NCBI RefSeq assembly: GCF_011440375.1
Contig: NZ_JAAOIR010000001.1
Coordinates: 372,001-436,000, forward strand
Reading direction: 5' to 3'
DNA: 64,000 nt
Origin: Halorubellus sp. JP-L1
GTDB lineage: Archaea; Halobacteriota; Halobacteria; Halobacteriales; Natrialbaceae
Shown here: piece by piece, positions 1 to 64,000 of the stretch
Position numbering within the stretch: the stretch's first letter is position 1
How the letters are laid out: each line of letters begins with the position of its first letter
The notes under the pieces: generated by a model
Database searches by the model: none
The model's input: only the letters and a program-made list of their open reading frames with translations
What the model was told of the DNA's origin: nothing
Translations under genes and position numbers: made by a program

Positions 1-139
1 GGCATGCGAGCGCGTTCGATGTCGACTCAAGTATGCGTATCGGTCGCTCACCGTCCGTGCCGGTCGAACGCGACCGCGGTGGTCGGTTCGCTCGCCGCGA
101 CCCCTGCGCTTACGCTCCCGTCGCCCGAAGCGTCTGGCG

Positions 140-922
140 ATGCCGAACTTCGATGGGGTCGTGTTCGACGTAGACGGGACGATCCTGCGCGGGACGACGC
201 CGATCCCGGGTGCGGCGGAAACGGTGCGGGCGGTCCGGGAGTCGGGCGCGCGGGTGGCGTTCGTGACGAACAACCCGACGCGGACGCCGGCGTCGTACGT
301 GGAGAAGCTCGCCGACGCTGGCGTTCCCGCGGCCGCCGAGGAGGTGGTGACGTCGGGGTCGGCGACGGCTGCGTTCCTAGCGAGCGAGCACGCCGGGGAT
401 GCGGCGTTCGTCGTCGGCGAGCGCGGTCTGCACGAGCAGGTCGCCGACGCGGGCCTGCGCGTGGTCTCGGAGCCGCCGGCGGCGGACGGCGTGGTCGCGT
501 CGATCGACCGCGAGTTCACGTACGACCGACTCGCGGGCGCGCTCCGGGCGTTCGAGAGGGGCGTGGACTGGTTCGTCGGCACGGACCCGGACAGGACGAT
601 TCCGACGGACGAGGGCCTCGTCCCCGGGTCTGGTGCGGTCGTCGAGTCCGTCGCCGCGGTCGCCGAGCGCCGCCCGGACGCGGTCCTCGGGAAGCCCCAT
701 CCGTTCACTCGCGACCTCGTCTTCGACCGGCTCGGCTGCGATCCCGCGGACGCGCTCGTCGTCGGCGACCGCCTGGACACCGACGTCGCGTTCGGCGAAC
801 GGGCCGGCGCGACGACCGTCCTCGTCGAGACCGGCGTCGCCACGCGGGCGGACGCGGCGGCGAGCGACGTGACGCCCGACCACGTGTTCGCTGCGGTCAC
901 CGGCGTCCGCGACCTGCTCTGA
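140..922 (+). CDS. HAD-superfamily phosphatase, NagD/type IIA
   Basis: A 260-residue haloacid dehalogenase-type hydrolase, probably a soluble phosphatase for small sugar or nucleotide phosphates. Motif I (D10-V-D12-G-T) carries the nucleophile and the acid/base Asp. Motif II is T43-N-N45. Motif III Lys is K185 in the GKPHP block. Motif IV is GD210 with D213 and D215. The TNNPT block and the cap domain between motifs II and III are typical of the NagD/4-nitrophenylphosphatase group, and the length fits. The ATG at 140 places motif I at the normal distance from the N terminus. Substrate cannot be told from sequence. It stands alone: the next gene is convergent. Confidence 0.9.
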   Translation: MPNFDGVVFDVDGTILRGTTPIPGAAETVRAVRESGARVAFVTNNPTRTPASYVEKLADAGVPAAAEEVVTSGSATAAFLASEHAGDAAFVVGERGLHEQVADAGLRVVSEPPAADGVVASIDREFTYDRLAGALRAFERGVDWFVGTDPDRTIPTDEGLVPGSGAVVESVAAVAERRPDAVLGKPHPFTRDLVFDRLGCDPADALVVGDRLDTDVAFGERAGATTVLVETGVATRADAAASDVTPDHVFAAVTGVRDLL

Positions 923-984
923 GCCTCGAACGGTCGGTCGACCTCGTCGGACGAGAATCCGTACCCAGCTGGCCATTCGAACCG

Positions 985-1704
985 TCATCCCGGGAGCCGC
1001 GCGAGCAGCACGACCGTCTCCGCGTCGGGATGGTCGGCGTCGACGAGCCGACCGTTCGCGCGGTCGCGGCTGGCGTCGACCGAGTCGCGGAGTCCGACGG
1101 CGTCGTAGACGTCGAACCCGGTGGCTTCGAGCAGGCGCGTGCTCTCGTCGGGGCCGAGGACGGTCCACTCCATGGGTTCGCCGCCGTCCAGCCACGCGTC
1201 GCTCGGCTCGGCCCGCGTCTCCGTGCCGACGGTGACGTAGCAGACGCCGCCGGGCTGGAGGACGCGAGCGAACTCCTCGTAGACCGTTTCGTGCTCGCTG
1301 GTCGGGACGTGGATGACGGAGCGAAACGCGGTGACGGCCGCGACGGCGTCGCTGGCGAGCGGGAGCGCGGTCATGTTTCCCTGGACGACGCGACCGGGCG
1401 CAACGCGGGCCGCTCTGGCGACCTGGCCGGTGGCGGCGTCGACGCCGACGACGGGCCGGTCGGGAGCGAGGCCGTCGAGGACTGGCCGCCCGTTCCCGCA
1501 GCCCGCGTCCAGCACTGCGCCGTCCGCGGCGTCCACGCGCAGTCGCGCCAGGAGGGCGTCGTCCTCGCGCGTTCCCCATTCGCCGGTGGCGGGATCCGAG
1601 GATTCGCTGGAGTCGCCGGGGTCGCCGCAGTCGGGGCTGCGGACCGACGGCTGCGGACGGTCGTCCTCGAAGTGCACAGTCGCTTGAGGGTACCCCGACG
1701 GCAT
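985..1704 (-). CDS. SAM-dependent methyltransferase (class I), downstream paralogue
   Basis: A 239-residue class I methyltransferase. SAM-binding motif I (VLDAGCGNG) is at residues 64-72 after an acidic Ser/Asp-rich N-terminal extension. A motif II acidic residue follows in VVGVDAAT, and post-motif VLQPGG lies near the middle. The substrate is unknown. It is a clear paralogue of the gene just upstream on the same strand: both share the EEFARVL-PGG block and the MEW...GFDVYD C-terminal region. The ATG at 1704 is the last start before the conserved fold; an upstream ATG would add about 90 Arg-rich residues that look like out-of-frame read-through. Confidence 0.85.
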   Translation of the reverse strand: MPSGYPQATVHFEDDRPQPSVRSPDCGDPGDSSESSDPATGEWGTREDDALLARLRVDAADGAVLDAGCGNGRPVLDGLAPDRPVVGVDAATGQVARAARVAPGRVVQGNMTALPLASDAVAAVTAFRSVIHVPTSEHETVYEEFARVLQPGGVCYVTVGTETRAEPSDAWLDGGEPMEWTVLGPDESTRLLEATGFDVYDAVGLRDSVDASRDRANGRLVDADHPDAETVVLLARLPG

Positions 1705-1790
1705 GGGTGTTCCGCCAAAGTGACGTGGGTGGTCGGCTGCGAGTGCGCCGGGCCGCCGGAGCGAGGTCTCGTCGCGGGGCAGCGATGCCG

Positions 1791-2471
1791 TCAGTTCGCG
1801 AGTCGCGCGAAGCAGAACGGGTGGCCGGCGTCCTCGGCGTCGGGGTCGACGATGCGGGTTTCGTCGGGCGCGTCGCCGTCCTGGACCGTGTCGACGACGC
1901 CGACCACGTCGTAGACGTCGAACCCGGCGTCGTCGAGCAGTTCGCGGCTCTTTTCTGCCCCGTAGGTGCTCCACTCCATGGCGGTGCCGGTGTCGAGCCA
2001 GTCGTCGTTCCGACCATTCCAGTCCTCGGCGCCGACGGTGACGAGGAGCGTCCCGCCCGGTTCGAGGACGCGTGCGAACTCCTCGTATACTGCCTGGTGT
2101 TGGTCGAAGGGGACGTGGATGATGGAGTAGAACGCGGCGACGGCGGCGAACGCGTCGTCCGAGAAGGGGAGCGCAGTCATGTCGCCCTGGGCGACGCGAC
2201 CGGGAGCGACAGTGCTAGCCCGCTCGATCTGTGCCGTCGAGAAGTCCATCCCGACGACGGGGCGGTCGTCAGCGAGTCGCGCGAGGACGGGCTGACCGGC
2301 GCCGCAGCCGGCGTCGAGGACGCGGCCGTCGGGTGCGTCCGTCAGGAAGCGATCGAGGAGCGCGGCGTGATCGCTCTCGTCTCGTTCGGCGGCGTAGGCG
2401 TCGGCGAGGTCGTCGTACCCGCGCCTGACCGCGGTGCGCTGGGCGAGGGCGTCGTCGTCGCTGGTCGTCAT
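1791..2471 (-). CDS. SAM-dependent methyltransferase (class I), upstream paralogue
   Basis: A 226-residue class I methyltransferase with motif I VLDAGCGAG at residues 51-59, VVGMDFS as the second Asp-containing strand, and VLEPGG as the post-II motif. It starts with a helical region (YDDLADAY) seen in many UbiE/Tam-like methyltransferases. It lies 86 nt upstream of its paralogue in the same direction, so the two are probably co-transcribed after a tandem duplication. The ATG at 2471 was chosen because a longer in-frame start gives a low-complexity Arg-rich leader. No neighbour indicates a substrate. Confidence 0.85.
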   Translation of the reverse strand: MTTSDDDALAQRTAVRRGYDDLADAYAAERDESDHAALLDRFLTDAPDGRVLDAGCGAGQPVLARLADDRPVVGMDFSTAQIERASTVAPGRVAQGDMTALPFSDDAFAAVAAFYSIIHVPFDQHQAVYEEFARVLEPGGTLLVTVGAEDWNGRNDDWLDTGTAMEWSTYGAEKSRELLDDAGFDVYDVVGVVDTVQDGDAPDETRIVDPDAEDAGHPFCFARLAN

Positions 2472-2652
2472 TGTCGGAGGAACCGCGGCCGAGTGCAAGT
2501 GTCTTCTCCCGATGTGCGAGTGTTTGGCACGGGAGAACAGGCCGCGGTCGCCGTCGTCTGTCGCCCGCCGGAGGGTCGTTGCTGCCTTCGGGGAATCGTT
2601 GGCGCCCCCGGGGAGCCGGTGGCGACCGCGCGAGGGTCGCTGGCGCTCGCGA

Positions 2653-4422
2653 TCAATCGTCGGCAGCGTGCGCGGCAACGATGTCGTCGGGGTCGACGGC
2701 GTGGTGGCGGACGACGGCGTCGAAGCGGTCGAGCGCGAACCGGTCGTCGTCGGTGATGCCGCGCTGGTCGTCGTCGCCGAGGTGCGTGTCGACGAAGCGG
2801 CGGGCGACGAGCGCGAGGCGGCCGTCGCCGTCTTCGAGGTCGCGCTGGGCCATCTCGCAGAGGAGGCTCGCGGTGTAGACGTCGAAGACGTAGTCCGCGA
2901 GGTCCTTCGCCTGCAACTGTGCCTCGTCGGCGTCGAGGGCCGCGAGGTGCGCGAGCGCGCCGCCGAGGTCCGCGTGCTCGTCGCGGACGACGTCGACGGT
3001 CTCGGCGAGCGCGTCGTGGGTCGCCGCGTCCAGATACGACTGGATGCGTTCGAGGAGCGGTTCGTGGGCGTCCTCGCGGTCGAGCGCCCGGAGGACGTCC
3101 AGGGAGAGGACGTTCGACGTTCCCTCCCAGATCGGGAGGACCTGTGCGTCCCGGAGTAATCGATTCGTGACGAAGTCGTTCACGTACCCGTTCCCGCCGA
3201 GGATCTCCATCGCGTAGCTCGCCGTGTCGACCGCCATCCGGCCCGTGCGGTACTTCGCGATCGGGACGAGCACGCGCATCAGGCGGTACGCCTCGTTCGC
3301 GACGGCGTCGTCGTCGGCGCGCTCGCGCGTGTCGAACGTATCCGCAGCGTCGAACACGAACGCGGTCGCGGCCTCGTGGTCGACCGCCATGTCGACGAGG
3401 TCCCGGCGCATGAGCGGGTACTCCTGGATGGGGTTCCCGAACGCCTCCCGGTTCGCGGCCTGGACCTTCGCCTCCAAGAGCGAGCGCGCGAGTATCCCGC
3501 ACGAGGCGGCGGCGTTCGCGAGCCGCTCGAGGTTCAGCATGTCCGTCATGTACGCGAAGCCGCGGGACTCCTCGCCGACGAGGTAGCCGGTCGCGCCAGT
3601 CAGTTCGACCTCGCCCGTCGGCACCGATATCGTGCCGAGTTTGTCCTTCAGGCGCCGATAGAGCTGGTCGTTGAGCGTGCCGTCCTCGAGTTCGTGCGGG
3701 ACGACGAACAGCGACAGGCCCTTCGTGCCCTCTGGCGCGTCCGGCGTGCGAGCGAGGGCGAGCGTGGCCTGCGCGTCGATGTTCGAACAGAACCACTTCT
3801 CGCCCGTCAGTCGGTACGTCCCGTCGCCGGCGGGAACGGCTTCCGTCTCGGTGGCGCCGACGTCGCTCCCGCCCTGCTCCTCGGTGAGGAACATCGCGCC
3901 CTCGGAGAGCGCGTCGTAGTCGCGACTCGTCGTCTCGGCGTAGAGCGCGTCGTGGACGTCGCCGTCGCCGTACTTGTCGAGGACGAGTGCGACGCCAGCG
4001 GTCATCGACACGGGACAGTACAGGCCGGCGTCCGCCATCGACAGGAGGTAGCCCATCGCGAAGTGATGCGTGAACGGGAGCGGATCGTCTCGGCCGTCGG
4101 GGGCGTCGAAGACGTCCGCGACCGTCCCGGACTCGTACGTGAGCCGGGCCTCCTCGTGGAGTTCGGCGGGGTACCGGACGTCGTTGACGACGTCGCCGTG
4201 GTCGCCGTACGTCCGCAGTTCCGGGCCGTGGTCGTCGACGTAGTCCGCGTGGTCCGCGATGGTGTGGCCGACGTGCTCGCCGAACGCGTCGAGTCGCTCG
4301 GTGGCGTCGGCGTGGTCGTCGCCGTCGAGGACGCGAGCGACTGCCCGCTGGAGCGTCGGGTCGTGCGCGTAGTAGTTGACGTGCCGGCCCCGGTCGAGGT
4401 CGGCGTAGTCGAACCCGGTCAT
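2653..4422 (-). CDS. Acyl-CoA dehydrogenase, AidB-like
   Basis: A 589-residue flavoprotein of the acyl-CoA dehydrogenase family, which oxidises acyl-CoA thioesters at the alpha-beta bond using FAD. The first family signature (FLTEEQGGSDVG, residues 179-189) and the C-terminal signature with AMEILGGNGYVND (404-416) and IWEGT (431-435) are intact. The N terminus (FDYADLDRG) and the extra C-terminal helices (about 440-589) match the longer AidB-like subgroup rather than 380-residue mitochondrial-type enzymes. AidB-like proteins are linked to branched-chain acyl-CoA oxidation or alkylation response; the specific role here is not shown. The ATG at 4422 gives the family N terminus. Confidence 0.88.
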   Translation of the reverse strand: MTGFDYADLDRGRHVNYYAHDPTLQRAVARVLDGDDHADATERLDAFGEHVGHTIADHADYVDDHGPELRTYGDHGDVVNDVRYPAELHEEARLTYESGTVADVFDAPDGRDDPLPFTHHFAMGYLLSMADAGLYCPVSMTAGVALVLDKYGDGDVHDALYAETTSRDYDALSEGAMFLTEEQGGSDVGATETEAVPAGDGTYRLTGEKWFCSNIDAQATLALARTPDAPEGTKGLSLFVVPHELEDGTLNDQLYRRLKDKLGTISVPTGEVELTGATGYLVGEESRGFAYMTDMLNLERLANAAASCGILARSLLEAKVQAANREAFGNPIQEYPLMRRDLVDMAVDHEAATAFVFDAADTFDTRERADDDAVANEAYRLMRVLVPIAKYRTGRMAVDTASYAMEILGGNGYVNDFVTNRLLRDAQVLPIWEGTSNVLSLDVLRALDREDAHEPLLERIQSYLDAATHDALAETVDVVRDEHADLGGALAHLAALDADEAQLQAKDLADYVFDVYTASLLCEMAQRDLEDGDGRLALVARRFVDTHLGDDDQRGITDDDRFALDRFDAVVRHHAVDPDDIVAAHAADD

Positions 4423-4545
4423 GGCCGAGACCACGGCGGCCAGCGCCAAGTGAGTTCCCACCGTGTGACACGTGTACGTCGGTCGTTCGATCGGCCGCGG
4501 CGTGGTGGCGTCATGCCACCGACTGAGAGTCAGGTGATCGACCGA

Positions 4546-4594
4546 GGTTACGCGCCCGACTGGGGTTACGTGCCCGACTGGGGTTACCCGACCT
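4546..4594. repeat. Short tandem repeat, about 18 bp unit
   Basis: A unit of the form GGTTACGYGCCCGACTGG is repeated about two and a half times. The TAA stop of the adjacent membrane-protein gene (4584-4586) lies inside it, so the repeat spans the gene end and the intergenic region. Confidence 0.75.
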
Positions 4595-5087
4595 GGACCG
4601 CGAGGTATCCCGCCGTCGCGGTCGCGAGCACGCCGAGCGCGAACAGAAGGACGTTCCAGAGGGGGCTGTCGGCCCGCGTCAGCGAGACCGTGTACCGTCG
4701 ATCGGAGAGCGGCCAGAGGACCGGGACGCCCATCGGGGTGAGGGCGTCCCCGGCGAGATGCGCGAGGACGCCGAACGTGCCGACGGCGAACGCGAACGCG
4801 ACGGACCCGACGAGTTCGGTCGCCGGGAGCGGGTCGGAACCGGCCTGGCAGAGCGCGAGGACGCCGCCCGCGAAGGCCACGCCGACGAGCACGGCGAACG
4901 GGACGGTGTGCGTGACGCCGCGGTGTCTGACGCCGGGGATGCGGTGGTCGACGTCCGGGAGCGTGGCGACAGCCAGCACGCCAGCGCCGCCGAGGACCGC
5001 CAGCCAGCCTTCGTCGCCGAACGCGAGCGCGAGCCCGACCGGCGCGTACAGCAGCAGAGACACTCCGTAGTGACCGAGCTGATACAC
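4584..5087 (-). CDS. Membrane-bound metal-dependent hydrolase, YdjM/DUF457 family
   Basis: About 167 residues, mostly hydrophobic, with four or five membrane segments. The conserved signature D-V-D-H-R, then R-H-R-G-V-T-H, and later H-L-A-G-D-A is that of the YdjM/DUF457 family of inner-membrane proteins with a predicted metal site. Biochemical function is not established. I chose the GTG at 5087 (VYQLGHYG) because haloarchaeal relatives start at this YxxGHYG block. An ATG at 5222 would add a 45-residue Arg/Pro-rich leader and run almost into the divergent MscS gene. The start is the uncertain part. Confidence 0.75.
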   Translation of the reverse strand: MYQLGHYGVSLLLYAPVGLALAFGDEGWLAVLGGAGVLAVATLPDVDHRIPGVRHRGVTHTVPFAVLVGVAFAGGVLALCQAGSDPLPATELVGSVAFAFAVGTFGVLAHLAGDALTPMGVPVLWPLSDRRYTVSLTRADSPLWNVLLFALGVLATATAGYLAVQVG

Positions 5088-5263
5088 GCCGAACCTTGCG
5101 CGTACTCCCTGAAGTACGCTCGGACGAGGTCGAGGAAGCCAGCGTCCGAACGGGACGACGACGCAGCCGACGACGCACGCCGGCGCCAGTAGACGGACTG
5201 GATGCGGGCACGAACCGACCACGAACTGTAAACGGCTATGCTCGGTGACGACGTACGGACCGC

Positions 5264-6403
5264 ATGACGCTCTCGCTCCTCGACGCGCTCCTCGAGTCCC
5301 TCGCCGGGTACGGGCTCGTCGAACGCACGATCCTCGTTCTCGTCGTCTCCCTGGCCGCCGCGCTCGTCCTCGAGTTCGTCGTCCTCCGCCTCGCCCGCCG
5401 GTTCGTGAAGTCCACGGGGAGCGCGTTCGACGACATCGTCCTCGCCGAACTCAGGTGGCCGCTCGTCGTCACCGCCGCCCTCGGCGGCGTCTACGTCCTC
5501 ACGCAGGTCCAGACGACCGGTCCAACGGTCGTCGCCGAGGACGAACTCGCCGCGTTCTTCCAGCAACCCGTCGCCTCCGTCATCGTCCTCGTCTGGGCGT
5601 ACGCGCTCAACAGCATCGTCAACCGGAGCGTCGAGGAAGTCGACAAGACCGGGAAGTACGACTTCGCCCCGATATTCTCGAACGTCTGGACGCTCGTCGT
5701 CCTCCTCGGCGCCGGGTTCCTCGTCCTCACCATCTGGGGGATCGCCATCACGCCCCTGCTTGGGGCGGCCGGCATCGCCGGCATCGCCGTCGGGTTCGCG
5801 GCGAAGGACACCGTCGCGAACTTCTTCGGTGGGCTCGCGCTGTACTTCGACGACACGTACAAGATCGGCGACTACATCGTGCTCGACACGGGCGACGCCG
5901 GGACGGTCGTCCGCGTCGGCATCCGGTCGACGACGCTCCTGACGCGCGACGAGGTGATGGTCACCGTCCCGAACTCCGTGTTGAACTCCGCGAGCATCAC
6001 GAACGAGTCCGCGCCACAGCGCCGTCGCCGCATCCGCGTCCCCCTCGGTGTCGCCTACGGCACGGACCTGGACGCGTTCGAAGACCTCGCCGTCGACGTC
6101 GCGCTCGACGAGTCGCTCACGCTCGACTCGCCGAAGCCCCGGATGCGCCTCCGCGAGTTCGGCGACTCCGCTCTGGAGTACGAACTCCTCTGTTGGGTGA
6201 GTACGCCCGTGAAGCGCGCGAAGGCGATCCACCGCCTCAACAAGGGGCTGTACGACGCGATGAACGACGCGAACGTCGAGATTCCGTTCCCGCAGCGCGA
6301 CGTCCACGTGCGACCGACCGCTGCCGCGTCGAGCGCACCGGACTCACGGGACTCGGCGACCGCGGACGCTCCCGTCGCCGATGGCGGGGACGCCGAACGA
6401 TAG
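5264..6403 (+). CDS. MscS-family mechanosensitive ion channel
   Basis: A 379-residue small-conductance mechanosensitive channel that releases ions and solutes on hypo-osmotic shock. The N-terminal third has several hydrophobic helices. The pore-lining TM3 is the Gly/Ala-rich LGAAGIAGIAVGFAAK block, followed by the family sequence FFGG and the beta-domain (KIGDYIVL, then VTVPNSVL). The C-terminal alpha/beta domain ends near residue 345, followed by a Ser/Ala/Asp-rich tail. It is divergent from the YdjM-family gene. Confidence 0.93.
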   Translation: MTLSLLDALLESLAGYGLVERTILVLVVSLAAALVLEFVVLRLARRFVKSTGSAFDDIVLAELRWPLVVTAALGGVYVLTQVQTTGPTVVAEDELAAFFQQPVASVIVLVWAYALNSIVNRSVEEVDKTGKYDFAPIFSNVWTLVVLLGAGFLVLTIWGIAITPLLGAAGIAGIAVGFAAKDTVANFFGGLALYFDDTYKIGDYIVLDTGDAGTVVRVGIRSTTLLTRDEVMVTVPNSVLNSASITNESAPQRRRRIRVPLGVAYGTDLDAFEDLAVDVALDESLTLDSPKPRMRLREFGDSALEYELLCWVSTPVKRAKAIHRLNKGLYDAMNDANVEIPFPQRDVHVRPTAAASSAPDSRDSATADAPVADGGDAER

Positions 6404-6430
6404 AAGGACCTCCGGGCCGCAGCCTCGGGT

Positions 6431-6544
6431 GTGCTCGACGCCGCCTACGACGTCCTCGGTCCGTTCGTCATCCCCGTCGTCCTGTTCGCGATCGGCGGCG
6501 TCGCCTACGTCGCGCTCTGGTACCTGAACCGCGTCGACCTCTGA
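6431..6544 (+). CDS. Small single-pass membrane protein, 37 aa
   Basis: A GTG-started frame of 37 residues, starting VLDAAYDVLGPF and ending in YLNRVDL. It has one membrane helix from about residue 11 to 31 and a short charged tail. It begins 27 nt after the MscS stop on the same strand and ends before the convergent halocyanin gene. Codon use is the same G+C-rich pattern as its neighbours. It resembles the short membrane peptides common in haloarchaea; no function is known to me. It could be a small partner of the channel gene, but that is only position-based. Confidence 0.6.
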   Translation: MLDAAYDVLGPFVIPVVLFAIGGVAYVALWYLNRVDL

Positions 6545-6593
6545 GTGTGAACCCACTCCCCTCACGGGAGTCGAATCCGGCCCCCACCGACCG

Positions 6594-7019
6594 TCACTCT
6601 TCGACGACGACCGTCCCGACCATCCCGAGGCCCTCGTGGGGCTGACAGTAGTACTCGTACGTTCCGGGCATCTCGAACGCGTACTCGTAGACGTGGTCCT
6701 CGCCGTAGGTCGTGCTCGCGTCGCCGTCGGTCCCCTCCCAGCCCGCGCCCTCGGGCTGACTTCGCACGACGACGTTGTGGTTCGGGGAGTCCCACGTCCA
6801 CGTGATCGTTTCCTCCACGGACGTCGTCACCTCCTCGGGCGCGTACGAGTACTCGCTGCCCGGCCCGACCACGACCGCGTTCGAGTCGGCGGTTGTGCCC
6901 TCCCCGTCGTCGTCACCGGCGAAGCAGCCCGCGAGCGACGCCGCACCGAGCGCCGCGGCCGTCCCGAGCACCGTTCGTCGTCCAAGCGCCCTCGACTCGT
7001 CGTCGCCCTTCTCGCTCAT
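6594..7019 (-). CDS. Halocyanin-type blue copper lipoprotein
   Basis: A 141-residue cupredoxin for electron transfer at the outer face of the membrane. The N terminus has a twin-arginine pair (R14-R15) and a lipobox LAGC with C32 as the lipidation site, then an acidic linker. The single cupredoxin domain has all four type 1 copper ligands in the usual order: H81 (in PNHNVV), C125 (YYCQPH), H128 and M133. Length and architecture match haloarchaeal halocyanins. It lies beside an HMA metallochaperone and a TRASH-domain regulator, which supports a copper context. Confidence 0.93.
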
Positions 7020-7083
7020 GGTCGAACCTACGCGGTCGATGACGTAAACCCGGCGACGTGCGCCAGCGGCGACGACCGGCGTC

Positions 7084-7284
7084 TCAGGCGGCCTCGGCCT
7101 CGTATCCAGCGAGCCGAACCTTCTCGATGAGCGTCTCGACGCTCGCGTCGCCCTCGACGGTGGCCTCCTGAGCCTCCTGGTCCGCAGTCGCGGTGTCGAC
7201 GCCGTCCGCCATCTCCAGTGCGGTCTCCACGATGTCCTCGCAGCCGTCGCAGGTCATACCAGTCACGCGCAGTGTCGTGCTCAT
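7084..7284 (-). CDS. HMA-domain copper chaperone
   Basis: A 66-residue heavy-metal-associated domain with the metal motif GMTCDGC (C12 and C15), the classic CopZ/Atx1 signature for Cu(I) binding and transfer. The beta-alpha-beta-beta-alpha-beta pattern and length are standard. Haloarchaeal versions usually hand copper to a P-type ATPase; no ATPase gene is in this window. The regulator encoded 160 nt upstream on the same strand is its likely controller. Confidence 0.92.
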
Positions 7285-7444
7285 GGCCCACACTCCACGT
7301 GCCGGGGTTAGAACAGTTTTGGTCGCGCGGAGCGCCCGCGAGTCCAGCGGAATGCGGCGAGCGAGTCGCTGGAGCAGTCCGGAATCGTGGAGGGTATCGG
7401 TGGAGGGCTGTCGGGAAGTCTCGCGCTTCAGTGCGAGGGAGTCG

Positions 7445-8035
7445 TCACGTCTGGTTCGGGAGTCCGCTGTACCGGTCCTCGAACGTCGCGTGGCAGTCGT
7501 CGCCACAGAAGTGGAACAGGTCGCCCTCGAACTGCGTCGTCACGCCCTCGTGGGACACGGCGTCCCCGCACTCGACGCAGGAGAGGCTGAGTTCGCCGTC
7601 CGCGACCTGGGGATCCCACGTGTACTCCTCGAGCAGACTGACGTCGACGTCCTCGACGAGTTCCATGTCGACGATCCGGCGGAGCGTCTTCCGGACGTCG
7701 CCCGCAGGGACCGTCGCGTTCGCGACGATGCGGTTCTCGGCGGTTCGGTAGACGTGCTCGACCGGTTCGGCGTCCGCGAGCCGCTTCGCGACGCGGTCGT
7801 CGGCGTCCGGCGCCAGGTCGAGTTCGACGAGCACGGGGATGCCACGAGAGATCAACGACCGGTCGATGTCGATCGTGAACCGGTTGATGACGCCGAGGTC
7901 CGCGAGCCGTTCGACGCGGTCGGAGACCGTCGGCGGGGAGACGTTCACGCGGTCCGCGATCTCGCTGTACGGGCGGCGGGCGTCCTCGACGAGCAGTCGG
8001 AGGATGTCGAGGTCGGTGTCGTCCAAGTCGCGCAT
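7445..8035 (-). CDS. AsnC/Lrp-type regulator with TRASH metal-sensing domain
   Basis: A 196-residue transcription factor. Residues 1-60 are an AsnC/Lrp winged helix-turn-helix (LDILRLLVEDAR, then SPPTVSDRVERL). Residues 65-140 are an Lrp-like ligand domain. Residues 151-190 are a TRASH zinc-finger-like domain with C153, C156, C177 and C181. TRASH domains fused to AsnC-type HTH sense copper or other metals in archaea. With the HMA chaperone and halocyanin just downstream on the same strand, control of copper genes is the likely role. The region upstream (8036-8100) is A+T-rich and probably holds its own promoter. Confidence 0.88.
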   Translation of the reverse strand: MRDLDDTDLDILRLLVEDARRPYSEIADRVNVSPPTVSDRVERLADLGVINRFTIDIDRSLISRGIPVLVELDLAPDADDRVAKRLADAEPVEHVYRTAENRIVANATVPAGDVRKTLRRIVDMELVEDVDVSLLEEYTWDPQVADGELSLSCVECGDAVSHEGVTTQFEGDLFHFCGDDCHATFEDRYSGLPNQT

Positions 8036-8242
8036 GTCTGAATACGATATGGTTTTCGGCTATACAAGTTTCGACATAGTTTGAAAAACGAGCCCCTCGT
8101 AAATATTCGTGGGGGTGGATCCCAGTCGACGCAGCCTAGCGGTTCCGGTCCTTGCCCCAGAACTGGGCAGATACCGATGAGCGGACACCGAACGCCGTCG
8201 ACGAGACGTTCTACCAGGTAGCAGACAGTATCGTCGAGGCGG

Positions 8243-8815
8243 TCATCGACCCAGCGCGTGGAACTCCGCGTTCGGCCGCATGTCCGCGAGGTGCGCCATC
8301 CGGTTCGAGAGGTTGAAGAACGCGGCGACGCTCCCGACGTCCCATACCGCACGTCGCGAGAACCCGTGGTCCTCGAGGGCCTCGACGTCTTCCTCCTCGA
8401 CGGTCGCGGGGTCCTCCGTGAGCTTCACCGCGAAGTCGAGCATCGCCCGATGGGCGTCGTTCACGTCCGCGATCCGGTGGTTCGAGGCGAGCTGGTCGGC
8501 GAGCAGCGGCGCGTCCGCGTAGATGCGGACCAGCGCGCCGTGGGCGACGTTGCAGTAGTAGCAGTCGTTCGCGCCCGAGACCGCGACGACGATCATCTCG
8601 ATCTCCTCGCGCTCCAGTTCGGTGTGCTCGGTGAGTGCGTCGTAGTACGCGAAGAACGCGCGGAAGTGCGAGGGCCGGTACGCGAACGCCGCGAAGACGT
8701 TCGCGAGAAAGCCCGCCTCCTCCTCCTCGTCGGTCATCCGCTCCTGGAGGTCCTCGGGGAGGTCGTCGCGGTCCGGAACGGGGAATCGAGTCATCGCCGG
8801 GACGTCGTCTGTCAT
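8243..8815 (-). CDS. AhpD-like / carboxymuconolactone decarboxylase family protein
   Basis: A 190-residue protein of the peroxidase-related AhpD-like subgroup. The redox-active motif is C85-Y-Y-C88 with H92 in NVAHG, the AhpD catalytic arrangement. An all-helical pattern surrounds it, and an N-terminal acidic stretch (DEEEEAGF) leads into the domain. Relatives reduce peroxides or other oxidised substrates through the CxxC pair. The ATG at 8815 gives the usual N terminus. It is followed by about 200 nt without a gene and then by the copper regulator. Confidence 0.85.
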   Translation of the reverse strand: MTDDVPAMTRFPVPDRDDLPEDLQERMTDEEEEAGFLANVFAAFAYRPSHFRAFFAYYDALTEHTELEREEIEMIVVAVSGANDCYYCNVAHGALVRIYADAPLLADQLASNHRIADVNDAHRAMLDFAVKLTEDPATVEEEDVEALEDHGFSRRAVWDVGSVAAFFNLSNRMAHLADMRPNAEFHALGR

Positions 8816-8938
8816 GCTCGACGCGTCGCGGGGACGGCACAAGAAACCAGCCCTCTCCGTCGGCTTCGGGTCGTGCGGTCGGTGACGAGCGGTGGCGCGA
8901 CCGCGAACGTTTTGCCGGGTCGTCGCCTACGCTGTGGC

Positions 8939-9574
8939 GTGCGAAACGTCACGGACAGGGTCCGGAATCCGTTCGGGCTGGTGGTCCCCGACCGGTTCGC
9001 GGGCGACGACGACCCGGCGGCGGTCTACGGGTACGGGGACGCGAACGCGGACTTCCACGTCGTCGGCGACCGGCCGGCGGTCCACGGCGGCGACGAGACG
9101 GGCGTCCCGTTCACGGGGTCGGTCGCGGGCGAGCGACTGCTCGACGTCCTCCGCGACACCGAGTTCGTCGCCGTGGACGACGCCCCGGACCCGACCATGC
9201 GGAACTGCTATCTGAGCTACCTGTTCATGGGTCGGCGGCCGCGGGACCCGAGTCCCGCCGCGTACGCGGACCTGGAGCGGTACTTCGATACCGAGCTGCG
9301 CGCGATCAACGCGCACATCCTCCTCCCGGTCGGCGAGCGCGCGATCGACCACGTCCTCCGCGAGTACACGACGCAGCGACGAAAGGTCGGCCCCGACGTC
9401 GACGACGCGGCGCTGCACGCGACCGAGATTCGCGGACGTGGCTTCCTCGTCGTGCCGGTCCGCGAGCCCGCCGAGTGGACCGACGGCGACGGGCGTGCGC
9501 TCGTCGACCGACTGGACGCCATCAGGCACCGCGACTATCGGCAGACGAAGGGCGTCGCGACGCTCGTCGGCTGA
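8939..9574 (+). CDS. Uracil-DNA glycosylase-like protein
   Basis: A 211-residue protein started at GTG (VRNVTDRVRNPFG). It shows the UDG-superfamily layout: the ANADFHVVGDRPAVHGG block followed by TGVPFTGS matches the motif A region where family 4/5-type enzymes have GExPG and TGxxF. LLPVGERA fits the second conserved block. Haloarchaeal members with this N terminus are generally annotated as UDG-like, probably removing uracil from DNA. No iron-sulfur Cys cluster is evident, so it is not a classic family 4 enzyme. Confidence 0.7.
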   Translation: MRNVTDRVRNPFGLVVPDRFAGDDDPAAVYGYGDANADFHVVGDRPAVHGGDETGVPFTGSVAGERLLDVLRDTEFVAVDDAPDPTMRNCYLSYLFMGRRPRDPSPAAYADLERYFDTELRAINAHILLPVGERAIDHVLREYTTQRRKVGPDVDDAALHATEIRGRGFLVVPVREPAEWTDGDGRALVDRLDAIRHRDYRQTKGVATLVG

Positions 9575-9595
9575 ATCGACTCCTCGACGGCCTCT

Positions 9596-11032
9596 TCACC
9601 CGAAGAGCTTCGGGCGGACGAACGCGCTGAACAGGAGGACGAGCACGGTGAGAACGGGAACGACGACGGCCGCGAGGTCCACGGCCAGCGGCGGCGACGG
9701 CCGGACGTATTCCGCGCCGAGCGTCGCGAGCGGGACGCTCACGCCGAGGACGTACCCGTACGTCGGCTTGAACTTGTACGCCGCGCGCGTGTGCCTGACG
9801 ATGACCGCGAAGACGAACGGGAGGACGACGGCGCCCGCGAGCAGCGGCCCGCCGTAGACGGCCGCCGCGGCCGCGGCGACGGCGCCGACGCCGAGCGTCT
9901 CGTTCATCGTCACCCACTTGAACGGATGCGTCGTCCAGACGGCGCGGTAGAGGCCGAACGCGAGGACGACGACACCAACGCTCCCGGCGAGCGCGCCGTA
10001 CCACTGGAGCGTCGGTAGCATGGGGTCGACGAGCTCGGTGCCGCGGACGAACTCGTACAGCGTCGGCACGCCCCGGCGCGCGACGAGCGCGTCCCTGAGC
10101 GCGGCGGTGTCCGTGCCCGCCGACGCGACCGCGCTGGCCACCGACCGGAACGCGCCCAGGTTCGCGTACGCCCAGTGGGCGGCACCGGCGACGAACAGGA
10201 GCGTCGCGGTCAGCATGAGCGGCCACCCGAGCTGGAGGCCGCGCCACCACTCGAACAGCGCGTTGTCCGTCCACGAGGACTCGGTCGACTCCGAGCCCGT
10301 TCCGATCGTCGAGTCCGTGCTCGTCGACGACCCAGACGGAGTCGCCGACCCCGACGGCGTCGACGACCCGGACGTCCCGGCCGCGCTCGCACCGGCGGGA
10401 CCGGCTCCCGTCGCCGAACTCGCGGTCGCACGACGGTTCGACGTCCCGCCGTTCGACGACGAACTCGACGTGGACGACGACCGACGCGTCCGGTTCGAGG
10501 ACCCGCTCCCCGAGGCGTCCGACGACGAAGACCTGCGCGACGACCGACGGTTCGACGAGGACGAGGAACTCCCGGACGACCGGCGGTTCGACGACGAACT
10601 CGACGAACCCGACGACCCCGACGAACTCGAGGAGCTCGACGAACTCGTCGAGGAACGCGAGGCTGAACTCGTCGATCGCGACGTCGACGACCCGGAACCG
10701 GTCGTAGCGCCACCGTTGGCGGTCGTCGACCGACTGCCGCTACTGGCTCGGGCGTCGTCGTCCGTCCGCCACGCGCTCGGGTCCGGGATGCCCGACGTGC
10801 GCTTTGCCACGTAGTCCTTGTGTCCGAGCCGATCGTACGCCTGTCGCTCGGAGGGGTCCTTGAGGATCTCGTAGCCCTTCTTCACCGCCGTGAACTGCGC
10901 GGGCGCGTCCGGGTCGTCGTTGAGGTCGGGATGGTACTCCCGGACCTTCGTCCGGAACGCGTCCTTGACCTCCTCCTGGTCCGCGTCCGCGTCGATCTCG
11001 AGGAGGTCGTAGAAGTCGAAGTCGTCGGTCAT
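9596..11032 (-). CDS. Membrane-anchored J-domain protein with long Ser-rich linker
   Basis: A 478-residue protein. Residues 5-70 are a J domain with the HPD motif at 34-36, the part that stimulates Hsp70 (DnaK) ATPase. Residues about 95-240 are an extreme Ser/Gly/Thr/Arg low-complexity linker. Residues about 275-478 contain four or five hydrophobic helices ending in ALFxxFVRPKLFG. There is no Gly/Phe region or zinc finger, so it is a type III J protein tied to the membrane. The role is probably recruitment of DnaK to the membrane; the client is unknown. An A+T-rich promoter lies about 40 nt upstream. Confidence 0.85.
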   Translation of the reverse strand: MTDDFDFYDLLEIDADADQEEVKDAFRTKVREYHPDLNDDPDAPAQFTAVKKGYEILKDPSERQAYDRLGHKDYVAKRTSGIPDPSAWRTDDDARASSGSRSTTANGGATTGSGSSTSRSTSSASRSSTSSSSSSSSSGSSGSSSSSSNRRSSGSSSSSSNRRSSRRSSSSDASGSGSSNRTRRSSSTSSSSSNGGTSNRRATASSATGAGPAGASAAGTSGSSTPSGSATPSGSSTSTDSTIGTGSESTESSWTDNALFEWWRGLQLGWPLMLTATLLFVAGAAHWAYANLGAFRSVASAVASAGTDTAALRDALVARRGVPTLYEFVRGTELVDPMLPTLQWYGALAGSVGVVVLAFGLYRAVWTTHPFKWVTMNETLGVGAVAAAAAAVYGGPLLAGAVVLPFVFAVIVRHTRAAYKFKPTYGYVLGVSVPLATLGAEYVRPSPPLAVDLAAVVVPVLTVLVLLFSAFVRPKLFG

Positions 11033-11068
11033 GGAGGTGGGGGGTGTTGGTATCGGGAACGAGTGCGG

Positions 11069-11079
11069 GGTTTATATTT
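11069..11079 (-). promoter_or_regulatory. TATA box of the J-protein gene
   Basis: On the minus strand an A+T run (AAATATAAACC) stands out in G+C-rich sequence about 40 nt before the ATG at 11032. It fits an archaeal BRE/TATA element with a short leader. Confidence 0.6.
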
Positions 11080-11097
11080 GCAATGCTTGGTGTTGGG

Positions 11098-12567
11098 CTA
11101 GAAGTCCCTCAAGGAACGCTGGCCAGGCGGGAGGGTATCTGTCTTGTGGCTCGCGTCCGTCTGGGACTCCGACTCGCCAGTGACTTCGTCGTCCTCGCGC
11201 GCGCTCTCGTGTCCGTCCGCTGATTCGTCGTCGGTTTGCACGCGCTCGAAGTCCCCGAGCGTCACGTCGACGCCGTCGGCGTCGTCGTCGTCCTTCAGGT
11301 CAGCACCGTCGGCGTCGTCATCGCCGTTCGCGTCAGCACCGTCGACGTCGTCGTCGTCGTTCGCGTCCGCGTCGCTGGTGGTTCCGTCGGCGTCGCCGCC
11401 GAAGGAGTCGAGCGAGGGCTGGTCGCGGTCGGTGAACGCGAGGTTCGCGACGCGGACGCCGACCTTCCGCACGGGCACGTCCTCGAACTCCGCGAAGAGG
11501 TCGAGCGCGGCGGATTCGACGAGGTCGGGGTCGTCGACGGGGCCGGGGAGCGAGCGTTCGCGCGTGTTCACGTCGTACGGCGGCTCGACGGCCTTCACGC
11601 CGATGGTCCGGTAGAGCGCGCCCTCGCGAGAGGCGCGGGCGGCGACGGCCTCGGCGAGCGTCCGAATCTGCTCGCGCTTCGGGGTCGCGTCCGTGACCGG
11701 CGAACCGAACGCGGACTCCCGCGAGAACGACTTCGGGTCGCCCCTGGGCGTAACCGCGCGGTGGTCGTGCCCGCGAGCGCGGTCGTGGAGTTCGCCGCCG
11801 CGTTCCCCGAACCGCTCGACGAGCGCGTCCCGGTCGGCCGCGGCGAGGTCGCCCGCGGTCTCGATGCTCTCCGAGCCGAGCGCGCGCGCAGTCACCGGGC
11901 CGACGCCGTGAACGTCCTCGACGTCGAGCGGCGCGAGGAACTCGCGGAGGTCGTCGGGCTGGACGACGACGAGCCCGTCGGGCTTGTCGTGGTCGCTCGC
12001 GACCTTCGCGGCGCTCATCGTCGGCGCCACGCCGACGCTCGCGGTGACACCGACCTCGCGGGCAACGCGCTGCTTGACGTGGCGCGCGAACCCCTCGACG
12101 ACGTCCCAGTTCGTCCGGTCGGTGACGTCGAGGTACGCCTCGTCGATGCTGACCTCGCGGACGACGTCCGCGCACTCGTGGAGGATCTCTTTGACCTGCG
12201 CGCCGACCGCCTGGTAGTGGTCGAGGTCGACTGGTCGATAGAGCCCGGTCTCGTCGGGGTCGGGCACGTCGGGGTCGTCGGGGTCCGCGTCCTGCCGGCG
12301 CGGGAGGCGCTCGAGCGCGGTCGTGATCGCCATCGCGGAGTCGACGCCGAACTCGCGGGCCTCGTAGCTCGCCGTCGCGACCGCGCCGGTGTCGTCGCCG
12401 GGCTCGTACCCCATCCCGACGACGACGGGTTCGCCCGCGAGAGCGGGCTCGCGGAGGCGCTCGCAGGCGGCGTAGAAGCAGTCCATGTCGACGTGGAGGA
12501 CGATCTGGTCGGGCGGACCGTTCTCGACCGGGCCGGCGCCCGGCAGTCGCGTCACGTCGTCTGGCAC
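11098..12567 (-). CDS. dinB: DNA polymerase IV (Y-family translesion polymerase)
   Basis: A 489-residue Y-family polymerase that bypasses damaged template bases. The palm has the first catalytic Asp in HVDMDCFYAACE (residues 25-36) and the S-I-D142-E143 pair. Thumb helix-hairpin-helix blocks (VHGVGPVTAR) and the little-finger domain follow to about residue 385. The tail is unusual: a PIP-like motif (QPSLDSF, near 385-395) is followed by a tandem Asp/Ala/Gly repeat (about 395-435) and an acidic linker. A second PIP-like motif (QRSLRDF) forms the extreme C terminus. Such motifs bind the PCNA clamp. The start gives a short flexible leader before the palm. Confidence 0.93.
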   Translation of the reverse strand: MPDDVTRLPGAGPVENGPPDQIVLHVDMDCFYAACERLREPALAGEPVVVGMGYEPGDDTGAVATASYEAREFGVDSAMAITTALERLPRRQDADPDDPDVPDPDETGLYRPVDLDHYQAVGAQVKEILHECADVVREVSIDEAYLDVTDRTNWDVVEGFARHVKQRVAREVGVTASVGVAPTMSAAKVASDHDKPDGLVVVQPDDLREFLAPLDVEDVHGVGPVTARALGSESIETAGDLAAADRDALVERFGERGGELHDRARGHDHRAVTPRGDPKSFSRESAFGSPVTDATPKREQIRTLAEAVAARASREGALYRTIGVKAVEPPYDVNTRERSLPGPVDDPDLVESAALDLFAEFEDVPVRKVGVRVANLAFTDRDQPSLDSFGGDADGTTSDADANDDDDVDGADANGDDDADGADLKDDDDADGVDVTLGDFERVQTDDESADGHESAREDDEVTGESESQTDASHKTDTLPPGQRSLRDF

Positions 12568-12670
12568 GAGTGGGTCTATGGGCCGTTCGGGCTCGACCGT
12601 CTCGAATCCTCCGGGTCCGGAGTGAAAGTGAAATCGTGCCTTCGGCGTCGAACTCCGGCGGGGGTGGCCG

Positions 12671-13486
12671 TCATCCGAGCATGCCCCGGAGCATCGTCTC
12701 GGCGGTCTTCAGGCCGGAGGGCCGGGCGATGCGTTCCATCTCGTCGGCGTCGAGTGCGAAGTCGAAGACGTCGAGGTTCTGTGCGAGGTGCTCGCGGGAC
12801 TGGGACTTCGGGACGGCGCAGACCCCGCGGTGCTGTGTCGCCCAGCGGAGTGCGACCTGTGCGGGCGTCTTGTCGTACTGGCGGCCGATCGCCCAGAGGA
12901 GGTCGTCGTCGAGGACGGCCCCGTGCGCGAGCGGGCTGTACGCGGTCAGCATCACGTCGTTGTCCTGGCAGAAGCGCAGGAGCTCGCGCTGTGGCTTGAA
13001 TGGGTGGAACTGCACTTGGTTGGTGGCGATCGGGACGGGACTGCGCGCGATCGCCTTCTCGAGCTGGCGGCGGCTGAAGTTCGAGACGCCGACGTGGGAA
13101 ACGGCCCCGTCGTCGACGAGGTCGGCCATCGCGCGGAGGGTGGCGTCGAGGTCGCTGAGCGGGTTCGGCCAGTGCAGCAGGAGGAGGTCGACGTAGTCGG
13201 TGTCGAGGCGGTCGAGACTTTCGCGGACGGAAGCCGCTAGGTCGCCGGGTTCGTAGCGGTCGGGGCGGACCTTCGTGGTGAGGAAGACGTCGTCGCGGTC
13301 GACGTCGCCGTCCGCGATCGCGTTCCCGACGTGGCGTTCGTTCTCGTAGGCTTGCGCGGTGTCGACGTGTCGATACCCGAGGGAGAGTGCGGTCTTGAGG
13401 GTGCCGTACGCAGTCTGTCCGGTGAGCTTCCAGGTGCCGAGGCCGATGGCGGGGACGTCGTCGTCGCCGACGGGGACGTGCTCCAT
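12671..13486 (-). CDS. Aldo/keto reductase
   Basis: A 271-residue (beta/alpha)8 NAD(P)H oxidoreductase. The catalytic tetrad is complete: D42, Y47, K72 and H105 (LLHWPNP). The cofactor-binding C-terminal block SQSREHLAQN is present. The sequence is closest in style to 2,5-diketo-D-gluconic acid reductase-type AKRs. Substrate is unknown. The ATG at 13486 sits directly at the conserved VPAIGLGTW N terminus. It is divergent from a HAD phosphatase gene. Confidence 0.9.
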   Translation of the reverse strand: MEHVPVGDDDVPAIGLGTWKLTGQTAYGTLKTALSLGYRHVDTAQAYENERHVGNAIADGDVDRDDVFLTTKVRPDRYEPGDLAASVRESLDRLDTDYVDLLLLHWPNPLSDLDATLRAMADLVDDGAVSHVGVSNFSRRQLEKAIARSPVPIATNQVQFHPFKPQRELLRFCQDNDVMLTAYSPLAHGAVLDDDLLWAIGRQYDKTPAQVALRWATQHRGVCAVPKSQSREHLAQNLDVFDFALDADEMERIARPSGLKTAETMLRGMLG

Positions 13487-13640
13487 AACTCGTGGTTCGA
13501 GCGCCTCCGTAATGTGTTCTGTCGTCGAGGACGGGAACGCCGCGTCGAGCGAGCGGGCTCGGTCCGGGGACCGTTCGCCGGGGGACCCTGGTCGGGCGCG
13601 GGGCGGAAACGGTGAAGTGCTGGCGGCCGTTGGGTCGGGC

Positions 13641-14294
13641 GTGTACGACGCAGTCGTGTTCGACAACGACGGGGTGTTGACCGAGCGAACGGACCGGGAC
13701 GTACTCCGGGAGGCCGCGCGGGCCGCGTTCGAGTCGTTCAGCGTTGACGCGAGCGAAGAGACGCTCGACGACATGGTGGCGGGCGTCGATCCGACGTGGG
13801 TGGCGGAGACGTGCGACCGGCACGGGCTGGACGTCGACGCGTTCTGGCGGGAGCGCGACGAACAGTTCAGTACGTTCCAGTGCCGGGAGACGGAGGCAGG
13901 ACGGAAGCCGACGTACGACGACGTCTCCGTCCTCGACGAACTGGACGTGCCGCTCGGCGTGGTGTCGAACAACCAGAACGCGACCATCGATCACCTGTTC
14001 GAGGCGCACGACCTCCACGGGCACTTCGAGACGTGGTACGGGCGGGAGCCGACGATGGAGAGCGTCCGTCGGAAGAAGCCCGAACCGCACTACCTGGAAC
14101 GCGCGCTCGCGGACCTCGGTGCGTCGTCGGCGCTGTACGTCGGCGACAAAGCGTCGGACGTGCGGGCGGCGGTGGCGGCGGGCGTCGACTCGGCGCTCGT
14201 CCGCCGCGAACACAATCGCACGCTCGAACCGGATCCGGTGCCGACGTACGACCTGGACTCGCTCCACCGCATCCCCGACCTCCTCGAGATATAA
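13641..14294 (+). CDS. HAD-superfamily hydrolase (PGP/beta-PGM-like), paralogue A
   Basis: A 217-residue HAD hydrolase. Motif I is VVFDNDGVL (D8, D10), motif II is VVSNNQN, motif III Lys is in RKKPEPHYLERAL and motif IV is YVGDKASD. The helical cap lies between motifs I and II. The GTG at 13641 fits because the paralogue at 21005 starts at the same point relative to motif I. Both share RKKP/RKPNPHYLERALADL and an Arg/His-rich end. It is probably a phosphatase for a small organic phosphate. Confidence 0.85.
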   Translation: MYDAVVFDNDGVLTERTDRDVLREAARAAFESFSVDASEETLDDMVAGVDPTWVAETCDRHGLDVDAFWRERDEQFSTFQCRETEAGRKPTYDDVSVLDELDVPLGVVSNNQNATIDHLFEAHDLHGHFETWYGREPTMESVRRKKPEPHYLERALADLGASSALYVGDKASDVRAAVAAGVDSALVRREHNRTLEPDPVPTYDLDSLHRIPDLLEI

Positions 14295-14384
14295 TAGGTA
14301 TATTAGGTCATGCCAGTGGTACAGTTTGTTATAATTATCCCCCCGACAGCGTTAAGTACGGGAGATGTGCTACTGAGTTGCACG

Positions 14385-14510
14385 ATGGCAGACCGCAACA
14401 GCGATTCGATGAAGGACGTCTCCCACACGCCACCGAACGGCGAATCGGTCACGAACGTCTGGGAGCGAGGCACCGTGAACGACGACGGCCCCGCGCCGGC
14501 CGACGACTGA
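14385..14510 (+). CDS. Small acidic haloarchaeal protein, 41 aa
   Basis: A 41-residue ATG-started frame with the core DVSHTPPNGE and NVWERG followed by an acidic tail. The HTPP...WERG pattern looks like short conserved haloarchaeal proteins of unknown function. An A+T-rich stretch with TTATAAT (about 14328-14334) and a second block before the start supply a promoter. There are no membrane or metal motifs. Confidence 0.55.
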   Translation: MADRNSDSMKDVSHTPPNGESVTNVWERGTVNDDGPAPADD

Positions 14511-14821
14511 GACCGCCGATTCTCGTCGCTCTCGACTCGCCGAACAGTCGAAGACGTGAACGGCGCGAGGGTTTGCTTGTCTTTCTCTCACACGGAACTG
14601 CCTGGCGGATCGTGCGAATTCTACATGAACTGTAACGACAGCGATGCCTACCGTGACAGTCGGCCAATATCCCTGGACCACGGCGGGGGGCCAGCGGTCG
14701 TATGGAATCTATGGATGGGTAGTAATCGCATCGTACTGGCACGATAGGCTACGCCTGTCTGTGATGCGAACGTTCTCAACGGTAGGAACGTTTTTGATGG
14801 TCTCCGCTCTCTCAGACGAAC
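14511..14821. other. Intergenic region without a recognised gene
   Basis: This 311-nt stretch has lower G+C than its flanks and short frames on both strands, none with coding character I trust. Its last 55 nt hold an inverted repeat that probably regulates the next gene. Confidence 0.5.
14769..14792 (+). promoter_or_regulatory. Inverted repeat, putative operator
   Basis: AACGTTC (14769-14775) and GAACGTT (14786-14792) form a perfect 7-bp inverted repeat with a 10-nt spacer, about 30 nt before the GTG of the downstream gene. Position and symmetry fit a dimeric regulator site. No matching regulator is identified. Confidence 0.45.
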
Positions 14822-15307
14822 GTGACGCGCCAGACACCAGCGGACGACGGTGGACGGACGGCCGAACTGTGGATGCGAGCCGACGTCCCGGGGGGCGGCG
14901 GCGACCGACAGGAGCGACTTCGCGAGCGGACGACTTCGGTCGATGCGTTCGCGGACGTCCGCACGCGAATGGTCCCCGACCGCCTGTCGCTCTCGGGCGT
15001 CGCCGCGGACAGCCCGGGCGGGAGCGCACTCAGAGAGACGGTGATGGACGCCAGGGAGTGGGCCGTCTCGACGGGCGTCGACCTCGGCCCGTACCTCCCC
15101 ATCTCCGAGGAGTGCTCGATTGGCTTCGAGGAAGCGCGACGCGTCCTCACGTTCCCGACGGTCACGCTCGTCGAGTACGACGCCGTCGACGACGTCGCGC
15201 GGGTCACGCCCCACGTCGACGACGGACGCGTCGTCTCTGTCGAAGCCCGCCTGGACGCCCTCGAGGCGTCGCTCGACGTACCGGAGCGGGTCCTCGCCGA
15301 GTCATGA
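14822..15307 (+). CDS. Conserved haloarchaeal HTH-like protein
   Basis: A 161-residue GTG-started protein with the block ELWMRADVPGGGGDRQERL. In haloarchaea this kind of block heads small proteins annotated with a HTH_63-type helix-turn-helix domain. A VSVxxRLDALEASL region near the C terminus is amphipathic. It may be a regulator but the DNA-binding residues are not clear, so the function is tentative. It ends in ATGA overlapping the next start, so the two genes are translationally coupled. Confidence 0.6.
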   Translation: MTRQTPADDGGRTAELWMRADVPGGGGDRQERLRERTTSVDAFADVRTRMVPDRLSLSGVAADSPGGSALRETVMDAREWAVSTGVDLGPYLPISEECSIGFEEARRVLTFPTVTLVEYDAVDDVARVTPHVDDGRVVSVEARLDALEASLDVPERVLAES

Positions 15308-15510
15308 CGATCTACGTCGGTTCCAACGGCCGCCGGTACACGCCCTCGGAGGTCGTCGAGAACCTCGAAGAGGGCCCGTGGCGGTCGTGCCTCTGGCGGA
15401 CCGACACCGACCAGGAGCTCGTCGACACCGGCGACGGCGAACTCCTCATGCTCGTCCCCGAGGACCGACTCACGACCTCGATTCCCGAACCCCGCGTCGA
15501 CGCCGACTGA
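15304..15510 (+). CDS. Small conserved haloarchaeal protein, 68 aa
   Basis: A 68-residue protein with YVGSNGRRYTPSEVVENL and WRSCLWRTDTDQELVDTGDG. It overlaps the upstream gene by 4 nt (ATGA), the usual sign of coupled translation. I do not recognise a domain. Its last codons and stop form the first unit of a 26-bp tandem repeat that continues downstream. Confidence 0.65.
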   Translation: MTIYVGSNGRRYTPSEVVENLEEGPWRSCLWRTDTDQELVDTGDGELLMLVPEDRLTTSIPEPRVDAD

Positions 15511-15636
15511 CCGTCTCCGGGGTCGACGACAACTGACCGTCTCCGGGGTCGACGACGACTGACCGTCTCCGGGGTCGACGACGACTGACCATCTACCGGG
15601 GTCGACGACGACTGACCGTCTCCGGGGTCGTCGCGC
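15507..15636. repeat. 26-bp tandem repeat, about five copies, starting at a stop codon
   Basis: The unit CTGACCGTCTCCGGGGTCGA plus CGACGA is present in nearly identical copies starting at 15507, 15533, 15559, 15585 (27 bp, two changes) and 15612 (partial). Unit 1 contains the TGA stop of the upstream gene, and each later copy repeats a gene-end-like GTCGACGACGACTGA. The array is not a CRISPR: there are no spacers. Confidence 0.85.
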
Positions 15637-15764
15637 GACCGCTGGTCCGAGACGCCCGCCTCTCCTACTGGCCGCGTTTCCAACCGCTGCAGTCGGTCGA
15701 CCGACGGCGAGCGCGACCGAGGGATCCTCGCTGCTGGTGGCCCCGAGGTCGGTGCGGGAGGCGC

Positions 15765-16949
15765 TCAGGCGACGTTGCGTTCCTCGACGGTGTGGTCGTC
15801 GCCGTGGAAGCGGTCGGCAGCGAGGGCGTCGGCGTCTTCGAGGCCGGGGGCGCCGTCGTGGACGATGTCGGCGACGAGGCGGCCCGTCGCGGGGGCGTGC
15901 TGGAAGCCGTGCCCGGAGAACCCGACCGCCGTCACGAACCCGGGCGCGGGTTCGTCGACGATCGGATGATGGTCGGGCGTGACGGCGTAGAGGCCCGCCC
16001 AGCCGCGCTTGATGCGGGTTTCGGGACCGAAGTAGTTCGCGCAGTCGGCGGCGCGCTCGACGGCGGTGACGGTCCAGTCGGTGTCGGCGGTCGTCGAGAA
16101 CCGGTCGGGGTCAGCGGGCGGATCCTCGGTCGCGAAGTGCCCGCCGACGATGGCCGCGCCGTCGCGTTCCGGTCGGAAGTAGACGCCCGTGTCGAGGTCG
16201 ATCGTCAGCGGGACGTCGGCGGGGACGGGCGTCTCCGGGTCGACGACGGCGACCTGGCGGCGCCTCGGGGAGACGGGTAGGTCGACGCCCGCGAGGTCGT
16301 TCACCCGCTGGGCCCAGGGGCCGGCAGCATTGACGACCGCGTCCGCGTCGATTCGGCCGTCGAGGGTCTCCACGCCGACGACCCGGCCAGCGTCGTCGTC
16401 CGCTCCGTCGGCCGTGCCGTCGCCTTCGCGATGGATGGCCTCGACGGGCGTGTGCGTGCGGACGTCGACGCCGACGTCCCGGCACGCCTGCGCGTACCCC
16501 TGGAGGGCGAGGTATGGGTCGGCGAACCCGTCGGTCGGACAGAACGTGGCGGCGACGAACTCGTCGGCGTCGAGACCCGGGCAGTGCTCGCGGGCGGCGT
16601 CGGGCGAGAGCAGCTCGCTCGCCGCGCCGAGTCGGTTCTGCATCTCGACGTTCGCCTCGAAGGCGGCCGCGGTCTCGTCGTCGCGCGCGAGGAACAGGTA
16701 GCCGGCGCGCCGGTACGCGATGTCGACGCCGAACTCGTCCTCGAAGGACTCCCAGACGCGGATGCTCTCCATGGAGAGCCGGACGTTCACCGCGGTCGAG
16801 AACTGCGTTCGGATCCCGCCAGCGGACCGCTCCGTGCTGCCGGCGCCCAGCGAATGCTTCTCGCAGACGACGACGTCCGCGCCCCGGGTCGCGAGCGCGT
16901 GCGCCGATGCGAGCCCCACGATGCCGCCGCCGATCACGACCACTCTCAT
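15765..16949 (-). CDS. FAD-dependent amino-acid oxidoreductase (DAO family)
   Basis: A 394-residue flavoenzyme of the D-amino-acid oxidase/sarcosine oxidase fold. The N-terminal Rossmann motif GGGIVG (residues 7-12) binds the FAD ADP moiety and is followed by the acidic end of strand 2 (VCEK). C-terminal blocks GWAGLYAVTPDHHPIVD and GFSGHGFQHAP are family landmarks around the flavin. It probably oxidises a secondary or D-amino acid. It is divergent from an ornithine-cyclodeaminase-family gene 99 nt away, a common pairing in imino-acid (proline or hydroxyproline-type) metabolism. Confidence 0.88.
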   Translation of the reverse strand: MRVVVIGGGIVGLASAHALATRGADVVVCEKHSLGAGSTERSAGGIRTQFSTAVNVRLSMESIRVWESFEDEFGVDIAYRRAGYLFLARDDETAAAFEANVEMQNRLGAASELLSPDAAREHCPGLDADEFVAATFCPTDGFADPYLALQGYAQACRDVGVDVRTHTPVEAIHREGDGTADGADDDAGRVVGVETLDGRIDADAVVNAAGPWAQRVNDLAGVDLPVSPRRRQVAVVDPETPVPADVPLTIDLDTGVYFRPERDGAAIVGGHFATEDPPADPDRFSTTADTDWTVTAVERAADCANYFGPETRIKRGWAGLYAVTPDHHPIVDEPAPGFVTAVGFSGHGFQHAPATGRLVADIVHDGAPGLEDADALAADRFHGDDHTVEERNVA

Positions 16950-17048
16950 GCCAGATGGACGGACCGGTGCCGAGTTAAACCTTCACGCGACCACTCCGGT
17001 AGCCCGGCGCTACAGAACCGTTAACGTCGTTCATCGCATCGTCGACGT

Positions 17049-18023
17049 ATGGTTCGCGTCATATCGGACGCCGCCGTCGCCGACCTGCTAGACCTCGAGG
17101 CGCTCCTCCCGGTCGTCGCCGACGCGTTCCGCGCGCAGCGCGCCGGTGCGGTCGAGCGACCGGAGCGACCGCACTTCCCGGTCGGAACGGGCCTCGACGA
17201 CGCCGACCCCGGGCGCGCGCTCGGGACGGGGCTCGCGATGCCGGCGTACGTTCACGGCGCCGAGCGGTACGCGACGAAGCTCGCGAGCGTCCACGAGGAG
17301 AACCCCGACCACGGGTTGCCGACGGTGCACGCGCAGGTCCTGTTGACCGATGCGGCGACTGGCCGTCCCGAGTCGCTGCTCGGGGGAACGACGATCACGA
17401 ACGCGCGAACGGGCTGCATCGGCGGGCTGGCGGTCGCGCACCTCGGGGAGTCGCCAGCTCATCTGGCGGTGTTCGGTGCGGGGACGCAGGCGCGCTGGCA
17501 GACCCGGGCGGTCGCGGCCGCGACCGACCTCGCGTCCGTCGCGGTGTACTCGCCGAGCGACTCGAAGACGGCCTGCGCGAGCGACCTCGCAGACCTGCTC
17601 GACGCGGACGTCCGCGCGGCGAGCACGCCCGCGGACGCGCTCGACGGTGCGAACGCGGTCGTGACGGCGACGACGAGCACAGAGCCCGTGTTCGACGCCG
17701 CGGACTGCCCGGACGGCGTCGTGGTCGTCGCCGTCGGCGCGTACACCGAAGCGATGTGCGAGCTCGACGCCGCGACCGTCGAACGCGCGAGTCGACTGTA
17801 CGCGGACGTGCCCGAAGAGGCGGTCGAGACCGGCGACCTCGCCGGACGGCGGTCCATCGAAGAACTCCGGCCGTTCGCGGACTCGTTCGACGACCCAGGG
17901 GTGGCGTCGGACGAACTCGTCGTCGTCGAGAGCGTGGGTTCGGCGGTGCTGGACGCCGCGACGGCGGCGTGGGTGGACGAGCGCGCTCGCGACCAGGACG
18001 TCGGCGAACGCGTCCCGCTGTAG
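17049..18023 (+). CDS. Ornithine cyclodeaminase / mu-crystallin family enzyme
   Basis: A 324-residue NAD(P)-dependent enzyme. K77 in YATKLAS, GGTTITNARTG and the nucleotide motif GAGTQA (143-148) are the family landmarks. Members include ornithine cyclodeaminase, archaeal alanine dehydrogenase and ketimine reductases, and sequence alone does not decide among them. The divergent DAO-family oxidase would make imines, which this family can reduce, so a joint role in amino-acid or imino-acid catabolism is an inference. Confidence 0.85.
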   Translation: MVRVISDAAVADLLDLEALLPVVADAFRAQRAGAVERPERPHFPVGTGLDDADPGRALGTGLAMPAYVHGAERYATKLASVHEENPDHGLPTVHAQVLLTDAATGRPESLLGGTTITNARTGCIGGLAVAHLGESPAHLAVFGAGTQARWQTRAVAAATDLASVAVYSPSDSKTACASDLADLLDADVRAASTPADALDGANAVVTATTSTEPVFDAADCPDGVVVVAVGAYTEAMCELDAATVERASRLYADVPEEAVETGDLAGRRSIEELRPFADSFDDPGVASDELVVVESVGSAVLDAATAAWVDERARDQDVGERVPL

Positions 18024-18044
18024 TCTGCCGGAGCCCGCGCTCCC

Positions 18045-18455
18045 TCAGTCGGTCCAGGCCTCGCCGAGGTTGGTCGCGTACCCGAGGCGGGCCTCGATCC
18101 AGAACGCGGCGGTCCCGACGAGCGTCCCGACGGCGTTCGCGAGGACGTCGCCCCAGGAGGCGTAGCGGCCGGCGAGCGGCCACTGCGCGAGTTCGATGGC
18201 GACGCCGAACGCGACCGCGAACGCGACGACGCCGAGCACTCGCTCGCGAGGTCGATGGCGGGCTTCGGCGGTCGCACCGACGGCGGCGACCGTCACCGCG
18301 GCGTACGCCGCGAAGTGCAGTTGCTTGTCGTACCAGGGGCCGACTGGCGCGCCAGTTGTGGGCGCGTCGAGCAGCGAGAAGTAGACGACGACGGCGAGCG
18401 TCGCGAGGAGCGCGCCGACGCGAACGAACCGTGGCAAGAGCGGGAGTCGAGGCAT
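18045..18455 (-). CDS. VanZ-family membrane protein
   Basis: A 136-residue membrane protein with about four helices. It carries the VanZ signature: KQLHFAAYA in the first half, then IELAQ followed by R-x-x-x-W-x-D-x-x-A-N-x-x-G. The VanZ family occurs widely; its role outside glycopeptide resistance is unknown. It is convergent with the cyclodeaminase gene. Confidence 0.85.
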   Translation of the reverse strand: MPRLPLLPRFVRVGALLATLAVVVYFSLLDAPTTGAPVGPWYDKQLHFAAYAAVTVAAVGATAEARHRPRERVLGVVAFAVAFGVAIELAQWPLAGRYASWGDVLANAVGTLVGTAAFWIEARLGYATNLGEAWTD

Positions 18456-18491
18456 GCGAGAGTCCAGGTGGTGGAATCGGTCAGTGTCGAG

Positions 18492-19574
18492 TCACTGGAC
18501 GGGGTTGAACTGGCGCGGTCGGGGGTCGTTGTAGATCGCGCCCGGTTCGGACGCGTCGGTCGTGTCCCGGCAGGCGAGCGTCGCGACGGGCGTGGCGACG
18601 CCGGTGTCGAGGTGGCCGGCGCGAGCGAGCGCGCGCTCGCAGGCCTCGTTCGGCGTCTCGACGAAGTACTCGTCGTTCTCGACCTCGTCGTAGAACCCCT
18701 GGACGACGGTCTCGGCGAGGCCGCCCTCGCCGCGGTAATCGGGGAGGACGTAGATGCCGTCGAGCGTGACGTGCGGGCCCGTGTGCTGCCAGGTCGCGTA
18801 CCCGACGATCTGGTCGCCGACGAGGAAGATGAGGGCCTGCTTCCCGCCGCGTGCGTACCGCGGGAGCGACGGGTTCTCGTTGTTCGCCATGTGCGAGAGC
18901 ACGTACAGGGCCTCCTCCTTCGGGCTGACGGGGCCGTCTGGGACGACGCGGAACCCGCGGATGACGTCGTCGCCGAACGCCTCGCCGATGTGGACGGCGT
19001 TCAGTACCTCCATCGAGCGCGTGCCCTCGCCGCCGCCCATCACGAACAGGGGGGCGTCGCACTGGCTGCACGAGGAGACGTCGATGCCGAGGTTCGGGAC
19101 GGGGTCGTTCTCGCCGGAGGGCGTGTGCTCGCACTCGACGAACCCGGTGGGTTCGTGCGCGAGCGGGTCCAGGCGGTAGTCCTCGAAGGATTCCTCGGGG
19201 TCGCGGCCGGCGAACAGCCAGTGGCTCTCGTAGGCGGCGCGCTCGCGGAGGTCGACGACGGTCGCGACGTCGTCGCCGGCGAACTGGAGGGTCTGGTTCC
19301 AGACGGTCCCGACCCAGCCGACGGGTTCGCAGACCTCGCCCGAGGCGACCTGCTCGAAGTCGACGGTGTCGCCGTCGCGGCGGCGCGCGTAGACGGTCAT
19401 CGTCTCGCCCTTGACGACGAAGAACGAGGTCACGAATCGGCCGGTGTCGGCGTCGCCGACGAACTTCGGGAGCACCGTCTCGACGTCGGGTCGGGAGGCG
19501 AGTTCCTCGACGAGATCGGTGTCGTCGGGGAGCGTCTCGAGGTCGCTTCCCTGGATCGGCGGAGAGATAGGCAT
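18492..19574 (-). CDS. GNAT-like acetyltransferase-domain protein
   Basis: A 360-residue protein. The N-terminal half has no family I recognise and includes a CSQC pair near the middle that could bind metal. The C-terminal half resembles GNAT: IVGYATWQ, then the acetyl-CoA motif YVLPDYRGEGG. Substrate is unknown. The ATG at 19574 was preferred over one 16 codons upstream, because the first residues (PISPPIQGSD) then look like a native N terminus and the upstream region remains free for a promoter. Confidence 0.6.
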   Translation of the reverse strand: MPISPPIQGSDLETLPDDTDLVEELASRPDVETVLPKFVGDADTGRFVTSFFVVKGETMTVYARRRDGDTVDFEQVASGEVCEPVGWVGTVWNQTLQFAGDDVATVVDLRERAAYESHWLFAGRDPEESFEDYRLDPLAHEPTGFVECEHTPSGENDPVPNLGIDVSSCSQCDAPLFVMGGGEGTRSMEVLNAVHIGEAFGDDVIRGFRVVPDGPVSPKEEALYVLSHMANNENPSLPRYARGGKQALIFLVGDQIVGYATWQHTGPHVTLDGIYVLPDYRGEGGLAETVVQGFYDEVENDEYFVETPNEACERALARAGHLDTGVATPVATLACRDTTDASEPGAIYNDPRPRQFNPVQ

Positions 19575-19740
19575 TGCAGACCCCTTGGAGAAGCCCCCTG
19601 AAAAGGCTTGCCAGACTGTCACGCGCCAGCGGTCGGGGCGTCCGCGGGGACTCGCTCGGTTCCCGTCGGGCCGGACCGTGACGGCCGCCTGGTCCCCGCA
19701 AACCTAGCCCTTATCCACGTGGTGAACTAACACACAACAT

Positions 19741-20922
19741 ATGCGTGCCGCTCGACATGGGACGGGACCGGTCGCGGACCTGCGTGCGTACGCGTCGCAG
19801 GTCCATCCCGTCTTCATGCTCCCACCGATCGCCGCGGCGTGGTTCGGGGCGGCGCTCGCGCGGACGTTCTCGGTCCCGACGCTCGTCGTCGTCTCAGTCG
19901 CGACGTTCTTCGCGGTGTACACCGCGCACGTCAAGGACGGCTACGTCGACTTCCATCTCCGTGGCGAGGACGACGACCACCCCCTGACGCCCGGCGGGTG
20001 TCGGCTTGCACTCGTCGCGGCCGCCGTCGGGTTCCTCGCGTGCATCGTCGTCCTCTGGTCGACCGTCGGTCCTGTGTCGGCGCTCGTGCTCGCCCCGACG
20101 TGGGTGATCGGGTTCCTGCACGCGCCCGTCCTCGACACGAACCCTGTCGGGGCGACGATGGGGTACCCGGTCGGCATCGCACTCGTCATCGTCGGCAGCA
20201 ACCACGCCCAGACCGGCGCGTTCGAAGCGGCGGCGCTCGCGTTCGCGGTCGTCTTCCTGCTCGTGCTCACGGGCGTGAAGGTGATCGACGACCTGACCGA
20301 CGTGGCGTACGACGCGTCCATCGACAAGCGCACCGTCGGCGTCCTCCTCGGCCGGGAGCGCGCGCGCCGGTTCGCGTACGGCCTCGTCGGCGCTGGATTG
20401 TTCGCGGTGCTCGCGTTCGCCGTCGACGGCGTCGTGCCCGCGAGCGCGCCACTCGCGATACCGGCGTTCGTCGTCGTCGCCGCCTACGCCGCTCGCGCGC
20501 CCCCGGATCTGGCGACGATGCTCCTCGTCCGCGGCGCGTACCTCTTCCTCGCCGGCCTCGTCGCCGCCGTCTACTTCCGACCGCTCGCGGGGGTTGCGCT
20601 CCCGGACATCACGGTGCTCGGGCCGTGGACGTACCTCGCGACGGAGGTCGCGTTCGGCGCACTCGCCGCTGGCCTCCTCGTCCGCGCCGGCCGCGACGCC
20701 GCTCGTCGCGCTGCGACGACCGTCGTCGTCCTCTACCCGATCGCGTACGTCTGGGACTGGTACACCCTGGAGGTCGGCGTGTTCGCCATCCCGATGCGAA
20801 CGGGCGTGATGCTGCTCGGCATCCCGATAGAGGAGCACCTGTTCATGGTCGTCGTGCCCGCGCTCGTCCTCGGCATCCACGAGACCCTGCACGAGACGGA
20901 CGCGGACGGCGACGCACCCTGA
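19741..20922 (+). CDS. UbiA-family prenyltransferase fused to a lycopene-cyclase-like domain
   Basis: A 393-residue integral membrane protein with two parts. Residues about 15-290 are a UbiA prenyltransferase. The two Asp-rich motifs are HVKDGYVD (63-70; the usual Asn is His) and DDLTDVAYD (183-191), which bind the prenyl diphosphate through Mg2+. Residues about 293-384 match the CarR/CrtYc-type lycopene cyclase repeat: a WDW turn (338-340), FAIPMRTG and the conserved PIEEHLF (362-368). Haloarchaea elongate lycopene to C50 carotenoids with a UbiA enzyme (LyeJ); this fusion suggests elongation coupled to end-group cyclisation. That is inference. No other carotenoid gene is nearby. Confidence 0.8.
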   Translation: MRAARHGTGPVADLRAYASQVHPVFMLPPIAAAWFGAALARTFSVPTLVVVSVATFFAVYTAHVKDGYVDFHLRGEDDDHPLTPGGCRLALVAAAVGFLACIVVLWSTVGPVSALVLAPTWVIGFLHAPVLDTNPVGATMGYPVGIALVIVGSNHAQTGAFEAAALAFAVVFLLVLTGVKVIDDLTDVAYDASIDKRTVGVLLGRERARRFAYGLVGAGLFAVLAFAVDGVVPASAPLAIPAFVVVAAYAARAPPDLATMLLVRGAYLFLAGLVAAVYFRPLAGVALPDITVLGPWTYLATEVAFGALAAGLLVRAGRDAARRAATTVVVLYPIAYVWDWYTLEVGVFAIPMRTGVMLLGIPIEEHLFMVVVPALVLGIHETLHETDADGDAP

Positions 20923-20974
20923 GGACGGGTCGAGCGATGGGTGGCTCGCGCGACGAGCTGTCCGGAGTGAAACA

Positions 20975-20983
20975 CTTATAAAG
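20975..20983 (+). promoter_or_regulatory. TATA box of the HAD gene at 21005
   Basis: CTTATAAAG stands 22 nt before the GTG start, the spacing of a leaderless haloarchaeal transcript. It also supports the GTG start. Confidence 0.7.
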
Positions 20984-21004
20984 CCACCGACTGTTGTCTT
21001 CGAC

Positions 21005-21667
21005 GTGAGTTACGATACCGTCGTCTTCGACAACGACGGTGTCCTCGTCGGTCGAACGAGCTTCGACGTCCTCCGTGACGCCACGGAAGAGACGTTCGGA
21101 CTGTTCGATGTGACCGACCCGGACCCCGACCACGTCGACGACATGACGATCGGCGCCACCCCCGAACAGGTTGGCGTCGTCTGCGAGCACTACGACATCG
21201 ACCCCGACATCTTCTGGCGGACGCGCGACCGACGGCTGAGTCTCGCGCAGCAGGAGGAGGCCCGCGCGGGCCGGAAGACGTTCTACGACGACCTGCACGT
21301 CCTCCAAGACCTCGAGGTCGAGATGGGCATCGTGAGTTCGAACCAGCAGGAGACCGTGGACTTCCTCCTCGATCACTTCGACGTCCCCGTCGAATTCGGC
21401 GCAGCGTACGGGCGCGAAGCGACGATCGAGAGCCTCGACCGCCGGAAGCCCAACCCCCACTACCTCGAGCGCGCGCTCGCCGACCTGGAAGCCGACGCGG
21501 ACTCGGCGCTGTTCATCGGCGACAACGAGTCCGACATCACCGCCGCCGAACGCGCCGGGATGGACTCCGCGTTCATCCGCCGCCCGCACCGGCGGAACTG
21601 GGAACTGAACGTCTGGCCGACGTGGATCATCGAGGAACTCGAGGACCTCCACCAGATCTGTAACTAA
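21005..21667 (+). CDS. HAD-superfamily hydrolase, paralogue B
   Basis: A 220-residue HAD hydrolase with motif I VVFDNDGVL, motif II IVSSNQQ, motif III in RRKPNPHYLERAL and motif IV FIGDNESD. It is the paralogue of the gene at 13641 with the same length and C-terminal Arg/His cluster. The start is a GTG directly after a strong TATA box. It is a predicted soluble phosphatase; the substrate is unknown. Confidence 0.88.
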   Translation: MSYDTVVFDNDGVLVGRTSFDVLRDATEETFGLFDVTDPDPDHVDDMTIGATPEQVGVVCEHYDIDPDIFWRTRDRRLSLAQQEEARAGRKTFYDDLHVLQDLEVEMGIVSSNQQETVDFLLDHFDVPVEFGAAYGREATIESLDRRKPNPHYLERALADLEADADSALFIGDNESDITAAERAGMDSAFIRRPHRRNWELNVWPTWIIEELEDLHQICN

Positions 21668-21754
21668 CCCAACGACGGCCTCCCACAGACTCGACCGCGA
21701 GCGCGAACCGACGGCGAGCGATAGCTATAGACCGCTGATATCGCGGTGCACTCG

Positions 21755-22597
21755 CTACAACCCGAGTATCTCGCGGGCCTGGTCGGGCGTCGCGACGGGC
21801 CGACCGAGGGTCTCGGCGACGTCGACGACGCGCTGGACGAGTTGCGCGTTGCTCTCGGCGAGTTCGCCGCGTCGATAGTAGACGTTGTCCTCCAGGCCGA
21901 CGCGGACGTGTCCGCCCAGCAGGATCCCGAGTGTCGCGAAGGGGAGTTGGTGGCGGCCGAAGCCGAGCGTGTTGAACGTCGCGCCCTCCGGGAGGTTCCT
22001 GATCGCGTGCAGGAGGTTCTCCGGCCGCGGTGGGGTGAGCGTGCCGCCGCCGAAGATCAGCGTCGCGTACGGCGGATCCGCGACGTCGGCGCGCTCGAGG
22101 AGGCCGTGGACCTCGTTCAGGTGGCCGTCGTTGAAGACCTCGAGTTCGGGCTTGACGCCGCGTTCCCGCATCTCCGCGAGCAGGGAGTCGACGAGCGCGC
22201 GCGTGTTCTCGCTCGTCAGGTGATCGTAGCGGTTCAGCGGCCCCATGTCGAGACTCGCCATCTCCGGCGGCGGATCCGTCCGCAGGGGCTGATGGCGGAC
22301 GTCGTCGGGCGCTGCGGTGCCTCCCGTGGAGTGCTGGATCACGACGTCGTCCGCGTGCTCGCGGATCGCGTCGTCGACCGCCTGGAAGCGCTCCGTCGCG
22401 AACGACCGCTCGCCGTTCGGCTCGCGAGCGTGCACGTGCACGACCGCCGCTCCCGCCGCCTCGGCAGCCGCGGCAGCGCGCCCGATCTCGTCGGGCGACT
22501 CCGGGAGGTTCGGGTTCGCCTCCTTCCCGTGCACGCCCCCCGTGAGCGCGGCCGTCACGATCACCGGCTCGCCAGCGAGGTAGTCGTCGTACGTCAT
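21755..22597 (-). CDS. Beta-keto acid cleavage enzyme (BKACE, DUF849)
   Basis: A 280-residue TIM-barrel enzyme of the BKACE family, which condenses a beta-keto acid with acetyl-CoA to give acetoacetate and a new CoA ester. The N terminus VIVTAALTGG, the zinc-binding H54-x-H56 in VVHVHAREP, NTLGFGRHQ and the signature VGLEDNVYY are all present. The founding member acts on 3-keto-5-aminohexanoate; specificity here is unknown. It overlaps the upstream small cysteine-rich gene by 4 nt (ATGA), so they form one operon. Confidence 0.92.
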   Translation of the reverse strand: MTYDDYLAGEPVIVTAALTGGVHGKEANPNLPESPDEIGRAAAAAEAAGAAVVHVHAREPNGERSFATERFQAVDDAIREHADDVVIQHSTGGTAAPDDVRHQPLRTDPPPEMASLDMGPLNRYDHLTSENTRALVDSLLAEMRERGVKPELEVFNDGHLNEVHGLLERADVADPPYATLIFGGGTLTPPRPENLLHAIRNLPEGATFNTLGFGRHQLPFATLGILLGGHVRVGLEDNVYYRRGELAESNAQLVQRVVDVAETLGRPVATPDQAREILGL

Positions 22598-22839
22598 GCG
22601 TCCTCGTCTGCGTCGACGGTCGGCTCCTCCGCGCCACCAGCCGCCTTTCCAGCAGTCGCTTCGTCGGCGTGCTCGCGGTAGATCTCGCAGTCCCGGTCGT
22701 GCTGGAGGTCGTAGCGGTCGTTGCAGATGTCGGCGCGCATCGGCTGCACGAACGCCGAGGCTGCGGTGCAGTACGCGCGAGCGACGTCGAACGACCGGTC
22801 GCCCGACGCGGACCGGTACTCGAGGAATGGGCACGTCAT
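22594..22839 (-). CDS. Small conserved Cys-containing haloarchaeal protein
   Basis: An 81-residue protein starting TCPFLEYRSA, with Cys at 3, in AYCTAA, in DICNDRYDL and in RDCEIYR. The four Cys and the strongly conserved-looking core suggest a metal or iron-sulfur site; the acidic C terminus is a tail. It overlaps the BKACE start by 4 nt, indicating translational coupling. Its function is unknown to me. Confidence 0.7.
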   Translation of the reverse strand: MTCPFLEYRSASGDRSFDVARAYCTAASAFVQPMRADICNDRYDLQHDRDCEIYREHADEATAGKAAGGAEEPTVDADEDA

Positions 22840-23003
22840 ACGGGTTCGTTGGGTCGCTGGCCCGTAACCGTTTGCGGGCATCCGCGCCACCAGGTTCCGG
22901 CGTCGTCGCCAGAGGACTGCGTCGACGCCAGGTGACGTCGGTGTCACTCGGTGGCGTCGGCGTCCGCACCACGCCTAAGCGACCGCGGCCCCTACCCGTG
23001 GGT

Positions 23004-24008
23004 GTGACTCCCGATACGAGTGGTCTCCATCACGTCACGGCGATCGCGAGCGACCCGACGGCGAACGCCGCGTTCTACGTCGACACGCTCGGCCTCCGAT
23101 TCGTGAAGCGAACCGTGAACCACGACGACCCCGGCACGTACCACTTCTACTTCGGCGACGGCGAGGGGACGCCGGGGACGAACCTCACGTTCTTCCCGTG
23201 GGGCGAGGACGGCCGCGACGGCGAGTTCGGCGCCGGTCAGACCCAGACGGTCGCGTACCTGATTCCCGACGACAGCGTCCAGTACTGGACCGAACGGCTC
23301 GCCGACGCGGACGTGGCCGTCGAGCGCGCCGAGCGCTTCGGCGCGACCGTCCTCGGGTTCGACGACCCGGACGGCATCCGCATCGAACTCGTCGCCGACC
23401 CGGACGCGGAAGGGACCGGAACGCCGTGGGCGGACGGACCCGTTCCGGTCGAGCACCAGCTCCGCGGATTCTACGGCGTGACGCTCGCCGTCGCCGACGT
23501 CGACGCGACCGCGCGCGTCCTCGAGGGCGTTCTCGGGTACGAGCACGAGGCGACCGCCCCAGATTCGGCGGGCACGGACTCCCGCGGCGAGGGCGCCACC
23601 TCGACGAGCGCGGACCGCCACCGGTACCGGAGCGCAGCCGGCGGGCCGGCGTCGATCGTCGACCTCGTCGAGACGGACCGCTCGCGCGGCCGGATGGGTG
23701 CCGGGACCGTCCACCACGTCGCGTTCGCGGCCGAGAGCGTCGACGAACAGGAGGCGTACCGCGAGGCGTACGCCGACATCGGACTGAACGCGACCGAGCC
23801 GATCGACCGCGAGTACTTCCACGCGATCTACTGTCGGGAACCCGGCGGCGTCCTCTTCGAGATCGCGACGACCGGCCCGGGGTTCGCGGTCGACGAGTCC
23901 GTCGACGAACTCGGGAGTCGGCTGACGCTCCCGGACCGACTCGAGGACCAGCGCGAGCGCATCGAGTCCCAGCTTCCCGCGTTCGAGCTCCCGGAGAGCC
24001 ATGACTGA
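23004..24008 (+). CDS. VOC-family ring-cleaving dioxygenase-like protein
   Basis: A 334-residue protein of two vicinal-oxygen-chelate modules. The first starts LHHVTAIASD with an FYVDTLGLRFVKRTVN core; the second includes GVTLAVADV, then VHHVAFA and a Glu in VLFEIAT. Two His and one Glu form the usual metal site. This MhqO/PcpA-like group contains hydroquinone-type ring-cleavage dioxygenases. A GTG at 23004 is used; another GTG lies 6 nt upstream. It overlaps the downstream alcohol-dehydrogenase-fold gene by 8 nt, so the two are one operon. Confidence 0.82.
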   Translation: MTPDTSGLHHVTAIASDPTANAAFYVDTLGLRFVKRTVNHDDPGTYHFYFGDGEGTPGTNLTFFPWGEDGRDGEFGAGQTQTVAYLIPDDSVQYWTERLADADVAVERAERFGATVLGFDDPDGIRIELVADPDAEGTGTPWADGPVPVEHQLRGFYGVTLAVADVDATARVLEGVLGYEHEATAPDSAGTDSRGEGATSTSADRHRYRSAAGGPASIVDLVETDRSRGRMGAGTVHHVAFAAESVDEQEAYREAYADIGLNATEPIDREYFHAIYCREPGGVLFEIATTGPGFAVDESVDELGSRLTLPDRLEDQRERIESQLPAFELPESHD

Positions 24009-25212
24009 GCGCGCGGCCGCAGGGAGGTCGTTCCGGTTCGACTACCGGCCGGGCGTGCTCCGCTTCGGCGAGGACTCGGTCGCGGACCTCGCGCCGGAAC
24101 TGGACTCGCTCGACGTCGAGCGCGCGCTCGTCGTCACCGGACGGACCGTCGGCGACACGCCCGCGGTGATCGACCCCGTGACGGCGGGGCTCGGCGACCG
24201 GCTGGCTGGCGTGTTCGCGGAGACGACGCCGGCGAAGCGACTCGCGACCGCGTACGACGTCGTCGACGCGATGGCCGAGCACGACGCGGACGGCCTCGTC
24301 GCCCTCGGCGGCGGCAGTAGCCTCGACGTCGCGTCGGTCGCGAGCGTCCTCGCCGCGACCGAGCGCGACCGCGACGGCGTCAGCGACGAGTTCGCGGAGT
24401 CAGGGACGATTGCGGTCCCGGAGGCGGACCTCCCGGCGCTCGCGGTGGTGCCGACGACGCTCGCGGGCGCGGAGCTCTCGCAGGTCGCCGGCATCACCGC
24501 CAGTCCCGAGAGCGGACTCGTCGAGACCAAGACTGGTGGCGGCATCGGCCATCCCGCGCTGATGCCGGACGCGGTGTTCCACGACCCCGCGCTCGTCGCG
24601 ACCACACCACGACCGATTCTCGCCGCGTCCGCGATGAACGGCTTCGACAAGGCCCTCGAGTCGACGTACGCGCGGAACGCGACCCCGATCACGGACGCGA
24701 CCGCGACGCGCTCGCTCGCCGTCCTCCAGGACGCCCTCCCAGCGCTCGGCAGCGACCCCGTCACGCCCGCGGACGTCGAACCCGTCCTCGAAGGCATCCT
24801 CCTCGCACAGTACGGGATCTCGCGGCCCGACGGCACCACGCTCTCGCTCGTCCACGCTTTCGGGCACGCACTCACCCGGACGTACGACGTCCAGCAGGGC
24901 GCCGCCCACGCCATCATCGCTCCCCACGCCATCGCGTACCTCCTCGAAGAAGTCGACGCCGGACGCGAACTATTGGTGGAGGCGTTCGACGTAGAGGACT
25001 CGGCGGACGACGACGCCATCGTCCACGCCGTCGAACAAATCCGGGACGCACTCGGATTGGCTTCCAGACTCCGCGACGTCGACGGCCCCGATCGAAGCGA
25101 ATTCGACACCGTCGCTCAGCACGTCCTCGGCGACTCGTTCATGGAGAATGCGCCCAACGGCCTTGACGCAACCCAGGACGAAATCGTTCAGTTGCTCAAT
25201 GCAGCGTACTGA
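24001..25212 (+). CDS. Iron-containing alcohol dehydrogenase-fold oxidoreductase, altered metal site
   Basis: A 403-residue group III dehydrogenase fold. The NAD-binding block ALGGGSSLD (101-109) and VVPTTLAGAE are intact. The metal site is not standard: N213 and K217 (SAMNGFDKALE) replace the usual Asp and His, H285/H289 remain in LVHAFGHAL, and Q299 replaces the His of the PHG motif. Maleylacetate reductases, in the same superfamily, also have Asn at the first position. Because the upstream overlapping gene is ring-cleaving-dioxygenase-like, a maleylacetate-reductase-type role is plausible but unproven. The last 200 nt are less G+C-rich than the body, just before the island. Confidence 0.8.
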   Translation: MTERAAAGRSFRFDYRPGVLRFGEDSVADLAPELDSLDVERALVVTGRTVGDTPAVIDPVTAGLGDRLAGVFAETTPAKRLATAYDVVDAMAEHDADGLVALGGGSSLDVASVASVLAATERDRDGVSDEFAESGTIAVPEADLPALAVVPTTLAGAELSQVAGITASPESGLVETKTGGGIGHPALMPDAVFHDPALVATTPRPILAASAMNGFDKALESTYARNATPITDATATRSLAVLQDALPALGSDPVTPADVEPVLEGILLAQYGISRPDGTTLSLVHAFGHALTRTYDVQQGAAHAIIAPHAIAYLLEEVDAGRELLVEAFDVEDSADDDAIVHAVEQIRDALGLASRLRDVDGPDRSEFDTVAQHVLGDSFMENAPNGLDATQDEIVQLLNAAY

Positions 25213-25213
25213 C

Positions 25214-25543
25214 CCTGATTACACCCCGTCACCACGACTACGCCCTCTTCCCGACCAGTTCGGCATCTGCGAATTCTACGTGATCGACCCCTACCGTAGC
25301 AGCGGCCTCGCTATCCAGTAATTCGACAGCACCTAGACGCAAGACTGCGACGTCGACTACGGCGAGTTCAAACTCAACATTAACTTCGGCGGCCTCCAAG
25401 TTGTCTGGGCAGGAATGACCGACGAGCAGTGATCGGAGTTCCTCGCGAACCCCATTCTCGCGCTCGAAGCGAGGGACATCTTGGTGTTTTTGGTCATCGA
25501 CGATGGCTACCGGCTCGCACCCCAGTGTGGGAAGTGCCTTTGA
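25214..25543 (+). pseudogene. Decayed coding region with three internal stops
   Basis: One frame reads as protein-like sequence (FGICEFYVIDPYRSSGLAIQ, then YGEFKLNINFGGLQVVWAG, then RDILVFLVIDDGY) broken by TAA, TAG and TGA codons and ending in TGA at 25541-25543. The TAG and TGA occur where Trp would fit. There is no start codon in this frame after the upstream gene's stop. I do not recognise the parent protein; the CGKC end hints at a metal site. It marks the left edge of the accessory island. Confidence 0.6.
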
Positions 25544-25561
25544 TGGGTAATTGGGAGGGGC

Positions 25562-26380
25562 CTAGTAGGAGTCTTCCATAGGATCGGAAGGAAAGTCCCT
25601 TTCAGTTGCCTTTGAGGAGTTTTCCATCTCTTTCTTATCTGTTTTTCGAATATCGTTATGGATGGTGAAACGTGGCAAATTCTCGCTTATCTCTTCGGGG
25701 AAACCTCTGTAGAGAAATCTAAATCCGACCAACATAGAGAAGTTGAAAATATAAGCACCACCAGCGACCATAATACCGGACATTAGTCCAATGAACGCTG
25801 CCAGCCACATGGATTCAATCCGAAAATTCACCAGTTGTTCGAAGGGGATGAGTCCCAATTCCCAAGCCAAAAGAAGGGAACCCCCTCCAATCGCGATTGC
25901 TTGTAGACCTCCGGCTATAATATCTGCAGCAACGTATACAAAGTCTGGGTCGTCTGTGATTTGGACCGTCCGGTCCGGGAATTTTCTGGTTGACCAAACC
26001 CTTCCGATGCCGACACCGAGAATCGTAAACACAAACTGTAGTAGGAAAATCAGGGTGTCGGAATAGGCAACGACTATCGCGCAGATTGAGACTACTAATC
26101 CCCAAAATGCGACGTAGAATACAATTAGACTGCTTCGTTTATGCTGAGAATTAATGAGATAGTCAAATGGCTGTCTATGGCTCGATTCCGGAGGAATGCT
26201 TCGTTGCACAGCAATTGAAGTGAGCACAAATATTATCAGAGAAGATACTATTCCAAGCCGTCGCCACTGGCTGTTTACATCCAATTGAGTGAAGTAGACC
26301 GATATTGCACCAAATACACCCAATATCGTGAAAAGGCTTGAAGAGCGGTCAAAAAAACCCGAAAGTTCAGATTCAGACAC
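25562..26380 (-). CDS. Hypothetical polytopic membrane protein
   Basis: A 272-residue protein with about seven hydrophobic helices (for example LFTILGVFGAISVYF, LIVFYVAFWGLVVS, FLLQFVFTILGVGIG, LMSGIMVAGGAYIF) and a charged cytosolic tail rich in Lys and Glu. I recognise no family. Its codon use is much more A/T-rich and its protein less acidic than its neighbours, which marks it as acquired DNA. It sits between a pseudogene and the tRNA-Trp fragment. Confidence 0.6.
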   Translation of the reverse strand: MSESELSGFFDRSSSLFTILGVFGAISVYFTQLDVNSQWRRLGIVSSLIIFVLTSIAVQRSIPPESSHRQPFDYLINSQHKRSSLIVFYVAFWGLVVSICAIVVAYSDTLIFLLQFVFTILGVGIGRVWSTRKFPDRTVQITDDPDFVYVAADIIAGGLQAIAIGGGSLLLAWELGLIPFEQLVNFRIESMWLAAFIGLMSGIMVAGGAYIFNFSMLVGFRFLYRGFPEEISENLPRFTIHNDIRKTDKKEMENSSKATERDFPSDPMEDSY

Positions 26381-26560
26381 ATATACTGTGCTATTTGCCA
26401 GTCCACTTAATCGTTAGCTGTCAAAATCATATAGGCCGTAATTGATGAAGGACCGAATGCTTTGACAGTCCTCATCAAGACTAACAAGTGAATTGCTCGC
26501 AGGACGTGATGACTAAATTTGGATCAAGCTTGGGTAGTTAACGATGTGAGCCGCAGAAAG

Positions 26561-26592
26561 TGGGGCCGGAGGGATGTTGAACCCCCGGATCG
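26561..26592 (-). repeat. Partial tRNA-Trp 3' end, putative distal att site
   Basis: On the minus strand this reads as the T arm and acceptor 3' strand of tRNA-Trp (GGGGGTTCAA...CCGGCCCCA). It matches 30691-30720 in the same orientation except for two single G insertions. No 5' half is present, so it is not a functional tRNA gene. Confidence 0.7.
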
Positions 26593-26704
26593 CTGCGCTC
26601 GCCTCCGTACCGTAGACCGGCTCCTTCTGGTGGATTGACGCGGTCGTGCGACCAACGCGGTCGGTTATCGGTCGTCGGCTGTATCAGTCAAACATAACAC
26701 CACA

Positions 26705-27745
26705 ATGTCAGATCCTAACCTCTCTGAAAATCCAGCCGTGAATTATAGCCCTCGACAAGCACGACGCCAGTTCCTCGAATCCAAGAAGGGCGTAGTCAAG
26801 GACTCAACCGTTCGTGCATACCGATTTCCCACGAAACACTTCATCGAGTTCTGCGAGGAACACGAGATCGAAACAACTGGAGACATATCCGGGTACGTCA
26901 TCGAGAGCTGGAAGCAACAGCGCCGGAGCGAGAACATCAAGATCGTCACTCTCCATAACAACGTGAAGCACCTCCGCGTCTTCGTTCGCTGGTGCGAATC
27001 CGCCGATTTGGTCGAGCAGGGGTTGGCCGACAAAATGACCGTCCCAAACCTCTCAAACGAACAGGCGCGGAGTGACGACACCCTCCGGCTTGATCACGCC
27101 GAGGACGTACTCCGGTATCTGAAGACCTACGAGTACGGCAGTCGGAATCACGCTCTATTCCACACGTTGTGGCATACGGGCTGTCGTATTAGCGGCGCGC
27201 TCGCTCTGGACAAGAACGACTTCGTACAAACGCGGGACAAGTCGATCCTCCAGTTCCGAAATCGGAAGTCAGCGGGAACGGCGTTGAAGAACGCAAACTC
27301 GGGTGAGCGAGACGTGACAATCTCCGAGTCGGTGCGAAAGACGCTGGTGGACTACATCGAGGGGAAACGGGAAAACGTCGAAGACGAGTACGGCCGCGAC
27401 CCACTGTTCACGACGATCAATAGCCGAGTGCCTCGCCAACGCGCCTACAAAACGCTCGTGCCGGTCACCCGTCCATGCGTTCCGACGAACGGCTGTCCTC
27501 ACGACCGAGTGATCAACGACTGTGACGCCGCCCAGTCCGTCGATCAGGCACCGAGCTGTCCATCGTCCGTCTCCCTTCACCCCATCCGTCGCGGTTCGAT
27601 AACCTACCACATTAACCGGGGCTGGCCGAAGGAAAAGTTGAGTGAGCGTGTCGATGTGTCTGTGCCCGTCTTGGACAAGCACTACGACGCCCGAACGAAG
27701 GAGCAAGAGCGAGAAGGTCGGAAGGAATACATCGACTTGTTATAG
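26705..27745 (+). CDS. Tyrosine recombinase / phage-type integrase
   Basis: A 346-residue site-specific recombinase. The N-terminal SAM-like core-binding domain spans about 20-115 and the catalytic domain 125-340. The catalytic residues are R161 (GCRISGAL), H292 and R295 (LHPIRRGS), H302 (TYHINRG) and the nucleophile Y327 (DKHYDART). A Cys-containing insert (about 255-285) separates the two halves of the catalytic domain, as in several haloarchaeal integrases. It lies 113 nt from the partial tRNA-Trp sequence, so it is the probable agent of integration. Confidence 0.9.
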   Translation: MSDPNLSENPAVNYSPRQARRQFLESKKGVVKDSTVRAYRFPTKHFIEFCEEHEIETTGDISGYVIESWKQQRRSENIKIVTLHNNVKHLRVFVRWCESADLVEQGLADKMTVPNLSNEQARSDDTLRLDHAEDVLRYLKTYEYGSRNHALFHTLWHTGCRISGALALDKNDFVQTRDKSILQFRNRKSAGTALKNANSGERDVTISESVRKTLVDYIEGKRENVEDEYGRDPLFTTINSRVPRQRAYKTLVPVTRPCVPTNGCPHDRVINDCDAAQSVDQAPSCPSSVSLHPIRRGSITYHINRGWPKEKLSERVDVSVPVLDKHYDARTKEQEREGRKEYIDLL

Positions 27746-27786
27746 CAAAATAAAACGCGAATCGCTCAATACAGCCTGCGTATCTA

Positions 27787-27999
27787 TCACTCGGATAGGG
27801 AATTAATACCGATGAATATCGAGGTCAATCCTTGGAGTACCAATAGATAACCGATACCCCACGTAATCATCGAAATCCGTCCTGCCTGACCCACCTCAGG
27901 TGCCGCGATATACATAATGATGCCAGCTAAGACCGCTCCGATACCGAGGACTGGTACTCCATAAACCAGTATCTTGGCGATAAGGTCATCTAATGCCAT
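27787..27999 (-). CDS. Small two-helix membrane protein, 70 aa
   Basis: A 70-residue protein starting MALDDLIAK, with two hydrophobic helices (about 10-32 and 45-65) separated by a short polar loop (PEVGQAGR). It is convergent with the integrase and was probably brought in with the element. Size and layout resemble VirB2/TrbC-like pilins or small viral membrane proteins, but there is no sequence support for either. Confidence 0.55.
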   Translation of the reverse strand: MALDDLIAKILVYGVPVLGIGAVLAGIIMYIAAPEVGQAGRISMITWGIGYLLVLQGLTSIFIGINSLSE

Positions 28000-28065
28000 A
28001 GTTCCTGTAATCTCAGCGATTCTATAAAGGTATCTCCGAAACAGGAGTGAGCAGTACCTCGCCTG

Positions 28066-28094
28066 TATCGACCAGAACGTCCCAACACATCGAG
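28066..28094. repeat. Element repeat, copy A
   Basis: Core ACCAGAACGTCCCAACACAT followed by CGAG. It matches three other copies inside the element. This copy is followed by the remnant of a small Cys-rich gene. Confidence 0.65.
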
Positions 28095-28112
28095 CGGGCA
28101 GGGGTCGCCGTC

Positions 28113-28235
28113 CTACTCGTCGAAGTCTTTCCTCCCCTCGATGAAACACTCCGCGCAGGGGAAGTCGTCGTGGAGGTCGTCGCAGTCACAGTTGTCGTGT
28201 TCAACTTCATCGAGGCGGCATGAGTCTTGACTGTC
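28113..28235 (-). pseudogene. Remnant of a small Cys-rich (zinc-finger-like) gene
   Basis: The minus strand encodes, ending in TAG at 28113, a protein end with CDCDDLHDDFPCAECFIEGR and DFDE. The paired Cys look like a zinc site. The frame opens at a TGA at 28236-28238 with no start codon in between, so the 5' end is lost. A more decayed copy of the same C terminus (ECFMDGRQDLAE) lies near 30038-30080. Both lie next to a copy of the element repeat. Confidence 0.5.
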
Positions 28236-28638
28236 TCATCGGGCACAGTACCCCCGTCAGCTCGGAGTCAGTCCTGCAGGGTGCTCGTATTGGCCCTCTC
28301 ACTGTCAACGGTCACTGTCGGGTAGTCAACAGCGGTATGGAGTACGACCGTCCCGACGAATGTCGCAAGTGCGCCGAAACAACGATGGAAGTACGAACCA
28401 GGCGCGCGTGGAATATCGACGCAACCTCCTCGACCGGATGGGAGAGTCGGGTCACTGCTGGAAGAAGAAACGCTTCGAGCAAAGGGAACTGTGAACTCGA
28501 TGTTGTGTGACACATGTTCCGTACTCCATCGCGTTCGTCTTCTACACCTCTCTTTATTTCTGCACATCCGAATCGAACCATCCGATACGTAGACATGCGA
28601 ATGGAACGATTCGATCGGTCATATTCCAGAGTCTTCGC

Positions 28639-29205
28639 TCATTCGGAAGGTTCGAGGACGACCCCCGATTCCCACGGATCGGGGTCGAGTGTGTCACGTT
28701 CGTTGGCAGCCCCGGTTTTCTCTGCACGGGCAATCAGCGAGTCGTCCACGTAGTACGTCACAACGGTCGTTGGAGAGTCACCGGTGACGAGGTCGTCGCC
28801 GGATTCATAAGTCTCATTGTATGTGTACTGGCACCGACCGAGGCCAGCGCGTTCATCGGTTTCGAGTGTGACCGTCCAGTCGAAGTAGCAGGATTGGGCG
28901 ATGAGTCCGCTTCCCCACCTGGCAAGCAAGGTGTTGCGACGGTAGGCACGTTCATGGGATTCGACGAATGTCTGGAGCGACTGATCATCGTACGACGTAG
29001 GCTTCGTCGGATAGTCGAGTGAATGCACTGTGTCTTCGGTCGCGCCCGGCGGTTGCTCAGCGGGGGGTCGTGATTCCGTCGGTAACTCATCACGCGATGG
29101 TGGATTCCGGTTATTGAGGACAGTATCCGTTGGAAACGAAGGGATTACACAGCCAGAAAAAAGCGGTACACCCGCGACAAGAGAGAGTAGTCTTCGACGA
29201 TGCAT
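28639..29205 (-). CDS. Hypothetical lipoprotein, 188 aa
   Basis: An exported lipoprotein. The N terminus is MHRRRLLSLVAG with lipobox FSGC (C19), followed by a Pro/Glu-rich linker to about residue 60. The rest has two Cys (SCYF and RCQY) that could form a disulfide, and a beta-rich look. No family is recognised. It is carried by the element and has lower G+C than the chromosome. Confidence 0.65.
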   Translation of the reverse strand: MHRRRLLSLVAGVPLFSGCVIPSFPTDTVLNNRNPPSRDELPTESRPPAEQPPGATEDTVHSLDYPTKPTSYDDQSLQTFVESHERAYRRNTLLARWGSGLIAQSCYFDWTVTLETDERAGLGRCQYTYNETYESGDDLVTGDSPTTVVTYYVDDSLIARAEKTGAANERDTLDPDPWESGVVLEPSE

Positions 29206-29462
29206 TACTCGCCTTGAAGGTTGTTACCGGTAAGTGCTTTGTCTGTACTGAGCGATTCGTAGGTCACCTGTACCTACCAGAACGTCTCACCGCATCGAGG
29301 CAGGTTCTCACCAGCTAACTCGGAGTGAAACATCTGCTCAGTAGGTCTGCGTATTGGTTGGGACCGCAGCCACATTAGTCAGTTGAACGATAGTTATAAG
29401 GGAGAACAAGAGCGACTGCGAATCTGCAGAAAATACTTTACAATCTACTTTCAATATTTCCC
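29206..29462. other. Intergenic region between two divergent lipoprotein genes
   Basis: It holds repeat copy B and an A+T-rich stretch (about 29395-29460) before the second lipoprotein gene that probably contains its promoter. Nothing else is seen. Confidence 0.45.
29268..29303. repeat. Element repeat, copy B
   Basis: Core ACCAGAACGTCTCACCGCAT followed by CGAG, matching copies A, C and D. Confidence 0.65.
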
Positions 29463-29924
29463 ATGAGAAAATCTCGTCGCTCGTTTATCCTTTCCGTGGG
29501 GATGGCAATGCCGATAATAGGTGGGTGCACAACGGGATTTTCTCCCGATACTCCGCCGAGTCACACCGTGAACGACCCGCCAGGTTGGTTACATGAGGAG
29601 AGGGAGTGTGAATCTGGCTACTTGCTTGCGGTGCTCGAATTGGCCGACCCCGTTGAATCTGTGGACTCGAATTCTGCAGTAGTAAAGTTCACCGAACTTG
29701 ACCAGGAGGTCAAGGCAATTGTCCGCTATAGTCTCGTACATGAGAGTGCTGCAACGTGTACGAATGCAAAATTCTTCGCACAGTTGCTCGGTACTATCGT
29801 CGATAAGGGACTGGAGCCATACAGGGAGAAGACCGGAGAGAACCCGGACTCTATTTACATCAAAAGCCAGGACTATTACTATCGGATAAGTTCGCTCAGA
29901 GTCCGAGACCAAGTCCTTCCGTGA
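29463..29924 (+). CDS. Hypothetical lipoprotein, 153 aa
   Basis: An exported lipoprotein with N terminus MRKSRRSFILSVG (a twin-Arg-like pair) and lipobox IGGC (C22). The mature part is 130 residues with Cys in RECESG and TCTNAK. No family is recognised. It sits in the element, divergent from the other lipoprotein gene, with no detectable similarity between them beyond the export signal. Confidence 0.65.
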   Translation: MRKSRRSFILSVGMAMPIIGGCTTGFSPDTPPSHTVNDPPGWLHEERECESGYLLAVLELADPVESVDSNSAVVKFTELDQEVKAIVRYSLVHESAATCTNAKFFAQLLGTIVDKGLEPYREKTGENPDSIYIKSQDYYYRISSLRVRDQVLP

Positions 29925-29990
29925 AGAATGTTGCAAGCCCAACTCCGATGGACGAGTCGTCCCTGGGACCTATCGTTGCCAGATTACCCC

Positions 29991-30045
29991 ACTGTATCTA
30001 TCAGAACGTCCCACCCATTGAGCAAGCGACTGTCGCCGTCCTACT
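29991..30045. repeat. Element repeat, copy C (long)
   Basis: Core ATCAGAACGTCCCACCCATT followed by GAG. It continues with GTCGCCGTCCTACTC, which also follows copy A, so copies A and C share about 130 bp including a decayed gene end. Confidence 0.65.
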
Positions 30046-30149
30046 CTGCGAGGTCTTGCCGACCGTCCATGAAGCACTCTGTCACGGGAGGTCGTCGATA
30101 GGGAGTTCGTCCGTAGTCAAGACCAGCCCATCGAGCCGTTTGAGCCTTT

Positions 30150-30314
30150 ATGAAGTCACGATTGCAGAGTATCTTTGCGAAACCCACGCAGAGTCAGCCA
30201 ACGCTGAGAAACGCCGAAGAACCACGCCGGATTGTCACCGCGAACAGTACGTCCCAGTGCCACTCCTCGTTTTCGCGCGAGTATGCACTTCCGCGGCCAA
30301 CTGGAGACGCCTGA
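30150..30314 (+). CDS. Doubtful small ORF, 54 aa
   Basis: An ATG-started frame beginning MKSRLQSIFAKPTQ. It has no recognised motif and no hydrophobic segment. A short A+T-rich block precedes it. It may be chance or a fragment; listed because nothing else explains the stretch. Confidence 0.2.
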   Translation: MKSRLQSIFAKPTQSQPTLRNAEEPRRIVTANSTSQCHSSFSREYALPRPTGDA

Positions 30315-30472
30315 CCGGACCCCCATTTATACCCTATCACTCTATTCTTACTGTAGAATGGAGGTCCTCCTGACGTGGGATCTATAGTCTGTAATAAGAT
30401 TGCGTACTTTAGTACATCGAGCGTGCGAGATAGGGCCCGCGCAGGCCGACCAGGAACTTGCGAGCTACTTTC

Positions 30473-30508
30473 TCTTATCTACCAGAACATCTGAACGCAT
30501 CGATCGGG
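30473..30508. repeat. Element repeat, copy D
   Basis: Core ACCAGAACATCTGAACGCAT followed by CGAT, the most diverged of four copies. Confidence 0.6.
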
Positions 30509-30690
30509 AACGACTCCACCCCTCAAGATGCAGCAATTACTGCCGATAGCGTGTATCGAGAAGACCGCTATACGGCGTGGGGGTTGTACCCCTTACCCAC
30601 TCAGATCGACGGTGAAACCAGTAGTTCAGAGCGGTATATCAACATCGGGCCACTGCCGTCTGGTGGTTTTGGAGTTTGGGAGTAAGGGTA

Positions 30691-30870
30691 TGGGGCCGGA
30701 GGGATTTGAACCCCCGATCGACTGATATCTCCGGTGTGTGCGCCTCGGAACTCCAGAGGGTCGTCGTCGCGACGCGATGATCAGTCGGTCGCTCGGTATA
30801 TCAGCTGGAGTTTCGTCCCGGGCGCGTGGCCTCTGGAGTCAGTCGCCATGCCTGGCTTGGCCACAGCCCC
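30691..30870 (-). tRNA. tRNA-Trp (CCA) with a 106-nt intron
   Basis: Read on the minus strand, the 5' half starts GGGGCTGTGGCCAAGCC (from 30870) and the 3' half ends TCAAATCCCTCCGGCCCCA (to 30691). The acceptor stem pairs GGGGCTG with CGGCCCC; the discriminator is A and CCA is not encoded. Splicing after CTCCAG (30833) and before ATCAGT (30726) gives a perfect 5-bp anticodon stem (ACTGA/TCAGT) and loop CTCCAGA with anticodon CCA. The intron is therefore about 30727-30832, with AGA and ATA as the two 3-nt bulges of a bulge-helix-bulge. The intron carries box C/D-like guide elements, as known for Haloferax volcanii tRNA-Trp. Confidence 0.95.
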
Positions 30871-30918
30871 TTGCGCTCTCTGGTTAGCCGGTTTCCAGTA
30901 AAGGGGTTTCGATTCGGG

Positions 30919-31146
30919 TTACGAGCGGTCGGCGTCGCGCCAGTCGCACTCCTGGCACTTGTAGCCGGTGACGAGTTCGGTGACGCTCGGCATGTACGTG
31001 ACTTTGACGACGTTCTCGCCGCAGTCCGGGCAGTCGCGGTCAGCGTCCTCGATGGATTCGGCTTCCATGACGTCGCCGTCTTCGACGATCTCGGCGAGTT
31101 TCTTGGCGGTGACCATGCGGCCCTGGACGACGCGGTTGGCTGGCAT
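30919..31146 (-). CDS. DUF5795-type zinc-ribbon protein
   Basis: A 75-residue protein with N terminus MPANRVVQGRMVTAKKLAE and two CxxC pairs, CPDCG (39-43) and CQECDW near the C terminus, forming a zinc ribbon. Haloarchaea keep this small protein (which I recall as DUF5795) next to the multi-spanning DUF5794 protein, as here. Function unknown. Confidence 0.8.
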   Translation of the reverse strand: MPANRVVQGRMVTAKKLAEIVEDGDVMEAESIEDADRDCPDCGENVVKVTYMPSVTELVTGYKCQECDWRDADRS

Positions 31147-31233
31147 ACTGGGTGGTGGTGGGGCGTGGAAGGTAAGGGTTCTCGTCTCGACGCCGTCGAC
31201 GCTCGAATCTGTGGCGTCGAGGGTATTCCTGGC

Positions 31234-32268
31234 TCAGAGCCAGGGTTCGCGGTCGACGTCGAGCGGGGAGTCGTCTTCGTCGTCTCCACTGGTCTCGGCG
31301 GCCTCGTCGGCGTGGTCCGCTTCGTGCTCGCCGGCTTCGCGTTCGGCCACGTCGTCGAGCGGTTCGTCGACGGCCGGTTCGTCGAGCGATTCGTCGGTCG
31401 GTGGGTCGTGGACGGCGTCGCCGAGCGCGTCGGGCTCGCGGTTGCCGCCGTCGGTGGCGGCGACGACGTCGTCGGTCGCGGCGACAGCGTGCTCGTCGGG
31501 AACGCCGGATCCGGCGTCGGGTTCGAACGCGAACAGCGCGGTGACGGCGATGACGAGCAGCGGCGCGGAGCCGACGGGGAGCTGCAGGATGGACAGCGCG
31601 AGCAGGCCGAGGGCGACGGCGCTCCCGAACCGGAAGCGGTCGATAGCCATCCGCGCGCGGAGGTGCGGCGCGAGGAGCGCGGTGAGGAGCGCGAACGCGG
31701 TCCCGGCGATGGCGCTGCCGGCGGCGAGCCAGATCAGTTCGGTGTTCGCGACGGGCTCGAGCGTCGGGTTCGAGAGGTCGAGGCTCGCGATGAGGCCCGC
31801 GCCGACGATGACGCCGGGGCGGGGGAGGTACTCGCCGATGCGAGCGCTCGCGGTCTTCGCGGCGATGGCGACGATGACGAGCGCCGCGAACCGCTCGAAG
31901 ACGTGGAGCGTGAGGACGCTCGCGAGCGTCGGCGCGATCGCTGCTTCGAGCGCGGCGCCGGCGGTCAGGACGCCGCCGACGAGGAGGATGGTGCGGACGC
32001 GTTCCATGCGGGTACCGTCCATCTCGGCGAGGACGACCGCGACGGTCGCGCTCCCGCCGAAGACGAGGAGGCCGACCTGGACGACGCCGATCGGGATGGC
32101 GCCGACGACGGGGAACGGGCCGGCGGTCTCCTCGAGTGCGCCGGCGAGGACGAGCGCGGGGAAGATGCCGTCCAGCAGCGGGAGCGCCATGACGGTGGCG
32201 AGGAGTTTCGCGTCGCCACCGACGGCGTTCTCCAGGCGGAGTGCGATGGGGTGCCTGGACGTGCTCAT
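31234..32268 (-). CDS. DUF5794-type membrane protein
   Basis: A 344-residue protein with eight or so membrane helices in residues 20-250 and an acidic, probably cytosolic tail (about 255-344, rich in Asp, Glu and Ala) ending DREPWL. The N terminus HPIALRLENAVGGDAKLLATV is typical of this haloarchaeal family. Function is not known. It lies upstream of, and probably with, the zinc-ribbon gene. Confidence 0.78.
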   Translation of the reverse strand: MSTSRHPIALRLENAVGGDAKLLATVMALPLLDGIFPALVLAGALEETAGPFPVVGAIPIGVVQVGLLVFGGSATVAVVLAEMDGTRMERVRTILLVGGVLTAGAALEAAIAPTLASVLTLHVFERFAALVIVAIAAKTASARIGEYLPRPGVIVGAGLIASLDLSNPTLEPVANTELIWLAAGSAIAGTAFALLTALLAPHLRARMAIDRFRFGSAVALGLLALSILQLPVGSAPLLVIAVTALFAFEPDAGSGVPDEHAVAATDDVVAATDGGNREPDALGDAVHDPPTDESLDEPAVDEPLDDVAEREAGEHEADHADEAAETSGDDEDDSPLDVDREPWL

Positions 32269-32542
32269 CGATGTTCGTACGGGGCGTCACCCATGCCCGA
32301 GCGGGTGGATTGCGAGCGAGTGACGGCGGCGTCGGCGGTGAGTGCTCGCGGGAATCCGAACGGGAGGGCTTTGGCTACGAGCTGCATCGGGATTGTAAAC
32401 TGGGCAGTCGAGTCGTTCGACAGTTGCCCGGCGATGCCCGATGCGGCGAAGTTCGTAGCCAGCATACACGACACACAATGGGGTGCTGGCATTAAGCGTT
32501 GTGTGAGGCATGCCCGCAAACTCCAACGAGACGTTTGGAGGC

Positions 32543-32550
32543 TTTATATA
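32543..32550 (+). promoter_or_regulatory. Strong TATA box in the guaB upstream region
   Basis: TTTATATA in a G+C-rich context, 240 nt before the guaB ATG. guaB has its own weaker TATA-like block (ACCTTTAG, 32753-32760) at leaderless spacing, so this upstream box probably drives a separate transcript. Confidence 0.6.
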
Positions 32551-32569
32551 CCTTGGCTTGGGTGCGTAT

Positions 32570-32740
32570 CCCATTCACGTTTTCTTCCGTAGAATCATTA
32601 GCAGAACCGGGTTCTGCGGGGGTGGGGAGGCGACCGCGAAGTCGATCGCGGACGCGACGCGGGTCGCGCGCACTCGACGGCGCGGCCAGTTCTATCCGCG
32701 ACCATCTGACAGGCCCGTGGGACTTCGTTCCATGGGGGCT
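32570..32740 (+). ncRNA. Candidate structured RNA upstream of guaB
   Basis: It begins about 20-25 nt after a strong TATA box. It contains a 7-bp hairpin (GCAGAAC/GTTCTGC, 32601-32617), G+C-rich internal pairing, and a 10-bp hairpin with a TTC loop (32714-32736, two G-U pairs). An ACA triplet (32708-32710) lies just before the last hairpin, loosely like H/ACA RNAs. No protein frame in this stretch is convincing. It could also be a long guaB leader. Confidence 0.3.
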
Positions 32741-32783
32741 CGCGTCTCGCAAACCTTTAGTTCGGGCCGACCGGACGGTTTAC

Positions 32784-34283
32784 ATGGCGAACGACGTTCC
32801 CGACGGCGGCACATTCTCGGAGAAACTGCGCGTACCAGAGGCCTTGACGTTCGACGACGTCCTCCTTCGACCCAAGGAGAGTCGCGTCGAACCCGACGAG
32901 GCGGACCTGACGTCGAAGGTCTCGAAGAACGTCCAGCTGCCGGTCCCCGTGCTCTCGGCGGCGATGGACACGGTGACGGAGGCGGACCTCGCTATCGCGA
33001 TGGCGCGTCACGGCGGCCTGGGCGTCGTCCACCGGAACCTCGACGTCGAGGAGATGGCACGGCACGTCGAGAGGGTAAAGCGCGCGGACGAACTCATCAT
33101 CCGCGACGTCGTCACGGCACGCCCCGAGCAGACCGTGCAGGAGGTCGACGAGATGATGGCTCGCGAGGGCGTGAACGGCGCGCCCGTCGTGAACGACGAC
33201 GACGAAGTCCTGGGCATCATCTCCGGGACGGACATCCGGCCGTACCTCGAAGTCGGCGAGCAGGACGAGGTCGCCGAAGCGATGACCGAGGAAGTCGTCA
33301 CAGCTAGCGAGGACACGAGTGCGCGCGAAGCACTCGAGTTGATGTACGAGCACAAAATTGAGCGCGTCCCCATCGTCGACGGGGACGAGCGTCTCGTCGG
33401 GCTGCTGACAATGCAGGGCATCCTCCAGCGTCGCGAGTACGACAACGCGGCGCGCGACGACGAGGGTCGTCTCCGCGTCGGCGCGGCCGTCGGGCCGTTC
33501 GAGACCGAGCGCGCGCAGGCCGTCGACGATGCAGACGTCGACGTGATCTTCATCGATTGCGCGCACGCGCACAACCTGAACGTCGTCGACGGCGCGCGCG
33601 ACATCAAGGCCTCCGTGGACGCGGACGTCGTCGTCGGGAACGTCGGGACGCGCGAGGCGGCCGAGGACCTCGTCGGGTTCGCGGACGGCCTGAAGGTCGG
33701 CATCGGCCCGGGTTCGATCTGTACGACGCGCGTCGTCTCGGGGGCGGGGATGCCCCAGATCACGGCGGTCGCCCAGGTCGCGGACGTCGCGAGCGAGCAC
33801 GACGTGCCCGTGATCGCTGACGGCGGCATCCGGTACTCCGGCGATGCGATCAAGGCGATCGCGGCGGGCGCGGACGCGGTCATGCTCGGGTCGTACTTCG
33901 CGGGGACGCTCGAGGCCCCGGGTCGGGTCGTGAAGATGAACGGGAAGAAGTACAAACAGTACCGCGGGATGGGGAGCGTCGGCGCGATGCAGTCCGGCGA
34001 CGACGAGAACCGCTATCTCAAGGAGGAGCCCGAGCAGGAGGAGGACTACGTCCCCGAGGGCGTGGAGGCGGCGACGCCGTACAAGGGCCCGCTCCGGGAC
34101 GAACTCCACCAGCTCGCCGGCGGCATGCAGTCCGGGATGGGGTACGTCGGCGCGGAGACGATCCCGGCGTTCAAGGAACGCTCGGAGTTCGTTCGCGTGT
34201 CCTCGGCCGGTCAGGCGGAGAGTCACGCACACGACGTCGTAATCACGGACGAGGCGCCGAACTACAGTCCCGACGGCGACTGA
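32784..34283 (+). CDS. guaB: Inosine-5'-monophosphate dehydrogenase
   Basis: A 499-residue IMP dehydrogenase catalysing the NAD-dependent oxidation of IMP to XMP, the committed step to GTP. The (beta/alpha)8 barrel is split by a CBS-domain pair at residues about 105-215. The active-site loop GPGSICTTR holds catalytic C313. Later blocks [20 protein letters not shown] and the flap region YRGMGS are intact. The ATG at 32784 follows a TATA-like element (32753-32760) at about 24 nt, so the mRNA is probably leaderless. Confidence 0.97.
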
Positions 34284-34429
34284 TTCGTCTCACCCGTCGA
34301 CGAGGCTCGACCGAAGCCGGTCGTCCTCGTCGCGGCTCCTCGACTATCTGATCCGACGACTCCTACGCCCACGCCATGAGTGGGTGGAGATAACAATTAA
34401 CACACTTCCGGTCGTAATGCGAGCGTAGC

Positions 34430-34591
34430 ATGAGCGTCATCGACTCCATCAAGCGAGCTCTCGGGGGGAGTACCGCCGACGAACCCGACCGCACGGTCCA
34501 GTACCGCTGTGACTTCTGTGACAGCGATCTCGAGGCCGCCTACAGCTTCTGTCCGGAGTGCGGGAGCGAACGCATCAGCGAAATCGCTTGA
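34430..34591 (+). CDS. Small zinc-ribbon protein, 53 aa
   Basis: A 53-residue ATG-started protein with an N-terminal amphipathic helix (SVIDSIKRALG) and a zinc ribbon formed by C27-x-x-C30 (YRCDFCDSD) and C41-x-x-C44 (SFCPECGSE). Haloarchaea encode many such zinc-finger proteins. An A+T-rich promoter block (TAACAATTAACAC, 34391-34403) lies about 30 nt upstream. It is convergent with another zinc-ribbon membrane protein. Confidence 0.75.
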   Translation: MSVIDSIKRALGGSTADEPDRTVQYRCDFCDSDLEAAYSFCPECGSERISEIA

Positions 34592-34639
34592 TTCGGACAC
34601 CCGACCGCGTCCCCAGTTCGGCCTCGACCAGTTGGTCGT

Positions 34640-35050
34640 TCACCGCTCGTCGTCCAGGCAGTAGTGACAGAACGAGAGGTCGGCGTCCACGTCGCGCTCG
34701 CACGACGAACACCGAACGACTCCCTCTCGAGTGCGTCGACGAACGGCGATCCACGCGTCAACTGCACCGAACACGCGCGCGCCGACGGCGAACGCGCCGA
34801 GACCCAGCATGACGAGTTCGGTCGTCCCACTCCCCAGTAGGAGGCCAGTACCGCCGGTTATGGTCGCGCCGAGGACGGCGTCCGACGCGACTGCGACGAA
34901 CACGCCGAGCGTCCCGGCCGCCCAGACCGCTCCGCGACTCCACCGCCCTAGGTAGAAGTGTCCTAGTCCCGGTGCCAGGAGCGACAGTAGCGTCGCCGTC
35001 GCAACGAGTCGTCGATCACCGATTCCGCCCGCGAACCCATCGTCAGTCAT
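34640..35050 (-). CDS. Membrane protein with C-terminal zinc ribbon
   Basis: A 136-residue protein. Three or four hydrophobic helices (LLAPGLGHFYLGRW, then AAGTLGVFVAVASD, then ELVMLGLGAFAVGARVFG) precede a C-terminal double-Cys ribbon, CSSCERD and CHYCLDD. The first helices (LSLLAPGLGHFYLGR) resemble the TM2-like GLGxFYLGR block. Role unknown; such proteins may act in membrane-associated signalling. Confidence 0.68.
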   Translation of the reverse strand: MTDDGFAGGIGDRRLVATATLLSLLAPGLGHFYLGRWSRGAVWAAGTLGVFVAVASDAVLGATITGGTGLLLGSGTTELVMLGLGAFAVGARVFGAVDAWIAVRRRTREGVVRCSSCERDVDADLSFCHYCLDDER

Positions 35051-35207
35051 CACCGCCGACTCCGGACGCATCGAACCTCAACCTTTCGTTACTGGGGCCG
35101 AGCGACCCGAAATCGTGGGTTTCAGGAAACCAACCGAGGCCAAGTGGTCACCACAGGCGGCCCGGGGGAGCGAGCAAGGAGACGACTGCTGTGGATGCCG
35201 GGGGCCG

Positions 35208-35612
35208 TCAGCGCGCCGTCGGCTCCTCAGCCCGTCGCTCGCCGGTGCGACCCTGCACCCACGCGCCGACGAGCCCACCCATCGCACCGGGAATGGCGGC
35301 GGCGGCGACGAAGAACAATCCGAACACGACGATGCCGACGCTCGCGAGCGGATTCACGAACAGCCCGACGAGCGCGAGCAACGCGACCGTCAGGATCGCA
35401 CCGAGCGCCGTCGACAACCCCCCGTTGAGCGCACCGTTCCCGTAGTCAGCACCCGTCAAGTAGCCCGCCACCGCCCCACCGACGACGCCACTGAACCCCG
35501 CGCCGACGACCGGCAGCGACGCGTCCGTGAACGGAAGCGCAGCCCCACCGACCGCGCCGACGACGATCGTCGTGACGATACCAGCCAGAACGGCCATCCA
35601 ATCGATACGCAT
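35208..35612 (-). CDS. DUF5518-type membrane protein
   Basis: A 134-residue, Gly/Ala/Val-rich protein with four membrane helices. The opening RIDWMAVLAGIVTTIVVG and the VVGGAVAGYLTG core match the haloarchaeal DUF5518 family. Function unknown. A short Arg/Glu tail ends the protein. Confidence 0.72.
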   Translation of the reverse strand: MRIDWMAVLAGIVTTIVVGAVGGAALPFTDASLPVVGAGFSGVVGGAVAGYLTGADYGNGALNGGLSTALGAILTVALLALVGLFVNPLASVGIVVFGLFFVAAAAIPGAMGGLVGAWVQGRTGERRAEEPTAR

Positions 35613-35772
35613 ACCAGAGACGCGACTCCGAACGCAAAAAGTCGTATTTGACGAGTCGATTCCGGTAGCCGACGGATTGCCGGGGTAACGTCCACGTACC
35701 CGCCACGCAGCCAGTTCCGCCCGCCCCTGGGCTCACGCTACGCTCGCGGGCTGGGTCGCACCAGGAGAAGCG

Positions 35773-35832
35773 GGCCGGAAGGGAATTGAACCACGGTCGC
35801 AGCAAGCTGCTCCCTGATTCAATTCCCTCCTG
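35773..35832. repeat. Duplicated tRNA-Lys 3' end with inverted copy
   Basis: Positions 35773-35794 repeat exactly the 22 nt at 35889-35910, the 3' end of tRNA-Lys, in the same orientation and 116 bp away. Positions 35819-35832 then carry an inverted copy of the T-arm part (TTCAATTCCCTCC against GGAAGGGAATTGAA), so the stretch can fold into a hairpin. It looks like the scar of an element once integrated at tRNA-Lys. Confidence 0.75.
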
Positions 35833-35888
35833 GCGTCGACCGCGACGCAGACGACTCGCTCCGCTCGTCGTGTTGCGTCGCGGTAGAA

Positions 35889-35962
35889 CGGGCCGGAAGG
35901 GAATTGAACCCCTGACCGTCTGATTAAGAGTCAGACGCTCTGCCTAACTGAGCTACCGGCCC
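35889..35962 (-). tRNA. tRNA-Lys (CUU)
   Basis: 74 nt on the minus strand. Acceptor GGGCCGG pairs with CCGGCCC, with discriminator G. The D arm has AGCTCAGTTAGGCAGAGC. The anticodon stem GTCTGA/TCAGAC holds loop CTCTTAA with anticodon CTT. The T arm is CAGGGGTTCAATTCCCTT. CCA is not encoded and there is no intron. Confidence 0.97.
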
Positions 35963-36123
35963 CGAATGCACTCGGTGATTGCGGTGTGTCGTTAAAAAGG
36001 GTTTTCATTCCGTGGGCGTGCGTGCTCGCGTCGCACGGTCGCCGGTGGGCGAAAACCGCCCTCGTTCGGTGGACGTCTCGCGTCCGAGAGGGTTAAGTGA
36101 CGGCGGAGACAGGTGAGGGATAC

Positions 36124-37575
36124 ATGAGTACCGGGGTCACGATCTCCTCGATGTCGAAGTACGCGATCCTGGGGTGTGGGAGCGTCGGGCACGCGGTGGC
36201 CGAGGAGCTCGTCGAACAGGGGAAGGACGTCCTCATCGTCGACAAGGACGAGGGACGCGTCGAGGCATTGCGCGACCAGGACTTGAACGCGCAGGTCGCG
36301 GACATCAGCGACGAGCACGTCGCCGAGGAGGTCAGCGACCAGGACGTCGTCCTCATCATGTCCTCGGACGTGGAGGCGAACAAGCGCGCGGTCGAGCACA
36401 TCCGCCAGCGGAACGAGGAGCAGTTCCTCGTCGTGCGCGCGAGCGACCCCGTGAGCGGCGACGAACTGACCGAGCTCGGCGCGGACGTCGTCATCAATCC
36501 CTCCGCCGTCATCGCGGACGCCGCGATGCGGAGCCTCGAGTCCGGGGAACTCGAGTTCAAGGCAGGGAAGCTCGGCGACGTGCTGTCGGCGACGAACGAC
36601 CGCGTCGCGATCCTGACACACGATAGCCCGGACCCGGACGCGATCGCGAGCGCCGCAGCGCTGCAGGCGATCGCCGCGACGCTCGACGTGGACGCCGACA
36701 TCTGTTATCTCGGCGACATCGGCCACCAGGAGAACCGGGCGTTCGTGAACCTGCTCGGGATCGAACTCCTGAACTGGGCCGACGTCGAGGACCACGACGA
36801 GTACGACACGATCGCGCTCGTCGACCACGCGAAGTCCGGCAACATGGTCGACCTGAACGTCGACGTTCTCATCGATCACTACGAGCCGGAGGAGGAGTAC
36901 GACGCCGAATTCGTCGACATCCGGCCGGCGATGAGTTCCACGTCGACGATCATGACGAAGTACATCCAGGAGTTCGACATGAACGTCGACGAAGCGGTCG
37001 CGACCGCACTCCTCTACGGCATCCGAGAGGAGACCCTGGACTTCAAGCGCGACACGACGCCCGCGGACCTCACCGCGGCGGCGTACCTCTACCCGTTCGC
37101 GAACCACGACCTCCTCGAGCAAGTGGAGTCCCCGAGCATGAGTCCGGAGACCCTGGACGTGCTCGCGGAAGCGATCCAGTCCCGCGAGGTTCAGGGCAGC
37201 CACCTGGTGTCGAACGCCGGGTTCGTCCGCGACCGCGATGCGCTCGCCCAGGCCGCCCAGCACCTCCTGAACCTGGAGGGGATCACGACGACGGCGGTGT
37301 TCGGGATCGGCGAGGACCGCATCTATCTCGCCGCTAGATCGAAGGACATCCGGATGAACATCGGGAAGATGCTCGGCGACGCGTACGGAGACATCGGCGA
37401 GGCCGCCGGGCACTCGACGCAGGCGAGTGCGGAGATCCCGCTCGGTATCTTCACGGGGATCGAGACGAACGACGACAACCGCGACACGCTCCTACAGTTG
37501 ACCGAGGAGGCCGTGAAGCGGAAGTTGTTCGAGGCAATGGGCGTGGAGAGCGGCGAGTCCAGCAACGGGTCGTAG
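36124..37575 (+). CDS. TrkA-N / DHH-DHHA1 phosphoesterase
   Basis: A 483-residue fusion. Residues 12-140 are a TrkA-N (RCK-like) Rossmann domain with GCGSVG (17-22) and D40 closing strand 2. Residues 160-330 are a DHH phosphoesterase with HDSPDPDA (166-173), VDHA (D234-H235) and IDHYEP (250-255). Residues 380-465 are a DHHA1 domain with GSHLVSNAG and the GG-type motif region GEAAGHSTQASAEI. Domain order matches archaeal and bacterial nucleotide phosphodiesterases, possibly acting on cyclic di-AMP or nanoRNA and responding to ligand through the TrkA domain. Which substrate is used is not shown. The ATG at 36124 puts the Rossmann motif close to the start. Confidence 0.88.
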   Translation: MSTGVTISSMSKYAILGCGSVGHAVAEELVEQGKDVLIVDKDEGRVEALRDQDLNAQVADISDEHVAEEVSDQDVVLIMSSDVEANKRAVEHIRQRNEEQFLVVRASDPVSGDELTELGADVVINPSAVIADAAMRSLESGELEFKAGKLGDVLSATNDRVAILTHDSPDPDAIASAAALQAIAATLDVDADICYLGDIGHQENRAFVNLLGIELLNWADVEDHDEYDTIALVDHAKSGNMVDLNVDVLIDHYEPEEEYDAEFVDIRPAMSSTSTIMTKYIQEFDMNVDEAVATALLYGIREETLDFKRDTTPADLTAAAYLYPFANHDLLEQVESPSMSPETLDVLAEAIQSREVQGSHLVSNAGFVRDRDALAQAAQHLLNLEGITTTAVFGIGEDRIYLAARSKDIRMNIGKMLGDAYGDIGEAAGHSTQASAEIPLGIFTGIETNDDNRDTLLQLTEEAVKRKLFEAMGVESGESSNGS

Positions 37576-37605
37576 CGTCGACTCGACTGGTCCTACAACC
37601 GAGAA

Positions 37606-37896
37606 TCAGGCGACGGCTTCTTCTTCTTCCTCGGCGCCGCGGTACCGTTCGACGATGTCGTTGATGAGGACGACGTCGCCGACGGCGCGAACCCACCGGT
37701 AGGGGACGATGATGCCGCGGGTGCCGTCCATCGCGTTCCCGAAGATGTCCGTGTTGAGTCCCGAGAGTGCGAGCCCGGTGACGGTCTCGCGTTCGATGTC
37801 GAGTCTGACGTCCTCGATTTCGCCGACGTAGACGCCGTTGTTCGAGTACACCTCCCGTCCGACGACGGACGTGATCTCCTGTGGGGTCGTATCCAT
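37606..37896 (-). CDS. PRC-barrel protein (CdpB-like)
   Basis: A 96-residue single PRC-barrel domain (SVVGREVYSNNGVYVGEI...RGIIVPYRWVRAVGDVVLI) with an acidic Glu-rich tail. In haloarchaea small PRC-barrel proteins CdpB1 and CdpB2 link the SepF anchor to the cell-division ring. Size and layout fit that group, but other PRC proteins (RNA processing or membrane associated) are possible, so the division role is an inference. Confidence 0.8.
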   Translation of the reverse strand: MDTTPQEITSVVGREVYSNNGVYVGEIEDVRLDIERETVTGLALSGLNTDIFGNAMDGTRGIIVPYRWVRAVGDVVLINDIVERYRGAEEEEEAVA

Positions 37897-37983
37897 ACGT
37901 CGTCACTCGGGGTGGCGGGTCTTATATGTTGGTCGTCGAGACCCGGACGCGTCCGCGGATACCGGTCTGGGTGGCGGGTTCGG

Positions 37984-39093
37984 TCAGTCGAGGTCGTCGA
38001 GGACGAGCGCGAAGGCGTCGAGCGCGGCAGTTGCGTGCTCGGTGGGGCGGCCGAGGCTGACGCGGACGGCGTCGGGCCGGTCGAAGAAGCGGCCGGGGAC
38101 GACGAGGACGTCGTCCTCGAGTGCGCGCTCGGCGAGTTCGTCGCCGTCGACGTCGTCGTGGGTGAGAAGGGCGTACGTCGCGCCGTCGTGGACGTGCCCG
38201 GAGAGCGCGGGTCGGTCGTGGACGAACGACGCGAGGTGGTCGTGGTTGTGACGGATGCGCTCGCGGCGGTCGGCGGCGAGGTCGTCGTGCGCGGCGAGTG
38301 CGCGCTTCGCGAGCGCAACGCTGGGTTCGGCGACGCTCGGCAGGTGCTGCTGGACGCGTTCGGTGCCGGCGACGAACTCGTGGTCGGCGACGAGCCAGCC
38401 GATGCGGAGTCCGCCGAACCCGAGGAACTTCGTGAGCGACCCGGTGACGACGACGCCGTCGGTACCGGCGACGCTCGGGCCGCCGAGCGGGCCGTCGGTT
38501 GCCGTGGTGGTGAACGACGCGTACACTTCGTCGACGAGCAGCGGGACGTCGGCGTCGCGGGCGACGTCGACGGTCGCATCGAGCGAGTCGCGGTCGGCGC
38601 GACGCCCGGTCGGGTTGTGGCGGTCCGTGATCGCGACGAGTGCCGTCCGCTCGGTGACGGCGGCCTCGACGCGCGTGGGGTCGAGGATGCCCTGGGGCCG
38701 CATGAAGCGGTCGACGCGCGCGCCGAATCCGCGAGGCGTACCGGTCAGGGGCTCGTAGCCGGGTTTCTCGACGAGCACGCGCTGCGACGAATCGTCGCCG
38801 CCTCCGTCGTGGTCCGTGACGCGAGGACGGCCCTCGGCGGCGACGGCGAACGCGAGTGCGTTCGCGTTGGTCGCGCCCGCTGTGACGAGCACGTTCTCGG
38901 GCGCGACGTCGTAGGCGTCGGCGACGAGCGCGTCCAGGTCGGTGTCCGCGGGCGGGTCAGGGACGGCGGCGAGTCGGTCGGGGACCGGTCCCGGCGAGGG
39001 AGTCTGGGGGCGGAGGTCGCTCGACGCGAGGTCGTGAGCGACCGCGTCCGGCCGTCCCTCGATCCAGGACAGGTACGATAGCTGCTCGAACAC
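37984..39093 (-). CDS. PLP-dependent aminotransferase, class I/II
   Basis: A 369-residue fold-type I aminotransferase. The cofactor-binding Lys lies in TGSLTKFLGFGGLRIGW. TDRHNPTGR and LLVDEVYASF provide the Asn and Asp that contact PLP, and VRVSLGRP holds the substrate-carboxylate Arg near the C terminus. Sequence style is between histidinol-phosphate and aspartate/alanine aminotransferases; the substrate is not certain. The start is the GTG at 39093 (VFEQLSYLSWIEGR), placing the N-terminal helix correctly; the upstream ATG would add a low-complexity leader. Confidence 0.8.
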   Translation of the reverse strand: MFEQLSYLSWIEGRPDAVAHDLASSDLRPQTPSPGPVPDRLAAVPDPPADTDLDALVADAYDVAPENVLVTAGATNANALAFAVAAEGRPRVTDHDGGGDDSSQRVLVEKPGYEPLTGTPRGFGARVDRFMRPQGILDPTRVEAAVTERTALVAITDRHNPTGRRADRDSLDATVDVARDADVPLLVDEVYASFTTTATDGPLGGPSVAGTDGVVVTGSLTKFLGFGGLRIGWLVADHEFVAGTERVQQHLPSVAEPSVALAKRALAAHDDLAADRRERIRHNHDHLASFVHDRPALSGHVHDGATYALLTHDDVDGDELAERALEDDVLVVPGRFFDRPDAVRVSLGRPTEHATAALDAFALVLDDLD

Positions 39094-39284
39094 ACCCCGA
39101 GCGTGCGCAGGCCTCGGTAAAGAACCCGAGGGGCTCGGGACGCGGTCCCGATATGCCGCCGTCGAGCCCCGCGACATATGTTCGCACAGCACCCCGCCCG
39201 TACTTAAAGGGCCGTCAGACACAAGTGCGTCGACCGGTCGTCGATGCGCGACCCGCCCCGTAGGATTAAGACTCTGTGCCCGAA

Positions 39285-39372
39285 ATGAATAGGTGCCGGG
39301 TGCCTCTGACATGCCGGCAGTCGACGTCGGGCTTTGCCCGAGCCCGACGTCGGGCGGGATATCCCGCTTTTT
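39285..39372 (+). ncRNA. Candidate small RNA with terminator
   Basis: A 411-nt gap holds this compact set of inverted repeats. TGCCGG/CCGGCA lies at 39294-39319. A perfect 12-bp stem CGACGTCGGGCT/AGCCCGACGTCG with a 7-nt loop is at 39322-39352. Then GCGGGAT/ATCCCGC (39354-39367) runs into TTTTT. A TATA-like block (TAGGATTAAGA, 39261-39271) lies about 20 nt upstream. No protein frame explains it. It is a small RNA ending in an intrinsic-type terminator, or terminates a convergent transcript. Confidence 0.45.
39354..39372 (+). terminator. Palindrome plus T run
   Basis: GCGGGATATCCCGC followed by five T is a stem with a U-rich tail, the form that stops archaeal RNA polymerase. Confidence 0.55.
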
Positions 39373-39504
39373 GGTGACGTCTATCCTCGAGCGACAGTTC
39401 AGTCACGACTCGACGGGTCCGGGGATTCCGACTCGACGAACGGACCGCAGAAGTACGATTCCGCGACGACGTCCCGGCGAGACTCCTGACCAGGGCTCGG
39501 TCGG

Positions 39505-40845
39505 CTACAGGTCCTCGAGTGCGCCGACGGGATTCACGAATCCGCTCCCGTGATACTCTTTCCCGCCGGGTGCGTCGGACGCGGTCTGCTTCAGGCGGCT
39601 CTCGACCTGGTTCGCGTTCAGGTCCGGGGCCTTCGACTTCACGAGCGCGGCGGCGCCAGCGACCTGCGGTGCCGCCATCGACGTGCCCGCGACCCACGAA
39701 TAGTCGTAGGCTGCGCCGAGATACTCGCCGTCGTCAGCAAACTGTGGAACCGCAATCGCGTTCAGGACGAGGTCGTAGTGCCAGCCCGGCACCTCGTTCG
39801 CTTGGGCGTCGGGGTCGTAGTCGCCGCCGGGCGCGGAGACGGTGACGGCGTTCGTCCCGTAGTTCGTGTAGTTCGCAGGAGAATTCGGTTCCTCCTCCAG
39901 TCCCTCGTCGCCCCAACCGAACCCGACGGGGCCAGTCGCGGACACGCCGACCGCTTGCGCACCCTCGTTGGGGAGGCTGATGACGTTCTTGTCGTGCTGG
40001 AGGTCCGCCGCGTCGTTCCCCGTGGAGATCGTGAGGAGCGTTCCCTGGCTGTTCGCGTACGTCATCACCTTGTTCACGACCTTGCCGTAGAACGAGCCCT
40101 CCCCCTGGCGCGGGACCGGGTACGCGCCGATCGAGAGGTTCGCGACGTCACAGCCGATTTCGGCGCTGTACGCGACGGCGGCGAGGATGCTCGCAAACGA
40201 GGCGCTCGAGCTCGGCGAGAACACGCGGCAGTCGACGATTTCCGCCCCCGGCGCGGTGCCGACGACGCCTGTCTCGTTCCGGTCGTTCGCGGCGACGATA
40301 CCGGCGACGTGCGTTCCGTGGTAACCGCCGGCCGGATTCGCGGCGCCGAGCCCGTCGCCGGTGAAGTTCTGCGAGAGGTCCTCGTTCACCGCGTGCTCGA
40401 GGTCGGGGTGGCCGGCACCGACCCCACTGTCGATGATGGCGACGCGAGCGCCTTCGCCGCGAGTTTTCTCATGAGCTGTGGGGACGTCCTGGACCTGTTT
40501 GTCCCACTGGAATCCGTACAGCGGTTCGTCCGTCGCGGACGCGGCGTCCACGTCCGCGTCGACGCGCTCGACGGCGCCGTCGAAGGACACCTCGACGTCG
40601 GGTGCGTACTTGCCTTCCGTTCGCTCGACGTCGCTCTCGGCGCCCTCGACGACGAAGTAGCCGGCATCGGAGAGGTCGAACACGACGTCCAGCCCAGCGG
40701 CTTCGACGTCGCTCGCGCTCCGGTTCTTCGCCTCGAGGAAGAACCGGCTCGTCGATTCGGCGGCGGTGACGGTCGACCCCACGGCGATTCCTCCGAGTAG
40801 TGCCCCACCGACCTTCATCACGTCACGTCTGGACCTGTCTACCAT
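39505..40845 (-). CDS. Tat-exported subtilisin-like serine protease (halolysin type)
   Basis: A 446-residue secreted protease. The Tat signal has R6-R7 in DRSRRDVMKVGG and ends near residue 28. An inhibitor_I9-like propeptide spans about 32-105. The S8 catalytic domain follows with D139 (AIIDSGVG), H176 (YHGTHVAG) and S389 (GTSMAAP); the oxyanion Asn is in STGND. There is no C-terminal repeat or Cys-rich extension, so it is shorter than classical halolysins. Export in folded form and autoprocessing are expected from the family. Confidence 0.94.
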   Translation of the reverse strand: MVDRSRRDVMKVGGALLGGIAVGSTVTAAESTSRFFLEAKNRSASDVEAAGLDVVFDLSDAGYFVVEGAESDVERTEGKYAPDVEVSFDGAVERVDADVDAASATDEPLYGFQWDKQVQDVPTAHEKTRGEGARVAIIDSGVGAGHPDLEHAVNEDLSQNFTGDGLGAANPAGGYHGTHVAGIVAANDRNETGVVGTAPGAEIVDCRVFSPSSSASFASILAAVAYSAEIGCDVANLSIGAYPVPRQGEGSFYGKVVNKVMTYANSQGTLLTISTGNDAADLQHDKNVISLPNEGAQAVGVSATGPVGFGWGDEGLEEEPNSPANYTNYGTNAVTVSAPGGDYDPDAQANEVPGWHYDLVLNAIAVPQFADDGEYLGAAYDYSWVAGTSMAAPQVAGAAALVKSKAPDLNANQVESRLKQTASDAPGGKEYHGSGFVNPVGALEDL

Positions 40846-41119
40846 GCCTCGTAGTACCGAACTTCTTCCTATAATATTTTCCGGTATATGACGAGTTGTT
40901 CCAAGATGCCGTCGAATCGCTGAAGAACAAGGACCGTTCGATCAACAGTTTGCGACGCTTCCGCGCCAGTGCAGCGAACGGTCCTCACCATCGTTGACGG
41001 TACGTGATTTTCACATATCTTCGTTCATTTAAATACGGTGCGTCGTCGCGACCGCGTTCGAGCGGGACGCTAGCCGGAGAGACGCCGAGACGAACGCGCG
41101 GTTCCGGAGGTCGTCCCGG
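40846..41119. other. Intergenic region upstream of the subtilase gene
   Basis: It holds the subtilase promoter (TATA at about 40869-40880) and A+T-rich sequence to about 41040. Nothing coding is seen. Confidence 0.45.
40869..40880 (-). promoter_or_regulatory. TATA box of the subtilase gene
   Basis: AAAATATTATAGG on the minus strand, about 25-30 nt before the ATG at 40845; typical archaeal promoter spacing for a near-leaderless mRNA. Confidence 0.65.
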
Positions 41120-41683
41120 TCAGAAGCCGTCGGTCCGGCGGTCGAGTTCAGCGTCGAAGCTCGCGGCGAGCGACGCGTGCGTGTCGTCCGTGACGGCGTC
41201 GCGGACGAGCGCGTACGCACCGGTCGCGTTCCGGCGGCGGACGGTCGTCGCGACGGAGTCGAGGAAGTTCTGGACGCTCGAGCGCTCTGCGTACATCAGG
41301 AGGACGTTCACGTTGTCGAACACCACCCATCCCACGTCGGGTTTGACGTGGTTCGTGCCGCGCTCGAAGCGCTCGTAGATGCCCGAGAGGTCGTTCGGGT
41401 GGACGACGGACGTCGTCCAGAGCGGGCCGTCGTAGTCCACGGGCGACCCGGAGACGGGGACGACTCCGACCGTGTTCGGGTCGCCGCCGCGTTCGCGGAC
41501 GATTTGCTCGACTTTCTTCGGGGAGCGCGTCGTCGAGACGACGAGCAGGTTCTCGAACGCCGACTGTGGAAGGAGCGAGAGCGGGGACCGGAGCGACGGC
41601 GTGAGGACGAGCGCCTGCGTCCCGACGGGCACGTCGAGGAACGCCTCGGGCTCGCGCTGGTCGGGGTCGCTAGTCGTCGGCAT
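41120..41683 (-). CDS. RecA-like fold protein (DUF7504-type), no P-loop
   Basis: A 187-residue protein with alternating strands and helices: QALVLTPSLRSPLS, then NLLVVSTTRSPKKV, then VGWVVFDNVNVLLMYAE. This is the layout of KaiC/RecA-like domains, but the Walker A lysine loop is absent, so ATP binding is unlikely. In haloarchaea such proteins (DUF7504, once called HTR-like) are encoded with membrane proteins and signal-transduction genes. It overlaps the upstream membrane-protein gene by 14 nt, so three genes are co-translated. Confidence 0.65.
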   Translation of the reverse strand: MPTTSDPDQREPEAFLDVPVGTQALVLTPSLRSPLSLLPQSAFENLLVVSTTRSPKKVEQIVRERGGDPNTVGVVPVSGSPVDYDGPLWTTSVVHPNDLSGIYERFERGTNHVKPDVGWVVFDNVNVLLMYAERSSVQNFLDSVATTVRRRNATGAYALVRDAVTDDTHASLAASFDAELDRRTDGF

Positions 41684-42059
41684 CGTCGAACCCTCCAGTG
41701 TGCTCGGTCTGCGTGCTCTCGAAGGCGTCGTCGCTCGTGTCGATGAACTGCCGTGCGAAGTGGTAGATGCCGATGGTCGCTGACACCGACGCGCCGAGGT
41801 TGACGATGCTCACGACGGCGACCGGGGAGTCGAGCCCGGGCGCCAGGACGTCGTGCTCGAGGAGGAGTCCGAAGGCGTTCGCGATCGTCAACAGGAGGAA
41901 GCCGACGGCGAGCCCGACGAACCCCTCGGTGTACGCGACGTTCCGGGCGTACGCGACGACGGGGTAGACGAGGAGGAGGCTCGCGGCGAGCAACGCCGCG
42001 ATCTGGATCGCGCCGAGAACCTGGTAGGGGTTCGATGCGAGGAGGTCGACGATACCCAT
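41670..42059 (-). CDS. Membrane protein of the DUF7504-type operon
   Basis: A 129-residue protein with four hydrophobic helices (LGAIQIAALLAASLLLVYPVV, then GFVGLAVGFLLLTIANAFG and VAVVSIVNLGASVSATI) and a polar C-terminal tail (about 108-129) rich in Asp and Thr. It resembles small haloarchaeal DUF7521-like membrane proteins found beside DUF7504 genes. Its ATG overlaps the upstream gene's stop by one base and its end overlaps the next gene. Confidence 0.6.
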   Translation of the reverse strand: MGIVDLLASNPYQVLGAIQIAALLAASLLLVYPVVAYARNVAYTEGFVGLAVGFLLLTIANAFGLLLEHDVLAPGLDSPVAVVSIVNLGASVSATIGIYHFARQFIDTSDDAFESTQTEHTGGFDDADD

Positions 42060-42376
42060 CAGAGGTCCCTCCGCTCGGTGAGGAGCATCGTCGCCTGGAA
42101 CGCCGAAATCACGGCAGCGAGGACGCCGACGGAGAAGACGACCGCGTAGACGGCGCTCGCGGACGGCACCTCGAACAGGTAGAACGACGCCCACGGCATG
42201 TTCACGACGATCATGCACGCAAAAACGACCGGGAGTGGTTTCAGGACGCGATTGATCGGTGCGCCGCGGAACCCGCGGACGGCGACGATCGAGAGGACGA
42301 TCGCGACCACCTGGACGACGATGTTCAGGAGCGAGAGGAACTGGACGAGTATCCAGTAGGAGTCGGCGAACGCCAT
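42059..42376 (-). CDS. First membrane protein of the DUF7504-type operon
   Basis: A 105-residue protein with three hydrophobic segments (YWILVQFLSLLNIVVQVVA, then PVVFACMIVVNMPWASFYLF, then VYAVVFSVGVLAAVISAFQA) and a short basic loop between the first two. It is the promoter-proximal gene of a tight three-gene operon. Function unknown; a sensor or anchor for the RecA-like partner is a guess from arrangement. Confidence 0.6.
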   Translation of the reverse strand: MAFADSYWILVQFLSLLNIVVQVVAIVLSIVAVRGFRGAPINRVLKPLPVVFACMIVVNMPWASFYLFEVPSASAVYAVVFSVGVLAAVISAFQATMLLTERRDL

Positions 42377-42540
42377 CACTACTGCCCACCTCCGTCCGTC
42401 GTCGCTGTCACTGGCGGTACGACAACCTCGGGGTGGAAAACGCTTTGGGCGTGGAGAATTTATCAGCGGGCCGATCGATTCTTCGGGCGACGCGAGCAGC
42501 TCTCGGACGAAGACCGCGCCGGTGTCGACGCGGGCGACTC

Positions 42541-43599
42541 TCAGTGGAAGATCGCGTCGGTGTCGACGTGTGCAGTGACGAGTTCCTGGACGCGGTCGAC
42601 GGTGCGTTCGTCGCGCGCTCGCCCGGAGCGGACGACGGCGTCGGCGCGTTCGACCGTGGTGAGCGTGTCCGACTGGACACTCATGACGGGGACGCCCTTC
42701 TCGGCTGCTTTCCCGAGCACGGCGCCGGACGGTCGGTGACCGCCGGTGAGGATGAGGCACTTCACGCCGGGAGCCTCCAGCGCGGCGGTGTGGATCTCGC
42801 TCCGGTCGCCGCCGGTGATCACCGCGGCGTCGCGCGTCCGCCGGAACTGTCGGAGTGCCTCGTCCGCGCTCATCGCGCCGACGCTGAACCGCTCGACGTA
42901 GCCGTCCGTCGGGACGTCGGTGAGGAGCGTCGCGCCAAGTTCGTCCGCGAGCTCACCGACAGTGATGCCAGCGAGCTCCTGCACGCGCGGGACGACGCCG
43001 TGGACGGGTACGTCTCGACCCTCGAGGAACGGGAGCACGTCCGTCTCGAGCTCGTCGTACGCCTGGTCGGGGACGGCGTTGAACACGACGCCTGCGAGCC
43101 GGTCGCCGAGCGACTCGGCGTACGCGAGCGTCTCGTCGACGTCCCACGGTTCCGCGTACTTCGCGACGACGAGCACGCGCGCGTCGACGATCTCCGCGAC
43201 GTCTCGGTCCGTGAGCGAGACGACGCTCCCCGTCGCCGGCCCACCGCCGCCCTCGAGGACGACGAGGTCGCGGTCGGCGGCGATGCCCTCGTACGCCTCG
43301 CGAACGCGGTCGGCGACGTCGTCGCCGATCTCGCGGCCGCGGATCGCCTGCTGGACGAACGTCGGCGAGTACACGACGGGCTCGAGTTCGTGCATCTCCT
43401 CGTCGAGGTCGAGGAGTTCGCGCGCGAGCATGGGGTCGGCGTCGAGGGTCTTCCCGACGTTCGACTCCAGGCGCGTGCCCTTCGGTTTCATGTAGCCGAC
43501 GGACGCGCCGTCCTCGCGAGCGAGGCGCGCGAGCGCGAGCGCGACGCCGGTCTTCCCGATGCTGTCCTCCGTGCCGGTGACGAGTAGCGAGTCGGTCAT
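42541..43599 (-). CDS. BioD-like P-loop protein with DRTGG domain
   Basis: A 352-residue protein. The N-terminal half is a dethiobiotin-synthase-like P-loop domain with Walker A GTEDSIGKTG (9-18) and the block LVVLEGGGGPATGS. The C-terminal half (about 205-330) is a DRTGG regulatory domain with ALEAPGVKCLILTGGHRPSG. The same pairing forms the N-terminal part of bacterial Pta. Haloarchaeal copies are annotated as phosphotransacetylase-family proteins, but no acetyltransferase domain is present. Its start overlaps the stop of the downstream acetyl-CoA synthetase gene arrangement by 4 nt, so both act in one operon, probably sensing or regulating acetyl-CoA metabolism. Confidence 0.8.
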   Translation of the reverse strand: MTDSLLVTGTEDSIGKTGVALALARLAREDGASVGYMKPKGTRLESNVGKTLDADPMLARELLDLDEEMHELEPVVYSPTFVQQAIRGREIGDDVADRVREAYEGIAADRDLVVLEGGGGPATGSVVSLTDRDVAEIVDARVLVVAKYAEPWDVDETLAYAESLGDRLAGVVFNAVPDQAYDELETDVLPFLEGRDVPVHGVVPRVQELAGITVGELADELGATLLTDVPTDGYVERFSVGAMSADEALRQFRRTRDAAVITGGDRSEIHTAALEAPGVKCLILTGGHRPSGAVLGKAAEKGVPVMSVQSDTLTTVERADAVVRSGRARDERTVDRVQELVTAHVDTDAIFH

Positions 43600-45692
43600 A
43601 GTTCCTCCAGGTCCGTGGTGAGTCGCAGGTCGACGGCGGTCGCGCCGTCGGGCGCGACGACGAGCGGGTTGACGTCCAGTTCGAGTATCGCGGGGAAGTC
43701 AGTCGCGAGCTGTGCGAGCCGTTGAATCGTCTCGACGACCGCGTCGACGTCGACGGGGTCGCGGCCGCGTGCGCCCCGCAAGAGCGGCGCGGACTGTATC
43801 TCCTCGGTCATCTCCCTGGCCTCTGTCTCGCCGACGGGTGCGACGCGGAGGCTCGTGTCCTCCATCACCTCGACGAAGATGCCGCCGAGGCCGAACAGGA
43901 CGAGCGGCCCGAACTGGGGGTCGCGGTTCACGCCGACGATGGTCTCGACGGCGTCGTCGAGGTCGAGCAGTTCCTGGACCTGTACGCCCAGGACGTTCGC
44001 GTCCGGCTGGTAGTTCCGCGCTCGCGTCACGAGGTCCTCGTAGGCGTCGTGGACGTCCCCCTCGTCGACGCCGACCTTCACGCCGCCGATGTCGGACTTG
44101 TGCAGGATGTCCGGGCTGACGATCTTCATCGCGACCGGCCCCCCGATCTCGCGTGCGACGTCCTCGGCATCGTGCGGGCTCTTCGCGACCGCGCCGGTCG
44201 GCGTGTCGATGCCGTACGCGTCTAGGATCTCCATCGCCTCGATGCCGATGCGGTGCTCGCCGCGGTCCGCGGCCTCGGTGAGGATCTCGCGGACGCGCTC
44301 GCGGTCGACGTCGAAGTCCGCCGGGTCGTCGTACTCGCGCTCGCGGATGCGACGGTAGTCGCTGAGAGCGTCCAGGCCCGAGACCGCTCGTGCCGGGTCG
44401 AAGTAGTTCGGGATGCCGTGTTCGCTCATCGCATCCGCGGGCGCTTCGGAGCGCTCGCCGCCCATCAGGCACGCGACGACCGGGAGGTCGTGGCGGTCCT
44501 GCGCGGCGACGATCTCCTCGGCGAGGTCGCCGAACTCGAGGACGGCCGTCGGCGCGGACACGACGACGGCGCTCCCGACGTTCGGGTCGCCGAGCACGGC
44601 GTCGAGCGCCTCGCGGAACCGCTCGACGTCCGCGTCGCCGATGACGTCCACGGGATTGTACACGTTCGCGTTCTCCGGGAGCGAAGACGACAGCGTCTCG
44701 ATGGTGTCGTCGGCGAACGACGCGAGGTCGAGGTCGGCGTCGCCGATGGCGTCGGTCGCGAGCACGCCCGGTCCGCCCGCGTTCGTGACGACGGCGACGC
44801 CGTCGGTGTCCGGGAGCGGCTGGTCGGAGAGGACGCGCGCCCAGTCGAACAGCTCCTCGACGCTGTCGGCGCGGAGGACGCCCGCCTGCTCGAGCCCGGC
44901 TTCGTAGGCGGCCTCGCTCCCCGCGATGGCGCCGGTGTGACTGGACGCGGCGTGCGCGCCCGCGTCCGTACGCCCGGACTTCACGAGCACCACGGGCGTG
45001 TCTTTCGTGACCTCGCGAGCGGTGTCGACGAACTCGCGGCCGCGCTTGATCGACTCGAGGTAGCCGATGACGACGTCGGTCTCCTCGTCGGCGCCCCAGT
45101 TGTCGACGAAGTCCGTCTCGTCGAGTACCGCCTTGTTGCCCAGGGAGACGACGTCCCGGAACCCGATCCCCTCGTCGTTCGCCCAGTCCAGGACGGCGGT
45201 GATGAACGCCCCGGACTGGCTCATGAACGAGACGTTCCCCGGGAGCGCCATCTCGGGGCCGAACGTCGCGTTCATGTCGACGCCGGTGTTCATCACGCCG
45301 AGACAGTTCGGGCCGACGAGGTCGAGGTCGTACTCCGCAGCCACCGCGGCGAGCTCTCGCTCCCGCGCCGCGCCCTCGCCACCGGCTTCGCCGAACCCGG
45401 CTGTGACCACGACGACGGCGTCCACGCCCGCCTCGCCCGCGTCCCGGACGACCGAGACGGCGACCTGCGGCGGGACGACGACCACCGCCATGTCAGTCGG
45501 TGGCGCGTCGACGAGCGCGTCGTAACACTCGTGCCCGAGCACGGACTCGCGGTTCGGGTTCACCGCGATCACGTCGCCGACGAACCCGTCGTCGAGGTTC
45601 TCGAGGATGGCGCGGCCGACCGAGCCCTCGCGGTCGGTCGCCCCGACCACCGCGACCCGCTCCGGCGCGAAGACGGCAGATAATCGTCCCAT
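43596..45692 (-). CDS. ADP-forming acetate/acyl-CoA synthetase, fused alpha-beta
   Basis: A 698-residue single-chain enzyme that makes ATP from acyl-CoA, ADP and phosphate, the archaeal route for energy from acetyl-CoA. The alpha part has a CoA-binding Rossmann domain (ERVAVVGATDREGSVG) and two CoA-ligase domains with the phosphohistidine H252 in SSHTGAIAG. The beta part is an ATP-grasp domain from about 470 (GAVAKSPHDAEDVAREIG, then ELDVNPL near the end). Haloarchaeal ACD (acdA-type) enzymes have this fused order. It is the upstream gene of a two-gene operon with the BioD/DRTGG protein. Confidence 0.93.
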   Translation of the reverse strand: MGRLSAVFAPERVAVVGATDREGSVGRAILENLDDGFVGDVIAVNPNRESVLGHECYDALVDAPPTDMAVVVVPPQVAVSVVRDAGEAGVDAVVVVTAGFGEAGGEGAARERELAAVAAEYDLDLVGPNCLGVMNTGVDMNATFGPEMALPGNVSFMSQSGAFITAVLDWANDEGIGFRDVVSLGNKAVLDETDFVDNWGADEETDVVIGYLESIKRGREFVDTAREVTKDTPVVLVKSGRTDAGAHAASSHTGAIAGSEAAYEAGLEQAGVLRADSVEELFDWARVLSDQPLPDTDGVAVVTNAGGPGVLATDAIGDADLDLASFADDTIETLSSSLPENANVYNPVDVIGDADVERFREALDAVLGDPNVGSAVVVSAPTAVLEFGDLAEEIVAAQDRHDLPVVACLMGGERSEAPADAMSEHGIPNYFDPARAVSGLDALSDYRRIREREYDDPADFDVDRERVREILTEAADRGEHRIGIEAMEILDAYGIDTPTGAVAKSPHDAEDVAREIGGPVAMKIVSPDILHKSDIGGVKVGVDEGDVHDAYEDLVTRARNYQPDANVLGVQVQELLDLDDAVETIVGVNRDPQFGPLVLFGLGGIFVEVMEDTSLRVAPVGETEAREMTEEIQSAPLLRGARGRDPVDVDAVVETIQRLAQLATDFPAILELDVNPLVVAPDGATAVDLRLTTDLEEL

Positions 45693-45856
45693 CGGTCGAA
45701 TCGACGACCGTCGTTCTGATAAATGTGGGCGTCGGCGTCAGCAAACGGGAACGACCACGTCGACGGGGAGCGTCGGCGCCCCCACCGACCGACGGTCGTC
45801 CGCTCTGCCCGCCGACGTCGGACGGCCCAACGCGCCCCACCGTGACTCTCTCGAGG

Positions 45857-47020
45857 TCAGAGCTGGACGTCCTGTTCGAAGAGCCGGAAGTCGCCGTCGC
45901 GGAGCGCGACGAACGCGAAGTCGCCGAGGTTCGTCGAGCCGCTGGGTTGCTCGTTCACGCCGTTCAGTAACTCGCCGCTCTCGGAGAGCCCGATGTACAG
46001 GGTGTCGCCCTCCGTCAGGGTCTCTGCGAGTTCTCCGCGTGCGAACCGGCGAGCGGACAGGTTGACGGCGACCCCGCTCGACACGTCGCCGTTGGTCAGC
46101 TCCAGTGCGACGAGTCGCCCCCCGTCCGTGCTCTCGGCACTGAACCGCACACCGCGCTCTCGGGCTGTCCCGGCCCAGGCCGGTTCCTCGACGGTCGTCT
46201 CGCCGAGTGCGCTGACGGTGACCGTCGACTTCTGCTGGACCGTCCGATCGCCTCGTTCGACGGTGACGTCGTACGTGACCTCGTCTACGTACCCGGCTTC
46301 GGAAACCCAGACCCTCGCCTCGAACTCGCTCACATCTTCGCCGAAGAAGACAGACAGCAGGCGCTCTTCGTTCGCGACGCCAGTGGACTCGTACGAGACG
46401 GCGTGCTCGCCGTTCTCGCTCTCGGCGAGCCCCGTCGCTTCGCCCCACTCGCCCCCGACGAGGAGGCCCTCGAACTGCGAGAGTCGAAGGACCTCCTGGG
46501 GGTCGGGCGTCTCGTTGTCGATCCGGTACGCCTGCTCGAACCCGGTGTCCATCTGCACGTACCCGGCGTCCTCGCTGGCCGCCGACCAGAGCGTCTCGGT
46601 GAGGTCGCCTGATTCCTTCACCCGACTGATCCCGTCGGCGCTGTACGCGTTCGCGAACTCGGCGGAGGACGTGCGTCCGTCCCGATCGGTCGCTCGGTCC
46701 TCGCCGAGGGCCGCCGAACCGGCGTCGACGATCGAGGACCGATGCGTCCCGAAGAGCTCCGTCCCGACGATGCCACTCCGACTCGCCCCGTCGGGATACG
46801 CGAAGTTCTCGAGCGTCGTCGGCTCCTCCGTCCGAGTCTCGGTCTCCGTCGCGGTCGCGGTGTCCGTCGCCGTCGCCGTCTCGGTCGCGGTCTCCGTGTC
46901 AGTCGCCGTGTCGATCGTCGTCGCGGTTCCCTCGCCACTCGCACACCCCGCGAGTGCGGTCGCCACTGCAGCCGTACTCCCCAACAGCACCCGTCTCGTC
47001 ATCTTCGTCTCGTCCGACAT
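45857..47020 (-). CDS. DUF7537-type lipoprotein with Thr/Glu-rich linker
   Basis: A 387-residue exported lipoprotein. A twin-Arg pair (TRRVLLG) and lipobox ALAGC place C26 at the membrane surface. A Thr/Glu/Ala/Asp repeat linker (about 32-68), probably O-glycosylated, leads to a beta-rich domain that ends in VALRDGDFRLFEQ. Large haloarchaeal lipoproteins of this kind have no known role. The linker is coded by near-repeats of ACCGAGACTGC-type sequence. Confidence 0.75.
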   Translation of the reverse strand: MSDETKMTRRVLLGSTAAVATALAGCASGEGTATTIDTATDTETATETATATDTATATETETRTEEPTTLENFAYPDGASRSGIVGTELFGTHRSSIVDAGSAALGEDRATDRDGRTSSAEFANAYSADGISRVKESGDLTETLWSAASEDAGYVQMDTGFEQAYRIDNETPDPQEVLRLSQFEGLLVGGEWGEATGLAESENGEHAVSYESTGVANEERLLSVFFGEDVSEFEARVWVSEAGYVDEVTYDVTVERGDRTVQQKSTVTVSALGETTVEEPAWAGTARERGVRFSAESTDGGRLVALELTNGDVSSGVAVNLSARRFARGELAETLTEGDTLYIGLSESGELLNGVNEQPSGSTNLGDFAFVALRDGDFRLFEQDVQL

Positions 47021-47161
47021 TATCCGTCGTATCTGAGACCCCCGGAACGTAAATAGATGTCATTTCGCGTCAGATACTCTCGACACGTCGCGAGCGTGAC
47101 GTGGTGGTCGACGACAATCCGATTCCGCGGCGTCGAGACATTACTCCGACACGTCGAGACC

Positions 47162-47647
47162 CTACTCCGCCACGTCGAGCACGACCGCGTCTGCGCACTC
47201 GCGTAGCTCGTCGGGATCGATGGGGAACACCGCCTCGGGGGTGCCGGCGGCGGCCCAGACGGTGTCGAACTCGGTGAGGGTCTCGTCGAGATAGGTGGGG
47301 ACGGGGCCGTCGTCGCCGTGGTGGCAGAACGGCGGGACGCCACCGATGGCGTACCCCGTCGCTTTCCTGACCTCGTCGGCGTCGCCCATTCGGACGTCGC
47401 TCTCGTCGACGCCGCGTTCGGCGGCGAGCTTCGCGAAGCTCACGCGGTTCGCGCCGCTCGTGACGACGACCACGGGCTGGTCGCCGGCGACGAGGACGAT
47501 GCTGCTCGCGATCTGCGCGACCTCGCAGCCGACCGCGGCCGCGGCGTCCTCCGCGGTCTTCGTCCCTTCGGGGAACTCCGTCGTCTCCAGGTCGAGGCCG
47601 TGCTCGTCGGTGGCTCGCTGCGTGAAGTCTGCGGCGCGCTCGTGCAT
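47162..47647 (-). CDS. YbaK/EbsC-type aminoacyl-tRNA deacylase
   Basis: A 161-residue editing domain related to the bacterial ProRS INS domain and YbaK, which hydrolyses misacylated tRNA such as Cys-tRNA(Pro). The catalytic Lys is probably in TEFPEGTKTAEDAA; VVTSGANRVSFAKLA and the GYAIGGVPPFCH block are typical of the family. The ATG at 47647 gives the usual N terminus. The natural substrate tRNA is not shown. Confidence 0.85.
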   Translation of the reverse strand: MHERAADFTQRATDEHGLDLETTEFPEGTKTAEDAAAAVGCEVAQIASSIVLVAGDQPVVVVTSGANRVSFAKLAAERGVDESDVRMGDADEVRKATGYAIGGVPPFCHHGDDGPVPTYLDETLTEFDTVWAAAGTPEAVFPIDPDELRECADAVVLDVAE

Positions 47648-47751
47648 GAGCGCTCGAATTCGCCGAGGGTTCAAAAAGGCTCGCGCAGTGGCAGAACTGC
47701 GGACGGGACCGCGCCGGCGGCGGCGCGAGCGCCACGTCGCTGGCCGGTGGG

Positions 47752-48249
47752 TCAGGCCTTCGCGTGGACGCGGACGTCCAGGAGGTCGGCCGCGTCGGCG
47801 TCGCGGAGCGCGTACCGGACCGGGTCGCGTTCCACCGCGAAGGGGGCGACGGCGACGACGACGCGCCCGACGTCGGTGGTCGCACGGAGGACGAGTCCGC
47901 GGGAGGTGACGACGACGTACGGCGGCTTCGGGACGAGGTCGGCTCGTAGCGAGCCACCGGCCGCGTCGACCGCGTCCGCGAGGACAACGGTCGCGGCGTC
48001 GAGCGTCCCCGTCTCAGCGAGTACGCGCTCGAAGGGGTCGACGACCGCGCGCCGGTCGTCCGCCGTCGCCCCATCCCAGGCCGCCGCGGTGACGCGGCCC
48101 GCCGTCGCGACCGCGTCCAGGAACGCCGCGTGCTCCTCGCGAACGCGGACCTCGACCACGTCCGCAATCGCGCTGGCGTCGGCGTCGTCGGCAGCCTCGC
48201 GGTCGGGGTCGACGGCGCGGCCGGCGTCGTCGGCGTCGTCCTCGGTCAC
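47752..48249 (-). CDS. Conserved haloarchaeal protein, 165 aa
   Basis: An acidic, Ala/Val/Asp-rich protein without recognised motifs. After an acidic N-terminal stretch (about 1-28) it has predicted alpha/beta structure with LVPKPPYVVVTSRGLVLR and PYALRDADAADLLDV-like strands. No membrane segment. The region 47648-47751 upstream of the deacylase gene is short and free of features. Function unknown. Confidence 0.6.
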   Translation of the reverse strand: MTEDDADDAGRAVDPDREAADDADASAIADVVEVRVREEHAAFLDAVATAGRVTAAAWDGATADDRRAVVDPFERVLAETGTLDAATVVLADAVDAAGGSLRADLVPKPPYVVVTSRGLVLRATTDVGRVVVAVAPFAVERDPVRYALRDADAADLLDVRVHAKA

Positions 48250-48371
48250 GCCAGCACGTCGCTCGCGCCGGGGCTTGAACGTGACGACGGCCCACCGTGG
48301 TCCGACGGTCGCCGTCCCGGAACGGTGCCGGCGCCGGCAACGCCAAGTGCGGCGTGCGCGAAGTCCGGGCC

Positions 48372-49520
48372 ATGAAGATCGTCGACTACGACCTGTACGA
48401 GGTTCCGCCGCGGTGGCTGTTCCTCCGCGTGGAGACCGACACCGGGGTCGTTGGGTGGGGCGAACCCGTCGTCGAGGGACGCGCGCACACCGTTCGCGCG
48501 GCCGTCGAGGAGCTCATGAACGCGTACCTGCTCGGCGCGGACCCGCTCCCGGTCGAGGACCACTGGCAGACGATGTACCGCGGCGGGTTCTACCGCGGCG
48601 GACCGGTCCTCATGTCGGCCATCGCGGGCATCGACCAGGCACTCTGGGACGTCCGCGGGAAGCACTTCGAAGCCCCGGTGTACGAGCTCCTCGGCGGGCC
48701 CGTCCGCGAGAAGATCCAGGTGTACCAGTGGGTCGGCGGCGATCGACCGGCAGACGTCGCCGACGCCGCGGCAACGAAGGTCGACGCGGGCTACGACGCG
48801 TTGAAAATGAACGCAACCGCTGAACTCCGGCACGTCGACTCGCCGAGCGCCGTCGACGCAGCCGTCGACCGACTGCGGACGGTCCGGGAGGCCGTCGGGC
48901 GGGACGTCGACGTCGCCGTGGACTTCCACGGGCGCGTGTCGAAGCCGATGGCGAAGCGCCTCGTAGCTGAACTCGAACAGCACGAGCCGTTCTTCGTCGA
49001 GGAGCCCGTGCTCCCCGAGCACCTCGACGCGCTCCCCGCGATACAGGCCCAGACGTCGACGCCGATCGCGACCGGGGAACGCCTCTACACGCGCTCGGAC
49101 TTCCGGAACGTATTGGAGACGGGTGCGGTCGACGTGATACAGCCGGACCTGAGTCACGCCGGCGGCATCACGGAAGTCGCGAAGATCGCGGCGATGGCGG
49201 AGACGCACGACGTCGCGCTCGCCCCGCACTGCCCGCTCGGGCCGATCGCGCTCGCGTCCTGCGTGCAGGTCGACGCGGTCGCGCACAACGCGCTCATCCA
49301 GGAGCAGAGCCTCGACATCCACTACAACGAGGGCGCGGACGTCCTCGACTACCTCGCCGACCCGGACGTGTTCGCGTTCGATGACGGCTTCCTCCCCGTA
49401 CCCGAGGGGCCGGGGCTCGGCATCGAGGTCGACCGCGAGGTCGTCGAGGCGCGCGCGGGAAGCGTCGACTGGCACAATCCCGTGTGGCGGCACGAGGACG
49501 GGAGCGTGGCAGAATGGTGA
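48372..49520 (+). CDS. dgoD: D-galactonate dehydratase-like enolase-superfamily enzyme
   Basis: A 382-residue enzyme of the mandelate racemase/enolase superfamily, which removes water from an aldonate such as D-galactonate to give a 2-keto-3-deoxy sugar acid. The protein has the same length as E. coli DgoD and the same landmarks: SAIAGIDQALWD, VGGDRP, the metal and catalytic residues D184 and H186 (VDFHGRV), E210 (FFVEEPVL), E236 (TGERLYT) and later QPDLSHAGGITE and APHCPLGPIALASC. It is followed by an overlapping SDR gene, so a sugar-acid pathway operon is likely. Other aldonates are possible substrates. Confidence 0.88.
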   Translation: MKIVDYDLYEVPPRWLFLRVETDTGVVGWGEPVVEGRAHTVRAAVEELMNAYLLGADPLPVEDHWQTMYRGGFYRGGPVLMSAIAGIDQALWDVRGKHFEAPVYELLGGPVREKIQVYQWVGGDRPADVADAAATKVDAGYDALKMNATAELRHVDSPSAVDAAVDRLRTVREAVGRDVDVAVDFHGRVSKPMAKRLVAELEQHEPFFVEEPVLPEHLDALPAIQAQTSTPIATGERLYTRSDFRNVLETGAVDVIQPDLSHAGGITEVAKIAAMAETHDVALAPHCPLGPIALASCVQVDAVAHNALIQEQSLDIHYNEGADVLDYLADPDVFAFDDGFLPVPEGPGLGIEVDREVVEARAGSVDWHNPVWRHEDGSVAEW

Positions 49521-50335
49521 CGCCGACGCCGATTCCGGGCCTCGAAAGCGACGGCCGCCGGTTCGAGGGGCGGACCGCGCTCGTCACCGGCTCCACCAGG
49601 GGCATCGGCGAGGGCGTCGTCCACCGGCTCGCCGCGGAGGGCGCGGACGTCGTCGTGAACGGCCTGGACGCCGACGCCGGCGAGACCGTCGTCGACGACG
49701 TCCGCGACCGCGAGGACGCCGGCGACGCCGCGTTCGTCCAGGCTGACCTCCGCGACCCCGACGCTATCGCCGCGCTCGTCGACGCGACCGTCGACCGCTT
49801 CGGCGGCGTCGACGTCATCGTCAACAACGCGGGCGTCCAGACCGATACGAGCACGACCGACGCGACCCTCGAGGACTGGAACTACGTCGTCGAGACGGAC
49901 TTCCGCGCGTACTGGCTGACCGTCAAGCACGCCGTCGAGCGCGCCGACCCGGACGCGGTCGTGAACGTCTCCTCGAACCACGCCGTCTCGACGATGCCCG
50001 ACCACTTCCCGTACAACGCCGTCAAGGCCGGCATCGACGGGATGACGCGAGCGATGGCGCTCGACCTCGGCCCCCAGGTCAGGGTGAACTCGGTGAACCC
50101 CGGGTGGGTGCTCGTCGACCGCACCGCCGCGGAGCTCCCCGACGACCGTCGGCGCGACGTCGAGAACGCTCACCCCGTCGGCCGACTCGGCGAACCCGCC
50201 GACGTCGCCGCCGCCGTCGCGTTCCTCGCGAGCGACGACGCCGGGTTCGTCACGGGGTCGACGCTCGTCGTCGACGGCGGCCGCACCGTCGTCATGCAGG
50301 ACGACACCCTCCCGGACTACGCCGCGGAGGACTGA
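49514..50335 (+). CDS. Short-chain dehydrogenase/reductase
   Basis: A 273-residue classical SDR. The NAD(P)-binding motif TGSTRGIG is at 25-32, NNAG at 104-107, the catalytic Ser at 153-154 and Y167-x-x-x-K171 in PYNAVKAG. The C-terminal block GSTLVVDGGRTV is typical of the glucose/aldose dehydrogenase-like subgroup. It overlaps the galactonate dehydratase stop by 7 nt, so it may oxidise the sugar feeding the dehydratase (galactose-like to lactone). The linked function is inferred from the operon. Confidence 0.85.
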   Translation: MVTPTPIPGLESDGRRFEGRTALVTGSTRGIGEGVVHRLAAEGADVVVNGLDADAGETVVDDVRDREDAGDAAFVQADLRDPDAIAALVDATVDRFGGVDVIVNNAGVQTDTSTTDATLEDWNYVVETDFRAYWLTVKHAVERADPDAVVNVSSNHAVSTMPDHFPYNAVKAGIDGMTRAMALDLGPQVRVNSVNPGWVLVDRTAAELPDDRRRDVENAHPVGRLGEPADVAAAVAFLASDDAGFVTGSTLVVDGGRTVVMQDDTLPDYAAED

Positions 50336-50426
50336 GCACGCGTCGACGGCCAAGAGGTGAGCACGCGCCGACGACCGAGCGGGCGATGCGCCAACGTTTT
50401 TCTCGCCGGGGTGTCTCCACAGTGGC

Positions 50427-50594
50427 ATGAATCGGACGTTCGCCGCCGGGGTCGCACTCACCGCGGCCAGCGTGACCGGCTACGTCGTCGGCGTCCTCGC
50501 GCCGTACCCAGGCCGTGCGTTCTCGCTGACCGGCGTCATGGTCGGCATCACGCTCGCCGCCGTCGCGGGCGGTGCCGGCGGTGAGACGGCGTGA
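50427..50594 (+). CDS. Small two-helix membrane protein upstream of corA
   Basis: A 55-residue ATG-started frame with two hydrophobic helices (about 8-24 and 34-52) joined by PYPGR. Its stop overlaps the GTG of the Mg2+ transporter gene by 4 nt (GTGA), a strong sign of co-translation. The codon bias matches its neighbours. It might be a small transporter partner; this is only inferred from overlap. Confidence 0.6.
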   Translation: MNRTFAAGVALTAASVTGYVVGVLAPYPGRAFSLTGVMVGITLAAVAGGAGGETA

Positions 50595-51568
50595 TCCAGA
50601 CGCACGTCCTCACGCCCGAGGGCGTGGACGAGCACGCCGACGTAGGAGCGGGGAAGGCAGCGACCGGGACGACGTGGGTGCGCGTCTCCGACGGCACGCC
50701 CGAGGAGATGCAGTCCGTCTGCGAGACGTTCGGCATCCACGACCTCGAACTGGAGGACGTCCGCGGGGGCGTCCGCCCGAAGGTCGAGGAGTTCGACGAC
50801 CACGTGTTCCTCCTCGTCAAGAGCGCGCGACTCCGCGGCGGCGAGACGACGTTCGAAGAGGAGCTCTCCGATCAGACCGTCGGCGTCTTCCTCGGCCCGG
50901 ACTGGCTCGTCACGCTCTCGACGGGCACGCTCTCCGCCGTCGGTCGCGTCTGGGACGCCGCAACCCGCGAGGAGAAACGGCTGCTGTCGCGCGGCCCGGA
51001 CTTCCTCGCGTACCGCGTCCTCGACGCGCTCGTCGAGGAGTACTTCGACGTGCTCGACGAGATAGAGTCCGACATCGAGGCCGTCGAGGACGAGATCGTC
51101 GGCGCCACAGGCATCGACACCCTCGAGGACATCAACAGCCTCCGACGGGAACTCCTCGCCACTCGGCGATTGCTCTGGCCGACGCGGGACGCGCTCGCGG
51201 CGTTCGCGCGCGGCGACGTCGAACTCGTCACCGACGACACCGAGAAGTACTTCAGGGACGTCCAGGACCACGTCATCCAGCTCGTCGAGCTCGTCGAGAC
51301 GTACCGCGACCTCGTCGCGGGTGCACGCGACATCTACCTGAACTCGCTGTCGATGTCGACGAACGAGGTGATGAAGCGACTGACGGTGGTCGCGACGATC
51401 ATCCTCCCGCTGACGTTCGTCGTCGGCGTGTACGGGATGAACTTCTCGGACTCGCCGTACAACATGCCCGAGCTCGCGTGGACGTTCGGCTACCCGTCGG
51501 TTCTCGTCGGCATGGCTGGCGTGACGATAGTGATGGTGGCGTACTTCCGCCGTGAGGGCTGGCTGTGA
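50591..51568 (+). CDS. corA: CorA-family magnesium/cobalt transporter
   Basis: A 325-residue CorA channel. The N-terminal cytosolic funnel domain and long coiled helix (SLRRELLATRRLLWPTRD, then EVMKRLTVVATIILPL) precede two C-terminal membrane helices. The selectivity motif YGMNF is at about 281-285 in the first membrane helix end. It mediates Mg2+ or related divalent-cation uptake. The start is the GTG at 50591 that overlaps the small upstream gene. Confidence 0.95.
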   Translation: MIQTHVLTPEGVDEHADVGAGKAATGTTWVRVSDGTPEEMQSVCETFGIHDLELEDVRGGVRPKVEEFDDHVFLLVKSARLRGGETTFEEELSDQTVGVFLGPDWLVTLSTGTLSAVGRVWDAATREEKRLLSRGPDFLAYRVLDALVEEYFDVLDEIESDIEAVEDEIVGATGIDTLEDINSLRRELLATRRLLWPTRDALAAFARGDVELVTDDTEKYFRDVQDHVIQLVELVETYRDLVAGARDIYLNSLSMSTNEVMKRLTVVATIILPLTFVVGVYGMNFSDSPYNMPELAWTFGYPSVLVGMAGVTIVMVAYFRREGWL

Positions 51569-51644
51569 CCCGCGACTGGACTCGGCTTAATCCCCGGGGT
51601 TCGATACTGAAAACTAATGTAGGGTCGGTCGCAACTAGTGGGTG

Positions 51645-52565
51645 ATGGCTGTGGTGGACCGACGTGGCTGTGACGGCTGTGGTCGCGACATCCCCGTCGA
51701 GGACCTGACGGCGGTGTCGGTCCCCGGCGACGAGCACGCCGTCTGTTGCCCGGAGTGCCGCGAGCACGCGGAATCGGTCGCCGACGACGGACTCGGGACC
51801 GGCGAACTCGACGGCGAGAGACCCGGCGCGGTCGCTCGCCAGCGCGGCGAGTGCGAGGGCTGCGGTGCGACGGACGCCGTCGACGAGTTCGAGACGATGT
51901 CGCTCCCCGACGGGTCGACGGTCGCGGTCTGCGAGGACTGCCGCGAGCACGCGGCGTCGATGTCCCGTCGGACCGACGTGGACGGCCACCGCGGCGAGTG
52001 CTCGGGCTGCGAGGAGCCGTTCGACGTGAGCGACATGGTGGCGCTGGAGCTCGACGACGGGACGACCGTCGCGTGCTGCGACGAGTGCGCGAAGTACGCG
52101 CGCGCAGCGGCGCGTACGACCACGAACGAACCAGACTACGACGCCGACGCACAGCGCTCGACCGCAAGCGACGACTCGACGACCGGCGACTCCAACGCCG
52201 GGGCACGCCCCGAGTCCGCCATCGAGGAGGACGCGGAGACGGCGCTCGTGGAGTCGCCGTCGATCTGCGAGCAGTGCGGGGACTGGGTGGACGTCGAGCT
52301 GTTCGAGGTGGTGACGGTCCACGACCGCGTGGAGGAGTTCTGTCCGCCGTGCAAGGATCGAGCACGACGGAACGGCGTCGTCAGGGACGTCCGGATGCGT
52401 CGCGCCGAGGCGTACGACGTACTGGACGTCGACCCCGGCCGAGCGGAAGCGGTGGTTCGTGACGCGTACCTCTCACGGATCAAGGCGGTCCACCCGGACA
52501 GCGACGGCGGGAGCCGCGAGGCGTTCCGGCGCGTCCAGCGCGCGTACGAACGCTTGACAGATTGA
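51645..52565 (+). CDS. Multi-zinc-ribbon protein with C-terminal J-like domain
   Basis: A 306-residue protein. Four CxxC-type ribbons (GCDGCGRD, GECEGCGATD, GECSGCEEPF, CEQCGDW) each pair with a later CPEC/CEDC/CDEC/CPPC cluster. A Ser/Ala/Asp-rich linker lies about 180-200. The last 60 residues carry a J-like core (LDVDPGRAEAVVRDAY, then HPDSDGG) with the HPD triplet and YERLTD. It could recruit Hsp70 to a nucleic acid or other partner bound by the zinc ribbons. I do not know a characterised equivalent. The ATG at 51645 was used. Confidence 0.75.
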   Translation: MAVVDRRGCDGCGRDIPVEDLTAVSVPGDEHAVCCPECREHAESVADDGLGTGELDGERPGAVARQRGECEGCGATDAVDEFETMSLPDGSTVAVCEDCREHAASMSRRTDVDGHRGECSGCEEPFDVSDMVALELDDGTTVACCDECAKYARAAARTTTNEPDYDADAQRSTASDDSTTGDSNAGARPESAIEEDAETALVESPSICEQCGDWVDVELFEVVTVHDRVEEFCPPCKDRARRNGVVRDVRMRRAEAYDVLDVDPGRAEAVVRDAYLSRIKAVHPDSDGGSREAFRRVQRAYERLTD

Positions 52566-52607
52566 CTGTCCCCGTCCGGTACGGCCGGCCGGTCGTCGCT
52601 CGCTCCG

Positions 52608-53225
52608 TCACTCGGGGAGCGCGCCGTCTTCGCGGTGGAGGAACCCGAACGTGCCGGCGTCGAAGAAGTACGTCGACCCGCACGTCCCGCAGTCTTCGCG
52701 GACCGGCTGGTTGTGTTCGTGCATCCGCCAGAGCTCCTTCTGGCTGCGCTCGATCTCGATCGTGACGGTACCGTCGCAGCCCTCGAGGCTGCAGGGGAAT
52801 CGCAGGAACCAGTTCGGGACCGAGAGCGCGCCCAGCGGTGCGAGCGCAGCGCGGAGTCGACAGACGAGATTGAAGACGGTGACGGGGAGGTCCTCGCGCT
52901 CCAGTTCCACGCCCTCGGAGTCCGCGACGTACCCGCCGCGGAGCGTCGGGTCCTCGTAGACGGGGAGGACGGGGACGCCCTTCGCGACCGCGTACCCGAC
53001 CTCCTGGTTCAGCCACGGATCGGTCGCGCCGTCCTCGGTGAACAGCGCCACGACGACGTCCGCGTTCGCGATCCGGCCCTCGAGTTCGCTCCGGGCGCGA
53101 CCGGACTCCAGCTCCTCCATGGCGACGTGGACGGTGAACGGGAAGTTCCGGACCGTCGAGAACAGGTCCTGGGCGAGCGAGAGGTCCGCGGGACCGTGCG
53201 TGACGTAGACGGTCTCGTTCAGCAT
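52608..53225 (-). CDS. TIR-domain protein with C-terminal zinc ribbon
   Basis: A 205-residue protein. Residues 4-125 are a Toll/interleukin-1 receptor (TIR_2-type) domain: VYVTHGPADLSLAQDL, then NADVVVALFTEDGATDPW with E75 in LNQEVGYA, the position of the NADase catalytic Glu in active TIR proteins. Residues 143-185 hold C145, C150, C179 and C182, probably a zinc site. TIR proteins in prokaryotes cleave NAD+ in antiviral defence or signalling. No Thoeris effector or pAgo gene is adjacent; the neighbour is an HNH protein on the same strand. Confidence 0.75.
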   Translation of the reverse strand: MLNETVYVTHGPADLSLAQDLFSTVRNFPFTVHVAMEELESGRARSELEGRIANADVVVALFTEDGATDPWLNQEVGYAVAKGVPVLPVYEDPTLRGGYVADSEGVELEREDLPVTVFNLVCRLRAALAPLGALSVPNWFLRFPCSLEGCDGTVTIEIERSQKELWRMHEHNQPVREDCGTCGSTYFFDAGTFGFLHREDGALPE

Positions 53226-53309
53226 GGTCTCCGAATTGGGGCGGGGCCTAATAGGTCTGTTCTCGCGCGTCTGTCGCTCGCCGACGAGTCGGCGTCGACG
53301 CTCGATCGT

Positions 53310-53807
53310 TCACGCGTGGAGTTTCCGGTGACACGTCGGGCAGAGGCTGACGTAGTTGCGGGCGTGCCGGTAGCCGCTCTCGGAGAGGGGGACGACGGCG
53401 TGGAGGTGGAGGTCGTCGCCGACGACGATGCGTTCCCGGACGCCACAGCCCCGACAGCGTCGGTCGTCGCGCTCGTGGATCGCTTCGGCGTCGACCGCAG
53501 TCGTGGCATGCGTGCATCGTCGATGGGACGTCGACTGGTGGGGTGCGTCGTCGCCACCCGCGTCGTCGGCCGTCGGGGCGTCGGCGTGACAGGGCTCGCA
53601 GAGCGAGACCCGGTTCCGGTCAGTTTCGGGTTCGTCCGGCACGAGTCGTCGACGGACGACCGCAGAGAGACTGTCCGCGCCGCAGTTGTGACAGCACTCG
53701 CCGCGGACGAGCGACCCGTTCGCGGTAGTGCCCCGGCCACGACGCGCACTCGGAACGCATTCGGTGGTCGCCCGCTTGAGTCGAGACAGAACGTCCTGGG
53801 TCTCCAT
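53310..53807 (-). CDS. HNH nuclease-like protein with extra zinc ribbon
   Basis: A 165-residue protein. The C-terminal HNH domain has C118-R-G-C121, H136 in DLHLHAVVPLS, N151 in ARNYVSLC, then C156-P-T-C159-H160 and H164. The N-terminal part has a second ribbon, CHNCG (39-43) and LCEPCH (69-74), that looks like a degenerate duplicate of the HNH zinc fold. Such proteins are DNA endonucleases or restriction components. It lies 85 nt upstream of the TIR gene on the same strand, so the two may be expressed together. Confidence 0.75.
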   Translation of the reverse strand: METQDVLSRLKRATTECVPSARRGRGTTANGSLVRGECCHNCGADSLSAVVRRRLVPDEPETDRNRVSLCEPCHADAPTADDAGGDDAPHQSTSHRRCTHATTAVDAEAIHERDDRRCRGCGVRERIVVGDDLHLHAVVPLSESGYRHARNYVSLCPTCHRKLHA

Positions 53808-53868
53808 CGACCGAACGAACGCACCCGAGTGGCTTAATTTTTTCTACGAAAGATGTGGAAATATCTCG

Positions 53869-54513
53869 TTACGTGCCGGAGACGAGGTCGCGGAGGGCCG
53901 CTTCGGGGTCGTCGGCCTTGGCGACGCCGCTCGCGAGCAGGACGCCCGTCGCACCGAGGTCGTTCGCGGACGTCACGTCCTCGCCGGTGGAGATGCCGGC
54001 GCCACAGTAGACGTCGACGCTCTCGTCGACCGCCGCAGCCGCCTCGACGGCGCCCGTGACGACGTCCGGGTCGGCCTGACTCACGGGCGTTCCCGACCCG
54101 ATGAGTTCCGGTGGCTCGACCGCGACTGCGTCCGGGCCGAGCGCCGCCGCCGCGCCGATCTGTCGCGGGTTGTTCGCGCAGACGCACGTCTCTAGACCGG
54201 CGCGCTCGGCGGCGCGCACGGAGCCGTCGACGTCCGCGAGCTTCAGTCGATTCTCGCTGTGGTTCAGGAGCGTCCCCGTCGCGCCCGCGTCAGCGACCGC
54301 TTCCGCGAGCGCACTTCCGGTGTGACTCCCGTGCTCGTTCGGCGACACGTGCTGGGCCCACGTCTCCACGCCGGTGTCCGCGACCGCGGACAGGTGCGCG
54401 GTCTGGGGCGCCACGCCGACGCGGACGCCGGTGTCGTCGGCGACCGACGCCGCGGCACGAGCGACTTCGAGGTGGTCACACGGGTACGCCTTCAGGTTCA
54501 CGAGAACGAACAT
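53869..54513 (-). CDS. tpiA: Triosephosphate isomerase
   Basis: A 214-residue archaeal TIM, about 30 residues shorter than bacterial enzymes, interconverting glyceraldehyde-3-phosphate and dihydroxyacetone phosphate. K8 (VNLKAY), H85 (LLNHSE) and E133 ([10 protein letters not shown]) are the catalytic residues. The phosphate-binding end has CGAGIS and ASGVAKADD. The upstream HNH gene is separated by an A+T-rich promoter-like block (53827-53868) on its far side. Confidence 0.95.
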
Positions 54514-54599
54514 ACTCCAACCGGCGGCGGGCAGCGAAAAGTACCTTTGGAGTTCGGCGAACTCGACCTTGTCCGAGCGGCCGACCGTCCCGGGCGCGG

Positions 54600-54995
54600 T
54601 CAGTCCTGACAGCAGCCGCCGGCTTCCTCGCCGAAGTCGACGACGAGCTGGTCGCTGATCGCTTCGTTCACCGCCTCCAGGCGAGCGTCCAGTTCGTTCT
54701 GGGCCTCCAGGTACTCCGCCATCACGGGGATCTCGTGGAGTTCCGACTGGGCGGCCTGGACCTTCTGGAGGTCCGCCTGCGTCGCCTCGCCGGTCTGGCG
54801 CGCGAGCATGAACTCCTGACGGATGTCCTCGAACTCGTCGATCTTCGACTGGGCTTCCTCGCTGGCCTCGACCGCGGCCTTTGCCTCCTCGAAGCGCTCG
54901 TACTCGGGGAGTTCCGTGATGGCCGCGCCGAGTTCCCGCCCGAGCGCCTCCACGCTCTCGGTCGTCGACGACTCGTGGTCGGTCTCTACGCTCAT
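54600..54995 (-). CDS. YlbF/YmcA-family protein
   Basis: A 131-residue helical protein. The core [19 protein letters not shown] and [19 protein letters not shown] match the YlbF/YmcA (DUF964) fold. The C terminus has GGCCQD, two Cys that could bind a metal or an iron-sulfur cluster. In Bacillus, YlbF, YmcA and YaaT form a complex that affects RNase Y and development. The archaeal role is not known. Confidence 0.78.
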
Positions 54996-55301
54996 ACTCG
55001 AGTCTTGGACCGGACGCGTTTCAACCTGCCGGAACGGGCGACTCGCTGCGACCCACAGGCGCTACGCCCGGGTCCAGGGCATCGCTCGACTACAACGGCC
55101 GGCTGGACCGACGAGACCCGTCCCGTCCCAGACGGCGACCGCCGAACGACTCCCCTCCCTGGGATGTATTGGCACAGCACGGTGACCGGATTCTCCGGTT
55201 GTAGCCGGTTCAACCGCCGATTGAACGGTTTGAACGGTGCATGAACCGACTGAACGGAAGACGCAATTGAATACGGGTAGCCGTTACGGGAAATCCATAG
55301 G
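54996..55301. other. Divergent promoter region with repeat cluster
   Basis: This 306-nt gap contains the upstream region of the YlbF-like gene and a cluster of TGAACGG repeats before the receiver-like gene. No gene is seen. Confidence 0.45.
55205..55257 (+). promoter_or_regulatory. Cluster of TGAACSG direct repeats, putative operator
   Basis: TGAACGG at 55222-55228, 55231-55237 and 55251-55257, and TGAACCG at 55242-55248, spaced 9, 11 and 9 nt, about one helical turn. An inverted relative (GGTTCAACCG) lies at 55207-55216. The cluster ends 45 nt before the start of the downstream gene, suggesting cooperative binding of a regulator. Confidence 0.5.
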
Positions 55302-55856
55302 ATGGGGGAACACGACGGGACGGTCCTCGTTGCCATGCCGCCGACGGAGCGCCGGCAGCGAATCGAAGACGTACTCGCGGAGCGCGACCACGACGTCAGG
55401 ACCGCGGACGACGGCATCCGCGCCGTCGACGCGATCCGGGGTGCGGACGCCGTCCTCGTCGGTGACTACCCCGGGCAAGTGCCGAGCCTCGTCCTCGACG
55501 CGACGACGCCGCCCGGGGTCGTCCGCCCGAACGTCCTCCTCGCAGCCGACGACATCGACGTGGACGCCGTCCCCGACGAGCGACTCCCCGTCGGCTGTAC
55601 GCCGACGGTGGTCGGCGACGCCGTCGACAGCGCCGTCGAACGGGCGACGTACACGGAGCGCGTCGCGGAGTTCTCCGCGGTCGCCGCCGCGGCCGCGACG
55701 AGCGACCACGGATCGCAAGCGCTCGCCGAACGCGTCGCCGGACTCGCTCGCGACGCACGCGACGTCCAGTCCGGGTTCTCCGCGAGCGACTGGGCGGCCG
55801 CGTTCCGCGCCGTCACCGCCACGAACCTCGACGACTCCGGGAACCGCACGAGTTAA
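55302..55856 (+). CDS. Degenerate receiver (HalX-like) protein
   Basis: A 184-residue protein. The first 110 residues have receiver-like alternation (TVLVAMPPTERRQRIEDVL, DAVLVGDYPG) but lack the acidic pair and a clear phospho-acceptor Asp. The last part (VERATYTERVAEFSAVAAA) resembles the coiled C-terminal HalX domain of haloarchaeal response regulators. It is therefore probably a phosphorylation-independent pseudo-receiver. A cluster of TGAACGG repeats lies just upstream. Confidence 0.6.
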   Translation: MGEHDGTVLVAMPPTERRQRIEDVLAERDHDVRTADDGIRAVDAIRGADAVLVGDYPGQVPSLVLDATTPPGVVRPNVLLAADDIDVDAVPDERLPVGCTPTVVGDAVDSAVERATYTERVAEFSAVAAAAATSDHGSQALAERVAGLARDARDVQSGFSASDWAAAFRAVTATNLDDSGNRTS

Positions 55857-55882
55857 CCGTCCGTGCCGGTTACGACGGTGCA

Positions 55883-56929
55883 ATGAGTCAGGATTCGTAT
55901 TCGGAGGGCGACCTCCGGAACACGGGTATGTCCCTCAAGCACGACCGCGAGTGGGACTACGAACTCGACCGGATCGTCGAGGCGATAGAGGAACGGGACG
56001 CGAAGAAGGTCGGGCTCCAGTTCCCCGAGGGCCTGAAGCGACGTGGGCCGGCGGTCGCGGACGACCTGCGCGCGCTCGTCCCCGACGACGTCACGATCAT
56101 GCTCTCCGGGCAGCCGTGTTACGGCGCGTGCGACCTCGACACGTTCCTCATGCGTCGCACGGACGTGTTCGTGCACTTCGGGCACTCGCCGATGAAGGAG
56201 TCCGAGAAGATCATCTACGTCCCGCTGTTCTCCAACGTCGACGTCGAACCGATCATGGAGGAGTCCCTCGACGAGCTCGCGGACCCCGACGACGACCCCG
56301 ACGTCGGGCTCGTGACGACCGCCCAGCACATGAACCTCTTCGACGACATGCGCGCGTGGCTCGAGGACCGCGGGTACGACGTCCACGTGCGTCGCGGCGA
56401 CGACCGACTCACGCACGAGGGACAGGTCCTGGGCTGCAATTACGCGAGCGCGGACGTCGACGCGGACCAGATCCTCTACGTCGGCGGCGGGAAGTTCCAC
56501 CCGCTCGGGCTGGCGATGGAACACCCCGACAAGACGGTCGTCATCGCCGACCCCGTGAACAACGTCGTGACCGTCGCGGACACGGAGAAATTCCTCAAGC
56601 AGCGCTACGGCGCAGTGCATCGGGCGATGGACGCCGAGAAGTGGGGCGTCATCTTCTGCACGAAGATCGGCCAGGGACGCTTCGACCAGGCCGAGAAGAT
56701 CATCGACGAGAACGACGACGCGTACCTCATCACCATGGACGAAGTGACGCCGGACCGGCTGCGGAACTTCGACATGGACGCGTTCGTGAACACGGGCTGT
56801 CCGCGCATCACGACCGACGACGGCCCGCAGTTCCACAAGCCGATGCTCACGCCCGGCGAGTACGAGATCGCGGTCGGCAACGAGCCACTCGAGGAGCTAT
56901 CCTTCGACACGTTCCACGGCACCTGGTAG
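55883..56929 (+). CDS. dph2: Diphthamide biosynthesis enzyme Dph2
   Basis: A 348-residue radical-SAM-like [4Fe-4S] enzyme that transfers the 3-amino-3-carboxypropyl group to the conserved His of translation elongation factor 2. Three Cys match the archaeal homodimer's cluster ligands: C83 (CYGACD), C185 (LGCNYAS) and C306 (NTGCPR). QFPEGL and GQPCYGACD are family blocks. It starts 26 nt after the pseudo-receiver gene. Confidence 0.93.
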   Translation: MSQDSYSEGDLRNTGMSLKHDREWDYELDRIVEAIEERDAKKVGLQFPEGLKRRGPAVADDLRALVPDDVTIMLSGQPCYGACDLDTFLMRRTDVFVHFGHSPMKESEKIIYVPLFSNVDVEPIMEESLDELADPDDDPDVGLVTTAQHMNLFDDMRAWLEDRGYDVHVRRGDDRLTHEGQVLGCNYASADVDADQILYVGGGKFHPLGLAMEHPDKTVVIADPVNNVVTVADTEKFLKQRYGAVHRAMDAEKWGVIFCTKIGQGRFDQAEKIIDENDDAYLITMDEVTPDRLRNFDMDAFVNTGCPRITTDDGPQFHKPMLTPGEYEIAVGNEPLEELSFDTFHGTW

Positions 56930-57128
56930 TCGCCGAGACCGCGACGGCTGGGGCCGTTCCGCGGTCGTCGACGCAACCCCCCACCACGACTGTTGCAGGG
57001 GGTGTTACACGTCTCGGGGCGTACATACTTCCAGCATCCCCTCTTTGGTCTAGACGCCGCCGGCCAGGACGCATTGCCCCCGCGTCACGGCCGGGGTCCC
57101 GACGCTGGAATCCGCCCTGATAGCCGTC

Positions 57129-57935
57129 TCAATCGGGTCGAACGGACGACTCTACCTCCGCCCCCCGACCCGAAACGCGGTTCGCGTTCGACCGGAGCGA
57201 CTCGAACGTGTCGGCTGCCCACGACACGAACGAGTCGTCGGTCGACACCGCGAGCGCGACCAACTGATTGTCCGGTCCGTACCCGCCGACGAACGCTCGG
57301 TCCTCCGTCACCGTCAGCCCGAACCCGGGGTCGGCCTCGAGTGCGTACACGGAGAAGCCGTCGCGAGCGATTGCCGTCTGAAGTTCTTCGCCACCCTCGT
57401 CGCGCTGGCGTTCGAGGACGTCCACTGGCAGGAGGAGTTCCGTCTCGACGCCCGCATCGAGCAACTCCTCGTGGCCGTGGTCGAACATCTCGCTCCGCAC
57501 CGGCGTCAGTCCCTGGACGGTCGTCGTGTCGCTCGCGGTGAGCTCCTCGACGTACCGCATCACGGGCGCGTGTGGTTTGTCTCGAGTGGCCGTGACGACG
57601 TCCGCCGTCGCGAGCACGGGGAGCGGCGGGACGCCGTCGGCGGGGATCGCCTCGAGGAGACCCTCGAAGGTCTCGACGGTCTGCATGCCCGAGCGGAACG
57701 CGTCGAACGTCTCGTGGACGAGCACGCCGGCGGTGGTGACGGCGTAGCCGTCGTCGCCCTGGTGTACCCAGCCGCGTTCGCAGAGCGCGGAGAGGTTCCG
57801 GTGGACGGTCGCTCTCGACACTCCGAGTTCGTCCCTGAGGTCGCTCGGTCTCGCGGCTTCGTACTCTCGGAGTGCGGCGAGCAAGCGGGGGCGGACCCGC
57901 GAGTCTGCGAGGAAGGATAGCGCGTCGGTCGTCAT
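57129..57935 (-). CDS. Winged-HTH regulator with FilR1-type middle domain
   Basis: A 268-residue haloarchaeal transcription regulator. Residues 5-75 are a winged helix ([21 protein letters not shown], then [12 protein letters not shown]). The remaining part fits the FilR1/DUF1724 effector domain ([20 protein letters not shown], then [15 protein letters not shown] and [15 protein letters not shown]). It may bind a small molecule. The ATG at 57935 gives the correct N terminus. No adjacent target gene is obvious. Confidence 0.82.
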
Positions 57936-58075
57936 TGCATTCAGTTCGCTCCGGCCGGGCAAAAACGTTCGGCCGACGGCTCGGTCGAGTCGACGACTAC
58001 GCGGAGGGCCCGACTCGCTGGCGAACGGCGGTGCGTTCCGAAACCTGTAAACGCGCGTCGTGGGTACGAGGGTGT

Positions 58076-58363
58076 ATGGAACTGCGGGTCATCGAGAACA
58101 CGGACGACGAGCTCTCCATCGAGATCGCGGGCGAGGACCACACGTTCATGAACGTCCTGAAGGGGACGCTCCTCGAGTCCGAGGACGTCGCCGCGGCGAC
58201 GTACGACGTGAACCCCGAGCAGTCCGGTGGCCAGACCGAACCGATCCTGACTGTCAAGACGGAGGGCGACGCGGACCCGCTGGAGGCGCTCGAGGCCGCC
58301 GCGGGCTCCATTCGCGAGAAGACGACCGCGCTCACGGACGCGTTCGACGACGCGACCGCCTGA
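58076..58363 (+). CDS. rpoL: RNA polymerase subunit L (Rpo11)
   Basis: A 95-residue subunit of the archaeal RNA polymerase that dimerises with subunit D in assembly. The [13 protein letters not shown] block and the following alpha helix with DPLEALEAA are the Rpb11/AC19 signature. The ATG at 58076 gives the normal N terminus MELRVIEN. It is convergent with hisF. Confidence 0.95.
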
Positions 58364-58418
58364 GGACGAGCTCTCTTCGCTTCTGCGGTCGCGCTCTCGC
58401 ACCCGGACTTGCGAGTGC

Positions 58419-59234
58419 TTACAGTCGGATGGGGACGCCGCGCTCTGCGAGCCGTCGCTTGCAGTCGTCGACGCTGTACTCGTCGAAGTGGAAGATGGAG
58501 GCGGCGAGTGCGGCGTCGGCGCCGGCGTCGGCGAACACGTCGTACATGTCGTCCGGGCTCCCGCAGCCCGAGGACGCGATGACTGGCGTGTTGACGTTGT
58601 CGCAGACGGCCTTCGTGAGCGGGATGTCGTAGCCGTCCTTCGTGCCGTCGGCGTCGATCGAGTTCACGAACAGCTCGCCCGCACCCGTCGATTCGGCTTC
58701 GCGCACCCACTCGACGACGTCGAGTCCGGTGCCCTCGCGGCCGCCCTTGACCGTGCACTCGAACCAGCAGGACTCGCCGTCGACGTCGACGTAGTGCTCG
58801 CCGTCGTCGTCGAACCGGCGGCGAGCGTCGACGCTGATGACGATGCACTGGCTCCCGAACGCTCGCGCACCCTCGTTTATCAGGTCGGGGTGCGCGATCG
58901 CGCCGGAGTTGATCGAGACCTTGTCCGCGCCAGCGCGCAGCGTCTCCTTGATGTCTGCTTTCGTTCGGATGCCGCCGCCGACGGTGAGCGGGATGAACAC
59001 CTCGTCGGCGACCGCGGAGACGGTGTCGAGCATCGTCTCGCGACCCTCGGCGCTCGCGGTGATGTCGAGGAACACGAACTCGTCGGCGCCCGCCTCGTTG
59101 TACCGCTTTGCCATCTCGACGGGGTCGCCGGTGTACTCGAGGTCCTCGAAGTTCACGCCCGTGTACACCGCCGGGTTGCCGTCGTCGTCGAGGTCCACGT
59201 CGATGCAGGGGATGACGCGCTTCGTGAGAGTCAC
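58419..59234 (-). CDS. hisF: Imidazole glycerol-phosphate synthase, cyclase subunit HisF
   Basis: A 271-residue (beta/alpha)8 cyclase of histidine biosynthesis, working with glutaminase HisH to make imidazole glycerol phosphate and AICAR. The catalytic Asp pair is D11 in RVIPCIDVD and the second Asp in the [11 protein letters not shown] block. LTVGGGIRT and SGCGSPDD are the phosphate sites. The enzyme is complete; no hisH or other his gene is near. Confidence 0.96.
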
Positions 59235-59386
59235 GGTTACTGCGTACTCCTCGGAGGCCGTCGGACAAAAGCGGTCCGCTCGGCGATCGCGGTCCGCCCC
59301 GACGCTCGCGGTTCGCTCACTGGTCGCACCCCGCTCGTGCGGTGGGCGGATACAAGTGCGCTGCGCGTGGAGGTGGGAGTATCGAG

Positions 59387-60265
59387 ATGAAACGCTATCC
59401 CGCGGTGCCGGGCGTCGACGACGCCGACCCCGCGTTCTTCGAGGCCGGCCACCTCTGGGTGCAGGAGCTGGTCGCGGGTGAACTGATTCGGGTCCAGGTC
59501 CAGGCGTCGGGCGCGCTCCGCGTCGGGACGCGTCGGCGCGTCCTCGACCCCGACGAGGTCCCGCTGCGGTACCGGCACGCCGTCCAGTCGATCAGGGACG
59601 ACCTGGACGTGGACGCGCTCCGCGCGGCCGTCGCGGACGTCGAGTCGGTCGTGTTCTTCGGCGTCGCGACGCAGTACGACGGCGTCCCGTACGACTGGGC
59701 GCGGACGCCGTCCGTGCTCTGGGTCGACGCGTGGGACGCCGACCGCGAGGGATTCCTCGCGGTGGACGCGGCCGAGCGCGCGCTCGCGGAGTTCGGACTG
59801 GAGCCCGTGAACGTCCTCGAGAAGGAGGTGCACGTCAGGGACTACGACGCCGCGTCGCCGTCGATGCCGAGGTCGGCGTGGTACGACGGCCCGGTCGCGG
59901 GCGTCGTGCTCCGGAAGAAGACCGGCGAGCGCCTCGCAATTCCGAACCCGGCCATAGAGCGCGGGGTCGAGCGGGCCGTCTCGCCGACGGCTGCGACGGC
60001 AGACGCGCCGACGGATGCGCCAACGGACGCGACGGCGGCCGCCGATCGGGCGGCGACGCGCGAGCGCTTCGAGCGCGTCGTCCAGTCGGTCGCCGCCCGC
60101 GACCGACCGATCTCGTTCGACACCGTCTACGACCGCTTCCTGGCGGCGATCTACCGCGAGACCCACGACTGGCTGCTCTCCGGCGACGACGGCGCCGGGT
60201 TCGACCTCGGCGCGTTCCGGTCGGCGGTGTCCCGGCGCACCAGCGAGTTCCTCGACGAGCGCTGA
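59387..60265 (+). CDS. RNA-ligase-like protein lacking the catalytic lysine
   Basis: A 292-residue protein. Its layout resembles haloarchaeal RNA ligases of the nucleotidyltransferase fold: HLWVQE then motif I, later VVFFGVATQYDGVPYDW (motif III-like, FFGE region), VLWVDAWDA, then GVVLRKKTGERLAI (motif V-like). In motif I, where active enzymes have EKxDG, this has QELVAGE (26-32): the nucleophilic Lys is Leu28 and the Asp is Ala30. The protein should thus be unable to form the enzyme-AMP intermediate. The C-terminal domain (about 215-292) is helical. It may be a regulatory or RNA-binding relic. The ATG at 59387 was used. Confidence 0.6.
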   Translation: MKRYPAVPGVDDADPAFFEAGHLWVQELVAGELIRVQVQASGALRVGTRRRVLDPDEVPLRYRHAVQSIRDDLDVDALRAAVADVESVVFFGVATQYDGVPYDWARTPSVLWVDAWDADREGFLAVDAAERALAEFGLEPVNVLEKEVHVRDYDAASPSMPRSAWYDGPVAGVVLRKKTGERLAIPNPAIERGVERAVSPTAATADAPTDAPTDATAAADRAATRERFERVVQSVAARDRPISFDTVYDRFLAAIYRETHDWLLSGDDGAGFDLGAFRSAVSRRTSEFLDER

Positions 60266-60317
60266 CGCGTCCCGAACGGGAACTTTCAAGCACAGTTCGG
60301 GCGACCACGGACACGTA

Positions 60318-61376
60318 ATGTCGCTGCTGAGTCCGTTCGTGAACTCCCTCCCGGTCGCGGCGGCGTTCGTCCTCGCCGCCACCGCCGTCATCTGGAAGGC
60401 CAGCGCGTGGCTGGAGCACTCCGCGGAGAACCTCTCGCTGTACTACGGCCTCCCGCCGATCGTCCACGGCGCGATCGTCGTCGCGATCGGGTCGTCGTTC
60501 CCGGAGCTGTCGTCGGCGGTCGTCGCGACGTGGCTTCACGGCGAGTTCGGCCTCGGCGTCGGCGCCATCGTCGGCTCCGCGATCTTCAACGTCCTCGTCA
60601 TCCCGGCGCTCTCGAGTCTCGCCGCCGAGTCGGAGATGACGGCGAGTCGCGACATCGTCTTCAAGGAGGCGCAGTTCTACATGCTCTCGGTCGCGGTCAT
60701 CCTCATCACGTTCTCGCTCGCAGTCATCTACAACGGCGTCCCCGGCGGCGAGTTCCTCGGCGAGGTGACGCCCGGACTCGCCGTCCTCCCCATCCTCCTG
60801 TACGTGCTCTACCTCTTCATCCAGTACCAGGACACGAGCGACCACGACGCCGTAACCCCGCCCGCGGACCTCAACGTCCTCGCGCAGTGGGGGCTGCTCG
60901 CCGTGAGTCTGGCGTGCATCGTACTCGCCGTCGAGGCGATGGTCTCGGGCATCACGTTCGCGGCGAGACAGTATTCGCCAGGCCTGCTCTGGGTGTGGGG
61001 GATGACCGTCATCGCGGCCGGGACGAGCCTCCCGGACGCACTGGTCTCGATCCGCGCGGCGAAGGCCGGCGAGGCGACGACGAGCCTCGCGAACGTCCTC
61101 GGGAGCAACATCTTCGACCTCCTCGTCGCCGTCCCGGCGGGTATCGTCGTCGCGGCCTTCGTCGGCGACGTCGTCGTCGTCGACTTCGTCGTCGCGGTCC
61201 CGATGATGACTGCGCTCACGGTCGCGACCATCGTCCTGTTCACGCTCCTGCGGACCGACCTCCACCTCTCGGAGCTGGAAGCGTACGCGCTGCTGGGCGC
61301 GTACATCGTGTTCATCGCCTGGCTCGTCCTCGGCATCCTCGGACTGTCACCGGTTCCAGTCCCACGGGGGTCCTGA
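60318..61376 (+). CDS. Sodium/calcium exchanger-family (CaCA) membrane protein
   Basis: A 352-residue antiporter with ten to eleven membrane helices. The two alpha-repeats carry the cation-binding motifs GSSFPELSSA (first) and GTSLPDALVS (second), each followed by GNVLGSNIFD-like sequence (NVLGSNIFDLLVA). It exchanges cations such as Ca2+ for Na+ or H+. The ATG at 60318 precedes the first helix. It starts 52 nt after the RNA-ligase-like gene on the same strand. Confidence 0.92.
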   Translation: MSLLSPFVNSLPVAAAFVLAATAVIWKASAWLEHSAENLSLYYGLPPIVHGAIVVAIGSSFPELSSAVVATWLHGEFGLGVGAIVGSAIFNVLVIPALSSLAAESEMTASRDIVFKEAQFYMLSVAVILITFSLAVIYNGVPGGEFLGEVTPGLAVLPILLYVLYLFIQYQDTSDHDAVTPPADLNVLAQWGLLAVSLACIVLAVEAMVSGITFAARQYSPGLLWVWGMTVIAAGTSLPDALVSIRAAKAGEATTSLANVLGSNIFDLLVAVPAGIVVAAFVGDVVVVDFVVAVPMMTALTVATIVLFTLLRTDLHLSELEAYALLGAYIVFIAWLVLGILGLSPVPVPRGS

Positions 61377-61458
61377 CGGAACGCCGGAGTGGGTTGGTGC
61401 CCGCGACGCGACGCCGTGGATGGTAACCGTGAAGTGACGGCGGCGAGAACGCTCGCAT

Positions 61459-61626
61459 ATGACCGAGACTCCCACGGGAGACGTCGACGAGACCCCCGAG
61501 CACGTGGAGGGACTGGACCGCGTGACGTCACCGATGCAGGACTACTCGACGTCGCAGGTCGCGTACGGCGCCATCGTCCTCGTCGTCGGCCTCCTGCTCA
61601 CGTTCGGCCTCGGCCTCCTCCTGTAG
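61459..61626 (+). CDS. Small tail-anchored membrane protein (DUF7550-type)
   Basis: A 55-residue protein. Residues 1-30 are polar and acidic with RVTSPMQDYSTSQV, a conserved-looking block of a short haloarchaeal family (which I recall as DUF7550), followed by one C-terminal membrane helix (about 35-55). It probably sits in the membrane with the N terminus inside. Function unknown. The ATG is at 61459. Confidence 0.7.
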   Translation: MTETPTGDVDETPEHVEGLDRVTSPMQDYSTSQVAYGAIVLVVGLLLTFGLGLLL

Positions 61627-61697
61627 GCTGGCGCTCGCTTCCCGGAACTCGACCGCGTAGCGACTGCGCCGCCGACTGGATGGCTCCGATAGACGGC

Positions 61698-62063
61698 TCA
61701 GGCGAGCGTGGCGAGCCAGAACCCGAGTGCGGCGCCGGCGAGTGCGAGTGCGAGCGTCCCGAGTGCGTTCGCGGCCGCGGCCCGCGTCGAGCGAGCGGCG
61801 CGGTCGACGGTCTCGAACGCGAACGTGGAGAACGTGGTGAACGCGCCGCACGCGCCGGTGCCGACGAACAGGAGCGCGTCACCGCCGACGACGCCGGAGG
61901 CGCCGAGGCCGGTTGCGAGTCCGAGGACGAGACTCCCGAGGACGTTCACCGCGAGCGTCGCGTGCGGGATGGCGGCGTCGGCGTCGTCGACGCGCTCGTA
62001 GACCGCGTGTCGAGCGACCGCGCCGAGGGCGCCACCGATACCGACGAGGACGGCCGGGTTCAC
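61698..62063 (-). CDS. crcB: Fluoride channel, second CrcB/Fluc gene
   Basis: A 121-residue Fluc subunit started at GTG. Four helices and the family blocks GGALGAVARH, NVLGSLVLG, GACGAFTTFSTFAFE (the central Phe box). It overlaps the other subunit gene by 4 nt (GTGA). Paired Fluc genes form heterodimeric F- exporters that protect cells from fluoride. Confidence 0.92.
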   Translation of the reverse strand: MNPAVLVGIGGALGAVARHAVYERVDDADAAIPHATLAVNVLGSLVLGLATGLGASGVVGGDALLFVGTGACGAFTTFSTFAFETVDRAARSTRAAAANALGTLALALAGAALGFWLATLA

Positions 62064-62449
62064 GCCTCCACGCTCCGTGCGAGTGCGAGCGCGACGTGCC
62101 GGCCGAGGAGGACGCCGCCGATCCCGAGCGCGTAGTTCCCGGCGACGTTCCCGGCGGCGACGAGCGGCGCGGCCTGGTACGTCTGGACGGCGAACGTCGA
62201 GTACGTCGTGAGCGAGGAGAGGAACCCGGTGCCGACTGCGGTCCGCATCCGACCGGAGAACGCGCCGAGGTACGCCTCCTCGTACAGGAGGAAGCCGAGG
62301 AGCGCGCTCCCGACGACGTTCACGGCGAGCGTCGCGGATAGCCCTCCGACGGCGACGTCGACGCCGTACCGCGCGTTCGCACCGGCGAACCCGCCGAGTG
62401 CGACGAGCGCGTACGTCTCGACGGACGCGAGCGGGTGGCCGTCAGTCAT
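62060..62449 (-). CDS. crcB: Fluoride channel, first CrcB/Fluc gene
   Basis: A 129-residue Fluc subunit with four helices: LVALGGFAGANARYG, NVVGSALLGFLLY, TGFLSSLTTYSTFAVQTY and GNYALGIGGVLLGR. The Phe-box and Asn pore residues are kept. It forms a 4-nt overlapping operon with the second gene, so heterodimer assembly is expected. Confidence 0.92.
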   Translation of the reverse strand: MTDGHPLASVETYALVALGGFAGANARYGVDVAVGGLSATLAVNVVGSALLGFLLYEEAYLGAFSGRMRTAVGTGFLSSLTTYSTFAVQTYQAAPLVAAGNVAGNYALGIGGVLLGRHVALALARSVEA

Positions 62450-62620
62450 CGACCGCCACTCCACATCGGGAGTGCAAAAATCCGGCGGGTCGCTCACCAA
62501 CCGAGGGCGAGCGCGAGTGGCCGTGCTTGCGAGTAGACGAGACGGGAGCCGATTCGCCGTACTCGGTAGTGTGCGTGGCGAGCGCGGGGAGGACGCGAGT
62601 AGAGGAGAGAACGGAGCGGG

Positions 62621-62845
62621 TTAGAAGACGTACTCGTCGTCGTGACCCATCATGCCGTCGTCCTCGAACCCGGACTCGAGGCGTTCGTCCTCGTCGTCCA
62701 TCGGCCCGCTCGTCTTGTACGCCTTCAGACCGGCGGCGAGGAGGTCCTCGATGGCCTCGTCCCGGTTGACGAACTCGCCCTGCTCGACCATCTGCGTGAT
62801 CTGCATCTCGAGATGCTCGGGGATGTTTATCTCGACCTTGGGCAT
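62621..62845 (-). CDS. Ribbon-helix-helix (CopG-like) protein
   Basis: A 74-residue protein with an N-terminal beta strand (KVEINIPEHL) and two helices (EMQITQMVEQG and NRDEAIEDLLAAGLKAY), the CopG fold that binds DNA as a dimer. The acidic tail ends in EYVF. Targets unknown. A clear promoter (62870-62880) lies 25 nt upstream, so it is a leaderless single gene. Confidence 0.85.
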   Translation of the reverse strand: MPKVEINIPEHLEMQITQMVEQGEFVNRDEAIEDLLAAGLKAYKTSGPMDDEDERLESGFEDDGMMGHDDEYVF

Positions 62846-62869
62846 CAGTAATTGGGGCTATCGGTAAGG

Positions 62870-62880
62870 GGGTATTTAAG
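62870..62880 (-). promoter_or_regulatory. TATA box of the ribbon-helix-helix gene
   Basis: CTTAAATACCC on the minus strand, 25 nt before the ATG at 62845; fits a leaderless archaeal promoter. Confidence 0.7.
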
Positions 62881-63147
62881 CCTGTTGGGGACGTGAATCC
62901 GCCGCGGTCAGGCGCTTCAGGGCCGCGATCGCGGGTTGCTCGGCAGTCGCGTCCCGTGACGACCGACGCTGTCCACCGGGCCGTAACCGTGAACTGACAA
63001 ACAAGCGTCGGGAACCCGCGACCACGCGTGGCCATCGTTCGGTGCAACCCCCACTCGCCGTCGGTCGATCTGCTCGCGCTCGCAGTCGTCCGCGCGACGA
63101 CGAACGGTCCGTCACGCCTACGGTCCTCGACGCGCTACCAGAGAGCG

Positions 63148-63744
63148 ATGACTGTCAGGGACGTCACGGACATCCACGAGGAGTTCGACGGGGAGCGCGT
63201 ACCGCCGGGCCAGCGCGAGACGTCGAAGTTCCCCGTGCTCTCGAAGAGCGGCACGCCGAACTACGACCCCGAGAACTACTCGCTGGACGTCTGGGGCGCC
63301 GTCGACGACGAACTATCCTTCTCGCTCGAGGAGTTCCAGGGCGTCGAGAGCGAGACCCAGCGCCAGGACTTCCACTGCGTCACCGGCTGGTCGAAGCTCG
63401 ACTGCGAGTTCGCGGGCGTGACGTTCCCGACGCTCGCGGACCTCGCGGGCGTCCACGACGACGCGGTCCACGTCATGTTCCACGCCCTCGACGGCTACAC
63501 GACGAACCTCCCGCTCGAAGACTGCATGCGCGAGGAGGTGCTGCTCGCGTGGGCGTTCGACGGCGACGACCTCCCCAGGGAGCACGGCGGCCCGCTCCGC
63601 GTCGTCACGCCCCACCGGTACGCGTACAAGGGCGCGAAGTGGGTGGACGGCGTCGAGTTCCTCACCGAACCAGAGCGCGGGTACTGGGAGAAGCGCGGGT
63701 ACTCGAACACCGCGAACCCCTGGAACGAAGAACGGTACGCCTGA
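63148..63744 (+). CDS. Molybdopterin-dependent oxidoreductase (MsrP/sulfite-oxidase-like)
   Basis: A 198-residue single-domain protein of the sulfite oxidase/MsrP fold. C77 in DFHCVTGWSK ligates molybdenum through the molybdopterin. Further blocks are LDCEFAGV, GYTTNLPLEDC, EHGGPLRVVTPHRYAYKGAKWV (the end of the cofactor pocket) and GYWEKRGY. No Tat signal is evident, so it may be cytosolic or use an unannotated partner. The ATG at 63148 was preferred because the earlier ORF start lacks coding bias. Confidence 0.88.
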   Translation: MTVRDVTDIHEEFDGERVPPGQRETSKFPVLSKSGTPNYDPENYSLDVWGAVDDELSFSLEEFQGVESETQRQDFHCVTGWSKLDCEFAGVTFPTLADLAGVHDDAVHVMFHALDGYTTNLPLEDCMREEVLLAWAFDGDDLPREHGGPLRVVTPHRYAYKGAKWVDGVEFLTEPERGYWEKRGYSNTANPWNEERYA

Positions 63745-63820
63745 TTCGAGCCGCGACCGAGCAGCGCTTTAGACCTTGCGCGTGTGATACCGTCGGCTCC
63801 GCGTCTCGGATATGAACACC

Positions 63821-63829
63821 CTTTATAGG
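63821..63829 (+). promoter_or_regulatory. TATA box of the terminal gene
   Basis: CTTTATAGG, 22 nt before the ATG at 63852; typical leaderless promoter spacing. Confidence 0.7.
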
Positions 63830-63851
63830 GCCGGTCCCTGAGTTGGGTGCG

Positions 63852-64000
63852 ATGGAACGAGCGGGCAGCGGCGGGCGCTCGAGCGAGGTGGGTCGGGACG
63901 CCGGGCGTCTGGTGAGTCGCAGCCGCGAGGTGGGTGACGTCTCGTTTCGGGCGTTCCTCGCGTCGCGAGCGCCGCCGCGGCTCCAGTGGGCGAGCCCGGG
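63852..64000 (+). CDS. menF: Isochorismate synthase, N-terminal part (cut by window end)
   Basis: An incomplete frame of at least 49 residues, starting MERAGSGGRSSEVG. The run RLVSRSREVGDVSFRAFLAS followed by PPRLQWASPG matches the N terminus of haloarchaeal isochorismate synthases of menaquinone synthesis (there usually VSRTRE...DVSFRAFL...RVYWATP). The chorismate-binding domain is outside the window, so the call rests on the N-terminal block only. Confidence 0.65.
   Translation, partial: MERAGSGGRSSEVGRDAGRLVSRSREVGDVSFRAFLASRAPPRLQWASP

Follow-up and report, generated by a model that had tools for sequence, protein, structure and literature searches.

A haloarchaeal UbiA-type prenyltransferase fused to a single lycopene-cyclase-like repeat: a candidate two-module membrane enzyme

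A fusion of comparable architecture is known from Dietzia sp. CQ4, where LbtBC, acting with LbtA, forms the C50 β-cyclic carotenoid C.p.450; LbtC elongates lycopene, and LbtB depends on LbtA (PMC6393565). As in the haloarchaeal fusion described here, the cyclase subunit of LbtBC lies in frame with a UbiA-type prenyltransferase (PMC6393565). For the UbiA enzymes, both Asp motifs are cytoplasmic in the Archaeoglobus fulgidus structure (PMC4106721). Further points of comparison are LyeJ, the lycopene elongase/1,2-hydratase, which is likewise a haloarchaeal member of the UbiA family, the haloarchaeal CrtYcd-type lycopene β-cyclase CrtY, which consists of two repeats, and the DHNA prenyltransferase MenA. 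Proteins with a cyclase-type domain are collected in TIGR03462 as "lycopene cyclase domain-containing protein", a family label only, and the haloarchaeal repeat studied here scores above its cut-off both in fused and in split form. The open-licence papers searched yielded neither a function for the single-repeat haloarchaeal members of TIGR03462 nor, which is not proof of absence, a description of the haloarchaeal fusion. The principle of such a fusion has a precedent in LbtBC; the haloarchaeal pair itself appears to be undescribed.

The fused gene occupies positions 19741..20922 on the forward strand of the window, i.e. the whole stretch of 64,000 nucleotides of Halorubellus sp. JP-L1 that was analysed, and encodes a protein of 393 residues. 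The first-pass annotation had placed here a UbiA domain and a single cyclase-type repeat, and its coordinates and frame proved right, as did both domain assignments when compared with profiles and structures. In what follows, UbiA-X denotes the UbiA module of the fused protein, CarX its single cyclase repeat and G000 the host genome. UbiA-X covers residues 1–285 (19741..20595, forward strand) with nine transmembrane helices, and CarX covers residues 290–388 (20608..20904, forward strand) with three; the UbiA module thus comes first, unlike the order that the gene name suggests for Dietzia LbtBC. Pfam family PF01040 (UbiA) matched residues 27–252 with an E-value of 2.2e-8 and 34.2 bits, equal to its cut-off. 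In the C-terminal region, TIGR03462 (CarR_dom_SF, NCBIfam) matched residues 296–378 (E 7.6e-13, 48.8 bits, above the cut-off of 39.4), and PF18916 (Lycopene_cyc, Pfam) matched residues 298–382 with an E-value of 8.7e-6 and 26.7 bits against a cut-off of 27; in the whole-genome search of G000, the PF18916 match to the CarX domain was above the cut-off.

An AlphaFold2 model of the fused protein, built on a 65-row alignment (pLDDT 93.0, pTM 0.82), places nine helices in UbiA-X and a further three towards the C-terminus (residues 290–316, 318–345 and 363–388). Structural comparison of the UbiA part with solved UbiA structures gave Z-scores from 24.2 to 20.3, the highest for superposition on UBIAD1 over 266 residues at 3.1 Å, with archaeal DGGGP synthase at 23.6. 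A sequence search of the PDB gave no significant match (best E 0.12), and Foldseek with CarX alone gave none at E 0.001 or better, which is not evidence of a new fold.

UbiA-X agrees with the UbiA superfamily in its fold, for which eight or nine transmembrane helices are expected, and in possessing two Asp-rich motifs, for which the consensus forms are NDxxDxxxD and DxxxD. Motif II, at residues 183–196 (20287..20328, forward strand), is canonical and reads DDxxDxxxD(x4)K, whereas motif I, at residues 66–77 (19936..19971, forward strand), has the variant form DGYVD(x5)ED. The presence of both motifs, as claimed earlier, was therefore upheld, with the reservation that the first of them departs from the consensus. 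Residues D66, D70, E76 and D77 of motif I and D183, D184, D187, D191 and K196 of motif II are identical in all 111 UbiA-X homologues.

In CarX, the WDW and PIEEHLF motifs noticed at first reading are both present. The former belongs to a WDWY motif at residues 338–341 (20752..20763, forward strand) with near-invariant D339 and Y341, and the latter spans residues 362–368 (20824..20844, forward strand) with near-invariant P362, E364, E365, H366 and F368. A further pair, His380-Glu381, is located in the last helix (20878..20883, forward strand) and is near-invariant as well. Across approximately 91 CarX sequences, fused and split alike, D339, P362, E364, E365, H366, H380 and E381 are conserved at 98% or more. 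When the CarX profile was aligned with haloarchaeal CrtY, the second repeat matched with a probability of 95.5% (hhalign, E 1.4e-8) and the first at only 17.9%; CarX is therefore taken to correspond to the CrtYd-like half. The PxEE and WD motifs are common to CarX and CrtY, whereas H366, H380 and E381 are not found in the CrtY repeats. As judged from these alignments, CarX is a CrtYd-like repeat that has gained H366, H380 and E381, and the resulting E-E-H...H-E set of residues is possibly a metal or proton-relay site.

CrtY differs from CarX also in having two repeats and in lying near brp/blh in the loci read. At the family level, CarX belongs with the CrtYcd/CrtYef class by its TIGR03462 match; of the two repeats typical of that class, however, only the CrtYd-like one is present. 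It had been proposed that a second cyclase half might be encoded elsewhere in the genome, but PF18916 and CrtY profile searches of G000 found neither a CrtYc partner half nor a full CrtY; as a positive control, the CrtY profile recovered the CrtY of G001, the nearest relative of G000, at E 6e-117. With the same profile, no CrtY or second cyclase half was found in G132, another carrier of the fused gene. The genome of H. volcanii, included as a control, gave no PF18916 match.

The two modules occur together whether or not they are fused. Among 61 relatives, three have the fused gene, 46 have both halves as split genes (approximately 285 residues at 47–62% identity and approximately 105 residues at 47–73%), 11 have neither, and one discordant draft (G043, 81% complete) has the UbiA half only. 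When only the near-complete relatives are counted (n = 50), 44 have both, six have neither and none has a single half (Fisher p 6e-8, uncorrected for kinship). Within the order as a whole, 240 of 293 Halobacteriales genomes have a match, 47 of them in the fused form, and such recurrence means that the fused architecture is not a matter of chance. The fused gene was seen, among others, in Halorubrum, Halobaculum, Halobellus, Halogeometricum, Halolamina, Halovenus, Natronomonas and some Haloferax. After a targeted recheck, the exceptions to the pairing besides G043 were G266, with CarX and no UbiA-X, and G241, with a divergent UbiA-X and no CarX. Outside the Halobacteriales, a phylum-wide sample gave only three weak UbiA matches; given this and the joint occurrence within the order, the two-module enzyme is taken as haloarchaeal. 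The coupling of two activities supposed in the first-pass annotation accords with this pattern of fused, split but co-occurring, and jointly absent genes.

In the loci read, split UbiA-X and CarX were never within one stretch. The fused genes form mostly one cluster in the tree that crosses taxonomic families; the gene of the window is inside this cluster, while the other sampled genera of its family have the split form. The tree requires three changes between the fused and split states, a pattern that suits, but does not settle, one or a few fusions followed by transfer.

The predicted inside loops have lysine plus arginine values of 2.4, 2.9, 0, 5.1, 1.7 and 1.7, and the outside loops of 0.3, 0.1, 0.2, 0.1, 0.1 and 1.1. 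From the number of helices and this positive-inside pattern, we infer that the Asp motifs are cytoplasmic and that WDWY and the PIEEH loop are on the opposite face of the membrane. UbiA-X, a branch apart from LyeJ, would then transfer a prenyl chain onto an acceptor at the cytoplasmic face by Mg-diphosphate chemistry, and CarX would subsequently work on the isoprenoid part of that product at the opposite face, most likely by acid-catalysed protonation leading to cyclisation, isomerisation or hydration. The pair would work without a CrtYc partner and outside the bacterioruberin and retinal pathways. Such a two-module haloarchaeal membrane enzyme, in which prenyl transfer precedes protonation by CarX, is the best explanation of the whole, although we hold it tentatively, as a reading that falls a little short of probable. 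More speculatively, the protein could represent a new enzyme type that pairs a prenyltransferase with a stand-alone CrtYd-like repeat, each serving one end of a single isoprenoid on its own face of the membrane, to give an undescribed haloarchaeal lipid; as a complete statement this seems to us unlikely. A new end-group chemistry on an isoprenoid is a possible, candidate role of the fused protein.

One alternative is that CarX is not catalytic at all and stabilises UbiA-X or shapes a tunnel for lipid exit, which would leave the prenyltransferase as the sole enzyme. The obligate pairing would fit a structural subunit, and CarX is one repeat of a cyclase that normally has two, with no CrtYc half to complement it. 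However, PxEE and WD have been kept and two histidines and a glutamate have been gained, all near-invariant in the same set of sequences; since a mere scaffold would be expected to drift, these residues count against this explanation, and we regard it as an unlikely one.

Whether the fused protein makes carotenoids was assessed from the kinship of UbiA-X and from the distribution of pathway markers. Besides the fused gene, G000 (3.76 Mb) has five UbiA genes, four of which are named by NCBIfam as heme O synthase, DGGGP synthase, MenA and a LyeJ-type prenyltransferase. The LyeJ-type gene sits between CrtID and the bisanhydrobacterioruberin hydratase CruF, and its product scores 443 bits to PRK12875, whereas the fused protein had no match at E ≤ 1 to any of the elongase models PRK12875, PRK13595 and PRK13105. 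A tree of 36 UbiA proteins from haloarchaea places the UbiA-X family in a clade of its own with 100/100 support, far from LyeJ. Furthermore, neither the neighbours in the window nor the recurring annotated neighbours of approximately 80 loci are carotenoid genes, such as the crtD and cruF that accompany LyeJ. The kinship with LyeJ implied by the first-pass annotation was thus not borne out, and UbiA-X was rejected as the C50 elongase on account of the genome's own CrtID-LyeJ-CruF cluster, the failure to match the elongase models and the distant clade.

Of the remaining UbiA genes of G000, an orphan (L032:5065-5952, at approximately 997.7 kb of C1) adjoins a photolyase gene; its clade has 100/100 support, and it matched no named equivalog above cut-off. 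The heme O synthase is itself fused to a CtaA/COX15-type domain (L028:5135-6562, at approximately 922 kb of C2; PF02628 at residues 18–152 and UbiA at 208–454).

CruF is a marker of the C50 pathway. It is present in all 50 near-complete relatives, including those without the UbiA-X/CarX pair, and a C50 carotenoid product is for this reason not favoured; the bacterioruberin pathway was likewise rejected as the sole role, CruF being universal and the pair not. A second, weak CruF-like match of 37 bits was seen besides the true CruF in two genomes of the Halorubellus group (G000:C2:785384-785593 and G001:C6:130753-131067). Brp/Blh occurs in about half of the genomes and does not track with the pair. 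It was not found in G000, and with CrtY lacking there too, the retinal pathway was rejected.

These observations bear on a further explanation, in which lycopene or another psi-ended carotenoid is elongated by C5 and cyclised to a cyclic C45 or C50 carotenoid in the manner of LbtBC, albeit without LbtA. The architecture is indeed like that of LbtBC, in which the cyclase subunit is joined to an elongase (PMC6393565), CarX is within the carotenoid-cyclase family, and a polyene of the length of lycopene could span the membrane with one end elongated and the other cyclised; CruF, moreover, is present in nearly all carriers tested, so these should make lycopene derivatives. Against this, UbiA-X is outside the LyeJ group and matches no lycopene-elongase model, no counterpart of the LbtA on which LbtB depends was found in G000 or G132, CarX has conserved residues of its own, the fused gene is not linked to carotenoid genes, and the reviews found describe the main carotenoids of haloarchaea as bacterioruberin and compounds derived from it. 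With both the elongase-type UbiA and the LbtA partner wanting, the fusion is not of the LbtBC type, and this explanation is unlikely.

The best named model for the UbiA part of the fused protein is MenA, though with a weak match (E 1.5e-7, 31.3 bits against a cut-off of 264); for TIGR00751 the score was 27.9 bits with a cut-off of 102, so that UbiA-X remains far below the level of a MenA, and a true MenA is encoded elsewhere in G000. In the tree, the UbiA-X clade weakly adjoins MenA together with another clade, the deep branch on the MenA side having 89/89 support, and the model matches and this branch suggest at most a weak link to MenA. A sister family, UbiA-X2, approximately 39–41% identical in the members scored and without a CarX domain, was seen at eight loci (L245-L252: G225, G231, G267, G005, G020, G017, G089 and G111). 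Its recurring cluster comprises an AMP-dependent acyl/aryl-CoA ligase, an IclR regulator, a DASS-type anion transporter, an MBL-fold hydrolase and a LivG-like ATPase; by analogy, it hints at an acid or aromatic prenyl acceptor, which for UbiA-X may serve only as a lead. A modified prenyl-quinone or prenyl-aromatic, for which UbiA-X would prenylate an aromatic acid and CarX would close or modify the terminal isoprene, is another unlikely alternative. It draws on the MenA models as best named relatives and on the ligase, transporter and regulator genes beside UbiA-X2 (approximately 40% identical); against it, the genome has its own MenA, and UbiA-X is not clustered with CoA-ligase-type genes.

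The favoured reading, that of a two-module enzyme, points to an undescribed step of lipid synthesis in haloarchaea that belongs neither to the known pigment pathways nor to that of retinal. The function of the pair, which about four fifths of the Halobacteriales sampled retain, is unassigned in the literature searched and in the model libraries; as its genes nearly always occur together or fused, its product should be a lipid of some importance. It would show half of a carotenoid cyclase working with a prenyltransferase in place of its other half. Such genes should not be annotated as lycopene cyclase or bacterioruberin genes, and the pair is amenable to direct test in haloarchaea with genetics.

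Around the fused and split loci, nothing pathway-specific was found; those read contain regulators, transporters and housekeeping genes. By eye, an aspartate-type aminotransferase and an OBG-type GTPase are near many loci, and CBS-domain and RadB-like genes are near split CarX. In the window, HAD-type phosphatase-like genes flank the region at 13359-14294 (by eye) and 21005-21667, the latter approximately 80 bases downstream of the fused gene. A TATA-like stretch was seen by eye upstream of the fused gene and of this downstream HAD phosphatase gene, and with one before each, an operon of the two is unlikely. Further downstream, an ORF at 26705-27745 resembles a tyrosine recombinase, and the G+C content is approximately 0.52 at 26–30 kb compared with approximately 0.69 elsewhere; judged by eye from its composition and its recombinase-like ORF, this stretch looks like an integrated element.

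Follow-up and report, generated by a model that had tools for sequence, protein, structure and literature searches.

The stretch from 26561 to 30690 of the window (the whole 64-kb stretch of DNA that was analyzed) is very probably a small haloarchaeal integrative element, with an SNJ2-type integrase that, as far as sequence can tell, acts at the 3′ end of the tRNA-Trp gene. It sits in a haloarchaeal chromosome and has an intact tRNA at one end, a direct repeat of the 3′ end of that tRNA at the other, and inside it an intact integrase that adjoins the distal repeat. The features are the following.

26561..30690, strand not applicable: integrated element of 4,130 bp, lying between the tRNA-Trp 3′ end and the distal repeat of it
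30691..30870, minus strand: tRNA-Trp, intact and intron-containing (Rfam tRNA match, 44.1 bits); the element is inserted at its 3′ end
26561..26595, minus strand: distal copy of the tRNA-Trp 3′ end, in the same orientation as the tRNA
26705..27745, plus strand: SNJ2-type tyrosine integrase of the tRNA-Trp clade, 346 aa, an ORF uninterrupted by stops
27787..27999, minus strand: cargo ORF for a hydrophobic 70-aa membrane protein, probably with two helices; no family above cut-off
28639..29205, minus strand: cargo ORF, 188 aa, lipoprotein-like (...LFSGC); distant relatives in 56 of 292 other genomes searched
29463..29924, plus strand: cargo ORF, 153 aa, lipoprotein-like (...IIGGC); distant relatives in 9 of 292 other genomes searched
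30498..30690, strand not applicable: tRNA-proximal element end, 76% identical (150/197 aligned columns) to that of the element in Halorubrum sp. CSM-61

When the last 45 nt of tRNA-Trp are compared with the window, the gene itself aside, the top match is 26561-26595 with a score of 54; the tRNA-Lys gene, with 44, is the sole other match over the threshold score of 34. The last 15 nt of the distal copy are identical to tRNA-Trp, and it carries one extra base in the T-loop and another before the T-stem. We can rule out a chance match, since the copy recurs in relatives: 11 further loci where both ends can be read show the same arrangement of tRNA-Trp, distal copy and integrase. An initial annotation had proposed a small integrase-bearing element at this tRNA, with a partial, co-oriented tRNA-Trp end at 26561 holding two single-base insertions, and an interior of lower G+C. 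The tRNA match, the window-best score of the copy and the recurrence in relatives bear this out, the two insertions are indeed there, and the G+C is 54.2% for the element versus 67.6% for the 64-kb window. ARAGORN in its bacterial setting does not detect the tRNA-Trp at 30691-30870, presumably because of the intron.

The integrase has R161, H292xxR295 and Y327 invariant in an alignment of eight sequences (A1), and these four residues (R161, H292, R295, Y327) we take to be the catalytic R...HxxR...Y set. Against the SNJ2 integrase it shows 34.9% identity with 95% of the query aligned, and PMC8371274 calls an integrase SNJ2-type at ≥30% identity over ≥60% of the protein. In a tree it belongs to a clade of 18 with support 1.0, separate from 22 other SNJ2-type integrases. 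We searched the 700 nt upstream of each integrase (only 300 nt for SNJ2 and HRPV-9) for the tRNA-Trp 3′ end. A copy is present in all 17 readable members of the clade, with best scores of 32-55, while the best scores of 21 of the 22 others are 13-28; L003, outside the clade, scores 35, with a tRNA-Lys end. By this comparison the clade is site-specific for the tRNA-Trp 3′ end.

How would such an element move? We propose that the integrase recombines an attP core near its own start with the tRNA-Trp 3′ end. The element would bring a new tRNA 3′ end, and the tRNA-Trp gene would therefore remain functional; the displaced host 3′ end, together with the element side of the core, would become the distal copy. 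The most likely place of the crossover is the 14-15 bp stretch that reaches from the discriminator up to the T-loop edge (TGGGGCCGGAGGGAT, plus strand), because in several members heterology starts just past it. Across 19 site copies the last 14 nt are constant, except in L160, where they are altered, and in L073 and L101, where they are cut short. Since no replication or transfer gene is recognized, the element, which may be active at present, probably moves as an excised circle that is passively carried, by cell fusion, vesicles or a helper virus.

Recombination by SNJ2-type integrases is helped by Orf2 and Orf3, and no accessory gene of the window element was recognized as either. The element has in common with SNJ2 (Betapleolipovirus) and its relatives the tyrosine integrase family, integration at a tRNA 3′ end and a short att core, but it occupies a different site, carries different cargo, has no recognized virion or replication genes, and belongs to a family of mostly 1.7-4.2 kb. 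The att core of the Halovivax SNJ2 provirus is given as 13 bp in PMC8371274.

The two inserted bases had been taken as a sign of age, and this does not hold. Dating by insertions fails because T-loop expansions of 1-2 nt recur in 8 of the 19 site copies, including that of CSM-61, whose expansion differs in sequence from that of the window. Such expansion seems to belong to the element's side of the site. For the other added base, which precedes the T-stem, the remaining copies offer no such parallel.

The initial annotation had asked for clean junctions at the tRNA-Trp end in relatives, and Halorubrum, with integrases of the same clade, provides them. There, a flank lies directly after tRNA-Trp in some genomes and after an integrase element in others, and is homologous from base 1-3; the occupied loci number three, with the tRNA side of two (G416, G186) outside the stretch read. 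The outer flank that these genomes have in common may, for its part, derive from mobile DNA. The empty site of the window's own element was not seen in the relatives compared, which include the sister species (G001). That genome has no integrase match, and its gene content beyond tRNA-Trp differs. In its match to the sequence just outside the distal copy, 7 of the first 10 nt agree, and the 120-nt alignment does not stand out from shuffles, 121 of 500 of which reach it.

Outside the distal copy there are two more features.

25391..25531, plus strand: broken fragment, containing a stop, of a viral packaging ATPase gene (SNJ1/NVIV1-like)
25562..26380, minus strand: A+T-rich membrane protein gene, 272 aa; weak relatives in 17 of 194 other genomes searched

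The suggestion that 25213-26560 is what is left of a second, tandem insertion is, on these comparisons, partly supported. Of 47 aa compared, the fragment has 33 in common with a packaging ATPase of SNJ1/NVIV1-like viruses; in G004 and G005, two related genomes, a provirus of this kind lies 2.4-11.7 kb beyond tRNA-Trp. The sister species, which lacks an integrase match, carries a flavoprotein gene plus a small ORF at this place.

Inside the element, the two lipoproteins and the two-helix membrane protein expected from the initial annotation are present as ORFs, with lipobox and transmembrane helices assigned by eye. The lipoproteins belong to no Pfam, NCBIfam, PHROGs or PADLOC family, and the 153-aa one (29463-29924) has a paralogue in its own genome. 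Family searches find no replication, virion or transfer family among the cargo ORFs, nor, with Pfam and PHROGs, among seven further element ORFs of 74-171 aa. That the element has no replication gene thus stands for the scanned ORFs, which hold neither the virion or replication genes of a pleolipovirus or tailed provirus, nor the transfer or mobilization genes of an integrative conjugative element. As a separate observation, three internal repeats at 28045, 29250 and 30455 are spaced by exactly 1,205 bp. We considered them as integron-like cassette sites and rejected the idea. The first repeat has two further matches below E 0.001 in the genome, both within the element.

The sister element in Halorubrum sp. 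CSM-61 (NZ_RJJW01000006.1) is 2,387 bp long and occupies the same tRNA-Trp site. Its integrase is open, like that of the window, and 94% identical to it, and the tRNA-proximal ends are alike, but the interiors are unrelated: CSM-61 carries a single cargo gene, DUF2971 / PADLOC candidate defense PDC-S31. Two cargo genes in relatives match candidate phage-defense families. Judged from these alignments, the interior is exchangeable cargo, which differs between near-identical integrases.

Could the element instead be what internal deletion left of a larger provirus or plasmid, with the genes for replication and structure gone and just the integrase and a handful of others kept? We consider this unlikely. 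It is true that the clade also occurs in the tailed virus HRTV-25 (Hafunaviridae) and on a 56-kb viral contig, that one relative (G101) lies in larger surroundings, where the 16.8 kb read past its distal copy contain no tRNA-Trp, and that some relatives have decayed integrases (an in-frame stop in G144, an interruption in G041). The HRTV-25 integrase is 49.7% identical to that of the element, and 24 nt upstream of it are identical to the tRNA-Trp 3′ end, as expected of an attP; it differs in being a 61.9-kb virus, with no further likeness noticed when the integrase alone was searched. In viral contigs, a single-protein integrase search confirmed no relative, and an alignment search gave two loci. 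However, among the 12 elements read at both ends, 11 measure 1.7-4.2 kb and hold an integrase and none to few cargo genes, which differ from one element to another, and both the window and CSM-61 have an open integrase frame. A small-element lifestyle, in which an integrase is accompanied by none to few cargo genes, is more likely than independent deletion that repeatedly ended in one architecture; a literature search found no description of such a lifestyle in haloarchaea.

The insertion site also exposes a feature of haloarchaeal tRNA genes without an Rfam family match: structured tail units of about 100 bp. Each combines a hairpin with a T-arm-like palindrome and ends in a copy of the 3′ end of the very tRNA next to it. 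One is in the window.

35771..35888, minus strand: tail unit after tRNA-Lys, with hairpin, T-arm-like palindrome and exact tRNA-Lys 3′-end copy

The units were detected with a covariance model (a simple palindrome pattern search gave no matches), and are present in haloarchaea at tRNAs of 14 identities, including this tRNA-Lys. At six unit loci, Rfam reports only tRNAs, apart from a riboswitch match under the cut-off in another part of one locus. A literature search aimed at the units found no description in the portions of the sources it reached. Tandem repeats of 178 bp, each with a tRNA 3′-end copy, follow the E. coli tyrT gene (rtT RNA), at one tRNA locus. The haloarchaeal units resemble them in the tandem position after a tRNA and the 3′-end copies, but they are found at many tRNAs, their hairpins covary, and at the six loci they match no Rfam family, that of rtT included.

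There is about an even chance that ordinary tandem duplication, independent of any integrase, has multiplied these units, which would then be structured trailers of tRNAs. Their presence at tRNAs of 14 identities agrees with this, and so does the strong hairpin covariation, as in functional RNA or DNA structures: 12 of 22 pairs changed on both sides, for a structure derived from the same alignment, while slid structures reach at most 8 and none of 500 shuffles reaches the observed values. Against it, Halorubrum and the genus g9 have 0, 1 or 2 unit copies at tRNA-Trp, with outer-flank homology resuming at an exact base, this boundary base is the one used by the integrase elements, and units A and B come in opposite orders in two genomes (G024 and G023). 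Duplication followed by loss could still yield the patterns of copy number and order. As trailers, the units would be a conserved part of haloarchaeal tRNA expression.

More tentatively, many haloarchaeal tRNA 3′ ends may be site-specific docking points for two tiers: autonomous elements with an integrase and one to few cargo genes, of which that at 26561-30690 would be an example, and non-autonomous units of about 100 bp, either moved in trans by the integrases or kept by the host as spare attachment sites that spare the tRNA. If mobile, the units would consist of an attachment site and hairpins only, and on the docking reading they would rank with the smallest known integrative elements.

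As a minor observation, we compared the sequence between core and integrase with the tRNA-Trp intron in nine elements. That this sequence is a copied intron is not upheld generally: the shuffles (per 1000) that reach the observed likeness are 0 for L071, L072 and L073, 5 for L074, 7 for L096, 26 for the window, 74 for HRTV-25, 138 for L099 and 783 for L097. In a profile search only L071, L073 and L074, which are closely related, are over the inclusion threshold. The likeness stands as a side observation.

We observe that the DNA next to tRNA-Trp is a small integrase-bearing element, as initially annotated: an intact tRNA, a distal copy of its 3′ end, and an open integrase frame between them. 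The window corresponds to C1:372001-436000 of its genome, and its relatives mark it as haloarchaeal.

Features of the element
30691-30870, minus strand: tRNA-Trp
26561-26595, same orientation as tRNA-Trp: distal copy of the tRNA-Trp 3′ end
start 26705, 109 bp inside the element from the distal copy: tyrosine integrase, open 346-aa frame

The element is 4,130 bp long, with a G+C of 54.2% vs. 67.6% for the window. The stretch from the integrase to tRNA-Trp encodes a hydrophobic protein of 70 aa and two proteins that resemble lipoproteins; none of the three matched a known family, and neither did seven more ORFs of the element (74-171 aa). The element also includes three diverged repeats spaced by exactly 1,205 bp (28045-28094, 29250-29299, and 30455-30504), with a related extra stretch at 29990-30079; we found no function for them.

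An intact tRNA-Trp and a distal copy are both present in 12 loci.

Elements at tRNA-Trp (size; cargo)
Window: 4,130 bp; two or three genes
Halorubrum sp. CSM-61: 2,387 bp; one gene, DUF2971/PDC-S31 (E 1.6e-23)
G104: 2,260 bp; one gene
G119: 8,500 bp; more than three genes
G041: 4,171 bp; two or three genes, integrase interrupted
G255: 3,395 bp; one gene
G144: 1,839 bp; no evident gene
G307: 2,115 bp; one gene, trypsin-like/PDC-S45 (E 1.8e-24)
G384: 2,569 bp; one gene
G266: 1,743 bp; no evident gene
G299: 2,708 bp; one gene
G025: 2,795 bp; two or three genes, truncated copy

The CSM-61 element resembles that of the window in its integrase (94% identical) and tRNA-proximal end (76%, 150/197 columns), but no other DNA within the element matches. 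A shared integrase and proximal end around unmatched cargo indicate cargo exchange in one lineage, across different genera. A third integrase (90% identical), known from a fragment alone, lies before tRNA-Trp in a metagenome-assembled genome (L100). It is well supported that the window's element is a small, previously undescribed variant of an already known kind.

The window integrase matched 12 phage records, the best being the tailed virus HRTV-25 (49.7% identity). Against the integrase of the betapleolipovirus SNJ2 it has 34.9% identity with 95% of the query covered, which places it in the SNJ2 family by the criterion quoted in PMC8371274. Relatives at E ≤0.001 occur in 117 of the 125 genomes searched of its own family. 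A tree of 40 integrases (excluding L135, which has an in-frame stop) has one group of 18 with support 1.0, L094 being assigned to it by identity. In the other 17, where the upstream site was read, the tRNA-Trp 3′ end is matched within 700 nt upstream with best scores of 32-55, lowest for L008 (truncated) and L136 (altered). Outside the group, 21 of 22 integrases score 13-28 (two with only 300 nt upstream); the remaining one, L003 of the sister species, scores 35, and its upstream sequence reads as a tRNA-Lys end. The window's own genome has a second SNJ2-type integrase (C1:46362-47700; L082 10369-11700; 33% identity), followed by a repeat resembling the tail units described below, with no tRNA detected beside it; this is perhaps another element end.

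Two single-base insertions in the distal copy had been taken as a sign of age, a reading that does not hold, as T-loops 1-2 nt longer recur in 8 of 19 distal or attP copies (window, L096, L153, L154, L155, L157, L158, L159). The T-loop is normal in length and sequence in the other 11, and altered at unchanged length in none of the 19; this pattern argues for a core whose element side is different by nature. The last 14 nt equal tRNA-Trp in all copies save L160 (changed) and L073 and L101 (cut short). These alignments argue for a crossover that would fall within the acceptor-side 14-15 bp of the core. In L071, L072, L073, L074, and L096, the stretch from core to integrase resembles the tRNA-Trp 3′ half, including part of the intron.

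A clean junction at the tRNA-Trp end is found in relatives, exact in Halorubrum; none was seen for the window's own element. In L173, L174, L178, and L185, the Halorubrum flank TAGCGG... comes directly after tRNA-Trp. In G144, G416, and G186 it comes after an integrase element's distal copy (tRNA side read in G144 only), whereas L170, L187, and L184 have it after a single ~100-bp unit or a pair of them. Flank homology across empty and occupied loci starts at base 1 to 3. This flank may itself be of mobile origin. In the flank comparison, the outer flanks of CSM-61, G384, G255, G104, G266, and the window did not match it, and that of G041 matches a tail unit. The sister species has no integrase beyond tRNA-Trp and its genes there differ from the window's, so that no empty site was seen for precisely this element.

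A possible second insertion at 25213-26560 gains some support from a match of 25391-25531 to an NVIV1-like viral packaging ATPase (33/47 aa, with a stop). In G004 and likewise in G005, eight NVIV1-like genes lie 2.4-11.7 kb beyond tRNA-Trp. For the 272-aa membrane protein at 25562-26380, 17 of 194 other genomes searched have weak relatives.

Tail units are ~100-bp structured units after tRNA genes, each ending in a copy of the adjacent tRNA's 3′ end. Our parser read 127 of 144 tRNA-Trp loci: one or more units of 102-124 bp with the tRNA 3′ core at their end (≤3 mismatches in 15) are present in 36, and two in 8, vs. 1/127 in an opposite-strand control. Units and integrase elements use the same insertion base at tRNA-Trp, and the Halorubrum units show T-loop expansions similar to those of the element att copies. 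Unit order is reversed between G023 and G024, and units are present or absent with exact boundaries; both patterns fit unit mobility, possibly driven by integrases, but duplication and loss can mimic both. In G027, a 2.28-kb insertion (L347 237-2515) without a match to SNJ2-type integrases lies between tRNA-Trp and a tail unit; in G023 and G024, its first 400-500 bp are located downstream of the units.

Tail units did not match any Rfam family. A covariance model of 24 units (23 of tRNA-Trp and one of the window's tRNA-Lys) yielded 103 matches across 6 genomes (E ≤0.01), 4 of which either overlap tRNA-Trp or lie on the reverse strand. We inspected 47 of the 70 matches from four genomes (40 loci): 42 (35 loci) abut a tRNA 3′ end, for 14 amino-acid identities. 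In these loci, picked by a model with a tRNA-Trp-type end, a copy of the own-tRNA 3′ end is present in 34 of 35, exact in 22. Within 300 nt, the own copy is found downstream of 33/34 tRNAs, vs. 0 upstream and 2 on the opposite strand. Ten non-Trp tRNAs were met independently of the model, one of them being the tRNA-Lys of the window, from which this check arose; 6 of the ten have the copy. The palindrome's left arm has 3.88 mismatches in 14 to its own tRNA vs. 4.51 to others (0/300 permutations), a modest effect.

The unit after the window's tRNA-Lys (35771-35888) combines a hairpin with a T-arm-like palindrome and repeats the tRNA-Lys 3′ end exactly, and this kind of unit is also seen after many haloarchaeal tRNAs. 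In G145 (L161), tRNA-Val (14583-14656) is followed by three tandem units, each of which ends in the tRNA-Val 3′ end, in one case with a mismatch.
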